Shown here: positions 1-38,451 of the stretch, piece after piece
How the letters are laid out: each line of letters starts with the position of its first letter
How positions within the stretch are numbered: the first letter of the stretch is position 1
Assembly: GCA_944332555.1 (NCBI GenBank)
Contig: CALVKF010000001.1
Span: 1-38,451 of the forward strand
Reading direction: 5' to 3'
Origin: an uncultured Bacilli bacterium
GTDB taxonomy: Bacteria > Bacillota_I > Bacilli_A > RF39 > UBA660
DNA length: 38,451 bases
The notes under the pieces: model-generated
What the model saw: only the letters and a program-made list of their open reading frames with translations
The model's database searches: none
What the model was told of the DNA's origin: nothing
Program-made: the position numbers and the translations under genes

Positions 1-213
1 AATTGTTATGTAGTTGTAGAACTAAAAGTAACTGAACTAAAAAAAGAACATATTGGACAAATTGAAGTATATATGAACTACATTGATAGAAACTTAAAAG
101 AAATAAATCAAGATAAAACAATAGGTATTATTATATGTAAAAAAAATAATAAATTTATAATGGAATATTGTAGTGATTCTAGAATACTTGCTAGAGAATA
201 TCAAGAAATATAA
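1..213 (+). CDS. YhcG/DUF1016-type nuclease, C-terminal end (5' truncated by window)
   Basis: The open frame runs in from the left edge and stops at TAA 211-213. The 70 visible residues match the C-terminal PD-(D/E)xK nuclease domain of the YhcG (DUF1016) family. The string VVVELK gives the E-x-K half of the active site, followed by the typical EHIGQIEVYMNYID helix, a hydrophobic strand (TIGIIICK) and the closing EYCSDSRILAREYQEI. The N-terminal DUF1016 domain lies outside the window. Family members occur in mobile and defence-associated settings; their biochemical role is not well established. A fragment of a second DUF1016 gene follows after 9 bases, so this was probably part of a tandem pair. 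Confidence 0.8.
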   Translation, partial: NCYVVVELKVTELKKEHIGQIEVYMNYIDRNLKEINQDKTIGIIICKKNNKFIMEYCSDSRILAREYQEI

Positions 214-222
214 GGATGGAAT

Positions 223-523
223 ATGAATTATTTTAAAAATATTGAAGAATTGATTGTTGAAAATGAAGCTAGTAAAAGAGCAACTGCTCTAAAAGATAAC
301 TCTAGTACATTACTTACTTATTGGAGCATCGGTAAGCTTATAGTTGAAGCACAAGGGGGAGAAAAAAGAGCAAAGTATGGAGATAACTTAATAAATGAAT
401 GGGGTAAGAAATTAAGTCTAAAATATGGAAAACAATAGGATTATTAATAGTTAAGAAAATGTAATTGAATATACTACTAGTGATGATATATTAGTTACTA
501 CATATGCACTGAATAATAAATAG
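223..523 (+). pseudogene. Decayed second DUF1016 gene (N-terminal fragment plus possible C-terminal remnant)
   Basis: An ATG at 223 opens 71 codons that match the start of the DUF1016 N-terminal domain, including the signature TYWSIGKLIVEAQGGEKRAK and KYGDNLINEWGKKLS. Full-length proteins exceed 300 residues, but this frame stops at 438 just after KYGKQ. In another frame, 461-523 encodes VIEYTTSDDILVTTYALNNK and a stop, which resembles the last residues of some DUF1016 proteins. The simplest reading is a gene with a large internal deletion that kept both ends. The assignment of the second piece is tentative. Confidence 0.6.
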
Positions 524-593
524 TTTAAAACCCAACCATCAATAAATATCAATCATAAAATATAATAACATTATATATAATGTGTCATAAATT

Positions 594-620
594 AGAAGAA
601 ACCGGTTTCTTCTTTTTTTT
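594..620 (+). terminator. Rho-independent terminator
   Basis: AGAAGAAA pairs with TTTCTTCT across a CCGG loop, and eight T residues follow. It separates the DUF1016 remnants from holA. Confidence 0.85.
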
Positions 621-626
621 AATTGT

Positions 627-645
627 GATACAATATTAAAGTGAT
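627..645 (+). promoter_or_regulatory. Extended -10 promoter and GTGATC ribosome-binding motif of holA
   Basis: TG-A-TACAAT (626-634) lies about 16 nt before the ATG at 650. GTGATC (641-646) sits between them and can pair with the GAUCAC part of a 16S rRNA 3' tail. The predicted leader is only about 10 nt. The GTG at 641 is in frame and could be read as a start, but the same motif recurs before unrelated genes, so it is better read as the ribosome-binding site. Confidence 0.5.
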
Positions 646-649
646 CGTT

Positions 650-1585
650 ATGTTGTATTTAATAAGTATACCATCTTATCATCTAATAGATAATGAAATT
701 AAAAAAATAGTTAAAGATAATGACTATGTGCATTTTAATATGGCTAAAACTACTATTAAAGATATAATAGATGAAGCCAGTTATTATACTTTAACAGGAG
801 ACGAAAAATATATTGTTGTATCTAATGCTAATTTTTTTGGTAGTGAAAAATTAGATGAAAAAGATAGTACATTATTATTAAATTATATAAAAAATCCAAT
901 TAAAAGTACTACTATTATATTTACTACAACGAGTCCAATAGATTTAAGAAAAAGTATTACTAAAGAAATTAAAAGTAAATATAAATTAATAAATATTAAT
1001 AAATTTAGTTATAAAGATTATGAATCGGAAATTAATAAATATGTAAGTAGTAAAGGATTTAAAATTGAATATGAATGTATTAGTTATTTAATTAATAATT
1101 CATATGATAATTTAGATATAATATTTAATGAAATAGATAAAATGGTACTTTACTATAATCATTTAACTACAATTAAATTTAAAGATCTATTACAAGTTGT
1201 AGGAAGTATTATAGATAGTAATAATTTTCATTTTGTAGATGCAGTAATAAATAAGAATTTAAAGTTATCATTAAAATTATTTAATGATTTAAAAGTAGTA
1301 AAGACAGAACCCGTAATGTTAATTAGTTTGCTTGCAAGGGAATATCGTCTTATGTATTATGTCAAAAAAATGTATCAAAATAAATTATCTTTAAGTAATA
1401 TCTGCAGTGAACTTAAATTACAAGATTGGCAAGTAAATAAATTATATAATAATAGTATTAAATATAGTGAAACCGAACTATTAAATAATTTAGTTAATTT
1501 GTGTAATTGTGATACTTCTATTAAAAAAGGTATTTGGGATAAAGATGTGGCTTTAATAAGCTTCTTACTTGGAGCGTGTTGTTGA
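650..1585 (+). CDS. holA: DNA polymerase III delta subunit (clamp loader)
   Basis: HolA is the clamp-loader subunit that opens the beta sliding clamp during replication. The product is 311 residues from ATG 650, near the family's usual length. The N-terminal part is an AAA+-like fold without a classical P-loop, seen in strands such as YIVVSNANFFG and TTIIFTTTSP. The middle has the delta-specific segment with FNEIDKM, and the C-terminal part is the helical collar domain (MLISLLAREYRLMYYVKKM). GTG 641 is in frame but is part of the GTGATC motif, so ATG 650 is preferred. The stop overlaps the next gene's ATG (TGATG at 1583-1587), which suggests translational coupling. Confidence 0.85.
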   Translation: MLYLISIPSYHLIDNEIKKIVKDNDYVHFNMAKTTIKDIIDEASYYTLTGDEKYIVVSNANFFGSEKLDEKDSTLLLNYIKNPIKSTTIIFTTTSPIDLRKSITKEIKSKYKLININKFSYKDYESEINKYVSSKGFKIEYECISYLINNSYDNLDIIFNEIDKMVLYYNHLTTIKFKDLLQVVGSIIDSNNFHFVDAVINKNLKLSLKLFNDLKVVKTEPVMLISLLAREYRLMYYVKKMYQNKLSLSNICSELKLQDWQVNKLYNNSIKYSETELLNNLVNLCNCDTSIKKGIWDKDVALISFLLGACC

Positions 1586-2118
1586 TGGAAATGGTAAAAA
1601 AATATTATTTAAAATTCATGATGTATGCCATTATTGGTTGGTGTTATGAAGTCTTTTTAGAAGTATTTATCTATGGCTGGGGATTTTCTAATCGTGGAGT
1701 TTTATTTGGTCCGTATTGTCCTGTTTATGGGTTTGGAGCTTTGGCATTTATTATTTGTTTTCATAAATTATTAAAAAATAAAACTGTAAAGCAAAAAATA
1801 TTATTAATTCCTATTATTTTTATTGGTTGTGCTTTGGTAGCCACTTTAATAGAACTTGTTACTTCTTATATTTGTGAGGCGTTTATGGGTTCTTGGCCTT
1901 GGCAAACTTATGTGGATTACAAATATAATTTTGAAGGGAGAATTGCTTTAAGTCCTAGTCTGAGATTTGGTCTTGGTGGAGTTATATTTTTATATTTATT
2001 AGAACCATTATTTGATAAGATTTTAAATAGATTAAACAAGAAGACTACAAATATTATATTTTATTTAGTTTTAGCTATATTTTTAATTGATGTTATATAT
2101 ACTTTCTTTGTAAAATAA
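1585..2118 (+). CDS. CmpB-type integral membrane protein (putative ABC-transporter type IV family)
   Basis: This is a 177-residue membrane protein with about five hydrophobic segments. It carries the hallmarks of the PF06541 (ABC_trans_CmpB) family: an N-terminal IIGWCYEVFLE, then NRGVLFGPYCPVYGFGA, and an SWPWQTYVDYKYNFEGRIAL loop near residue 110. Members are annotated as putative permeases, but the substrate and mechanism are not known to me. ATG 1585 overlaps the holA stop by one base and is the likely start. An upstream in-frame GTG at 1576 lies inside holA and is less likely. A convergent rnhC gene follows. Confidence 0.75.
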   Translation: MEMVKKYYLKFMMYAIIGWCYEVFLEVFIYGWGFSNRGVLFGPYCPVYGFGALAFIICFHKLLKNKTVKQKILLIPIIFIGCALVATLIELVTSYICEAFMGSWPWQTYVDYKYNFEGRIALSPSLRFGLGGVIFLYLLEPLFDKILNRLNKKTTNIIFYLVLAIFLIDVIYTFFVK

Positions 2119-2119
2119 A

Positions 2120-2140
2120 AAAAGAGATTTATTCTCTTAT
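2120..2140. terminator. Bidirectional terminator between convergent genes
   Basis: AAGAGA (2122-2127) pairs with TCTCTT (2133-2138) across TTTAT. It is flanked by an A tract on the left and a T-rich tract on the right, so it could stop transcription from either side. It overlaps the rnhC stop codon. Confidence 0.65.
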
Positions 2141-3055
2141 TTTATTTGTGTTTTTAAAGTTTAGTTTAACATATTTGCTTAGAGCATCCATTCCTTTTTC
2201 TTTAACTATTTTTCTTGCAAATTCATCAACTTGTAAGCCCGCACCTTTAGGAATATCACTACCTAATTCCGTGCTCATTTCATGAATTAATTTTAAGAAT
2301 ATGTATCTTGCGATAATTGATGATACCGCAACTGATAAACATTTGGATTCTGCTTTTTGAACAAAAGTTATATTAGTTACTTTATCTTTAACTTCTGTTA
2401 AGTAACCATAATAGTTTCTAGCAGGAGTAAATTCATCAACGATTATTTTATCATAGGGATAATTTTTATTTACCATATTAAGTAATACTTTATTATGAAG
2501 TATCGCTTTTATTTTATTCATATTTAGGTTTTCATTATAAAATTTATTATATTCTTCATTACTTAATACAAAAGCACTATATGGAATTTTTTTTGTTAAT
2601 TCTGGTGCAATTTTTTTGATATATTCATCACTTAAAGCTTTAGAATCAGTTACTTTAAGTTCATTTAAGAAATTAATATCATCTTTTGTAACATAGCTTG
2701 CTACAACTACAATTGGGCCAAAATAATCTCCAGTGCCAACTTCATCTGATCCAATAGTATTATATTGATCAAATAGTCTTGTGTTATTTTTTTCACTTTT
2801 GTTTTTATCTTTACCTGTTTTAATATCGATAATTCGATTATTTAGTTTGCGCTCTAAATCTATCCAAATATTAGCATCAATATCAGCACTAATACCTTGA
2901 AACATAACTTTACCAGATTCATAAAGGGTTATTATTGTATCGGCTTCCTGGGCTTGGAATACCGCATAGGGGGGAGTTTTATCTCTTCTTAAATCTTTGT
3001 AATACTTAATCATTTTTTCTTTAATATTATCACTTACTTTAAATACAATTGTCAT
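2129..3055 (-). CDS. rnhC: Ribonuclease HIII
   Basis: RNase HIII hydrolyses the RNA strand of RNA-DNA hybrids. The 308-residue product has the N-terminal substrate-binding extension (DUF3378, roughly residues 1-85), which separates HIII from HII. The catalytic domain begins with the type 2 RNase H motif GSDEVGTGDYFGP (residues 102-114; metal ligands D104 and E105). A third acidic residue lies in KIIVDEFTP. A GGAGGAAAA ribosome-binding site lies just upstream of ATG 3055. In Bacillus, rnhC lies beside cvpA and upstream of trxA-uvrC. Here the same genes are neighbours but rnhC points the other way. Confidence 0.92.
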   Translation of the reverse strand: MTIVFKVSDNIKEKMIKYYKDLRRDKTPPYAVFQAQEADTIITLYESGKVMFQGISADIDANIWIDLERKLNNRIIDIKTGKDKNKSEKNNTRLFDQYNTIGSDEVGTGDYFGPIVVVASYVTKDDINFLNELKVTDSKALSDEYIKKIAPELTKKIPYSAFVLSNEEYNKFYNENLNMNKIKAILHNKVLLNMVNKNYPYDKIIVDEFTPARNYYGYLTEVKDKVTNITFVQKAESKCLSVAVSSIIARYIFLKLIHEMSTELGSDIPKGAGLQVDEFARKIVKEKGMDALSKYVKLNFKNTNKIRE

Positions 3056-3146
3056 AAATTTTCCTCCGTTATAAACATTTTAACATATTTTTCTTTATTT
3101 TTCGACATAATTATAATATAATTAAAATATGAGGACGGTGTGAAAA

Positions 3147-3842
3147 ATGAATTTAACAGATGTAATAGTTATTTTAATTATTTTACTATTTACATTTTGG
3201 GGGTTTAAAAGAGGGGTTATTAAAAGTTTAGTACAATTAGTAGGTACATGTGCTGTTTTAGTACTTGCTTGGGTATTTAAAGATACTATAGCAAATTTAT
3301 TAATGAAATATTTACCATTCTTTGATTTCGGGGGAATATTTACAGGAATTACTTCGATGAATATTGTCATTTATGAACTTATATCATTTATTGTAATTTA
3401 TATTTTACTGTATTGTATATTAAGCATAATTATAAATATTTCGGGATTAATTGAAAAAATATTAAAACTTACAGTAATTTTAGCAATACCATCCAAGATT
3501 CTTGGAGCAATTCTCGGTTTAATTGAAGGCGTAATAATGGCATTTTTAGTAGTATTTATTATGTTTCATTTGCCACAGACAGAATCAACAGTAGCTGAAT
3601 CCAAAGTAGCTATCGTGTTACTTGAAAGAACTCCGATTATTGGAGCTATGGCAGTTGATACAACTCTTGCCCTAGAAGAAATAAATGAGATATTAGAAGA
3701 AATGCGAGAAGAAGAAGATCGAGAATCAGTAAATATTCAAGTTTTACACACTCTTGTTAAATATAGCATAATATCTAAAGAAGATGCCCAAAATTTAATT
3801 GATGAAGATAAAATACACTTTTCAAGCACAATAATATTATAA
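3147..3842 (+). CDS. CvpA family membrane protein
   Basis: The 231-residue protein has four hydrophobic segments in its first 150 residues and a charged, partly acidic C-terminal tail (ILEEMREEEDRESV). The opening (DVIVILIILLFTFWGFKRGVIKSL) fits the CvpA/colicin V production family, where an aromatic-Gly-x-x-x-Gly pattern follows the first helix. Family members sit in the membrane, and a role in envelope homeostasis is suspected. It lies divergent to rnhC, with AT-rich promoter sequence between them (TATAAT near 3114), and 10 nt ahead of trxA behind a strong AAGGAGG site. The position matches cvpA (yshB) in Bacillus. Confidence 0.7.
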   Translation: MNLTDVIVILIILLFTFWGFKRGVIKSLVQLVGTCAVLVLAWVFKDTIANLLMKYLPFFDFGGIFTGITSMNIVIYELISFIVIYILLYCILSIIINISGLIEKILKLTVILAIPSKILGAILGLIEGVIMAFLVVFIMFHLPQTESTVAESKVAIVLLERTPIIGAMAVDTTLALEEINEILEEMREEEDRESVNIQVLHTLVKYSIISKEDAQNLIDEDKIHFSSTIIL

Positions 3843-3852
3843 GGAGGTAAAA

Positions 3853-4140
3853 ATGATTAAACATTTAAGTGATAGAGAAGATTTTAATTCTTTGATTCAA
3901 AATAAAATCTTAATTGATTTTTATGCTGATTGGTGTGGACCTTGTAAAATGCTAGCACCAATTTTAGAACAAGTGGACTTTATTGATGTTCTAAAAGTAA
4001 ATGTTGATGAATTTCCTGAACTTTCTGCTAAATTTGGGGTAATGAGTATTCCTACATTAGTTTTAATGGAAAATAGTAAGGAAATAAAAAGAGAAATAGG
4101 TTTTAAAAATCTAGCAGATATTAAAAAAATGGTTGAGTAA
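3853..4140 (+). CDS. trxA: Thioredoxin
   Basis: This is a short thioredoxin of 95 residues; the usual length is about 105. It has the full active site WCGPCK (residues 27-32, redox Cys28 and Cys31) and the cis-proline motif SIPTLV (Pro67). It reduces protein disulfides in the cytoplasm, normally with electrons from thioredoxin reductase, which is not in this window. AAGGAGG precedes ATG 3853 at good spacing. It probably forms one transcript with cvpA. The next gene downstream converges with no gap: the two stop codons are adjacent at 4138-4143. Confidence 0.92.
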   Translation: MIKHLSDREDFNSLIQNKILIDFYADWCGPCKMLAPILEQVDFIDVLKVNVDEFPELSAKFGVMSIPTLVLMENSKEIKREIGFKNLADIKKMVE

Positions 4141-4494
4141 TCAATCATTTTTTATTGCTTCAAGAGCAGATGCCCGATATGTTCTTTGGAGTAGGCCTGC
4201 ACCAAGGAGGGTTCCTCCGAAATACCTTACTACAACAATTAATCTATTATTTAAATTCTTTGCATCAAGCAAATTATATAAGGGAAGTCCTGCTGTGCCT
4301 TTAGGTTCTTTATCATCACTTTTACCCGCGGTATTTTCAAATTTGTAAGCATAAACAATATGTTTAGCTTTTTTGTGTTCCCTCTTTAAATCACTTAATA
4401 TTTCTTTAATTTCATCAAAATCATCAATTTCATAATAATAAGAAATAAATCTTGATTTTTTAACTATAATTTCTGCACTTTTTAATAATTTCAT
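4141..4494 (-). CDS. IMPACT/YigZ family protein, N-terminal domain only
   Basis: The 117-residue product matches the N-terminal domain of the YigZ/IMPACT (UPF0029) family. It has SRFISYYYEIDD near the start, KAKHIVYAYK in the middle, the conserved DDKEPKGTAGLPLYNLL, and VVVRYFGGTLLGAGLLQRTYRAS. Bacterial members usually have about 200 residues and a C-terminal ferredoxin-like domain that is absent here. The frame ends cleanly, so this is either a genuine short form or a 3' loss. The start at 4494 sits behind TATAAT and GTGATGG; ATG 4500 is an alternative. Function in bacteria is not settled. It is divergent from uvrC. Confidence 0.8.
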   Translation of the reverse strand: MKLLKSAEIIVKKSRFISYYYEIDDFDEIKEILSDLKREHKKAKHIVYAYKFENTAGKSDDKEPKGTAGLPLYNLLDAKNLNNRLIVVVRYFGGTLLGAGLLQRTYRASALEAIKND

Positions 4495-4560
4495 AACCAT
4501 CACTAATATTATATCGTAAAATTAAGGAAATTTGTAGTATAATATTGTTAGGTGTTAATT

Positions 4561-6351
4561 ATGTTTAAAGAGAAATTAAAAACTATCCCTCATTTACCAG
4601 GATCTTATCAAATGCGTAATCAAAACGGCAATATTATATATGTTGGTAAAGCTAAAGATTTATATAAACGCGTCAATAGTTATTTTAAAGGAACAGTTAC
4701 TGGAAAAACTGCTATTATGGTTAGTGAAGTTACCGATTTTACTTATATTACTACCTCTTCGGAACAAGAAGCATTTATTCTAGAACTTAATTTAATAAAG
4801 GAATATAATCCTAAATATAATATTTTACTTAAAGATGATAAAAGTTACCCTTATATTGAATATATTTCAAAACCTTATCCGAGACTTAAAGTATCTAGAT
4901 ACTTAAATATTCGCAAGAAAGATAAAAAATTATTGTTTGGTCCATATCCTAATGCCTATGCGGCCCGCAAGATTGTTGAACTTATTAATAGAATGTATCC
5001 CCTAAAAAAATGTGAAGGTATGCCAAAGCATGTCTGCCTTTATTATCATATTGGGGAGTGTCTAGGCTATTGCGAGAAAAATGTTAATCTTGATAAACTA
5101 AAAGACATGGAACACGAAATACTCGCATTTTTAAAAGGCAATGATAAAATATTAATTGATAAAATTAATGCTAAAATTAAAGCTTATAGTGATACCCTAA
5201 ATTTTGAAATGGCAAGAGACCTAAAAAAAGAACTAGAATATATAAGTGTTATTTTAGATAAACAAAAAGTGGAATTACATGATTATATCAATCGTGATGT
5301 TATTGCGGCCTATCTTGATGATGGCCTAGTATCTGTACAAATACTTTTTCTTCGGAGTGGTAAAATAATCGGCGGACACAATGATAAATTCTATTTAATT
5401 AGTGATCTTGCTGATGAAGTAAATACCTATATTCTAAATTTTTATTCTAAACATGAAATACCTAAAGAAATATTAGTAGAAAGTATTATGAATAGTGAAA
5501 TTTTAAGTGAACTATTAAATACCAAAGTCTATAATCCCCTAAAGGGAAAGAAGAAAAACTTACTAGATATGGCTAAGACTAATGCTAAAATTAGTTTGGA
5601 ACAAGAATTAAAAATTATTGAGCGGGATGAGGCCAGAACAGTTGATGCTAATACAAAATTAAAAGAATTACTTCATTTAGATGTCTTAGATCGGATTGAT
5701 GCTTTTGATAATTCTAATCTTTTTGGTTCCTACGCAGTATCAGGTATGGTAGTCTTCATTAATGGAAAACCCGCCAAAAATGAATATCGGAAATATAAAG
5801 TAAGTGTTGATAAAAATGATGATTATAATACTATGAAAGAAGTAATTTATAGAAGATATTATCGTGCTTTAATAGATAATCTTACTATGCCCGATTTAAT
5901 ATTAGTTGATGGGGGAGAAAACCAAATTAGAGCAGCAAAAGAGATACTTGATGCCTTAAAATTAAACATTAAAGTCTGTGGCTTAAAGAAAGATAATCAT
6001 CATAAAACTAGCGAGCTCATTGATGGTGATACTCTAGAAGTAATCGATTTATCTAAGAATACTGATGTATTTCATTATTTAACCCGTATTCAAGATGAAG
6101 TTCATAGATTTACAATTACCTATCATAAAACCTTACGTGATAAAGGAACAATAGCATCACTTCTTGATAATATTGATGGCATAGGGAAGGTTAGAAAAAA
6201 AGAACTTATTAAAAAATATGGCAGTATAAAGAAAATGAGTGAAGCAAGCATTGAAGAATTAAGAGAAATCATACCAGAAAATGTTGCAATTAATTTACAT
6301 AAATACTTAAAAGAAAGGAGTGAAAATAAAAATAATGCATCGTCTTTATAA
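4561..6351 (+). CDS. uvrC: Excinuclease ABC subunit C
   Basis: UvrC makes the two incisions around lesions marked by UvrA-UvrB in nucleotide excision repair. The 596-residue product has the full architecture. A GIY-YIG nuclease domain sits at the N-terminus (GSY 14-16, YVG 27-29, Arg37), followed by a Cys-bearing linker. A UVR motif for UvrB contact lies near residues 195-225. The RNase H-like 3' nuclease domain begins at DRIDAFDNSN, and the helix-hairpin-helix end is LDNIDGIGKVRKKEL. ATG 4561 follows a TATAAT box and AGGTG with a very short leader. uvrC next to trxA is conserved in Bacillus. Confidence 0.95.
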   Translation: MFKEKLKTIPHLPGSYQMRNQNGNIIYVGKAKDLYKRVNSYFKGTVTGKTAIMVSEVTDFTYITTSSEQEAFILELNLIKEYNPKYNILLKDDKSYPYIEYISKPYPRLKVSRYLNIRKKDKKLLFGPYPNAYAARKIVELINRMYPLKKCEGMPKHVCLYYHIGECLGYCEKNVNLDKLKDMEHEILAFLKGNDKILIDKINAKIKAYSDTLNFEMARDLKKELEYISVILDKQKVELHDYINRDVIAAYLDDGLVSVQILFLRSGKIIGGHNDKFYLISDLADEVNTYILNFYSKHEIPKEILVESIMNSEILSELLNTKVYNPLKGKKKNLLDMAKTNAKISLEQELKIIERDEARTVDANTKLKELLHLDVLDRIDAFDNSNLFGSYAVSGMVVFINGKPAKNEYRKYKVSVDKNDDYNTMKEVIYRRYYRALIDNLTMPDLILVDGGENQIRAAKEILDALKLNIKVCGLKKDNHHKTSELIDGDTLEVIDLSKNTDVFHYLTRIQDEVHRFTITYHKTLRDKGTIASLLDNIDGIGKVRKKELIKKYGSIKKMSEASIEELREIIPENVAINLHKYLKERSENKNNASSL

Positions 6352-7432
6352 ATTAGATGTTGATACCATAAGTGAGAATAATATTAAAACTATTACCTTT
6401 TTAGATCCGGATTACATCTATATCCCTTATGAATTAGATACAAATTTAACTAAAATTCATAAAAATGAATTAATTAATAGTTATAAATCAAGTATTAGTG
6501 GCTCTCTTGTTGGTCTTAAAATGGGAGTATTTAACAATATTTATAATAATGCTTTTATAATTGCTAATGATTTTAAAGAATTAGATGAAAAAAAGAGCAA
6601 AAAGATGAAAATAACATTTGATAATATTAAAAAAGTATTACTAGATAATAAAGATGAAGAATTATTAAAAAAATTTAATATCGATACTATTGATAATATT
6701 GTAGTAAGTGCCATTAATGATGAAATATATGTTTATAATAATATGTATTTATTAAAAGAAAATACTAGTATTTATCTTGATTTAATTGATGAACTTAGAA
6801 TGCTTACTAAATGTAATAATAATTATTTAGTTATTAAAAATAATGAATCATTTATTATTGATGAATGCCTAAATGTAATTGGAACTTATCCAAGTATTAC
6901 TTTAACTTTAGTTGAAGATTTATACTTAATAGGTAGAAAACAATTTTTACTTGATAAATTAAATATTACTGGTAATACTTTATTTTTAAACATTACTGAT
7001 ATAGATAAATTATGTAAATATTTAGGATTAATAGATAATACTACCTCTCTAATAACAGTAACTGATAATACTACTTGTAAAGTAATTAGATGTAAAAAAT
7101 ATACTCTAATAAGTGATATACTAGAATATACTTATCCTAAACATAAAAATTATCATATTATTATTAATGGATTAATGGCGGGTTTCAAAATAGATAATCC
7201 AGCATATTTTATTTTAACAGATGATATTACATCTATTCATTTACTTAAAAAATTACCTAAATATAATACTGAATGTTTAAATTGTGGTAAATGCATATCT
7301 GTTTGTCCAGTTGGAGTTAATCCCATTAAAGGTATTAACTTGGATAAGTGTCTAGATTGTGGTTTATGTACCTTTTTTTGCCCAGCATCAATTAATTTAA
7401 GAGAAAAGATTAAAGGTGATAATCATGAATAA
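6335..7432 (+). CDS. RnfC-like 4Fe-4S protein
   Basis: This is a divergent relative of RnfC, the cytoplasmic NADH- or ferredoxin-facing subunit of Rnf electron-transport complexes. The C-terminus has two adjacent ferredoxin-type clusters: CLNCGKCISVCP and CLDCGLCTFFCP, each C-x2-C-x2-C-x3-CP. The N-terminal stretch YIPYELDTN to SISGSLVGLK resembles the barrel-sandwich domain that opens RnfC. The nucleotide-binding region is poorly conserved. The start overlaps the end of uvrC by 17 bases; ATG 6335 follows AAAGGAG at long spacing, and GTG 6320 is an alternative. An RnfD-like gene overlaps its 3' end, but no other rnf gene follows. Confidence 0.65.
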   Translation: MHRLYKLDVDTISENNIKTITFLDPDYIYIPYELDTNLTKIHKNELINSYKSSISGSLVGLKMGVFNNIYNNAFIIANDFKELDEKKSKKMKITFDNIKKVLLDNKDEELLKKFNIDTIDNIVVSAINDEIYVYNNMYLLKENTSIYLDLIDELRMLTKCNNNYLVIKNNESFIIDECLNVIGTYPSITLTLVEDLYLIGRKQFLLDKLNITGNTLFLNITDIDKLCKYLGLIDNTTSLITVTDNTTCKVIRCKKYTLISDILEYTYPKHKNYHIIINGLMAGFKIDNPAYFILTDDITSIHLLKKLPKYNTECLNCGKCISVCPVGVNPIKGINLDKCLDCGLCTFFCPASINLREKIKGDNHE

Positions 7433-8291
7433 AGTATATATTCATAGTAAAAATACTATAGATAAATATGTTTTAAAATATATTTATGGCTTAATTCCTT
7501 TAGTATTATATGGAATATATAAAAATGGAATAATTTTATATAATGCTAATTTAATTAATTTTCTTAGTATATTTAAAGTATTATATTTAATTATTATTAG
7601 TTTAATAATATATATTATATTTAGTATAATTACTAAAAGAAAATTAAAACTTAATTTAGAATTATTAAATATTTTAATTATTCCTTTATTTATGCCATAT
7701 TATATTAATTTATTGTTATATTCTATATCTTTATTTATTTTATTATTTATTGATCACTATTTATCTAAAATACTTAAATACAATAATATATCTTTTATTA
7801 TATTAGGTATTATATTAGTATTAGTAATATTTAATAGTTATAATTATTTAAACCCAATAGAACAAACAAATAATTATTCTTATTCATTTTTAGATTTATT
7901 ATTTGGTAGAAATCCTGGTGGAATTGCTACTTCATCAATAATTATTGGTATAATTTTAATAATATACTATAGTATATTTACAATTTATAAGCAAAATATA
8001 GCTATAAGTAGTATTATTGTCTTTTTATTATTGATGGGTATTTTAAATAATTTTGATATTAATTCTTTACTTAATTCTAATGCTATTTTAAGTTTTATTT
8101 TAATAGCACCAGAGCTAAAAAATACCCCAGTATCTCTAAAAGGAACTATCATTTATGGCTGTATTGTTGGTATAATTTCTGCTTTGCTTTGTCAGTTTGT
8201 ATCAATATACATCGGAGCATTCATAGCAATATTTATAGTAAGTTTGAGCTATAGCATTTTACGCAAATTTGACAAAAAGAAACATTTATGA
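7425..8291 (+). CDS. RnfD-like integral membrane protein
   Basis: The 288-residue, very hydrophobic protein has about nine predicted membrane spans. It resembles the NqrB/RnfD family: LDLLFGRNPGGIATSS aligns with the conserved FLG-x-x-PG-x-x-G-E-T-S region, and TPVSLKGTIIYGCIVG with the segment before the last helices. RnfD carries covalent FMN and forms part of the ion-pumping membrane core; I cannot identify the flavinylated Thr with confidence. The gene starts inside the RnfC-like gene (AAAGGTGAT before ATG 7425), so the two are translationally coupled. Partners RnfA, B, E and G are absent nearby. Assignment rests on weak motifs plus context. Confidence 0.55.
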   Translation: MNKVYIHSKNTIDKYVLKYIYGLIPLVLYGIYKNGIILYNANLINFLSIFKVLYLIIISLIIYIIFSIITKRKLKLNLELLNILIIPLFMPYYINLLLYSISLFILLFIDHYLSKILKYNNISFIILGIILVLVIFNSYNYLNPIEQTNNYSYSFLDLLFGRNPGGIATSSIIIGIILIIYYSIFTIYKQNIAISSIIVFLLLMGILNNFDINSLLNSNAILSFILIAPELKNTPVSLKGTIIYGCIVGIISALLCQFVSIYIGAFIAIFIVSLSYSILRKFDKKKHL

Positions 8292-8297
8292 TATAAT
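8269..8297 (+). promoter_or_regulatory. Consensus sigma-70 promoter inside the RnfD-like 3' end
   Basis: TTGACA (8269-8274) is spaced 17 bases from TATAAT (8292-8297), with TG one base before the -10. All twelve core bases match the housekeeping consensus. It should drive the DnaJ-domain gene from a start near 8304, leaving a leader of about 94 nt. Confidence 0.85.
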
Positions 8298-8324
8298 TAA
8301 CCCATGTCAAAGGGGGTTTTTTAA

Positions 8325-8384
8325 TTGACTATATTGATACTATTATTAATAAAAAAATACGGAAAAAAGGCTAAAGTGCAGTAA
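8325..8384 (+). CDS. Possible 19-residue leader peptide
   Basis: A TTG at 8325 follows AAAGGGGG at workable spacing. It opens a 19-codon frame encoding a hydrophobic N-terminus (MTILILLL) and a Lys-rich end (IKKYGKKAKVQ), stopping 13 bases before the DnaJ gene. It lies entirely in the leader of the consensus promoter. It may be a translated leader or a small membrane peptide, or a chance frame in AT-rich DNA. Confidence 0.3.
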   Translation: MTILILLLIKKYGKKAKVQ

Positions 8385-8397
8385 AGGGGGGGATATT

Positions 8398-9717
8398 ATG
8401 AGTATAAATGAAGCATTAAACATTTTAGGTTTAAATAGTAATTTTAGTGAAAAAGAATTAAAAAGGGCATATTATGCTTTAGTTAAAAAATATCATCCAG
8501 ACCAATTTGAAAAAAGCTCCAGAGAAGTAAAAGACCATGCAGAAACAATGATGAAAAAAATTAATCAAGCTTATGAAACATTACAAAATATGTCTAAAAG
8601 TAATGGTTTTAGTTATGGATATCAAAGAAAATCACATAATACTTTTGATGTAAAAGCCTATGTATTTATGAAAAAGGCCGAATTAGAACAAAAATATTTA
8701 CCAAAAAAATATAAAGTAAATATATTTAAAAATGAAATTTTAGCTATCGAAAATATTATTAATTCCTTTTTTCAGGAGGCTTTAAGATATGGTACAAAAA
8801 CATTTATTGATGATGGTTATATAATTTCAGTAAATAAAATTAGTAAAGTTTTTAAAAAAATGAAAGACATCTATTTCCAAAAATATAATATTGATATTAG
8901 TGCACTTAATGTTCAGCTTAATTACGATTGTAGTTTTGATGAATTTTATGAACAATTAGAAAGTGTCAAAAATAAATATGAACAATATAAAAATGCAAAT
9001 ATAAATAAAGTCTTAAAAGAAGCTTCCATTTATGAAAGTTATTATGGTTATAATTATGCTAAAGTAGAAATTCATAATATTGTTAGAGCTACACTAACTA
9101 GTTTAAATCAAAATGTTGATGCTGCAATTTATAAAATGCATGAGCAAATACAAAAAGCCTTTAAAGAAGCTTTTGCTATCAAACAAGAAATAGTTATGTT
9201 ACAAGTTAAAGTGGAAGAAACAAATAATGAAGAATTATTAGAATTATTTACTAAACTTAAAACTAATTTTGATAATGGCTGTAGTTTTAGAGAAAGTCAG
9301 AGTGCTATTAATTATTTAAAACATTTAATTTATTTAAATGATAATTTAGATAGTGAGATTGATAGTGCTTTTGCGAGAGTTATTGGTATAGTTAATTCTA
9401 TTACTGAAGAGGAATCTGAACTGCGAAAAAACATAAACATTTGGTTTGCACAACTGAGAAATGATTTGTTGCATACATCTTTACAAAATATCAGTAAAAT
9501 AATTGATATATTAAATCTTTCTAATATAAAACAAATTATAGAGTTTTTGGCGAAGTCGAGTAGAAATTATCAAGAAGATAATAGTTGTAAAATTAATAAG
9601 GAAAAAGAAGATATTAATAACAAATATTACAAATATAATACTGAATATAATTATGATAAAATATATAACATAAAATACGATTACGATTATATAAACTATA
9701 AAAAAAGAAAATATTGA
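8398..9717 (+). CDS. J-domain protein with long helical C-terminal region
   Basis: Residues 1-65 form a J domain that stimulates Hsp70 (DnaK) ATPase. The invariant HPD is at residues 33-35 in KKYHPDQF, and helices II and III are recognisable (KELKRAYYALVKKY; MKKINQAYETL). The Gly/Phe-rich linker and zinc fingers of DnaJ are absent, so this is a class III J-protein. The rest (to residue 439) is charged and predicted helical, with possible coiled coils. It ends in a Tyr/Asn/Lys-rich low-complexity tail (EYNYDKIYNIKYDYDY). The client or partner is unknown to me. A very strong AAAGGGGGG site precedes ATG 8398. Confidence 0.8.
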   Translation: MSINEALNILGLNSNFSEKELKRAYYALVKKYHPDQFEKSSREVKDHAETMMKKINQAYETLQNMSKSNGFSYGYQRKSHNTFDVKAYVFMKKAELEQKYLPKKYKVNIFKNEILAIENIINSFFQEALRYGTKTFIDDGYIISVNKISKVFKKMKDIYFQKYNIDISALNVQLNYDCSFDEFYEQLESVKNKYEQYKNANINKVLKEASIYESYYGYNYAKVEIHNIVRATLTSLNQNVDAAIYKMHEQIQKAFKEAFAIKQEIVMLQVKVEETNNEELLELFTKLKTNFDNGCSFRESQSAINYLKHLIYLNDNLDSEIDSAFARVIGIVNSITEEESELRKNINIWFAQLRNDLLHTSLQNISKIIDILNLSNIKQIIEFLAKSSRNYQEDNSCKINKEKEDINNKYYKYNTEYNYDKIYNIKYDYDYINYKKRKY

Positions 9718-9725
9718 TAAAACTA

Positions 9726-9754
9726 TTGTGATAAACACCAAAATATGATAAAAT
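9726..9754 (+). promoter_or_regulatory. Promoter of the ToxI-like repeat RNA
   Basis: TTGTGA (9726-9731), 17 bases, then TAAAAT (9749-9754) with TG one base upstream of the -10. The expected start near 9761 lies at a small hairpin (CATTGA-GTTAA-TCAATG, 9762-9778) just ahead of the first 36-nt repeat. Confidence 0.65.
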
Positions 9755-9780
9755 AAAATTACATTGAGTTAATCAATGCG

Positions 9781-9897
9781 AAAAAAGCGGTGATCCACAG
9801 CCATAAATGAGGAATGAAAAAAGCGGTGATCCACAGCCATAAGTGAGGAATGAACAAAGCGGTGATCCACAGCCATAAATGAGGAATGAAAAAAGTT
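9781..9897 (+). ncRNA. toxI: ToxI-like antitoxin RNA: three tandem 36-nt repeats
   Basis: Three directly abutting 36-nt units start at 9781, 9817 and 9853, with a partial fourth (9889 to about 9897). GCGGTGAT recurs at 9787, 9823 and 9859, exactly 36 bases apart. Only two positions differ between units: A to G at 9843, and A to C at about 9855. Each unit ends in an A-rich run and holds a short stem, GCGGUG with CACAGC around AUC, with one mismatch. In type III toxin-antitoxin systems, ToxN cuts such a precursor at A-rich sites into single repeats that bind and inhibit it. Known ToxI units are about 34-36 nt and lie between promoter and terminator just upstream of toxN, exactly as here. Strand and role are inferred from that layout. 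Confidence 0.85.
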
Positions 9898-9925
9898 GAC
9901 CAAAATATTAATTTTGGTCTTTTAT
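9898..9925 (+). terminator. Terminator between ToxI repeats and toxN
   Basis: GACCAAAAT (9898-9906) pairs perfectly with ATTTTGGTC (9911-9919) across ATTA, followed by TTTTATTTT. In known ToxIN loci a terminator at this point lets only a fraction of transcripts read into the toxin, keeping the antitoxin RNA in excess. Confidence 0.9.
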
Positions 9926-9977
9926 TTTCTGTAAATCTGTGATACTATATTAATACAAAAGAAAAGGGGGATTAAAC

Positions 9978-10496
9978 ATGAATACTTTAAAACTTGTAAT
10001 TATTGATTCAAATTATTGTGATTATTTAAGGGGATTTGATAGTAAGGTTGTTTATAACTATGCTAAAAAGGATATTAGACCATTTATTGGTGTATTGTTT
10101 AATGTGGGAAATATGGAATATTTTGCACCATTATATAGCCCTAAACCAAAACACTTAACAATGAAAGATAATGTGGATTTTTTAAAAATTGATAATGGTA
10201 ATTTAGGGGTAATAAATTTTAATAATATGATTCCTGTAACTCCAAATAATTATATAATACCTAATTTAAAGAAAAAGAGTTTTAATATGCAGGAATTACA
10301 ATACCAATTTCTACTTTTGTCCCAATTAAATTGGTTGAATAGAAATGTTCATTTAGTAAAGAATAAAGCCCAAAATCTTTATAATAGATATAGCAATAAT
10401 AAATTGCCTACTAATATAATGAATAGATGTTGTAATTTTAAATTACTTGAACAAGCTTGTGCAAATTACAACAAAAAGCTCGTAAATACACCTTAA
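9978..10496 (+). CDS. toxN: ToxN/AbiQ family endoribonuclease toxin (type III toxin-antitoxin)
   Basis: The 172-residue product has the length and signatures of the ToxN/AbiQ family. The N-terminus is VIIDSNYCDYLRGFDSKV, then RPFIGVLF (34-41), then YFAPLYSPKPKH (48-59). That last segment aligns with the ToxN active-site segment APLTSPK: Ser54 and Lys56 are kept, and the preceding Thr is Tyr53. Next come LGVINFNNMIPV and the C-terminal NFKLLEQACANY. Family members have a MazF/Kid-like fold, cut mRNA at A-rich sites and are held by repeat RNA; several cause phage abortive infection. AAAGGGGG precedes ATG 9978. A weak extended -10 (TGATACTAT, 9940-9948) might add toxin-only transcription. The gene sits between the J-domain gene and dnaG, likely an acquired insertion. 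Confidence 0.88.
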   Translation: MNTLKLVIIDSNYCDYLRGFDSKVVYNYAKKDIRPFIGVLFNVGNMEYFAPLYSPKPKHLTMKDNVDFLKIDNGNLGVINFNNMIPVTPNNYIIPNLKKKSFNMQELQYQFLLLSQLNWLNRNVHLVKNKAQNLYNRYSNNKLPTNIMNRCCNFKLLEQACANYNKKLVNTP

Positions 10497-10512
10497 TTTT
10501 GTACAAAAACAC

Positions 10513-10541
10513 TTGCAAAATCGTGTGAAAAGTGGTAAAAT
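10513..10541 (+). promoter_or_regulatory. Promoter of the dnaG-rpoD-trmK operon
   Basis: TTGCAA (10513-10518), 17 bases, TAAAAT (10536-10541), with TG one base before the -10. A 9-base inverted repeat, AAAATCGTG (10517-10525) and CACGATTTT (10545-10553), encloses the -10 region. It could be an operator, or a weak terminator of toxN because more T residues follow. Confidence 0.7.
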
Positions 10542-10569
10542 AATCACGATTTTTAATAAGGGGAAAAAG

Positions 10570-12306
10570 ATGGCTTATATAAGTGAAGAAGAATTAAATA
10601 ATATAAGAAACAATGCTGATATTGTGGATGTAATAAGTGATTACCTAGATTTAAAACAAAGAGGGCGAAACTATGTTGCGGTTTGTCCTTTTCATGATGA
10701 CCATTCCCCAAGTTTAGTTGTATCTCGTGAACGCCAAATGTTTACTTGTTTTACTTGTAAAACCAGCGGTAATGTATTTTCCTTTGTTATGAAATATGAA
10801 AATGTAACTTTTCCCGAAGCGGTTCAAATAGTTGCTAAAAAAATTGGCTATACCCTAAAAGGAGATTTTAGTAATTTTAAAGAAAGTAAATATAAAAAAG
10901 AATATGAAATAATGGATTTTGTTACTAAATATTATACCAATAATATCAATACAACATCCGGAATAAATGCTTTAAAATATTTAGAAAATAGAGGAATAAC
11001 CAAAGATATAATTAAAGAATTTAATATTGGTCTTGCTCTTGATAAAAAGGATGACTTATATAATATATTGCTTAAGAAAAATTATTCTTTACAAGATTTA
11101 TCTGATTTAGGTTTAGTTAATAAAATTAATTTAAATGTTTATGATACATTTATAAATAGAATAATGATACCTATTGAGAATTTACAAGGTAGTGTAGTAG
11201 GTTTTACTGGTCGTATTTATAATGGCGAAGAGGACACTGCCAAATACTTAAATACAAAGGAAACTAAAATATTTAAAAAGGGAAGTATCCTATTTAATTA
11301 TCATAATGCTCGTAATGCTATTAGAGAGACCAAAGTTGTCGTTGTAGTTGAAGGTAATATGGATGCTATAACATTGAGCGCCAAAGGTATTAAAAATGTT
11401 GTAGCTTTAATGGGTGTTGCAATGTCACAAGTGCAAATAGATACATTAAAAAAATTAAATGTGCCCATAATATTAATGCTTGATAATGATTCTGCGGGGC
11501 TTGATGCAACCCTTAAAAATGGAGAACTCTTAAGGAAAGCTGGAGTAGATACTTTAGTTGTAAGATTAAGTGATGCAAAGGACCCTGATGAATACATTAG
11601 ATTAAAAGGAGTAGATGCTCTAAAAGATAACGTCAAGCATGCAATTAGTTTTCTAGATTTTCTACTTGAATATTTAAAGCAAGATTTAGATTTAAATAAT
11701 ATAACAGACTTAAAAAAGTATATAAATAGTATAATTTCGCACATAAATTACGAAGATGACTTGACAAAACAGCTAATTATATCTAAAATAAGCAAGGATT
11801 ATCTTATTGATGAACAAATTCTTATCGGAGAATTAAATATAAATCCGAAGAAGGAAGTTGTTAAAAAAGAAGAAAAGAGGGAAGCAATACCTAAAGTAAG
11901 TAAGTATCATAAAGCTGTAAGTAAAATACTTTATATGATGATGCTTGATAATAAATATATAACAATATATAAAAATAAACTTGGGTATTTTAAAGAAAAA
12001 ATTGAAAGGGTTGTTGCTAGTGAGATAGTATATTATAATAGTGAACATGAAAATATTAATATTGCAGATTTTATTACTTATATAACAAATAATGAAGAGA
12101 TAAGTAATTATGTAAGTAATATAATAAGTGAAAATAAGAACACTTCAGATAGTGTTTCAGAGTTCAATGATTGTGTTGATGCAGTACTTAAGATACTAAA
12201 AGAAGATGAAATAAAAGAATTAAAGAGTAAAATAGTAAAAGAATTAGATATGGATAAAAAAGTTGAGTTAATGAATAAACTCATGGAATTAAAGAAGGAA
12301 GTGTGA
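10570..12306 (+). CDS. dnaG: DNA primase
   Basis: DnaG synthesises RNA primers at the replication fork. From ATG 10570 the product is 578 residues. The zinc-binding domain has Cys39, His42, Cys60 and Cys63 ([10 protein letters not shown] and CFTC). The RNA polymerase core and TOPRIM fold follow, with [11 protein letters not shown] as the catalytic-Glu motif and [12 protein letters not shown] as the DxD motif. The C-terminal helicase-binding region (from about residue 430) is Lys/Glu-rich and poorly conserved, as is usual. AAGGGGAAAAAG precedes the start. Longer readings starting further upstream overlap the promoter and are rejected. rpoD follows at once, reproducing the classic macromolecular synthesis operon without rpsU. 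Confidence 0.95.
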
Positions 12307-12308
12307 AT

Positions 12309-13415
12309 ATGAACGAAATAAAAACTTTAGAAGAAAGAGAACAAAGTTTAATTGAAAAAGGTAAAAAGAAAGGTTTTATAACTTATGAAGAATTAGCTTT
12401 AGAATTAAAAGGCCTAGATATTGATAGTGATGCCCTAGATAATTTATATAATAAGTTAGTTGAAGCAAATATTTCTGTTGTAACCGAAGAAGATGTAGAT
12501 TCATCAACTGGAGAAGTAAAAGTAAAACCTAAAGAAGAAGCGGAAGAAATTATTTTAGATGATGAAGATATCACAAAAGACATGAATATCAATGACCCAG
12601 TTAGAATGTATTTAAAAGAAATAGGTCGTATTTCTCTTTTATCAAGTGATGAAGAAATGGAAATATCACAAAGAGTTGCTGCTGGGGATGAAGATGCCAA
12701 AAGAATTCTTGCAGAATCTAATCTTCGTTTAGTTGTATCTATTGCTAAAAGATATGTAGGTCGTGGTCTTTTATTTCTTGATTTAATTCAAGAAGGAAAT
12801 ATTGGTTTAATGAAGGCTGTTGAAAAATTCGACTATGACAAAGGATATAAATTCTCAACTTATGCAACCTGGTGGATTAGACAAGCAATAACTAGAGCTC
12901 TAGCAGATCAAGCAAGAACTATTCGTGTTCCTGTTCACATGGTTGAAACGATTAATAAAATGTCTCGAGTTCAAAGACAACTTACTTTAGAGTTAAATCG
13001 TGAACCTAGTGCTGAAGAAATAGCTGAAAAAATGAAAGTTCCCGTAGATAAAGTAAGAGAAGTCATGAAAATAAGCCAAGAACCAGTATCTTTAGAAACC
13101 CCAATCGGCGAAGAAGAAGATTCCCATCTTGGAGATTTCTTAAAAGATGAATCAAGTCTTTCACCAGAAGAATATACCGAAAATGAAATATTAAAAGAAG
13201 AAATAAAAGAAGTATTAATGTCTCTTCAAGCCAGAGAACAAGAAGTATTAGAGTTAAGATTTGGTCTAATTGATGGAACTTGTCATACTCTTGAAGAAGT
13301 AGGTAAGAAATTTAATGTCACCAGAGAAAGAATAAGGCAAATTGAAGCTAAAGCCTTAAGAAAATTAAGACATCCATCAAGAGCTAAAAAATTAAAGGAT
13401 TTCCTAGAAGAATGA
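12309..13415 (+). CDS. rpoD: Primary RNA polymerase sigma factor (SigA/RpoD)
   Basis: This is the housekeeping sigma factor, 368 residues, close to Bacillus SigA in length. A short region 1.1 is rich in Glu. Region 1.2 begins at [11 protein letters not shown]. Regions 2.1-2.4 include [16 protein letters not shown], the core-binding [20 protein letters not shown] and the -10 reading helix [19 protein letters not shown]. Region 4.2 ends with [20 protein letters not shown] and LRHPSR. These regions recognise TTGACA/TATAAT promoters, consistent with the promoters seen in this window. ATG 12309 lies 2 bases past the dnaG stop, with AAGGAAGTG as ribosome-binding site. The stop overlaps the trmK start. 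Confidence 0.97.
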
Positions 13416-14014
13416 AACTTCCTGATAGATTACAAACTATTGTAGATTTAGTGCCAAAAAACAGTAAAGTAATAGATATTGGAACAGATCATGCCTATGT
13501 TCCAATCTATTTATATTTAAATAATATTACTACCTATATTACTGCAACAGACATATCTAGTAATGTCCTAAAACAAAGTTATAGCAACTTAAAAAAATAT
13601 AATTTAGAAAATAAAATAAAACTAATTCAAAGCGATGGCTTTAAAAACATTACAGATACCTATGATTTAGCCATTATTGCAGGTATGGGTACTCATACCA
13701 TAATAGATATATTAACATCTAAAAACCTACCTAAAACCCTTATTATATCGAGTAATAATGATCACTATATCTTAAGAGAACATCTAAATAACATAAATTA
13801 TAAATTAGAAAAAGAAATAGCTATCCTTGATAATAATAAATACTATTTAATAATGTATTATGTTTATGGTAAAGAAAATTTATCAAAAGAAGAAATATTA
13901 TTTGGTAAATCAAATAATATTGATTATTATAATTATTTACAAAATAAATATTCTAAATATCCTAAATATAGTAAATATTTAAAATTATTGGAAGAATACC
14001 GGAGCAGATTGTGA
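13412..14014 (+). CDS. trmK: tRNA (adenine22-N1)-methyltransferase
   Basis: TrmK methylates N1 of A22 in certain bacterial tRNAs. The 200-residue product has the class I methyltransferase core: SAM-binding motif [16 protein letters not shown] near residue 22, an acidic residue ending strand 2 ([10 protein letters not shown]), QSDGF, and the family's [15 protein letters not shown]. The start overlaps the rpoD stop as ATGA. trmK (yqfN) follows sigA in Bacillus, which supports the assignment. The C-terminal 30 bases overlap a convergent small gene and the operon terminator. Confidence 0.9.
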
Positions 14015-14266
14015 AGACTCATTCACAATCTTTTTATTTTCTTCTATATCTATAGTAGTCTTATTATTACTTGTACTATTATTTGTATTATTACTATTAT
14101 TATTTACTTTTAATTCTTGTAATACACTCATTACTTTTCTAGCGCTTCCAATCATTGGTTTTATTTCTCTATATAAAGGTATTGCTTGATTAAGTATTCC
14201 AAGGCCTTTAGAAATACCACCAAGAACACTAGATAGAGTAATACCACTTCTCATAGTTCCAAACAT
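13985..14266 (-). CDS. Small protein, possibly YqfQ-like
   Basis: The 93-residue product has a Gly-rich N-terminal half (MFGTMRSGITLSSVLGGISK) and a conserved-looking helix (LYREIKPMIGSARKVMSVLQEL). An Asn/Ser/Thr-rich low-complexity stretch follows (residues 55-70), then a charged tail. The first half faintly resembles the YqfQ/VrrA proteins of Bacillus, whose gene lies near sigA-yqfN, so context agrees. Function is unknown. The ATG is preceded by an AGGTGATAATC motif. The last 30 bases overlap the 3' end of trmK on the other strand. Confidence 0.45.
   Translation of the reverse strand: MFGTMRSGITLSSVLGGISKGLGILNQAIPLYREIKPMIGSARKVMSVLQELKVNNNSNNTNNSTSNNKTTIDIEENKKIVNESSQSAPVFFQ
14007..14035 (+). 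terminator. Terminator of the dnaG-rpoD-trmK operon
   Basis: GATTGTGAA (14007-14015) pairs with TTCACAATC (14022-14030), followed by TTTTTATTTT. The stem starts inside the last codons of trmK. Confidence 0.9.
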
Positions 14267-14309
14267 AGATTATCACCTATAGAATTATATGCATAAAAAA
14301 AGAAATATG

Positions 14310-14543
14310 TTATAAAATTCCACCATATTTTTTTTCAATTCCCCCATATTGTTCTTTTGTAATTCTACCAGCGATAAGTAAGTTTTTAGCTCCAGTTTCT
14401 ATTCCTTCATAACAGGGATCATACATAATAAAATTATTTTCTTTATCATATTTTTCTAATTCTTTAATTCTTTCTTTCATTCCACTAGGTAATGATTCTT
14501 CATCAAATACAATAGAATCATCAATAAAATTCCATTTGCTCAC
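14310..14543 (-). CDS. Uncharacterised small protein with SHOCT-like C-terminus
   Basis: From GTG 14543 the product has 77 residues: an acidic middle part (GMKERIKELEKYDKENN) and a C-terminal segment GAKNLLIAGRITKEQYGGIE. That segment resembles the short SHOCT-type helix pair (leucine, then a gly-x-ile-thr-x-glu-glu/gln pattern). I do not recognise a specific family. The start is inferred because GTGAT lies 9 bases before this GTG, with TATAAT further upstream, the layout seen before several other genes here. It follows the interrupted XRE regulator on the same strand and may belong to the same accessory unit. Confidence 0.45.
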   Translation of the reverse strand: MSKWNFIDDSIVFDEESLPSGMKERIKELEKYDKENNFIMYDPCYEGIETGAKNLLIAGRITKEQYGGIEKKYGGIL

Positions 14544-14593
14544 TATAATCACTTGCTAAAATTATAGCAAAAAAGTATTAAAAAAGAAATAAC

Positions 14594-14768
14594 TTATGCT
14601 ATTTCTTTAATTATTTTTACAACATCTTCGCAACTTATTTCAAGTATTTCAATAAGTAGTTTTAATGTTTTTAAACTAGGCTTACTTTCACCACTTTCAA
14701 TTCTTTGCACTTGTCTAGGTGTAATATTTAAAAGTTCTGCTAGTTCTTCTTGAGTAATATTCTTTTTT
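14594..14768 (-). pseudogene. XRE-family regulator, 3' part (split by the IS element)
   Basis: Read on the minus strand, this stretch encodes KKNITQEELAELLNITPRQV, then QRIESGESKPSLKTLKLLIE, and a further 17 residues to the TAA at 14594-14596. This is the body of a Cro/C1-type helix-turn-helix. There is no start codon: the frame hits a stop just upstream, inside the inserted element. The missing N-terminus (MLKEYRRTK) is found on the far side of the tnpB element at 16137-16163. Joining the two restores a single frame of about 65 residues. Confidence 0.8.
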
Positions 14769-14805
14769 ATATAATAGGAAAGTCATACTTTTTTAAATAA
14801 AACCA

Positions 14806-14834
14806 TTGACATCCAAACAACAGTTTGATACAAT
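14806..14834 (+). promoter_or_regulatory. tnpB promoter
   Basis: TTGACA (14806-14811), 17 bases, TACAAT (14829-14834), with TG one base before the -10. A CAAAC/GTTTG hairpin occupies the spacer. Confidence 0.75.
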
Positions 14835-14858
14835 TGATTTACAAGGAGGAAATTTGGT

Positions 14859-16010
14859 ATGACTACTATTTTAAAAGGTTATCAATTTAGATTATATCCG
14901 AGTGATGAACAAAAAAAGTTAATCAATCAAACTATTGGTTGTTCTAGATTTATATATAATCATTTTTTAGAAGAACGAATAAATGAATATAAAAAAACAG
15001 GTATATCAAAAACTTGTTATGAACAAATAAAAGAAATACCACAATTATATAAAGATTATCCCTGGTTAAAAGAAGTAGATAGTTGCAGTTTAAGAGCACC
15101 TGTATTTTATTTGGAAAATGCATATCATAGATTTTTTACTCAAAATAATGGTTTTCCTAAATTTAAAAATAAAGATACAGGTAATAGTTATAAAACCAAT
15201 AATATTAAAAATACTTATAAAGATAAAAACTATGAAAGTATAAAAATAGATTTAAAAAATAGAACAATAACATTACCAAAGTTAAAAAAAGTACCTATCA
15301 GAGGTTATAGAAATAAAGAAGTCTTTGTCGGCGATATAAAAAGTGCAGTTATAAGAAGAGAAGGGCTTAAGTATTATGTAAGTGTATTAGTAGAAGTTCC
15401 ACTAATACTACCTCCATTTCAACCTAGAAGTATTGTAGGATTAGATTTAGGTATAAAAGATTTAATAATAACTAGTCATAATGAAAAGATAGAAAATAAT
15501 TTAGAATGTACAAATATTAATAAACGAATCAAGGGATTGCAAAAGGCTCTTGCAAGATGTCAAAAAGGAAGTAAAAATAGAGAAAAAATAAAATTAAAAA
15601 TAAAACGAGCATATATGAAATTAAAGAATATCCGTAAGCATTTAATCCATGATATAATAAATAAAATAGTTAAAGATAATGATATTATCGTAATGGAAGA
15701 TTTAGATATTAAAGCAATGTATCAAACAAGAAGTATAGCAAAACACCTAGTGAATATCCCATTAGCTGAAATAAAACGAGTCTTGGAATACAAGTGCCTT
15801 TGGCAAAACAAAAAACTAATAACGATAAATAGATATTATCCAAGTAGCCAAATTTGTTCAGTATGTGAATATCAAAATAAAAAGTTAAAAGATTTAAGTA
15901 TAAGGAATTGGGTTTGTCCTAAATGTGGATATATACATGACCGTGATATCAATGCTAGTATTAATATAATGTTTGAAGGATTAAAAATATATATGCAAGG
16001 TTTAGTATAG
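14859..16010 (+). CDS. tnpB: TnpB, RNA-guided endonuclease of an IS605-type element
   Basis: TnpB proteins are RNA-guided DNA nucleases, ancestors of Cas12, that cut uninterrupted target sites and help the element persist. The 383-residue product looks complete. The N-terminal helix-turn-helix domain is KGYQFRLYPSDEQKKLIN. RuvC-I is GLDLGIKDLIITS (catalytic Asp), RuvC-II is IVMEDLDIKAM (Glu), a zinc ribbon has C-x2-C pairs in CSVCEYQ and CPKCGY, and RuvC-III is HDRDINASINI (Asp). All three catalytic acids are present. ACAAGGAGG precedes ATG 14859. It lies alone, without tnpA, inside a broken XRE gene. Confidence 0.93.
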   Translation: MTTILKGYQFRLYPSDEQKKLINQTIGCSRFIYNHFLEERINEYKKTGISKTCYEQIKEIPQLYKDYPWLKEVDSCSLRAPVFYLENAYHRFFTQNNGFPKFKNKDTGNSYKTNNIKNTYKDKNYESIKIDLKNRTITLPKLKKVPIRGYRNKEVFVGDIKSAVIRREGLKYYVSVLVEVPLILPPFQPRSIVGLDLGIKDLIITSHNEKIENNLECTNINKRIKGLQKALARCQKGSKNREKIKLKIKRAYMKLKNIRKHLIHDIINKIVKDNDIIVMEDLDIKAMYQTRSIAKHLVNIPLAEIKRVLEYKCLWQNKKLITINRYYPSSQICSVCEYQNKKLKDLSIRNWVCPKCGYIHDRDINASINIMFEGLKIYMQGLV

Positions 16011-16136
16011 ATAAAAATAAATAAAATGAAAATAGTAGGGTGGCGACCATCCGAAGTTGGTCTGTGGAGAGTTTAAAGAACTCTATGAAGCAGAAATGCC
16101 TTGTGGTGATACAAGGATAGTCAAAATAATTTTGAC
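16011..16136 (+). ncRNA. Omega-RNA (reRNA)-like scaffold at the right end of the tnpB element
   Basis: The non-coding stretch after tnpB has the familiar 3' motif of omega-RNAs, GAAGCAGAAATGCC, followed by a stem CCTTGT-GGTGAT-ACAAGG and ATAGTCAA. An upstream stem AGAGTT/AACTCT (16068-16084) and a terminal palindrome GTCAAAA-TAA-TTTTGAC (16120-16136) also fit a folded RNA. In characterised systems the RNA overlaps the tnpB 3' end and its guide is the flanking DNA just past the right end. Here that would be the first codons of the XRE gene. The RNA's 5' limit cannot be set from sequence alone. Confidence 0.65.
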
Positions 16137-16163
16137 TTTTGTTCTTCTATATTCTTTTAGCAT
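16137..16163 (-). pseudogene. XRE-family regulator, 5' part
   Basis: Minus-strand ATG at 16163 encodes MLKEYRRTK, a typical opening of a short Cro/C1-type regulator. It runs directly into the right end of the tnpB element. The rest of the gene is at 14594-14768. A GGCGATC motif precedes the ATG and could serve as ribosome-binding site. Confidence 0.75.
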
Positions 16164-16176
16164 AAATGATCGCCTA

Positions 16177-16245
16177 GACATATAATGTCATAAAACAAAT
16201 AGTAATGCCACGACATTTGGTGTCAAATAATAGACATGCTATGTC
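16177..16245. promoter_or_regulatory. Three 13-bp operator-like palindromes
   Basis: GACATATAATGTC (16177-16189), GACATTTGGTGTC (16212-16224) and GACATGCTATGTC (16233-16245) share the half-site layout GACAT-N3-ATGTC; the middle copy has one G for A. They lie between the leftward XRE gene and a rightward small ORF. The first would cover the XRE promoter. The third overlaps a possible -35 (TAGACA, 16231-16236) of a rightward promoter with TACTAT at 16253-16258. A 9-base repeat, CCACGACAT and ATGTCGTGG (16208-16216, 16241-16249), joins the last two. They are probably binding sites of the XRE protein. Confidence 0.6.
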
Positions 16246-16297
16246 GTGGTGAGTACTATAAAACAATGCTAAACTTTTCATAGTAGGTGAAGAACAA

Positions 16298-16433
16298 ATG
16301 AATAAGAAAAAACTAACATTAATTGGAGTTCGGACATTTAACATTAATTTTTACCTTATTTACTACAATTAATCACAAATTGTCCGATAAAATATTTTCT
16401 ACGATAAGCGAATTTATCGGATATATCCGATAA
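16298..16433 (+). pseudogene. Small ORF with apparent frameshift
   Basis: ATG 16298, behind a good AGGTGA site, opens MNKKKLTLIGVRTFN and stops at 16372 after 24 residues. One frame over, from about 16329, the DNA reads FGHLTLIFTLFTTINHK and SDKIFSTISEFIGYIR to a stop at 16433. That second stretch is hydrophobic and protein-like. A single-base indel near 16323-16330 would join the two into a membrane-type peptide of about 45 residues. I do not recognise it. It is divergent from the XRE gene and shares the operator region. Confidence 0.35.
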
Positions 16434-16434
16434 A
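16383..16434. repeat. Nested inverted repeats with a 22-bp perfect palindrome
   Basis: TCCGATAAA occurs at 16383-16391 and 16426-16434, and its complement TTTATCGGA lies between at 16413-16421. The middle copy can pair with either neighbour. The right pair, with TATA in the centre, forms a perfect 22-base palindrome (16413-16434). An outer pair, CGGACA (16331-16336) and TGTCCG (16381-16386), encloses the region. It could be a protein-binding site or a mutually exclusive hairpin switch. Confidence 0.6.
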
Positions 16435-16450
16435 TCAAGATTGTAATTTA

Positions 16451-16475
16451 ACCATAGAATATCTATGGTTTTTTT
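16451..16475 (+). terminator. Rho-independent terminator
   Basis: ACCATAGA (16451-16458) pairs with TCTATGGT (16462-16469) across ATA, followed by TTTTTT. It closes the accessory region ahead of the pilC-like gene. Confidence 0.85.
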
Positions 16476-16489
16476 CATAAATTTAACAT

Positions 16490-16524
16490 AACTAATTGTA
16501 ATTAGTTGTGTTTTTTGATATACT
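16490..16524 (+). promoter_or_regulatory. Promoter of the pilC-pilD operon with overlapping inverted repeat
   Basis: TTGTAA (16496-16501), 17 bases, TATACT (16519-16524), with TG one base before the -10. The -35 lies within the inverted repeat AACTAATT-GT-AATTAGTT (16490-16507), which could be an operator. Confidence 0.6.
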
Positions 16525-16549
16525 AATTAATAGTAAAGGATAGGTTAAT

Positions 16550-18160
16550 ATGTTAGAGATAACTCAAGATGATAAAAAGTTAAAACAAAAGAAACATACA
16601 AGTTTTACTGAAGTATTTAGAATGATTTATATAATTATTTATAATATATTTTATTTTGCATTTCTAGGAATAAAACTTGTATTCTTTGATTTTTGGGCTA
16701 ATCTATTTATGGGAGCTAGTTATCAAGTAGATAAAACCTATCGTCATGTTACTAATGCTAGTAGTTCAAAAGAAGCATTTTTAACAGAAGAAGAAAGAAT
16801 ATATGAAAGAACTAAAAAGAAAAAGAAGAAAGAAAAAGTATATAAATATAGTGCTAAAACTTTAGCTAAATTAGAAGAACAAAAAAAATTATTACTTCTT
16901 GATTTACAAACTGCTGGGGCAACCAGAAGTAAAGTTCCTCATGTTTACTATTATAAAGCTAAAGATACTGATGGTAAGATTATTAGTGGTACAATGAATG
17001 GATATTCTAAACTAGATATTAATTCTTATTTACTTAATGAAGGTTATGATGTTTATGTAATTAAAACAACTCCGTTTTATGATTTTGTTTATGGTAAATC
17101 AGGACTTTTTGGCTCTCCCAAAATGTCTACTAAAGATCTTATTTTTTGGCTAACTCAATTATCTACCTATATTAAAGCAGGTATTACTTTAAGTGAAGCT
17201 GTTAAAATACTTACTAATCAAATGGGTAAAAATAAATCAAGACAAGATGCTTTTAAAGCTATTTCTTATGAACTTACTTTAGGAGAATCCTTCTCTAATG
17301 CTCTAGCTAAACAAGGTGGAATGTTTCCAGCATTGTTAATTAATATGATTAAAGCCGCTGAAGCTAGTGGAACATTAATTGAAACATTAGATGATATGGC
17401 TAATTATTATTCGGAAATATATGAAACCAAAAAGCAAATGATTAGTGCTATGACTTATCCTGCCATTGTATCTGTGTTTTCTATTGGTGTTATTGTTTTT
17501 ATATTACTTTATGTAGTACCTCAATTTACCGAAATTTATGCCGAAAATGGAGCACCAATCGCCGGTATTACTAAAATAGTAATAGATGTAAGTAATTTTT
17601 TAAAAGATCAGTGGTATATATTATTGGGAATTATTGCAGCTATAATACTTGTGATTATTCTTTTATATAAATATGTTAAAGCCTTTAGAACATCAATGCA
17701 AATATTTTTAATGCATCTACCAGTTATTAAAGATGTAATAATTTATAATGAAATGACAATATTTACTAAAACATTTGCATCTTTACTTCGTAATAATGTA
17801 TTTATTACTGACAGTATGGATATTTTAAGTAAAATAACTAATAATGAAGTATATAAAGCTATTTTATATAAAACAATTAATAATATTGTTAAAGGGGAAA
17901 AGATTAGTGAAGCATTTAAAGATCACTGGGCAGTTCCTGATGTTGCCTATTACATGATTGTTACTGGTGAATCTACTGGTGATCTAGCTTTAATGATGCA
18001 AAAGGTAAGTGAATATTATCAATTGTTACATAAAAATGTAATTAATAATTTAAAAGCATTTATTGAACCAATTATGATAGCTTTTCTAGCAATAGTAGTT
18101 GGATTAATTATCATTGCAGTAATTGTACCAATGTTTGGTATGTATGAACAAATTCAATAA
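16550..18160 (+). CDS. Type II secretion/type IV pilus inner-membrane platform protein (GspF/PilC family)
   Basis: PilC/GspF proteins form the membrane platform on which the assembly ATPase works. The 536-residue product has the family core: the YKAKDTDGKIISG strand pair near residue 137, then two T2SSF repeats. The first starts near LIFWLTQLSTYIKAGITLSE and the second near NEMTIFTKTFASLLRNNVFI. Three membrane spans lie near residues 305-325, 350-372 and 505-530. Unusual is the extra N-terminal part (1-130), with a hydrophobic helix and a Lys/Glu-rich stretch (KKKKKKEK). AAAGGATAGG precedes ATG 16550. The prepilin peptidase follows after 9 bases, but no ATPase or pilin gene is in the window. 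Confidence 0.88.
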   Translation: MLEITQDDKKLKQKKHTSFTEVFRMIYIIIYNIFYFAFLGIKLVFFDFWANLFMGASYQVDKTYRHVTNASSSKEAFLTEEERIYERTKKKKKKEKVYKYSAKTLAKLEEQKKLLLLDLQTAGATRSKVPHVYYYKAKDTDGKIISGTMNGYSKLDINSYLLNEGYDVYVIKTTPFYDFVYGKSGLFGSPKMSTKDLIFWLTQLSTYIKAGITLSEAVKILTNQMGKNKSRQDAFKAISYELTLGESFSNALAKQGGMFPALLINMIKAAEASGTLIETLDDMANYYSEIYETKKQMISAMTYPAIVSVFSIGVIVFILLYVVPQFTEIYAENGAPIAGITKIVIDVSNFLKDQWYILLGIIAAIILVIILLYKYVKAFRTSMQIFLMHLPVIKDVIIYNEMTIFTKTFASLLRNNVFITDSMDILSKITNNEVYKAILYKTINNIVKGEKISEAFKDHWAVPDVAYYMIVTGESTGDLALMMQKVSEYYQLLHKNVINNLKAFIEPIMIAFLAIVVGLIIIAVIVPMFGMYEQIQ

Positions 18161-18169
18161 GGAGTTTTT

Positions 18170-18925
18170 ATGGCAGTATTAATGTTTATTCTAGGAAGCA
18201 TCATGGGCTCATTTTATTATTGTATTGGTACAAGACTACCTAAAGGGGAAAATGTTTTAACTTCTAGAAGTCATTGTGATAATTGTGGATATATATTAAA
18301 ATGGTATAATTTAATACCACTTTTATCTTTTTTATTTCAAAGAGGAAAATGTAGCAAATGTAAGAAAAAAATTGCTAGTGGTCATTTTTGGTGTGAACTA
18401 GCAACTGCTCTTTTATTTATGCTTACTAGCCTTTATTTTCCAGTAGGTTATAACTTTTTTGTTGGTTTAATAATAAGTTCTTTATTAATAATAATATTTG
18501 TTAGTGATTTTAAATACATGATTATTTTAGATTCACCCCTAATTATTAGTGCAATATTAATAGTTATTTTAAAGTTTATATTTTTTGATGCAATAGATGT
18601 CTTAATTAGTTTAATTAGTGGTCTTTGTTTATTTTTAGTCATGGTTCTTATTTATAAATTAGGTAATTTAGCCTTTAAAAAAGAATCACTTGGGGGAGGA
18701 GACATTAAATTTGCCTTTTTAATGGGTTTAATTCTTGATTTTAAAATAGGTCTAGTAGCTTTAGTTTTATCGGTATTTTTAGCTCTTCCTTATGCAGTAG
18801 CATCATTAGAACTTAAAAAAAATAGTGAATTCCCCTATGGACCATTCCTTGCGGGAGCACTATTTATCGTATTTTTTCATTATGATAAATTTGTTTTATT
18901 AGTAGAGTTTTTATTTAATTTTTAA
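18170..18925 (+). CDS. pilD: Prepilin leader peptidase / N-methyltransferase (A24 family)
   Basis: This membrane protease cleaves, and usually N-methylates, type IV-type prepilins. The 251-residue product has the N-terminal SIMGSFYYCIGTRLPKGE and two zinc-type Cys pairs (HCDNCG and KCSKCK), typical of bifunctional members. The catalytic acids lie in FVSDFKYMIILD and in the GGGDIKFAFLMG motif. About seven membrane spans are visible. AAGGAG precedes ATG 18170. Together with the platform gene it makes a minimal pilus or competence-type assembly unit. Its stop overlaps a small convergent gene by 4 bases. Confidence 0.92.
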   Translation: MAVLMFILGSIMGSFYYCIGTRLPKGENVLTSRSHCDNCGYILKWYNLIPLLSFLFQRGKCSKCKKKIASGHFWCELATALLFMLTSLYFPVGYNFFVGLIISSLLIIIFVSDFKYMIILDSPLIISAILIVILKFIFFDAIDVLISLISGLCLFLVMVLIYKLGNLAFKKESLGGGDIKFAFLMGLILDFKIGLVALVLSVFLALPYAVASLELKKNSEFPYGPFLAGALFIVFFHYDKFVLLVEFLFNF

Positions 18926-19014
18926 ATAATATAAACAAGTATACCTGCAACAACACTACCAACCATTAATAAAAGCATAATCCAAACAGCAATTTTTCTG
19001 GCTTTTTTACTCAT
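18922..19014 (-). CDS. 30-residue DUF4044-like membrane peptide
   Basis: Minus-strand ATG at 19014, behind GAAAGGAG, encodes MSKKARKIAVWIMLLLMVGS followed by VVAGILVYII and TAA. The layout, a short Lys/Arg start plus one membrane helix, matches the small DUF4044 proteins common in low-GC Gram-positive bacteria; their function is unknown. The strong ribosome-binding site at good spacing argues that it is translated despite its size. Confidence 0.6.
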   Translation of the reverse strand: MSKKARKIAVWIMLLLMVGSVVAGILVYII

Positions 19015-19076
19015 TATGAAAATCTCCTTTCAAAATTAACTATTAATAATTTATCATAAATTTACTATTTTTTCAA

Positions 19077-19094
19077 TATACTTAAGTGGTGATA
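19077..19094 (+). promoter_or_regulatory. Short-leader promoter of the SpoIIM-like gene
   Basis: TATACT (19077-19082) lies 14 nt upstream of ATG 19097, with GGTGAT (19089-19094) between. The predicted leader is about 8 nt. Confidence 0.5.
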
Positions 19095-19096
19095 AT

Positions 19097-19675
19097 ATGT
19101 GGACAAGCTTAAATAAGAAGGTTTTTCTATTTATTAGTGTCCTGCTAGTTATTGGAATAATATCTGGTATATTATTTTTAGTTTTTTTAAATGAAGCTAG
19201 TCAGGAAATAATATTTCTAAATATTAATGATTATTTACAAAATTTAAATAATTTTACTTTTAATAATTTATTTATGGATATTACTATTCTTTCTAGTTTA
19301 ATTATTTTATCTATTTTTATTATAGGTATACCTATAACTATATTCTTTTTATTTTTTAATGGTTTTTCGCTAGGTTTTGTTATAGCTTCTCTAAGCACTA
19401 TATTTGGTTTTAAAGGTTTTATATATAGTTTAATTTATCTAATAATTAATAAATTTGTATATTTATTCTTTATGTATTTTTTATGCCTAGCATTATTTAA
19501 AATTGTGCTAATTACCCTTAAATGTTTTATTCATAAAGAAAAAATTAATCGCGATGAAATAATTCATTTACTTAAAAAAATAGGATTATGTTTAATTATT
19601 ATCTTAATTTATGATTTAATTCTTTATTTCTTTGGTAGTAAATTGCTAGGTCTTTTTAACTTTTTAATCTTCTAA
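19097..19675 (+). CDS. SpoIIM-like integral membrane protein
   Basis: The 192-residue protein has about five membrane spans. Its layout fits the SpoIIM/DUF95 family: a first helix, an extracellular segment with Asn residues (LQNLNNFTFNNLF), then IIGIPITIFFLFFNGFSLGFVIAS. That last string resembles the family's conserved Gly-Pro helix followed by NG-x-x-x-G. In spore formers SpoIIM is part of the engulfment machinery with SpoIID and SpoIIP, but homologues occur in non-sporulating bacteria. No other sporulation gene is seen here, so that role should not be assumed. GGTGAT precedes ATG 19097. Confidence 0.55.
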   Translation: MWTSLNKKVFLFISVLLVIGIISGILFLVFLNEASQEIIFLNINDYLQNLNNFTFNNLFMDITILSSLIILSIFIIGIPITIFFLFFNGFSLGFVIASLSTIFGFKGFIYSLIYLIINKFVYLFFMYFLCLALFKIVLITLKCFIHKEKINRDEIIHLLKKIGLCLIIILIYDLILYFFGSKLLGLFNFLIF

Positions 19676-19700
19676 TCTTTATTTTTATTGTGTTTTACGG

Positions 19701-19718
19701 TATACTATAGTAGTGATG
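19701..19718 (+). promoter_or_regulatory. Short-leader promoter of mnmA
   Basis: TATACT (19701-19706) lies 15 nt before ATG 19722, with GTGATG (19713-19718) between. The predicted leader is about 10 nt. Confidence 0.5.
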
Positions 19719-19721
19719 TTT

Positions 19722-20834
19722 ATGGAAAAAGTTATTGTTGGGGTAAGTGGGGGAGTAGATTCAGCAGTTGCCCTAATTCTTCTTAAAAAAGAAGGATTTG
19801 ATGTAGAAGGTTTATTCATGCGTAATTGGGATAGTACAATAAATAATGATTATTTAGGTAATCCCAATAATTTAAATGATATATGTCCCCAAGAGCAAGA
19901 TTATAATGATGCTCTAGAGTTATGTAACTCTTTAGGCATAAAGTTACATCGTATTGATTTTATCAAAGAATATTGGGACTATGTTTTTACCTACTTTTTA
20001 GATGAACTAAAAAAGGGGAGAACACCAAATCCTGATATGCTTTGTAATCGCTATATTAAATTTGATTTGTTTGTGAAACACGCCAAAAGTTTAGGAGCAG
20101 ACTATATTGCCACTGGACATTATGCCCGAATTAAGGACGGCAAATTACTTCGAGCAGTTGATTTAAATAAAGATCAAACTTATTTTCTAGCGGATGTAAA
20201 AAGAGAAAATTTCCGTAATGTTTTATTTCCTATCGGGGATTATACTAAAGACGAAGTTAGAAAAATTGCCAGCGATTATAATTTAAATGTAGCCAAGAAA
20301 AAAGATTCTACGGGAATTTGTTTTATCGGCGAACGTAATTTTCAAAAATTTACTCAAAACTATTTAAAACCTAATCCCGGTGATATATTAGATGTTAAAA
20401 CTAAAGAAGTAATTGGTAGACATAATGGACTCATGAATTATACAATTGGTCAAAGAAGAAATGTCGGTATTAGTGGTTATCCAGATAGGCATTATGTTTG
20501 TGGTAAGAATGTCGAAAAAAACATTTTATATGTTGCTTTTGGGGAAGATAATAAATATTTAGAAAGTGATGCTTGTTTAATCGAAAATGTTAATTTTATC
20601 TCTGGAATTCGTCCTACTTTTTGTACCGCTAAATTTAGATATCGGGGATTAGATCATCCAGTAGAACTTGAATACCTTGAAAATAACGAAATAATGGTCA
20701 AATATAATGGGGGAGCATCTAGTGTTACCCCCGGACAAGCTTGTGTTTTATATCTTGGTGAAGAATGTTTAGGCTGTGGTTTTATTAAAAATGTTTATAA
20801 AAATAATGAGAAATTATGGTATTTAGCAAACTAG
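19722..20834 (+). CDS. mnmA: tRNA-specific 2-thiouridylase
   Basis: MnmA puts the sulfur on U34 of tRNAs for Lys, Glu and Gln. The 370-residue product begins with the PP-loop ATP-pyrophosphatase motif SGGVDS (residues 9-14). It carries the two catalytic cysteines, in DMLCNRYIKF (Cys108) and STGICFIGER (Cys200), and the family strings TGHYARI, DQTYFLADV and YTIGQRRNVGI. ATG 19722 is preferred; in-frame ATG 19716 and GTG 19713 belong to the GTGATG ribosome-binding motif. Length and motifs are complete. The cysteine desulfurase that would supply sulfur is not in the window. Confidence 0.95.
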   Translation: MEKVIVGVSGGVDSAVALILLKKEGFDVEGLFMRNWDSTINNDYLGNPNNLNDICPQEQDYNDALELCNSLGIKLHRIDFIKEYWDYVFTYFLDELKKGRTPNPDMLCNRYIKFDLFVKHAKSLGADYIATGHYARIKDGKLLRAVDLNKDQTYFLADVKRENFRNVLFPIGDYTKDEVRKIASDYNLNVAKKKDSTGICFIGERNFQKFTQNYLKPNPGDILDVKTKEVIGRHNGLMNYTIGQRRNVGISGYPDRHYVCGKNVEKNILYVAFGEDNKYLESDACLIENVNFISGIRPTFCTAKFRYRGLDHPVELEYLENNEIMVKYNGGASSVTPGQACVLYLGEECLGCGFIKNVYKNNEKLWYLAN

Positions 20835-20836
20835 TC

Positions 20837-20865
20837 TTGATTTTAGGTGTAAAGTTATGTATAAT
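20837..20865 (+). promoter_or_regulatory. Promoter upstream of the HTH protein gene
   Basis: TTGATT (20837-20842), 17 bases, TATAAT (20860-20865). It lies just after the mnmA stop, 34 bases before ATG 20899. Confidence 0.7.
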
Positions 20866-20898
20866 TGATGTATAAATTAAGTAAAGGAAAGTGAAAAT

Positions 20899-21669
20899 AT
20901 GGACAAATTAAATGAAATATTACAAGAATTGGGATTATCAAAAGTAAAACTTGCCAAATATCTTGGAGTATCAAGACAAATGGTTTATAATTATTTAGTT
21001 TTAGATAGTTTAGATAAATGGCCAAAAGAAAAGAAAGTTTTATTATTAGAGCTTTTAGATATTAAGGATACTAGTGATAAAACTTTAAATAATTTAGTTG
21101 TTGATACAGAATATTTAATGGGAGTTGAAAGAAGATTGAATAATGCTTTAAAATCCGGTAATCATTTAGATTCAGGATTAGATTTTAGTAATTTAACTAA
21201 AGATAAAAAAGAATTATTAAATGATTTTATCTTTTTATTAAAAGAAAAGATGGAAGACGGAGATGACTCTGATTTTGCAGCAATTAGATATATTTATTAT
21301 TTAATGCAAAGTATGGATAATATTCCTGAAGCAAAATATTTCTTGGGATATATGGCCAAATCTAATGGCTTTATAAAACCTGATGAAAATGCTTTTGATG
21401 CCGATAAGCAATTTGTTTTTGAAGGCATTTTATATACGGCTTTAACTTTATATAATAATGGGGGAGCAAGTAAAAGTCGCCTTGCCGATAAACACCAAAA
21501 ATTTATTGAAGAAATTGAACAAAAAAATGAAGATAAATTAAGTCGTACTCAACAACTTAATACTGTAAAAGTTCAAGCCCTAAAAGAATTAGGATATGAT
21601 ACAATAGATTCTAGCAATGCTACAGAATTTTTTGAAAAAATAGCAGAAATAGAAGCAAGGAAGTTATAG
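20899..21669 (+). CDS. HTH-domain protein of unknown function
   Basis: The first 35 residues form a helix-turn-helix of the XRE type: LGLSKVKLAKYLGVSRQMVY, then NYLVLDSLDKW. The remaining 220 residues are helical, charged and do not match a family I know. A central part reads FAAIRYIYYLMQSMDNIPEA and the end is EFFEKIAEIEARKL. No membrane span or catalytic motif is apparent. It may be a DNA-binding regulator. AAAGGAAAGTG precedes ATG 20899. It has its own promoter, and an unrecognised membrane-anchored protein follows after 3 bases, so the two are probably co-transcribed. Confidence 0.6.
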   Translation: MDKLNEILQELGLSKVKLAKYLGVSRQMVYNYLVLDSLDKWPKEKKVLLLELLDIKDTSDKTLNNLVVDTEYLMGVERRLNNALKSGNHLDSGLDFSNLTKDKKELLNDFIFLLKEKMEDGDDSDFAAIRYIYYLMQSMDNIPEAKYFLGYMAKSNGFIKPDENAFDADKQFVFEGILYTALTLYNNGGASKSRLADKHQKFIEEIEQKNEDKLSRTQQLNTVKVQALKELGYDTIDSSNATEFFEKIAEIEARKL

Positions 21670-21672
21670 TTT

Positions 21673-22482
21673 ATGGAAAAAACAAAAATAAAGAAAAAAG
21701 ATATAATAGTTATAGAAATAATTGTTATTGTCTTGATTATTATTTTTCTAGCAATATTTTTATTTAAAGGTCAAAAATTAGATGCTAATAGTACTTTAAT
21801 AAATAATTTATATAACTACCTTGGTAGTAATGATTTAGAAACATGTGAAGGTCTTCAAGTTTATAGTAATGAAGAAATAAATTATGAAAATCTAGATAAT
21901 GAAATTCGTTTATGTACCGCCTATAGGTTACTGGATAGTAATTTAATAAATAAAGAGGAATATGAAGAAACTGGAGAAGAAACATGCTCTATAAACGATA
22001 ATATCACTTATGCAACTGATAATTATGATAGTGATAAATGTAGTGTAAATGTAATAAAAAAAGAAGATTTAAATAATAAATATAAAGAGATATTTGGTAA
22101 TGATATCGATGAAGAAAGTGAATTTTCAATAAATTATAATACAATTTGTCATAGTGATGAAGATAACTATTATTGTGGCCTTGCTGAAACTTATACCAAA
22201 ACTTTTGGGTCTGAACCTCATACTTATCGAGTTATAAGAGATGCTTATAAAAAAGGTGATGAAGTAATTATTTATGATTATTTCTTAAAAATAGTTAATG
22301 GAGAATGTTATAATTCTTATGTAAATGGTACAACCAACAATAATTGTACTAATGAACTTCCTGAAGAGGAAGAAGATTATAATATTGATTATGATTTTTT
22401 AAAGAAATATGGTACACTTTATAAACACACTTTTAAACAATCTGGGGATACCTATTATTGGGTATCTAGTATTCCAGAATAA
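21673..22482 (+). CDS. Membrane-anchored extracytoplasmic protein of unknown function
   Basis: The 269-residue product has a Lys-rich start (EKTKIKKKD) and one membrane helix at residues 12-30 (VIEIIVIVLIIIFLAIFLF). An acidic outer region follows that contains eight cysteines, for example DLETCEGL, IRLCTAYR, ETCSIND, DKCSVN, YNTICHS, NYYCGL, GECYN and NNCTNEL. The even number of Cys suggests disulfides outside the cell. No lipobox or signal-peptidase site is evident, so it should stay anchored. I do not recognise the family. It lies 3 bases after the HTH gene, with only weak ribosome-binding sequence, and is followed by a terminator. Confidence 0.65.
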   Translation: MEKTKIKKKDIIVIEIIVIVLIIIFLAIFLFKGQKLDANSTLINNLYNYLGSNDLETCEGLQVYSNEEINYENLDNEIRLCTAYRLLDSNLINKEEYEETGEETCSINDNITYATDNYDSDKCSVNVIKKEDLNNKYKEIFGNDIDEESEFSINYNTICHSDEDNYYCGLAETYTKTFGSEPHTYRVIRDAYKKGDEVIIYDYFLKIVNGECYNSYVNGTTNNNCTNELPEEEEDYNIDYDFLKKYGTLYKHTFKQSGDTYYWVSSIPE

Positions 22483-22493
22483 ATTCAATTCGG

Positions 22494-22528
22494 AATAAAG
22501 TAAAGAAAAACTCTTTACTTTATTTTAA
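22494..22528 (+). terminator. Rho-independent terminator
   Basis: AATAAAGTAAAGA (22494-22506) pairs perfectly with TCTTTACTTTATT (22512-22524) across AAAAC, followed by a T-rich stretch. It ends the HTH/membrane-protein transcript. TGATATAAT at 22535-22543 then starts the next gene. Confidence 0.85.
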
Positions 22529-22579
22529 TTATAATGATATAATAGTAATATAATTAAGATATGGAGTGTGTAGTTTAAA

Positions 22580-24394
22580 ATGGAAGAAAATAAGACTAAT
22601 TTGGGAAACGATGAAGCAACAAATAATATAAATGTTGCTAATAATGCCTCAAATGAAATTGAGGTGCCAGGAACAACTCTAGGAGTTAATCCGCCGAGTG
22701 ATAATGTAAATACAATTAATAATGAAACTAATAATAATCAAGTAAAACCTAAAAATAACAAAAAGAAGATAATTATTATTGTAAGTATTATTGTTGGTGT
22801 AATCCTTCTAGCAATTATTGCTATGTTTATTTATGTTAAAGTAGCATTTAAAGCTGGTAAATATTTAGATAAAAAACTAGATGAATTTACAACATCAGTA
22901 ACTGAAGCATTTAGTGCCTTAAATATGAATAATAATCAAGATATTAGATATAGTGGAACATTTAAACCAACATCTAATATTGCTACTTTTGAAGGCCTTA
23001 ATAATGCGACAATCGAATTTGAGGCACTATATTCACTTACCAATAATATAGTTGATATTAATTTTGATTTATTAAATGGCACTACAAGTACCTTAAATGG
23101 TGAACTTTATATAGATAATGAAACATTTGTGCTTGATTCCACATTATATGAAAATCCTTTATATATGGATATAGATAATTCTAGTGAAATTTCTAATGAA
23201 GAATTAATGAATATTATTAGTGATGCCGAATATTTTGTTAATGGTTTTGCAACATATTTTGTAGAAGCCTTAAAAGATACAACTCTAACAACTGAAATTG
23301 CTGGTTTAACCGCCAAATACACTTATACTATAGATGATACTAATAAAGAGGCTTTTGCCAATCGGATGAATGAATTAATTAATAGTGATGAAAGATTTAA
23401 AGAATTACTTGAAGAATTTTTAGGAGAAACTAATCCTGAAGTAAATCCTGAAAATATTGATGATTTTACCTTTTATGTTGAAACTAGTATTCCTTCTGGA
23501 GATGTTAAAATATTTTTCCTTGTTATAGATGATGAAACTATTTTCAGTGGAGAAGAATTAGAAAGTGGTACGTTTAGATTATATGCTGGGGAAGAACAAC
23601 TTGCTGATATAACAACTAATGGTGATGAAATAACATTTAAAATGGATATGGATAATGAAGGAAGTATTGATATAATTTATAATGAGAATACTAAAGAAAT
23701 AAATGGAACTATTACCTTTGATACAGCAACTTTAAAAATTGGTAGTACTAAAGATAATGATAATATGTTATATATTATCTCACTTGAAGATACCTCTTCT
23801 GATGTTTTTATGGAAATTAGTGCTGATACAAGTGATACTGTTATAACTGGTTACATCCTAATTAAAAGTGGCGAAGAAGAAATACAACTGGATTATGATA
23901 TAAATATCGAATATGGAAGTAATTTAGTTAGTAATAAAACTTTTGATAATGCTCAAAATATTGAATATTTAACAGAAGCTGAACAAGGACAAATTGAAGA
24001 GAATTTAATGACTGCAATTGAACCATTTTTTACTGAATTAATTGAAAGTACTGCCAAAGATGCATTTATGAGTGATGCTTATGAAATATTTAATGGTGCC
24101 CAATCTTTCTTTATAAGAGAATCATTTATTAGTGATACTACCTTATTACCTAATGAAGGTGATTCTATGTGTGTAACTATTGCTGAATTAGAAAATGAGT
24201 ACTATGTTTATCTAAATAACTCATATCGTGGAAAAGTAGATATAACTAGAGTAAATAATACCTATGAATATCGTCTTACTATGAGTGATGGCAATTATAT
24301 GGTAATCAATCAAACAGAAAATAGTATTTCAACAGATAGTATAACTACTTATAATGAATCATTTACCAGTTCGGAAGTTTGTTTAAATAATTAA
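22580..24394 (+). CDS. Large membrane-anchored extracytoplasmic protein of unknown function
   Basis: The 604-residue product has an Asn-rich, low-complexity cytoplasmic stretch (residues 1-60), a Lys run (NNKKK), and one membrane helix at about 64-88 (IIIIVSIIVGVILLAIIAMF). A long acidic outer domain follows, rich in short beta-type segments such as LNGELYIDNETFVLDSTLY, GEEQLADITTNGDEITFKMD and EINGTITFDTATLKIG. These look like repeated strands of an extended beta sheet. Only two cysteines are seen near the end. I do not recognise the family. Promoter TGATATAAT (22535-22543) and GGAGTGTG precede ATG 22580. Confidence 0.65.
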   Translation: MEENKTNLGNDEATNNINVANNASNEIEVPGTTLGVNPPSDNVNTINNETNNNQVKPKNNKKKIIIIVSIIVGVILLAIIAMFIYVKVAFKAGKYLDKKLDEFTTSVTEAFSALNMNNNQDIRYSGTFKPTSNIATFEGLNNATIEFEALYSLTNNIVDINFDLLNGTTSTLNGELYIDNETFVLDSTLYENPLYMDIDNSSEISNEELMNIISDAEYFVNGFATYFVEALKDTTLTTEIAGLTAKYTYTIDDTNKEAFANRMNELINSDERFKELLEEFLGETNPEVNPENIDDFTFYVETSIPSGDVKIFFLVIDDETIFSGEELESGTFRLYAGEEQLADITTNGDEITFKMDMDNEGSIDIIYNENTKEINGTITFDTATLKIGSTKDNDNMLYIISLEDTSSDVFMEISADTSDTVITGYILIKSGEEEIQLDYDINIEYGSNLVSNKTFDNAQNIEYLTEAEQGQIEENLMTAIEPFFTELIESTAKDAFMSDAYEIFNGAQSFFIRESFISDTTLLPNEGDSMCVTIAELENEYYVYLNNSYRGKVDITRVNNTYEYRLTMSDGNYMVINQTENSISTDSITTYNESFTSSEVCLNN

Positions 24395-24449
24395 TAAAAA
24401 CTATAGTAAAAATCCTTATAATTTGCTAAAATAATAAATAGTGATTGTT

Positions 24450-25448
24450 ATGAATGATGAAATATTAATGATAATACCTTTAAATAAAAATAATGAATTA
24501 ATTATAGAAGATGCATTAAAGAAACTTAATGCTTTTTCTAATGTCTTAATATTAAATTATTCTAATAATACAAAATTAATAACAAAATTAAAACAAGACT
24601 ATACAATATTAAATATAGAAAAAGTAGGGGAGAAGCATTTAAAAGAAGTATCACAATATATTCTAGATAATTATCAAGATATAAAAGCAATTACCATAAT
24701 CAATAATTTAAATGAAGCAGATTTAGAAGATATAATTAATACTAGTAAATCTGCTATAGAAAATAAAGATTCTTTTATAATGGGAGTAAAAGATAAAGCA
24801 TTTATTAGTCCAATTAATAAATTTACATCATTTTTATATAAATGTTTCTTTAATTATAATATTTATGACTCTTATAGTGGAATTAATGCTTTTAGCCTAG
24901 ATTTAGCCAAGAAATTAATTAATATAAATATAGTATCTCCAAATTCTTTAATTACTTTAATAGAAAATAATATAAATATTAAAGAAGTTAATATAAAAAC
25001 TATATATAAAAAGAATAAAAATAATAATGATAATATATTTAATACTATTAAAGCAATATATAATTCCTTTTATAAATATTTTTTAAAACTATTTATACCT
25101 TATATAATCAGTCTTTTAATATTTTTAATTATATTTTATTATATAAATTATCCTAATGATTTAATATCTTTATTTATGATTAATATTATATCAGGTATAA
25201 TCAATATCATAATAAATATAGCTATGAATTACATTAATATATATCGTCATAGTAATTTAGGAAATAATTTTATATATGTCTTTAAAAAGCTTTTAAAAGC
25301 ATTTATAGGAGGTTTCTTCATATATATATTGTATAATTTATTAGATTTAAATTTATTATTAAGTAAGATCATTATTGATATAATACTTACTATTATATTT
25401 TATTTAATATTTAAGAATGTAGGTTTTAAAGATGAAAAAAAGAACTAA
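24450..25448 (+). CDS. Degenerate GT2-like protein fused to a GtrA-like membrane domain
   Basis: The 332-residue product has a soluble N-terminal half and a membrane half. The soluble part (EILMIIPLNKNNELIIEDAL at the start; DSYSGINAFSLDLAKKL near residue 140) follows the layout of DPM1-type family 2 glycosyltransferases, including the position of their D-x-x-x-G-x-x-A motif. The nucleotide-binding DxD is missing (ITIINNLNEADLEDI is at its place), so catalysis is doubtful. Four membrane spans from about residue 210 resemble GtrA, with the late VFKKLLKAFIGGFFIYILYN. GTGATTG at 24441 serves as the ribosome-binding motif before ATG 24450. The gene overlaps the PAP2 gene by 17 bases. Confidence 0.5.
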   Translation: MNDEILMIIPLNKNNELIIEDALKKLNAFSNVLILNYSNNTKLITKLKQDYTILNIEKVGEKHLKEVSQYILDNYQDIKAITIINNLNEADLEDIINTSKSAIENKDSFIMGVKDKAFISPINKFTSFLYKCFFNYNIYDSYSGINAFSLDLAKKLININIVSPNSLITLIENNINIKEVNIKTIYKKNKNNNDNIFNTIKAIYNSFYKYFLKLFIPYIISLLIFLIIFYYINYPNDLISLFMINIISGIINIIINIAMNYINIYRHSNLGNNFIYVFKKLLKAFIGGFFIYILYNLLDLNLLLSKIIIDIILTIIFYLIFKNVGFKDEKKN

Positions 25449-26058
25449 TATTACAATAATTATTATATTAACTATTTTATTATTAATAGAAATAATTTTA
25501 GTTAAATTAAATGTATTTAATACTATAGATGATTACATTTATTCTCATGCTAGTAAGATAATAAATAATACTAATACAGCCATTTTTAAAGGTTTTAGTT
25601 TTTTAGGTACAGAGATATTTATAATACTTTTTTGTTTAATAAATATAATTATAAATAAGAGTAGGGGAGTAATCATTACTATTATAGTTTTTTCATCTAC
25701 CCTATTAAATCAAGCCTTAAAAATAATAATTAGAAGACCTAGACCTGATATTAATCCATTAGCTATTGAAAGAAGTTTTAGTTTTCCAAGTGGACACACT
25801 ATGATTATGATAGTTATTGGAGGTATTCTTTTGTACTTATTATGGCAAGAGAAGGGGAGTAGAGGTAAAAAAATAATAATAACTATTATAATAACTTTGA
25901 TTGCTCTATCAGTAATGTTTTCAAGAATTTATCTAGGAGTTCATTACTTTAGTGATATAATCGGAGGAATTACCTCAGGTTTATTATTTCTATTTATTAG
26001 TTATTATTACTACTCTTTTAAATTTAAAGTCCCCTACTACCCAGGAAAAAGAAAATAG
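25432..26058 (+). CDS. PAP2 family lipid phosphatase
   Basis: The 208-residue membrane protein carries the three phosphatase motifs of the PAP2 superfamily: K-x6-RP as KIIIRRPRP (Lys97 to Pro105), PSGH (119-122), and SR-x5-H-x3-D (Ser164, Arg165, His171, Asp175). About six membrane spans are visible. Members dephosphorylate lipid phosphates such as undecaprenyl pyrophosphate or phosphatidylglycerol phosphate; the substrate cannot be told from sequence. It starts within the 3' end of the GT2/GtrA-like gene, so the two are coupled. A role in recycling a polyprenyl carrier would fit but is inference. Confidence 0.9.
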   Translation: MKKRTNITIIIILTILLLIEIILVKLNVFNTIDDYIYSHASKIINNTNTAIFKGFSFLGTEIFIILFCLINIIINKSRGVIITIIVFSSTLLNQALKIIIRRPRPDINPLAIERSFSFPSGHTMIMIVIGGILLYLLWQEKGSRGKKIIITIIITLIALSVMFSRIYLGVHYFSDIIGGITSGLLFLFISYYYYSFKFKVPYYPGKRK

Positions 26059-26395
26059 GGCATATATATCCTTATTATATATAAATATAAGGATTACACG
26101 CGTATTATATCCTTATTAAAATATAAATAAGGATATACCTTTAATCATTTTAAATTTTTAATAAATAATAATAAATTAATAATTCATATTAAATTTAAAT
26201 TTAATTTTAAAATTAATAATTAATAATTTGATATTGCATAGATATCAGATAATTATAGTTAAGAAAAGAGATTAATTAAATTAAAGCATTAAAATAAGCC
26301 ATAAAATCAGCTATTATTTAACAAAATAAAGTTTTAAATAATATATATTATGTTAACTAAATTGTTGGAATAAATAAAAAGATAGATTGTTATTT
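26059..26395. other. AT-rich intergenic region between convergent genes
   Basis: No gene is supported in these 337 bases. The left part holds two related hairpins (26068-26136), the middle is almost pure A/T, and the right end holds the terminator of the minus-strand phosphoesterase gene. Confidence 0.7.
26068..26136. repeat. Two related palindromic repeats
   Basis: ATCCTTAT (26068-26075) faces ATAAGGAT (26087-26094), and 39 bases on ATATCCTTATT (26107-26117) faces AATAAGGATAT (26126-26136). Both share ATATCCTTATT and TAAGGAT cores around A/T loops. No T run follows, so they are not typical terminators. Confidence 0.6.
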
Positions 26396-26404
26396 CTATC
26401 TTTT
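26371..26404 (-). terminator. Terminator of the phosphoesterase gene
   Basis: On the minus strand AAAAGATAGA pairs with TCTATCTTTT (26404-26395 with 26386-26377), and the T run continues to 26371. It overlaps the stop codon of the gene. Confidence 0.75.
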
Positions 26405-27346
26405 ATTACTTTTTGTATATATTAATCTTCTGCTCATACCTATTTCTTGTTCATCTGAAGTATATGTTATTGTATCCATTTGCATTGGACATAAATGATT
26501 AAGTGGATGCAATATTCTTGGAGCACAGTCTTGGACTTTAACAATACCACCACTTATAAGTAAACCTGTACCGGTTTCAAGTTCTCTATATCCCCTAACC
26601 TCTTTAGGTAGTATTTCTTTTTTAGGACTAATTATTCCCCATCTAAAATTACCTATACCAAATGGTATACAACCATCATGATCATGCCCTCCAATTAATA
26701 GGTCATAATCTTTTAATAATTCATTATTTTTAGCCAGTTTAGCATATTCTGGTGAATGAATTAATCCAATATTTACAACATCATTTGGTAAATTTTGATA
26801 TAACTCTGGATGTTTAGAGAAATCTTCATAAAAAGCTTCTAAATCTTCACAATGACTATTTTGATTATTATAATAATATTCTAAAGTTTGGGCATATCCC
26901 ATAAATAAAACTTGATTATCTTTATAAATATCATTAATTAATAAATAGACATTATTAATATTTGCAACTTCATTCCAAAAATCCTTATCAAAAGTTACAG
27001 TATATTCATCATAATTTTTATAATGTTCTTCTTCTACATAGTCATGACTACCTAAAATAATCATTGTTGGAGCAATCCCTGCAGAAGTCTTAATTAAATC
27101 CAGTAATTGTTTTCTTCTTTCGGGATTTTCCAATTCTTTAGGCATATCAATTAAATCTCCAAGGAAAACAATATAATTAGCTTGTTCTTGATCTAATTGA
27201 TATTTAATTGGTTCTAATTTTCTTTCATCAACCAATCTACTTAAATGAATATCTCCAAGAGCCACTATTTTAAAAGGATTTTTAACTTTTTCGTTGTATA
27301 ATATTAAATCTCTAATTTGTAAATAATGATCTGGTATTAAACGCAT
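26396..27346 (-). CDS. Calcineurin-like metallophosphoesterase
   Basis: The 316-residue product carries all five metallophosphatase blocks in order: ALGDIHLS, FLGDLIDMP, ILGSHDYVEE (where GNHE is usual), GLIHSPEYA and GGHDHDG. These bind two metal ions and act on phosphomonoesters or diesters; the substrate is unknown. There is no signal peptide or membrane helix, so it is probably cytoplasmic. ATG 27346 follows AAGGGGGAG closely; an in-frame ATG at 27364 overlaps that site and is less likely. It lies downstream of the GtrA and GT2 genes on the same strand, 48 bases away. Confidence 0.85.
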   Translation of the reverse strand: MRLIPDHYLQIRDLILYNEKVKNPFKIVALGDIHLSRLVDERKLEPIKYQLDQEQANYIVFLGDLIDMPKELENPERRKQLLDLIKTSAGIAPTMIILGSHDYVEEEHYKNYDEYTVTFDKDFWNEVANINNVYLLINDIYKDNQVLFMGYAQTLEYYYNNQNSHCEDLEAFYEDFSKHPELYQNLPNDVVNIGLIHSPEYAKLAKNNELLKDYDLLIGGHDHDGCIPFGIGNFRWGIISPKKEILPKEVRGYRELETGTGLLISGGIVKVQDCAPRILHPLNHLCPMQMDTITYTSDEQEIGMSRRLIYTKSNKR

Positions 27347-27394
27347 TATAATCTCCCCCTTCATTTAATGTACTCTATTATAGCACTTTTTTTA

Positions 27395-27793
27395 TTATTT
27401 TTCAATAAATATTTTTCTTGTAACAAAATTATATATCATTACTATAATTGTAGCTATAATTTTACATAACATATAATGAATATTAAGTAAATCAACTCCT
27501 AGATACATTACTAATTGATTTACTCCTAGACCAATAACACTTAATATTGCAAATAATAATACTTCTTTATAAGTTTGCTTCTTTTTGACATCAAATACCC
27601 AAAATATACTTAAAATGTAATTATAAGCTAAAGATACAATAAAAGATATTACTGATGATACTAAATAATAAACGTGCAAATATTCAGTTAAAACATATAA
27701 TACTCCAGCATCGATTAAAAAGGCTGTAAAGCCTACAACCCCGAATCTAAATAATTGTTTAAATAACTTACTATGAATAAATTTATTTATCAT
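27395..27793 (-). CDS. GtrA family membrane protein
   Basis: The 132-residue protein has four membrane spans and the GtrA opening LFRFGVVGFTAFLIDAGVLY. It continues with AYNYILSIFWVF and ends in MIYNFVTRKIFIEK. GtrA-type proteins are thought to help move polyprenyl-phosphate-linked sugars across the membrane for glycosylation of cell-surface polymers. Its start overlaps the end of the GT2 gene by 11 bases, so the enzyme that makes the lipid-linked sugar and its presumed flippase are translated together. Confidence 0.9.
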   Translation of the reverse strand: MINKFIHSKLFKQLFRFGVVGFTAFLIDAGVLYVLTEYLHVYYLVSSVISFIVSLAYNYILSIFWVFDVKKKQTYKEVLLFAILSVIGLGVNQLVMYLGVDLLNIHYMLCKIIATIIVMIYNFVTRKIFIEK

Positions 27794-28715
27794 TATTGCA
27801 CCTCAAATTTAAATATAGTTCATATAGTTGCTTATGTTTTTTAACAATTACTTCTAAAATTATTCCTGCAATCCAAAGAAGCATACTTAATACCAAAAAT
27901 ATACAAGCAACTATTAAAGTTGGAAATCTTGGCACTAAACCGGTTTGAAAATACTCTACAACCACCGGAATTCCGAAGCCTAAAGCAAGTATTAAAAATA
28001 TTAAAGCTACAATTCCAAAGAAATAAAATGGTTTATATTCTTTAAATAAGGTAGCAATCATTTTAAGTACTTTAAAGCCATCACTATAAGTATTTAGCTT
28101 TGATACGCTTCCCTTTGGTCTATCACGGTACTCAACAGGTATTTCTACTAATTTAAAGTTTTTATCTACAGCATGAATAGTCATTTCTGTTTCTATTTCA
28201 AAGCCTTTTGATAAAACTGGAAAACCTTTGACAAATTCTTTACTAAATGCTCGGTATCCGGTCATGATATCTTTTATTTTATTTTTGAACAAATGATTGA
28301 TTAACCATCGAACGATTTTATTACCAAAATTATGAAATGGTCGTTTGTTTTCTTCAAAATAGGTACTAGAAAGCCGATCGCCAATAACCATATCAGCTTT
28401 GCCACTTAAAACTAAATCACACATTTCCCGAGCATTTTCGGCTGGATAAGTATCATCACCATCAATCATCAAATAACAATCGGCATCAATTTCCCGAAAC
28501 ATGGTTCTAATTACATTACCTTTACCCTGACGATATTCATATCTAACTATTGCTCCAGCCTTTTTGGCGATTTTATCTGTGCCATCAGTTGAATTATTAT
28601 CATAAACATAAATATCGGCATTAGGTAATGCTCTTTTATAATCTTTTACAACTTTTTCAATAGTTATAGCTTCATTATAACATGGTATTAATACGGCAAT
28701 CTTTTTATTTTTCAC
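27783..28715 (-). CDS. Family 2 glycosyltransferase (polyprenyl-phosphate sugar synthase type)
   Basis: The 310-residue product starts with VLIPCYNEAITIEKVVKDY and has YDNNSTDGT, the nucleotide-sugar binding DGDDTYP, and DIMTGYRAFSKEF, all typical of DPM1/GtrB-like enzymes. Two membrane helices near residues 235-260 and 270-295 anchor it. Such enzymes transfer a sugar from UDP or GDP to undecaprenyl phosphate. The start is GTG 28715, preceded by GAGGAGTAGTG. Its partners on both sides (DUF6020-like membrane protein, GtrA) suggest a three-gene surface glycosylation unit. The sugar cannot be predicted. Confidence 0.9.
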   Translation of the reverse strand: MKNKKIAVLIPCYNEAITIEKVVKDYKRALPNADIYVYDNNSTDGTDKIAKKAGAIVRYEYRQGKGNVIRTMFREIDADCYLMIDGDDTYPAENAREMCDLVLSGKADMVIGDRLSSTYFEENKRPFHNFGNKIVRWLINHLFKNKIKDIMTGYRAFSKEFVKGFPVLSKGFEIETEMTIHAVDKNFKLVEIPVEYRDRPKGSVSKLNTYSDGFKVLKMIATLFKEYKPFYFFGIVALIFLILALGFGIPVVVEYFQTGLVPRFPTLIVACIFLVLSMLLWIAGIILEVIVKKHKQLYELYLNLRCNNDK

Positions 28716-28740
28716 AACTTCACTACTCCTCTTTGTCTTA

Positions 28741-30555
28741 TTATACCTTATTTTCTACTCTTTTTTCAAGAAAAACTCCAATTATAAATGGCATAGCAAA
28801 TATAAATGGTAATGCATATCTAAAATAAGTATTCGCAGGTCCCACTACACAAACTAATATTAATGCTAGTACAGGGGCTAAAATAACAATATTTTTATAT
28901 AATTTTTTATAAATAGCATAGATAAGTAAAGTTAATATAATCCAAACATTAAAACCAATATTAGAAATTAAACCCACAACAGGTATGTAAGGTAGTGTTA
29001 CTGCAAATCCCGATAGAATATCTCTAGAAGTATCTAAAGAGTTATAGTGATATTCAAAACCATCTTCAACTATTCTATCATCAAAATTATAATAAACATA
29101 CCATTTAGTCTTCTCTGGATAAAAGAAACCATAAACGTTATTCATTGTAGCCTCAATATAAGTCCCCGGATGTTTAATTAATCCATTAAACCAAACTTTA
29201 AAATATTCTTTTAAATCTTCATCTGTGGCATATTTATTAAATTCATTTTTAACATCATCAGCTAGCTCCGGATCATATCGCTCCGCTAAATCATCGTATC
29301 CTAATATTTTATCAATAACTGCTATTTCTTCATCGCTTAATTCATCACTATGATACTTAACATATCTAGCAGTTTGTTGAAAAGGAACCGATAATACTTC
29401 TCTAATACTACCAGGAGTTATTTTAAAATATGGTAGTATTACTTTATCAAAAACACCATAAAAACCAAAGACACAAACCATAATTAATACTATTTGCTTC
29501 CATTTGTCTTTAACTACTATTAATAAAAATGGCAGCGATAATAATAGTACATGTACACCATTATTTCTAAATAGACATACAAGTATTAAAAGTATTATAA
29601 CAAGTAAATATTTCCACCATTTATACCCTACTCCTTTGGTTTTAATAAAGTTATGTAAAAATATTAAATATAGGAAGATAAAAGCTCCAAATAAAACGTC
29701 TTTTACCCCACTCATGGCATAGAGAGGAAACATTGGTACAAGGGCATAAATAAGTAAAACTCCAATTAAATATTTAGTATTTAAATTCATCTTTTTCATG
29801 TAATATATACTAAAAGCCAGAGTTGATGCTAGAATGACAATTTGAATCATACTATAGAAAAATAAGCCTAAATTATCATTGCCAATCATTGTTCCAAGCT
29901 TCAAGCAACTACCAAGAAGAATTGTATGAGTAACAGGATGATGATTAGTCATAACTACATTTTCATCAAGTAACACAGAATAGTCAGCATATTTCGTTCT
30001 AATACCAAAAAATTGTTTTATTTGAAAACTTGGATCTGGTGATAAAATAATAGGATAAAAAGAAATAATATAAGGAAGCCAACAAATAATTATAAATATA
30101 AAACTAAATAAAAAGGGATGCTTTTTAAAAAGAGTTATAAATTTATTATCTTTCTTATTACTTTTTTCTTCATTAAAATTATTTTTATCAAGTAATTTAA
30201 ATACATAACTAATAATATTTAAAAATAAATAATAATAACCAATATACATAAGTAAAGATATTAAAAAATAACCAATATTTTTAAATATTAATAAAGTACT
30301 ACCAACTTGCATAAAACTATTACCAAATATCATAAAAAATGCTAGTATTAAACTAAGTACTTTAATTGATTTTTTCTTATGTATTATATTATCTTTCTTT
30401 AAAAATTTAAATATAAAATATAATAGTAATACACTACCAATTAAACCTAATTTTAATAATTCTCTAGTTTCTCCTAAATATAAATTATAAATATTAAAAT
30501 CAATAGCTAAAAAACTACATATTACTAAAAAATAAAACAATAATCTCTTTTTCAA
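28741..30555 (-). CDS. DUF6020-like polytopic membrane protein (possible GT-C glycosyltransferase)
   Basis: The 604-residue protein has about twelve membrane spans and a longer extracytoplasmic loop between residues 390 and 510 (for example KYHSDELSDEEIAVIDKILG). SPDPSFQIKQFFG, near residue 180, occupies the first outer loop where GT-C enzymes carry an acidic metal or substrate site. NHHPVTHTILLG follows. This pattern matches the DUF6020 family. A role in transferring lipid-linked sugars outside the membrane would fit the adjacent GT2 and GtrA genes, but is inferred. The start is TTG 30555 behind GGAGTGAT; TATAAT lies at 30582-30577. Confidence 0.7.
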   Translation of the reverse strand: MKKRLLFYFLVICSFLAIDFNIYNLYLGETRELLKLGLIGSVLLLYFIFKFLKKDNIIHKKKSIKVLSLILAFFMIFGNSFMQVGSTLLIFKNIGYFLISLLMYIGYYYLFLNIISYVFKLLDKNNFNEEKSNKKDNKFITLFKKHPFLFSFIFIIICWLPYIISFYPIILSPDPSFQIKQFFGIRTKYADYSVLLDENVVMTNHHPVTHTILLGSCLKLGTMIGNDNLGLFFYSMIQIVILASTLAFSIYYMKKMNLNTKYLIGVLLIYALVPMFPLYAMSGVKDVLFGAFIFLYLIFLHNFIKTKGVGYKWWKYLLVIILLILVCLFRNNGVHVLLLSLPFLLIVVKDKWKQIVLIMVCVFGFYGVFDKVILPYFKITPGSIREVLSVPFQQTARYVKYHSDELSDEEIAVIDKILGYDDLAERYDPELADDVKNEFNKYATDEDLKEYFKVWFNGLIKHPGTYIEATMNNVYGFFYPEKTKWYVYYNFDDRIVEDGFEYHYNSLDTSRDILSGFAVTLPYIPVVGLISNIGFNVWIILTLLIYAIYKKLYKNIVILAPVLALILVCVVGPANTYFRYALPFIFAMPFIIGVFLEKRVENKV

Positions 30556-30596
30556 ATATAATCACTCCATAAATAGATTATATCAAATATAGATTA

Positions 30597-31349
30597 TTAA
30601 AACAATAATATATTAATTAATACAAGTATTATTCCACCAATTAAACCTAAATATAATACTTTGTTTTCCCTATATTTTAAAGATGCCGGAATTAATTCTT
30701 GAATAGCTAAAGTAATCATTAAACCCGCAACAATAACAAGTATTATACTAATCATCATATCAGTAATATAGTTCTTTAAAAAAATAAAAGCTAGTATTGC
30801 TCCGATAGGTTCAGCAATTCCTGATAAAAAGGCTTTTTTAAAAGCTTCCATCTTACTTCCTGTTGCATAATATATTGGTACAGCTATACTAATTCCTTCA
30901 GGAATATTATGAAGCATTATGGCTACACTTAATTTAATACCTAAATCTATACTTTGATAACTACTTAAAAATGTGGCAATACCTTCAGGTAAATTATGAA
31001 GTATTAACACTATCATATTAAGTATTCCCAGCTTATATAAATCTTGTTTTTGTTCTTGTTTATTAATAAGAGTACTCATAAAAGTAATAACTATATAACT
31101 TATAATAAAAGCAATTACCAGTAAAAGAATTGATTTAGATAAACCATACACTCCAAAGTAAGCAAAAAAAGATTCAGGAATTAAATCAAATATTGATATA
31201 CCAATCATTACTGATGCCGAGAATGCTAGACAAAAAGTAATAAATCTATTTATTTTAGCTGAATCTATCTTAAAAAATATTATTAATGCTCCAATGCATG
31301 TAGATAATCCAGCAATAGTAGATATAAGTAAAGGTATCAATACTTGCAT
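30597..31349 (-). CDS. ZIP family metal (zinc) transporter
   Basis: The 250-residue membrane protein has eight spans and the two metal-binding helices of ZIP transporters, HNLPEGIATF and HNIPEGISIAV. Each His-Asn/Glu pair forms part of the binuclear site. Residue order and length match the ZupT/GufA branch, which imports zinc and sometimes other divalent metals. TATACT (31374-31369) and AGGGGTGA precede ATG 31349, another short leader. The promoter lies immediately after the reverse transcriptase terminator, so expression is probably separate from the retron. Confidence 0.9.
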   Translation of the reverse strand: MQVLIPLLISTIAGLSTCIGALIIFFKIDSAKINRFITFCLAFSASVMIGISIFDLIPESFFAYFGVYGLSKSILLLVIAFIISYIVITFMSTLINKQEQKQDLYKLGILNMIVLILHNLPEGIATFLSSYQSIDLGIKLSVAIMLHNIPEGISIAVPIYYATGSKMEAFKKAFLSGIAEPIGAILAFIFLKNYITDMMISIILVIVAGLMITLAIQELIPASLKYRENKVLYLGLIGGIILVLINILLF

Positions 31350-31376
31350 AATATTCACCCCTACTTAAAGTATATT

Positions 31377-31407
31377 AAAAAAAGACAAGTTTATGATGCT
31401 TGTCTTT
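31377..31407 (-). terminator. Terminator of the retron transcript
   Basis: On the minus strand AAAGACAAG pairs with CTTGTCTTT around a short loop (31407-31399 with 31389-31381), followed by a T run. It begins at the reverse transcriptase stop codon. Confidence 0.9.
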
Positions 31408-32359
31408 AACACATAACAATATCTTTGTTCCTTAAATAATCTAAATATTCTCTAAATTCTTTATTATCACATTCAACTTGTAAAACAAAATTAATTTTTC
31501 CTATTAAAGTATTTATATATTTATTTTTATTAGTTATATTTAAATATTTTAAATGATTATCTAGACCATACTTTTTTATATAATACATCTCTTGTCTAAT
31601 TTTTTTCTTTATCTGTTTTTTTATACTTAATTTTTCATTTACAACAATACCTGTAACTAATTGTCTTTTACTACTATTTATAACTCTAATTTTATCATAA
31701 TTAAGTTTAAAATGATATTTTTTTAGCAGATTTCTTACTATAACTATAAGATCTTTAGGATTAAAATCACCAGAGAATGTTAAATCATCAGAATATCTAG
31801 TATAACTTATATTTAAATTATCACAATACTTCCCTATTTCTTCATCAAAATCCCTTAAAATTAAATTAGATATATAAGCAGCAGTTGGTGTTCCTTGTGG
31901 TAGTTCATTATTATACATACAGATATTAGTAAGTAAAATACCTATCTTTTTAGGATATAGTGTTTCATTAAAACAAGTATTATATACCATATTAAAATTA
32001 ATACTAGGAAAGAAATCTTTAATATCTAGTTTTAAAATAATTTTTTTATTAATATGAACTTTTGCATTATCCACTAAACTCATCCCCTTTTGATAAGCGG
32101 TTGCATACTTAGATACTCTCATTTCTTCTAATATGTTTTTTAAAATATTTTGTTGCACAGTTTTAAGTAAGTTACTTGGTTCATAAATTGTTCTAAAACT
32201 ACCGTTTTTCTTGGGAATTTCAAAGCTTATATAATTAGCATCTAAATTATTAGATAAATAATATAGTGTTTTCTTAACCTTTTTTATATCATTAGTTTTA
32301 AGCAAATTAAAAGAAAGTAAAAATTCATCATACATTTTATCAGTTAAATGATCCCACAT
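31406..32359 (-). CDS. ret: Retron-type reverse transcriptase
   Basis: The 317-residue product has the RT palm motifs and both retron hallmarks. Region X has NAKVH (98-102, the NAxxH motif). Catalytic Asp112 lies in LKLDIKDFFPSI, QGTPTAAYISNLI begins at 155, and YSDD (189-192) replaces the more usual YADD before LTFSG. The VTG motif of region Y is at 235-237 (QLVTGIVVNE). A normal thumb domain ends the protein, with no fused effector. Retron RTs reverse transcribe part of an adjacent RNA into multicopy single-stranded DNA. ATG 32359 follows AAAGGAAGTGA. The RNA gene lies immediately upstream on the same strand. Confidence 0.92.
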   Translation of the reverse strand: MWDHLTDKMYDEFLLSFNLLKTNDIKKVKKTLYYLSNNLDANYISFEIPKKNGSFRTIYEPSNLLKTVQQNILKNILEEMRVSKYATAYQKGMSLVDNAKVHINKKIILKLDIKDFFPSINFNMVYNTCFNETLYPKKIGILLTNICMYNNELPQGTPTAAYISNLILRDFDEEIGKYCDNLNISYTRYSDDLTFSGDFNPKDLIVIVRNLLKKYHFKLNYDKIRVINSSKRQLVTGIVVNEKLSIKKQIKKKIRQEMYYIKKYGLDNHLKYLNITNKNKYINTLIGKINFVLQVECDNKEFREYLDYLRNKDIVMC

Positions 32360-32375
32360 AATTTTCACTTCCTTT

Positions 32376-32516
32376 AAAAGCAATACTAAATATTATAAAT
32401 ATGGAAATGTACTTTACATAACGCAGTTATGGGTAGTTACATTGGAATATTTATACAATATATTTACTAAATCTCCACTTAAACGACTCGCTTAAATATA
32501 GGACGCTATTGCTTTT
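32376..32516 (-). ncRNA. Retron msr-msd RNA
   Basis: The 141-nt transcript region is bounded by perfect 10-base complements: a1 AAAAGCAATA (32516-32507) and a2 TATTGCTTTT (32385-32376). After a1, TTTAAGCGAG resembles the retron priming site, with G32491 a candidate branch guanosine. The msd part folds into one long hairpin: TATAAATAT (32455-32447) with ATATTTATA (32402-32394), a TCC/TCC internal loop, AATGTA (32443-32438) with TACATT (32411-32406), and an apical CATAAC-TGC-GTTATG (32431-32417). Order a1-msr-msd-a2-RT is that of known retrons. The exact msr/msd boundary is not fixed. Confidence 0.88.
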
Positions 32517-32524
32517 TCAAAAAT

Positions 32525-32553
32525 ATTATAACCCCTTTATTTTTTGTTTTCAA
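32525..32553 (-). promoter_or_regulatory. Retron promoter
   Basis: On the minus strand TTGAAA (32553-32548), 17 bases, TATAAT (32530-32525). The expected start near 32518 lies at the first base or two before a1. The -35 overlaps the last codons of pyrG. Confidence 0.85.
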
Positions 32554-34144
32554 TACTTGATTTTATAAATGAATCAAATAATGGATGGCATCTTGTCGGA
32601 CGACTTTTAAATTCCGGATGAAATTGACAAGCTATAAAATGGGGGTGATTTTCTAGTTCAATAATTTCTACCAAATTAGCATCAGGATTAATACCACTTA
32701 TTACTAGGCCATTTTTCTCTAATATTTCTTTATAATTATTATTAAATTCATAACGATGTCTGTGTCTCTCTAATATTTCATCACTCTTATAATCTTTATA
32801 AGCAAGGGTTCCTTTTTTTAAACTACATTTATAATTACCGAGCCTTAATGTTCCACCTTTATTGATGATGGCTTTTTGATCAGCCATTAAATCAATTACA
32901 GGATCACTGACAAGTTCATCAAATTCTCTGCTACTCGCACTTTTTATACCACAAACATTACGAGCAAATTCAATTACAGCTATTTGCATACCTAAACAAA
33001 TACCTAAATATGGTACTTTATTTACTCTGGCATACTCGCAAGCTTTAATCATGCCTTGTGTTCCTCTTGAACCAAAACCACCAGGAACAATTATGCCACT
33101 AGATTTTTTAAATACTTCTTTTAAATTTGCTTTATTATCTTCTAGTGATTCACTATCTACCCATTTAATATTAATTTTGGTATTGTATTTATAACCAGCA
33201 GACTTTAGGGCTTCTTTAACAGAAAGATAAGCATCTTCAAGTTCTGTGTATTTACCAACTAAAGCTATTTCAATTTCTTTATCCAAATTGTTTACTCTAT
33301 TTATTAAATCTTCCCAATTACTTAAGTCACTTTTAGTAATTTTTAAATTGAATTGCTTTAAAATTATATCTTCAATATGTTGTTTATGAAAGTTTATTGG
33401 TATTTGATAAATATTAGCTTCATCTTTAGCTTCAATAATATTTTCCTTAGGAATACTACCAAAAAGAGCTATTTTTTCTCTGACATGAACACCTAATTCT
33501 ATTGGTGCTCTAGTAACAATAATATCTGGTTGAATACCAAGTCTTCTTAGTTCAATAATACTATTTTGTGTAGGTTTAGTTTTAAGTTCATTTGAGCCAT
33601 ATAAAAATGGTACTAAAGTGGTATGAACAAATAAAGAATTATTACTACCTGTTTCTAAACGAAATTGTCTTAATGATTCCATCATAACAGCAGATTCAAT
33701 GTCTCCGACAGTACCACCGATTTCGGTGATTACTATATCTGCCCTACTGCTAGAACTCGCTTCATAAATTTTATTTTTAATTTCATTTGATATGTGTGGT
33801 ACAATTTGAATAGTTGCCCCAAGATAGTCCCCTACTCGTTCTTTTTCAATAACACTAGAATAAATCTTCCCATTAGTAATATTAGAAGTATAATTTAACT
33901 CTTCATCAATAAACCTTTCATAATGACCTAAATCAAGGTCTGTTTCACAGCCATCAGCTGTAACAAATACCTCACCATGTTGAATTGGTGACATAGTTCC
34001 TGGATCCACATTCATATAAGGATCAAATTTTTGCATAAATACTTTATAACCTTTAGCTTTTAAAAGTAAGGCAATACTTGATGCAGTAATGCCTTTACCA
34101 AGCCCTGAACAAACACCCCCAGTTACAAATACATACTTTGTCAT
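32537..34144 (-). CDS. pyrG: CTP synthase
   Basis: PyrG aminates UTP to CTP using glutamine. From ATG 34144 the product has 535 residues, the normal size. The N-terminal synthetase domain begins with MTKYVFVTGGVCSGLGKGI (P-loop) and has PYMNVDPGTMSPIQHGEVFV and IEIGGTVGDIES-type strings (ITEIGGTVGDIES). The C-terminal class I glutaminase domain has PGGFGSRG, the nucleophile in GICLGMQ and the His-Glu pair in CQFHPEF. GGGAGGA precedes the start. A longer upstream reading would begin inside the leader hairpin and is rejected. The leader carries a terminator-like hairpin. Confidence 0.96.
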   Translation of the reverse strand: MTKYVFVTGGVCSGLGKGITASSIALLLKAKGYKVFMQKFDPYMNVDPGTMSPIQHGEVFVTADGCETDLDLGHYERFIDEELNYTSNITNGKIYSSVIEKERVGDYLGATIQIVPHISNEIKNKIYEASSSSRADIVITEIGGTVGDIESAVMMESLRQFRLETGSNNSLFVHTTLVPFLYGSNELKTKPTQNSIIELRRLGIQPDIIVTRAPIELGVHVREKIALFGSIPKENIIEAKDEANIYQIPINFHKQHIEDIILKQFNLKITKSDLSNWEDLINRVNNLDKEIEIALVGKYTELEDAYLSVKEALKSAGYKYNTKINIKWVDSESLEDNKANLKEVFKKSSGIIVPGGFGSRGTQGMIKACEYARVNKVPYLGICLGMQIAVIEFARNVCGIKSASSREFDELVSDPVIDLMADQKAIINKGGTLRLGNYKCSLKKGTLAYKDYKSDEILERHRHRYEFNNNYKEILEKNGLVISGINPDANLVEIIELENHPHFIACQFHPEFKSRPTRCHPLFDSFIKSSIENKK

Positions 34145-34149
34145 AAATC

Positions 34150-34229
34150 CTCCCAAAAATAAGAAAAACACACTGGGAGATACCAGTGTGGCTCTATTTA
34201 AGTATACCACTATTTTTTACACTTCTCAA
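34150..34229 (-). promoter_or_regulatory. pyrG promoter and leader with terminator hairpin
   Basis: On the minus strand TTGAGA (34229-34224), 17 bases, TATACT (34206-34201), start near 34194. Almost at once the leader forms CACACTGG-TATCTC-CCAGTGTG (34190-34169), followed by TTTTTCTTATTTTT, a terminator within about 40 nt of the start. CTCCCA (34179-34174), part of the loop and 3' stem, can instead pair with TGGGAG (34155-34150) over the ribosome-binding site. The leader does not begin with the GGGC run used for pyrG attenuation in Bacillus. Control by premature termination is likely; the signal is unknown. Confidence 0.6.
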
Positions 34230-34815
34230 TAAAATATTTAAATATTTTTTCACTATATTCATCATGCAAATCTTCCGGATGCCATTGCAGCCCTAATATA
34301 AATGTTTTATTAGGTATATGCACAGCTTCAATAATGTTATCACGACTTTTTGCATCAACTAAAAAATTATCATTTAAATTAACCGTATCATTGTGTCTAC
34401 TATTAACCATTATTTTATTACTACCTAAAATATCCAGAAGTATTCCTTTATTTATAGTTATTTCATGGACATATTCATCTTTACTTTGATGTTTATTATT
34501 ACGAATAGATACGCAATTATCTAATACATTGCCAAATTTATCCATTGAGGCAATTAACTGCATACCCGCACAAATACCTAATGCTGGTACATCATTATCA
34601 TAAGCATATTTTAGTACTTTTTCATCTAACTTTTCCCAAGAATATCCTCCAGGGAAAATAAAACCATCAAAAATACTAAAATCCATGTCACTTAAAATAA
34701 GTAAAGGTATACCACCAGATTTTATAATATAATCTACAATACTTTTATTTACTTTTAAAATATCTCTATCATCATTTTTTATAGTGCGACAGGTAATGCC
34801 AATTATTGGTTTCAT
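34210..34815 (-). CDS. Class I glutamine amidotransferase-like hydrolase (gamma-glutamyl-GABA hydrolase family)
   Basis: The 201-residue product begins KPIIGITCRTI and has FIFPGGYSWEKLD. The nucleophile Cys lies in ALGICAGMQLIA, and the His-Glu pair of the catalytic triad in LGLQWHPEDL. This set marks the peptidase C26/PuuD family, which hydrolyses gamma-glutamyl amides. It is shorter than PuuD (about 250 residues). The substrate is uncertain. AAAGGAG precedes ATG 34815. Its stop lies just before the pyrG promoter box, so it may partly co-transcribe with pyrG. Confidence 0.85.
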   Translation of the reverse strand: MKPIIGITCRTIKNDDRDILKVNKSIVDYIIKSGGIPLLILSDMDFSIFDGFIFPGGYSWEKLDEKVLKYAYDNDVPALGICAGMQLIASMDKFGNVLDNCVSIRNNKHQSKDEYVHEITINKGILLDILGSNKIMVNSRHNDTVNLNDNFLVDAKSRDNIIEAVHIPNKTFILGLQWHPEDLHDEYSEKIFKYFIEKCKK

Positions 34816-34900
34816 TTAAATCTCCTTTCTAAATATTACCAATTATTTTATGATTAATTATCTATAAATGTAACATAATAGTACTGGGAGGAAAAATATA

Positions 34901-35023
34901 ATGAGTAAATCAAGAAGTTCAGCTAGAAGTAATGCAAGAAATAATTCTAAAGCTTCTAGTTCAAACAGTGCAAGAAGTAAAGCACGCAACAATTCAAGTG
35001 CTCGTAACGAAAGTTGTAATTAA
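34901..35023 (+). CDS. 40-residue Ser/Asn/Arg-rich basic peptide
   Basis: ATG 34901, behind GGGAGGAAAAATATA, opens a 40-codon frame. Its composition is extreme: 14 Ser, 8 Asn, 6 Arg, 6 Ala and 3 Lys, with one Glu and one Cys near the end. Two imperfect repeats are visible, SARSNARNNSKASSSN and SARSKARNNSSARNESCN. With a net charge near +8 it could bind nucleic acid, but no family is recognised. The consensus ribosome-binding site argues that it is translated. Its last 4 bases overlap the convergent xerD-type gene. Confidence 0.55.
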   Translation: MSKSRSSARSNARNNSKASSSNSARSKARNNSSARNESCN

Positions 35024-35925
35024 TTAATTCCGCTTTCTTTGTGAGCCCGAGGATGATGATTATAATCTTCCTCGATTTTTTTATTGCTTAAATGACTATA
35101 TATTTCCGTTGTAACTAGATTTTCATGGCCTAGTAACTCTTGAATAACTCTTAAATCTGCTCCATTATTAAGTAAGTGTGTCGCAAAAGAATGTCTTAAA
35201 GTATGGGGAGAAATATCTTTATTTATATTTGCTTCTTTGGCTAATTTTTTAATTATCTTAAAAAAACCTTGCCTACTTATTTTATTACCATCTTTATTAA
35301 TGAATACATAATTACTAGTTTTAGTTTTTAGTAAAAACTTCCGATATTCATTTATATATAAAGTTAAATACTTTATAGCTGTATCACCAAGTGGCACAAT
35401 TCTTGTTTTTTTTCCTTTACCAAGTACTCTTATAATACATTCATCAAAATCTATTTGATTGAGCTCTAAATTGGTAAGTTCACTAATTCTAATACCTGTT
35501 GCATATAATACTTCAAGCATTGCTTTATTGCGATAATCTGCAGGCTTAATAAGCCTTATATCAAGTAGTTTATCTACCTCTTCATCAGTAAGATAATTAG
35601 GCAATTTCTTCTCAAGCTTTGGAGCTTTAATACTATCACAAGGATTATTATTTATTTTTTTGTTAAAAATCATATAATTATAAAACGAATTAAAAACCGA
35701 CAGATAATGAGCTTTAGTTTTAGAAGTTGCCTCTATATTTAATAAAAAATTTCTAATATCATCACTACTTAAACTTAATGCGTCTTTCCTAGTCTGTTCT
35801 AATAGCATTAATAAGTTTTCTCCATAAGAATCTATAGTATTATCGGATAATCTTCTTTCATACTTTAAATATTCCAAATAATAAATTACATTTTCATCTT
35901 TAATATTTTCAATTATATTTTTCAT
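35020..35925 (-). CDS. xerD: Tyrosine recombinase (XerC/XerD type)
   Basis: The 301-residue product has the SAM-like N-terminal core-binding domain (LEYLKYERRLSDNTIDSY) and the catalytic domain. Catalytic residues are Arg in YATGIRISELTN, Lys in GKGKKTRIVPLG, His and Arg in HTLRHSFATH, His in LGHENLVTTE, and the Tyr nucleophile in EIYSHLS. The end, HPRAHKE, matches XerD better than XerC. Xer proteins resolve chromosome dimers at dif. It stands alone without integrase-type neighbours, so the housekeeping role is likelier than a phage integrase. ATG 35925 follows TATAAT (35946-35941) and GTGATG, another short leader. Confidence 0.88.
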   Translation of the reverse strand: MKNIIENIKDENVIYYLEYLKYERRLSDNTIDSYGENLLMLLEQTRKDALSLSSDDIRNFLLNIEATSKTKAHYLSVFNSFYNYMIFNKKINNNPCDSIKAPKLEKKLPNYLTDEEVDKLLDIRLIKPADYRNKAMLEVLYATGIRISELTNLELNQIDFDECIIRVLGKGKKTRIVPLGDTAIKYLTLYINEYRKFLLKTKTSNYVFINKDGNKISRQGFFKIIKKLAKEANINKDISPHTLRHSFATHLLNNGADLRVIQELLGHENLVTTEIYSHLSNKKIEEDYNHHPRAHKESGIN

Positions 35926-35995
35926 AACATCACTACCATAATTATACATTATTTTTAAATTTTATGCCATATAACTATTTTAATTTTACAAATCG

Positions 35996-36016
35996 TGATA
36001 TAATTTAAGAGTGATG
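35996..36016 (+). promoter_or_regulatory. Extended -10 promoter and GTGATG motif of rarA
   Basis: TG-A-TATAAT (35996-36004) lies 14 nt before ATG 36019, with GTGATG (36011-36016) between. The leader should be about 8-9 nt. The xerD-type promoter points the other way from 35941-35946. Confidence 0.55.
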
Positions 36017-36018
36017 TT

Positions 36019-37218
36019 ATGGAAATTTTAGCAGATATATTAAGACCTAAAAAACTAGATGATGTTGTAGGCCAAAATCATTTAGTTGGTAATAATAAAA
36101 TTATTAGTAATCTTGTTAAAAACAAGAAAATTTTTTCAATGATTTTCTATGGTAAACCAGGTATTGGTAAAACTAGCCTAGCAGTAGCAATAGTTAGTGA
36201 GCTTAATATTAGATATAAAATGCTCAATGCAACAGTAAATAATAAAGCTGATTTTGATTTAGCTATAGAAGAAGCAAAAATGTATGGAGAATTAGTTTTA
36301 ATAATTGATGAAATACATAGAATGAACAAAGATAAACAAGATTTACTTCTTCCCTATATTGAAAATGGAACAATTATTTTAATTGGTTTAACGACATCTA
36401 ATCCCTATCACAAAATTAATCCCGCAATTCGGAGTAGATGTCAAATATTTGAACTTCTAGAACTTACTGTAGATGATATTATTAAAGGTTTAAATAAAGG
36501 TATTAAAAAACTAGAAAACATAGAAATTGATAATAAAACTTTAGAATATATTGCAACGCTTGCTAGTGGGGATTTAAGATATGCTCTAAATTTATTAGAG
36601 ATGGCCTACTACTCGACGAATGATGGGTGTGTTACTACCGAAACGATTAAAATGATCAATTCTAAACCAGTATTCTTTCATGATAAAAACGAAGATGGTC
36701 ATTATGATGTTTTAAGTGCCTTACAAAAATCAATCCGTGGTAGCGATGTTGATGCAGCACTCCACTACCTTGCCAGATTAATTATTGCAGAAGATCTAGA
36801 TAGCATCTACCGGCGTCTTTCCGTAATTGCTTATGAAGATATTGGTATGGCTAATCCAGGAATTGGCCCAAGGCTTATGGCAGCAATATCGGCTTCAGAA
36901 TTAGTGGGACTTCCTGAGGCCAGAATTCCTTTAGGACAAATAGTAGTTGAAATGGCATTATCTCCGAAGAGTAATAGTTCCCATCTAGCATTAGATGAGG
37001 CCCTAAATGATATTTATAAAGGAAATACTGGTAATGTTCCAGATAATATTAAAACAAATTCTAAAGATTATTTATATCCTCATAATTATCCAAATTCTTG
37101 GGTTAAACAAGAGTATTTACCAGATAATTTAAAGGGACGAATTTATTATCAACCGAAAAATAATAAAATAGAAAATAATTTAAATAAATTACATGAAGAA
37201 ATGAAGGAGGAAAAATGA
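36019..37218 (+). CDS. rarA: Replication-associated recombination protein A (AAA+ ATPase)
   Basis: RarA (MgsA) acts at stalled replication forks and is related to clamp loaders. The 399-residue product begins with LADILRPKKLDDVVGQNHLVG, the family's box. It has Walker A GKPGIGKTS (about residues 45-53), Walker B LIIDEIHRMNK, the sensor/SRC-like INPAIRSRCQIFEL, and the C-terminal tetramerisation domain with LARLIIAEDLDSIYRRL and AYEDIGMANPG. All expected parts are present. It ends in an ATGA overlap with gpsA. In Bacillus the rarA gene (yrvN) is next to tcdA (yrvM), and tcdA indeed follows gpsA here. Confidence 0.95.
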   Translation: MEILADILRPKKLDDVVGQNHLVGNNKIISNLVKNKKIFSMIFYGKPGIGKTSLAVAIVSELNIRYKMLNATVNNKADFDLAIEEAKMYGELVLIIDEIHRMNKDKQDLLLPYIENGTIILIGLTTSNPYHKINPAIRSRCQIFELLELTVDDIIKGLNKGIKKLENIEIDNKTLEYIATLASGDLRYALNLLEMAYYSTNDGCVTTETIKMINSKPVFFHDKNEDGHYDVLSALQKSIRGSDVDAALHYLARLIIAEDLDSIYRRLSVIAYEDIGMANPGIGPRLMAAISASELVGLPEARIPLGQIVVEMALSPKSNSSHLALDEALNDIYKGNTGNVPDNIKTNSKDYLYPHNYPNSWVKQEYLPDNLKGRIYYQPKNNKIENNLNKLHEEMKEEK

Positions 37219-38189
37219 AAATTAGTGTAATTGGTACAGGGGCTTATGGTTTAGCTATTGCCCTATCTTTAGCTAAAAACGGTAATGAAATAATGATGTG
37301 GACGGAAAATGTCAATAAAGAACTGGAATTTGAGGAAACTGGTAAATTATCTTCAATTTTACCCAATGATATCCCATATAATATTAAAGTATCATCATCT
37401 TTTGAAGAAGTCCTTAAAAATACTAAATTAATTTATATTGTCACAGCTAGTAAATATGTAGCTAGTGTTTGTGAAGGGATGTTACCTTACTATAAAACTA
37501 GTATCCCCGTATGCATTGCCACAAAGGGATTAGAAGAAAGTTCTCTAGATTTACTTTCTAATATTGCCCAAAAAATACTAAAAACTAAAAATATTGCTGT
37601 AATTTCTGGTCCAACTTTTGCAATTGATATGGCTAATAATGAACCAGTAGCTCTAGCATTAGCTTCTATAAATGCCCGCACTAAAAATTTAGTTCTAAAA
37701 ACATTACCAGGAGATACCTTAAAACTTCGCCAGACAGATGATTTAATAGGCATTCAATTATGTGGATCAGTTAAAAATATCATAGCTATTGCATCAGGTA
37801 TCCTAGAAGGCCTCGGATATAGTGATTCATCAAGAAGCTTTTTAATAAATGAATCCCTACACGATATTAAACATATCATCAAGTATTTAGGAGGTAATCC
37901 TAAAACAATTTTATCTTTTGCAGGAATTGGGGATTTAATGCTAACATGTTCTAGTAAAAAAAGTCGTAATTTTTCGTTTGGTTATGTTATAGGTAGTACT
38001 AAAAGCCAAGAAAAAATTGAAGAATATTTAACGAATAACACTGTCGAAGGTTACTACACCCTAGAAACTGTTCATAACCTATTAAAAAGGAAAAAGATTA
38101 ATATTGAATTAATTGATGTTATATATAACATTGTCTACAAGTTTGATAATCCCGAAACTTTAGCTAAATTTCTTATAACCAAAAAATAG
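37215..38189 (+). CDS. gpsA: Glycerol-3-phosphate dehydrogenase [NAD(P)+]
   Basis: GpsA reduces dihydroxyacetone phosphate to sn-glycerol 3-phosphate for phospholipid synthesis. The 324-residue product starts with the dinucleotide-binding ISVIGTGAYGLAIALSL (Gly-x-Gly-x-x-Gly). It has the conserved ISGPTFAIDMA, the catalytic Lys in CGSVKNIIAIASGILEGLGY, and FAGIGDLMLTCSSKKSRNFSFG. In many GpsA proteins the first loop is GAWG; here it is GAYG. GGAGG precedes ATG 37215, which overlaps the rarA stop. A bidirectional terminator follows. Confidence 0.94.
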   Translation: MKISVIGTGAYGLAIALSLAKNGNEIMMWTENVNKELEFEETGKLSSILPNDIPYNIKVSSSFEEVLKNTKLIYIVTASKYVASVCEGMLPYYKTSIPVCIATKGLEESSLDLLSNIAQKILKTKNIAVISGPTFAIDMANNEPVALALASINARTKNLVLKTLPGDTLKLRQTDDLIGIQLCGSVKNIIAIASGILEGLGYSDSSRSFLINESLHDIKHIIKYLGGNPKTILSFAGIGDLMLTCSSKKSRNFSFGYVIGSTKSQEKIEEYLTNNTVEGYYTLETVHNLLKRKKINIELIDVIYNIVYKFDNPETLAKFLITKK

Positions 38190-38207
38190 CCATTCGGCTA
38201 TTTTTTT
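38181..38207. terminator. Bidirectional terminator between gpsA and tcdA
   Basis: AAAATAGCC pairs with GGCTATTTT across a short loop, flanked by A and T runs, so it can serve the convergent gpsA and tcdA genes. It contains the tcdA stop codon. Confidence 0.85.
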
Positions 38208-38451
38208 ATAATATTATCGATTACATAATATGCTAGATATAAACCTGCAACTGCTGGTGGAAATATACTTGATGCAACAATTCGATCATTATTTAGAGGA
38301 ATATCACTAGCATAAACAACAGGTATATCTAAATCTATTTCCTCATCTCTTAATACTCCTCTTAATTTTTTAGCTAAAGCATCATTTTGAGTTTTATCTA
38401 AAGTAGTTATTACTACTCCAGTGGGATTTAATCTTTTACCAGTACCTAAAG
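38198..38451 (-). CDS. tcdA: tRNA threonylcarbamoyladenosine dehydratase, C-terminal part (5' end outside window)
   Basis: The frame enters from the right edge and ends at TAG 38200-38198. The 84 visible residues match the C-terminal third of the MoeB/ThiF-like enzyme TcdA. LGTGKRLNPTGVVITTLDKT corresponds to the family's MGTGNKLDPT segment. DALAKKLRGVLRDEEID lies in the next helix, and SSIFPPAVAGLYLAYYVID corresponds to the FVPSVAGL-x-LA segment. TcdA cyclises t6A37 in tRNA. The catalytic and ATP-binding parts are outside the window. Proximity to rarA agrees with Bacillus gene order. Confidence 0.8.
   Translation of the reverse strand, partial: LGTGKRLNPTGVVITTLDKTQNDALAKKLRGVLRDEEIDLDIPVVYASDIPLNNDRIVASSIFPPAVAGLYLAYYVIDNIIKK

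Follow-up and report, generated by a model that had tools for sequence, protein, structure and literature searches.

Evidence for a chromosomal ToxIN/AbiQ-family toxin–antitoxin locus with a conserved hairpin at the expected start of its antitoxin precursor

The stretch of DNA analyzed here (the window, 38,451 nt from an uncultured Bacilli bacterium) contains a short tandem array upstream of the gene of a 172-amino-acid protein, which raises the questions of whether the two constitute a type III toxin–antitoxin system, and of what role is played by a hairpin encoded in front of the array. The elements follow each other on the forward strand in the order hairpin, A-run, three 36-nt units, intrinsic terminator and toxN (9978–10496), and the succession of array, terminator and toxin gene is the one by which type III loci are defined. 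The likely promoter (9726–9754) consists of a −35 element TTGTGA (9726–9731), a 17-nt spacer and an extended −10 element TGaTAAAAT, with the TG at 9746–9747 and the hexamer at 9749–9754, and transcription is expected to start near 9761. In a consensus scan this promoter was a weak match (9/12 with the TG), and such sites were not above their chance number in the region, while the relatives have stronger promoters at the equivalent place. The terminator, which consists of GACCAAAAT-ATTA-ATTTTGGTC and a T-rich tail, was located by a terminator scan at 9898–9929 (stem 9898–9919). Two terminators were found in the region versus 0.3 in shuffled sequences, both of them readings of one stem on opposite strands, and most relatives likewise have a terminator between the array and toxN. 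No Rfam family reached its gathering score in the window, and the matches in the region were at chance level. We consider it very probable that the locus is a chromosomal type III toxin–antitoxin system of the ToxIN/AbiQ family, with a transcript that begins with a hairpin, antitoxin units folded as pseudoknots, and inactivation of the toxin in a trimeric complex. Systems of this kind are already known; the conserved hairpin at the start is apparently undescribed in the literature that was checked.

Of 386 genomes of the same family, 80 contained ToxN, as did 40 of 395 genomes of the class. The named relatives are uncultured Bacilli, no toxin relatives were found in IMG/VR, and about 80 related loci were retrieved for comparison. 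The locus is located before dnaG, and two congeners (loci L155 and L156) hold toxIN at the same place. As toxIN was absent from the position directly before dnaG in the other congener loci checked, the locus appears to have been gained or lost within the genus. Elsewhere in the window, a TnpB-like protein (OrfB_IS605 and Cas12f1-like TNB domain) is encoded a few genes downstream, at 14859–16010, and a 604-amino-acid protein with a DUF6020 match is encoded at 28741–30555 on the minus strand.

The array was detected by TRF as 3.2 copies of 36 nt (score 218, 95% matches), which is by far the strongest tandem repeat in the window. Both the three near-identical 36-nt units and the two base changes of the original prediction were confirmed by TRF and by the sequence itself. 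Unit 1 (9787–9822, with its 3′ A-run at 9817–9822) and unit 3 (9859–9894) are identical, while unit 2 (9823–9858) carries exactly two differences, A>G at 9843 in loop 2 of the fold described below and A>C at 9855 in the junction. An A-run is also present before unit 1 (9781–9786), as it is in relatives, and this run would be the first likely cut site; hence, the array has three complete units and four junctions, all of them containing A-runs. The arrays of the relatives consist mostly of 34–41-nt tandem units upstream of toxN with AAAAAG-type junctions. Exactly three units were counted in 50 of 76 arrays, which makes three the commonest number, with some of the one- or two-unit counts being undercounts due to imperfect junctions or broken contigs. 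Both kinds of unit 2 change also occur in relatives, and because 18 of 198 junctions in relatives have a nucleotide other than A at the position equivalent to 9855, the A>C change need not block cutting. These observations support the proposal of a ToxI-like precursor, in which three units would suit a trimer and the A-rich junctions are the likely cut sites. The equality of the units, on the other hand, turned out to be incidental, because the same-locus orthologues L155 and L156 have unequal units. Their hairpin and unit 1 are identical to those of the window, while the middle unit differs (GCGGTGTTGCCAGCCGGAAATGGCAATG...), and in L156 the third unit differs too, which suggests that the window array was probably homogenized through unit duplication or conversion. 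Two other loci, L058 and L068, have a tandem pair of toxN genes with separate arrays whose units differ, which provides a natural test of antitoxin cross-talk.

The product of toxN matched Pfam family PF13958 (ToxN_toxin, 2.3e-44) and PDB entry 4ato, which is ToxN of B. thuringiensis (2.1e-20), and was named AbiQ by PADLOC (1.2e-34). An AlphaFold2 model based on 30 aligned sequences (pLDDT 90.8) matched all four solved ToxN/AbiQ toxins (4ato, 2xd0, 7d8o and 4glk; E ≤ 3.3e-8), while its matches to CptN and MazF were weak. The assignment as a CptN-type toxin was rejected, as the fold match to 4rmo (E 0.17) was far below those to the ToxN/AbiQ structures. The genome contains no second ToxN. The active site retains Arg34, Ser54 and Lys56 at the positions of Lys33(Arg), Ser53 and Lys55, while the position of Thr52(Ser) is occupied by Tyr53 (TAT, codon 10134–10136). 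In the family this position is mostly Ser, including both L155 and L156, and in some members Ala. The mutation Thr52Val abolishes the toxicity of ToxN_Ec (PMC8860590), and the RNase activity of AbiQ is lost with Ser51Leu and kept with Ser51Thr (PMC5086642). Because Tyr53 is located where these substitutions inactivate, the release of three RNAs from the precursor by the window ToxN, which had been predicted, is plausible but not assured: the three units and the A-rich junctions fit it, while the cutting itself is made uncertain by this residue.

The same residue allows the explanation that the locus is decaying, with an intact array, a catalytically dead ToxN and an uncut precursor, which would be either a remnant or an antidote against incoming relatives. 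The Tyr in place of the Ser of both same-locus orthologues would be consistent with decay, and so would the L156 toxN (3312–3827, minus strand), which has an in-frame stop at codon 105 next to an intact antitoxin array, and the broken toxN copies, which are numerous in the family. However, the window toxN has an intact frame and is under constraint (dN/dS 0.30–0.39 versus the orthologues), the other three active-site residues are kept, and either Ala (six relatives) or Phe (one relative) is found at the Tyr53 site in intact frames. For these reasons decay seems rather unlikely, and we prefer the reading of a working type III system, in which the Tyr53 ToxN would still be active. The silent divergence between the window and L155 is larger in toxN than in dnaG, which suggests an exchange of alleles. 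The changes between the window and L155 ToxN proteins cluster at codons ~90–150, in the long-helix region, which in solved ToxIN structures contains the antitoxin-binding kinked helix, yet the two loci have the same antitoxin units 1 and 3.

The 5′ hairpin that had been proposed at 9762–9778 was confirmed by the sequence and by its folding energy. It is 17 nt long, CATTGA(GTTAA)TCAATG, it is located at or 1 nt past the expected transcript start, and as RNA it has an energy of −5.2 kcal/mol (z −3.4), with 2 of 200 shuffles as good. A clear promoter was recognized in 62 relatives, and in 48 of them (77%) a stem of 6 bp or more began 3–8 nt past the −10 hexamer, as compared to 11% of shuffled leaders. 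Other promoters in the fetched loci, which served as the second control, had such a hairpin in 6 of 29 cases, and at least five of those six were toxIN leaders missed by the filter. The distance from the −10 hexamer to the stem had its peak and its median at 6 nt in the relatives and is 7 nt in the window, so that the stem falls where transcription is expected to begin. In short leaders (~20–45 nt) the hairpin adjoins the first A-run, as it does in the window, while in long leaders (~60–90 nt) the start hairpin, often CATAAGTGATTATG, is followed by further stems. In the long-leader group (L042, L038, L055, L062, L113 and others) the CATAAGTGATTATG hairpin is followed by an TGCATATAATA element and then by a third stem before the array; TGCATATAATA could pair with upstream sequence, and the alternative pairings, which look possible, might act as a switch. 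No such hairpin was found in the plasmid ToxIN leaders of Lactococcus, Staphylococcus, Listeria, E. coli, Enterobacter, Pantoea and Haemophilus, while a weaker hairpin occurs in the ToxIN leaders of several other Bacilli chromosomes. Because most of the plasmid ToxIN loci examined are without it, the basic mechanism does not depend on the hairpin. In this respect it was correctly regarded as an addition to the basic model, while its occurrence in 48 of 62 relatives gives it a greater importance than had been supposed.

The inverted repeat could also act as DNA rather than RNA, by serving as the operator of a repressor that controls the toxIN promoter, as it is located at the transcript start, a possible site of repressor binding, and the CATAAGTGATTATG sequence is well conserved in the long-leader group. 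Outside this group, however, the sequence varies widely between loci while the pairing is kept, the loops are only 3–5 nt long, and 40 of 452 pairs are G·U, which would break a DNA palindrome. Moreover, the transcription of type III toxins and antitoxins is constitutive in the loci summarized by a review. The varying sequence, the tight loops and the G·U pairs speak for a hairpin acting at the RNA level, and an operator is improbable. A hairpin or stem–loop at the 5′ end is unmentioned in the type III review and in the ToxIN paper, while Blower 2012 (gks231) may mention one.

We infer that this RNA hairpin is a 5′ stabilizer of the antitoxin precursor. The B. subtilis RppH acts only on 5′ ends with two or more unpaired nucleotides (PMC3997798), and 5′-terminal stems are established stabilizers of mRNAs (PMC3997798 and references there); hence, a stem at the start would shield the precursor until the A-run is cut. 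In the host genome there are genes for two RNase J proteins and a single RNase Y. The earlier suggestion that the hairpin might protect the precursor gains support from its family-wide conservation at the expected transcript start. As the hairpin is kept in dozens of loci, it is a simple and directly testable candidate.

An H-type pseudoknot (GGU/GCC and UCCaCA/UGaGGA) is the fold supported across 144 distinct units from relatives. In the alignment of these units stem 1 was 94% paired versus 82% in shuffles, and stem 2 81% versus 66%; none of 500 shuffles was as good, and slid controls gave 41–50%. When 30 diverse, hand-picked units were compared, 85% of cells were paired versus 71.7%, there were 38 versus 10 cells changed on both sides, and the covariation was 0.477 versus 0.198. 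About 36 arrays (38 entries, two being duplicated) contain units that differ from each other by compensatory double changes, a pattern that relatedness between loci cannot easily mimic. In unit 1 of the window stem 1 is formed by 9789–9791 and 9800–9802, and stem 2 by 9794–9799 and 9808–9813; the fact that stem 1 has just three pairs, one of them G·U, and that stem 2 contains an A·A mismatch counts against the model. Even a prediction that does not allow pseudoknots chose stem 2 as the preferred fold of the unit, while the folding energy of the whole precursor calculated without pseudoknots (z 0.4) was uninformative. The alternative that the unit is a plain hairpin, GCGGUG with CACAGC followed by an unpaired GAGG, as had been originally predicted, is barely credible and was rejected, because although five of the six pairs are possible in the window unit, the stem has a G·A mismatch, the fold prediction prefers another structure, a key pair is impossible in nearly all relatives, covariation is absent, pairing in relatives is at chance level (59% of cells versus 60% in shuffles, and 57% on the 144 units), and GAGG is in fact located in the 3′ strand of stem 2 of the covariation-supported pseudoknot. 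In some arrays the units differ in both stems of the pseudoknot yet all of them pair, which suggests that the toxins recognize the structure and its flanks rather than the stem sequence. Many relatives have one bulged base between the stems, and the pair next to it occurs in all four Watson-Crick forms (C-G, G-C, A-U and U-A). On our reading of the alignment, this may correspond to the base triplet, with its interdigitated guanine, of the solved ToxI structures (PMC5086642). The 144 units also offer an extensive natural data set on covariation in the ToxI pseudoknot.

In the mechanism that we propose, transcription from a single promoter would give a short RNA, which starts with the hairpin, contains the three 36-nt antitoxin units and ends at the intrinsic terminator, while read-through of the terminator would give the toxN mRNA. 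Each unit would fold as an H-type pseudoknot between A-rich single strands, and ToxN would cut within the A-runs, including the one behind the 5′ hairpin, to release three 36-nt RNAs, which would join three toxin molecules in an inactive ring. The start hairpin would most likely block attack on the 5′ end of the precursor by RppH or RNase J, and the first ToxN cut would remove it. It is possible, and we propose it tentatively, that the hairpin is dedicated to setting the lifetime of the precursor and that the toxin removes it with its own first cut, so that free toxin would both mature and uncap its antitoxin. If true, such toxin-driven uncapping would be a feedback undescribed for type III systems, as far as the literature was checked.

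The locus can be compared with several known systems. CptIN of Eubacterium rectale has the same type III organization and a pseudoknot antitoxin, while the match to its toxin is weak (4rmo, E 0.17) and CptIN forms heterotetramers (PMC5086642). The ToxIN systems of Pectobacterium atrosepticum and E. coli are alike in the toxin fold (2xd0, 7d8o), the H-type pseudoknot and the order of parts, while they differ from the window in having 4.6–5.5 repeats and the cut sites AA/AU and GAA/AU, and the E. coli plasmid leaders examined are without a 5′ hairpin. ToxIN of B. thuringiensis (pAW63) shares with the window the toxin family, the fold (4ato is the best PDB match) and a terminator before toxN. Its antitoxin of 34 nt x 2.9 is on the same three-unit scale, with A-rich cleavage at A/AAAA (PMC5086642). 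The two toxins are ~29% identical in the fold match, with Tyr53 being the window's residue, and the window leader has a 5′ hairpin, the B. thuringiensis leader itself being outside the leader comparison. AbiQ/antiQ of L. lactis is the system after which PADLOC named the window toxin, and antiQ has 35 nt x 2.8. The leader of the Lactococcus plasmid homologue is without a 5′ hairpin, unlike that of the window, while its units, which begin with GCGGTGAATC, closely resemble the units of the window.

Follow-up and report, generated by a model that had tools for sequence, protein, structure and literature searches.

A three-site palindrome array beside a TnpB-split XRE gene, and a candidate family of surface-gene switches in uncultured Bacilli

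The split regulator gene, its flanks and the palindromes

The window analysed here is a stretch of 38,451 nucleotides from the genome of an uncultured Bacilli bacterium (contig CALVKF010000001.1), the relevant features of which are collected in Table 1. A small XRE gene on the minus strand, starting at 16163, is split after codon 6 by a TnpB element, and the intact homologue of a related genome aligns on both sides of the insertion, in agreement with an earlier sequence-only reading that had taken the gene to be interrupted. The C-terminal piece scores 53.7 bits against Pfam HTH_3 (gathering score 23), placing it among the XRE/HTH_3 proteins. The inserted element is of the IS605 type, having TnpB domains and occurring as a multi-copy element with fixed ends, with near full-length copies at 95-96% identity elsewhere in the same genome. 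Such copies number three in this genome and at least seven in the related genome G013, and no second transposase ORF was seen in the window copy (14771-16147).

Close intact homologues of the regulator emerged when the C-terminal piece was used as query against 59 genomes. The nearest is a 64-residue protein of G013 (locus L050), whose gene has four of the palindromic sites before it; the G013 contig appears in a scan of named genomes as the uncultured Bacilli MAG BRZ_NS__bin93.

Table 1. Coordinates of the features at the split XRE locus (window numbering)
Feature	Position	Strand	Basis
80-codon ORF downstream of XRE gene	14310..14552	-	retained in window; G013 has a HipA-like kinase after it
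Remainder of split XRE gene (helix-turn-helix)	14594..14770	-	PF01381 HTH_3 2.1e-14; 98% identical to G013
TnpB element inserted in XRE gene	14771..16147 (right end 16145-16147)	+	interrupts alignment to L050
tnpB gene	14859..16010	+	OrfB_IS605 6.5e-22; Cas12f1-like TNB 1.5e-22
First six codons of split XRE gene (MLKEYR)	16146..16163	-	aligns to intact L050 homologue (G013)
Operator site nearest XRE gene (family position 4), over its extended -10	16177..16189		exact GACAT-N3-ATGTC, GACATATAATGTC
Extended -10 of XRE promoter, TGACATTAT	16182..16190	-	same element and position in G013
Second operator site (family position 3)	16212..16224		one mismatch, GACATTTGGTGTC
Distal operator site with candidate -35 (TAGACA) of divergent promoter	16233..16245		exact, GACATGCTATGTC
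Stump of divergent surface-protein gene, 24 codons, about first 11 homologous	16298..16372	+	weak match to L050, syntenic place
147 nt in place of remaining surface-protein gene of G013	16330..16476		L050 homology resumes at 16477

The flanks of the locus are 88-94% identical between the window and G013, and on the divergent side G013 carries an intact gene of 568 codons for a large, N-terminally anchored surface protein. The small divergent ORF noted earlier does exist, but it is actually a 24-codon stump of this surface-protein gene, positions 16298-16329 aligning to its start in a short match (E 0.015) at the syntenic place. A surface protein, rather than a lysis or toxin gene, was therefore the most likely target of the switch. 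The 147-nt stretch at 16330-16476 is unmatched in L050 and has no clear match among the other relatives' loci compared; within it lies a perfect 24-bp palindrome (16412-16435), which was not found in the loci fetched from other genomes. On the other side, the 80-codon ORF of G013 is followed by a gene for a HipA-like kinase (L050:6672-7595; PADLOC PDC-M03A, 1.2e-35); no HipA-family kinase gene was found in the window.

Between the regulator gene and the stump lie three palindromes, with centres 35 and 21 bases apart, exactly as first described. Their supposedly identical half-sites were upheld in part: the cluster is real, but the middle site (16212) has GTGTC in place of ATGTC. Exact copies of GACAT-N3-ATGTC occur twice in the 1.3-Mb genome, at 16177 and 16233 (the reversed control pattern, none), and sites at one mismatch number 28 against 6 for the same control. 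Over the whole window, sites at up to two mismatches show no enrichment (15 seen, 13.2 expected), and since this looser count equals chance the signal lies in clustering rather than in number. Dinucleotide shuffling of the 151-nt gap, repeated 20,000 times, never produced three sites at up to one mismatch, and three within 69 nt arose in none of 300 shuffled windows; a motif-free search for any 5-bp palindrome with one shared half-site yielded three copies in none of 400 shuffles.

The proximal site is centred 20 nt before the ATG of the XRE gene, a position shared with the relatives, and the 35 bp to the second site is the commonest step among family modules. The proximal site covers the extended -10 of the XRE gene, and the distal site covers the TAGACA of a promoter-like TAGACA-17-TACTAT (16231-16259) facing the divergent gene, so that the outer two sites overlap candidate promoters in both directions, as had been proposed.

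Site geometry and promoters across the regulator family

It had been anticipated that the motif would recur next to intact homologues, and at seven of the eleven loci L004-L014 the XRE gene is indeed preceded by exact sites. The sites are mostly local to the module: seven related genomes that have such a module contain 16 exact copies, 10 of them inside it, nine genomes without a module of the window's class hold two between them, and two further module-bearing genomes (G009 and G015) hold none.

With a profile built from 13 regulators, matches were obtained in 17 of 30 genomes of the genus and 38 of 386 of the family, and, at a stricter cut-off, 44 of 288 of the order, while the scan of named genomes added Clostridia MAGs with similar arrays. 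From the genus search, which listed 33 matches, the window itself and one match cut at a contig end were excluded; 16 family matches at 2.5e-18 or weaker and three order matches were left out of the set, and 39 of the 80 loci of the named-genome scan were parsed, most of the others duplicating known places. Altogether 121 modules were parsed and 108 kept, each with at least 150 nt upstream and a distinct protein of 50-80 residues. The intact relatives are mostly of 62-72 residues, with one domain and five helices.

Sites were found at fixed places across the 108 modules, over the extended -10 of the XRE gene and over the divergent -35. A site stands 16-24 nt before the regulator ATG in 59 modules and 50-60 nt before it in 64, as compared with 2.4% of control slots (n=756). 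In the Bacilli family the sites are commonly spaced by 34-35 or 24 bp; in several Clostridia every step is about 35 bp. All four family positions are filled in eight modules and none in 11. An extended -10 precedes the regulator in 97 of the 108 (9 in shuffles), located at the place of the proximal site, and it persists in many modules devoid of that site, e.g. TGAAATAAT. On the divergent side, a TTGACA/TATAAT promoter is present in 64 modules (10.5 in shuffles), 11 of them with perfect elements, and no recognisable one in the other 44. In 30 modules a site centre lies no more than 7 nt from the divergent -35, the offset being 5 or 5.5 in nearly all of them. With the motif recurring upstream of intact homologues at a fixed geometry and overlapping predicted promoters, the three palindromes in the window are, as the sequence-only reading had it, to be regarded as the operator array of a putative XRE switch.

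The half-sites change with the class of regulator, being GACAT/ATGTC or class variants thereof, and the analysis of site enrichment by class covered 80 of 82 modules. Proteins with glutamine or histidine after Arg25 (residue 26) have 13-bp sites in 51 of 53 cases and those with asparagine or threonine 12-bp sites in 37 of 37, giving agreement in 88 of the 90 determined modules among the 108 (L060 and L179 are discordant). Residue 26 was nevertheless rejected as the cause of operator length: two or three changes on the regulator tree suffice, so that cause is not separable from ancestry, which explains the pattern equally well. The set of modules remains a natural experiment in DNA recognition, in which operator length (12 or 13 bp) tracks the residue after Arg25.

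In seven loci (L066, L067, L069-L071, L073 and L079), a 420-codon gene resembling that of a Y-family DNA polymerase comes after the regulator gene and hints at a link to DNA damage.

Of 88 divergent genes, 76 encode a protein with a hydrophobic stretch at its start and 12 do not, compared with 200 of 503 control ORFs that have one; a further 14 host modules, outside the 88, have no divergent ORF. Domains were scanned in 54 of the 84 divergent proteins listed, with fn3 and DUF6273 each present in five; others carry Ig-like, InlB B-repeat or camelysin domains. In PMC10743442, DUF6273 is likened to a C-type lectin domain.

Comparison with known regulators

In the PDB, the regulator profile matches C.Esp1396I (3clc, 1.6e-8), SinR (1b0n, 6.4e-7) and CylR2 (1utx, 2.6e-6), and it also reaches HipB and the ICEBs1 regulator. 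TAL-effector entries at the top of that search were discarded as repeat artefacts, no stretch of them passing alone. The predicted structure (mean pLDDT 90.5) has C.BclI, ClgR, DdrO and CylR2 as Foldseek neighbours, all at E above 0.001.

SinR of Bacillus subtilis is an XRE repressor of surface or matrix genes that has a second domain and an antirepressor, whereas the protein of the window's family ends with its DNA-binding domain. CylR2 of Enterococcus faecalis, a 66-residue Cro-like repressor beside a divergent promoter, is alike in its small size and arrangement and differs in its target, which is the cytolysin. The C proteins (C.Esp1396I, C.BclI and C.AhdI) are likewise small XRE regulators of one domain, each served by an operator of several palindromic sites close to its own promoter; the profile match to C.Esp1396I is full-length, and C proteins are the top fold neighbours, albeit at Foldseek E values above 0.001. 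The C-box core is, however, GACT/AGTC in PMC5282649, as against GACAT/ATGTC or class variants here, and no restriction-modification gene was recognised beside the XRE module in the window, or in the relatives, whose neighbouring genes were read by eye. RstR of CTXphi and Pf4r of Pf4 share the trait of a small repressor with operator sites beside early phage genes, although RstR's own model (NCBIfam NF041951) gives 42.5 bits against a cut-off of 80. In PMC8402870, Pf4r is reported to act on host genes too and its site to be non-palindromic, unlike the palindromes of the window. By analogy, the regulator would act in the manner of C proteins or small phage repressors, while having neither the C-box nor a passing match to RstR.

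The proposed switch, its phage copies and the alternatives

The 64-residue single-domain XRE protein is probably a local, autoregulated switch for the divergent gene of a large surface protein, with the palindromes as its operators. A dimer would bind each palindromic site; at the proximal site, it would block the regulator's own extended -10 in a negative feedback, and over the divergent -35 it would block the surface-protein promoter, thereby holding the gene off. The site some 35 bp upstream of the proximal one, about 44 bp upstream of the expected start of the XRE transcript by our reckoning, may from its position aid autoactivation of the regulator. The array geometry, the divergent surface gene and the homologues of the regulator make an autoregulated repressor of the surface gene the likely original role. 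In the window itself, the TnpB element has split the regulator, and the surface gene has been lost except for its start, leaving a relic; the switch is likely defunct on both sides and no longer works as a unit. The earlier suggestion of lost control is plausible, even if little is left to be controlled, because this genome has a single further match to the XRE profile at E 1e-14, with operators of another class. That match (L061, on contig C48 of the window's own genome, G000) is a second family module with an apparently intact regulator and a 12-bp CGGT/ACCG site.

The same regulator family, with similar arrays, is carried by six inovirus-type prophages (L088, L093, L109, L118, L127 and L273), so that the phage-like character first suggested for the switch has gained ground. 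Where enough sequence is available, these encode a small coat-like and a long secreted protein along with a Zot-like ATPase (the sequence of L109 ends before the Zot-like gene), and a dif-like end, TTATGTTAACT, adjoins the regulator in five of the six. The dif-like ends and the coat-like and secreted roles are presumed from familiar patterns; the coat-like and secreted proteins gave no PHROG or Pfam match, and the Zot-like ATPase of L127 matches PHROG 197 (2.3e-9) and falls below the cut-off of Pfam Zot. Among 20 regions fetched from Zot-like matches in the genomes, one (L273) carries the regulator. In a viral collection, the regulator profile gave eight weak loci and a Zot-like query none. 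Two further inovirus-type prophages (L267 and L268) lack this XRE protein and have at the corresponding end a small protein, presumably a ribbon-helix-helix regulator. A dif-like 28-mer, GTTTTAAATAATATATATTATGTTAACT, is present in the window at 26331-26358, and similar ends flank inovirus prophages in relatives.

On the regulator tree (65 columns, weak in detail), the six prophages are scattered and require six changes, at least five of them forced by well-supported branches; shuffled prophage labels give an equal number of changes. Exchange of the regulator between phage and host would be the simplest reading. A bolder version, in which dif-integrated inoviruses and the surface-protein genes of their hosts, uncultured gut Bacilli, have repeatedly exchanged the regulator-operator switch and each controls the other, is speculative and rather unlikely. 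As specificities are shared, a host copy could protect the cell from a newly arriving inovirus, and a copy in a prophage could shut down surface proteins of its host; were this exchange true, losing the host switch, as here, would alter both the surface and the susceptibility to phage.

The prophages invite the alternative that the locus is the remnant of an inovirus prophage, with repressor gene and array left over from a lysogeny switch. Beyond the shared family and arrays, the dif-like site about 10 kb away at 26331, where such prophages sit, and the sub-threshold resemblance to RstR would fit, but the closest relative has a surface-protein gene and not phage genes at the same place between shared flanks, no Zot-like gene was found in the window's genome (G000), and the nearest prophage regulator (L109) falls beside rather than inside the G013 regulator clade, on a branch that is not starred in the tree; this origin is accordingly given little credence. 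It is about as improbable that the array is the operator of a toxin-antitoxin operon of the HipB-HipS-HipT shape, in which the XRE gene is followed by the 80-codon ORF and the HipA-like kinase. Such an order does exist in G013, where the kinase matches the PADLOC candidate family PDC-M03A, and the window retains the 80-codon ORF, yet that ORF has no HipS-like match save those below cut-off and the array faces the divergent gene. The toxin-antitoxin-like character suggested earlier thus has the kinase of one relative in its favour and has been lowered, because no such kinase was recognised by eye downstream of the other parsed modules. Far less credible still is that the palindromes are RNA or DNA hairpins (a terminator or an attenuator) instead of protein sites: the arms CCACGACAT ... 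ATGTCGTGG can pair across two sites, but no T-run terminator occurs at the array, an Rfam search of the window gave no match, and what is conserved is the spacing of the sites and not a long-range pairing, the half-sites varying with the class of regulator.

The surface-gene switch, as a family, was not described in the literature searched, where the exact motif string gave no paper. With it, a motif seen in isolation becomes part of a testable family that has short regulators, arrays that can be read by eye, variable surface-protein targets and copies in filamentous phages, and it offers a handle on the control of surface genes in uncultured Bacilli with small genomes. Elsewhere in the window, a reverse transcriptase is encoded at 31406-32383 on the minus strand, its closest PADLOC model being retron Ec107-like (2.7e-120).
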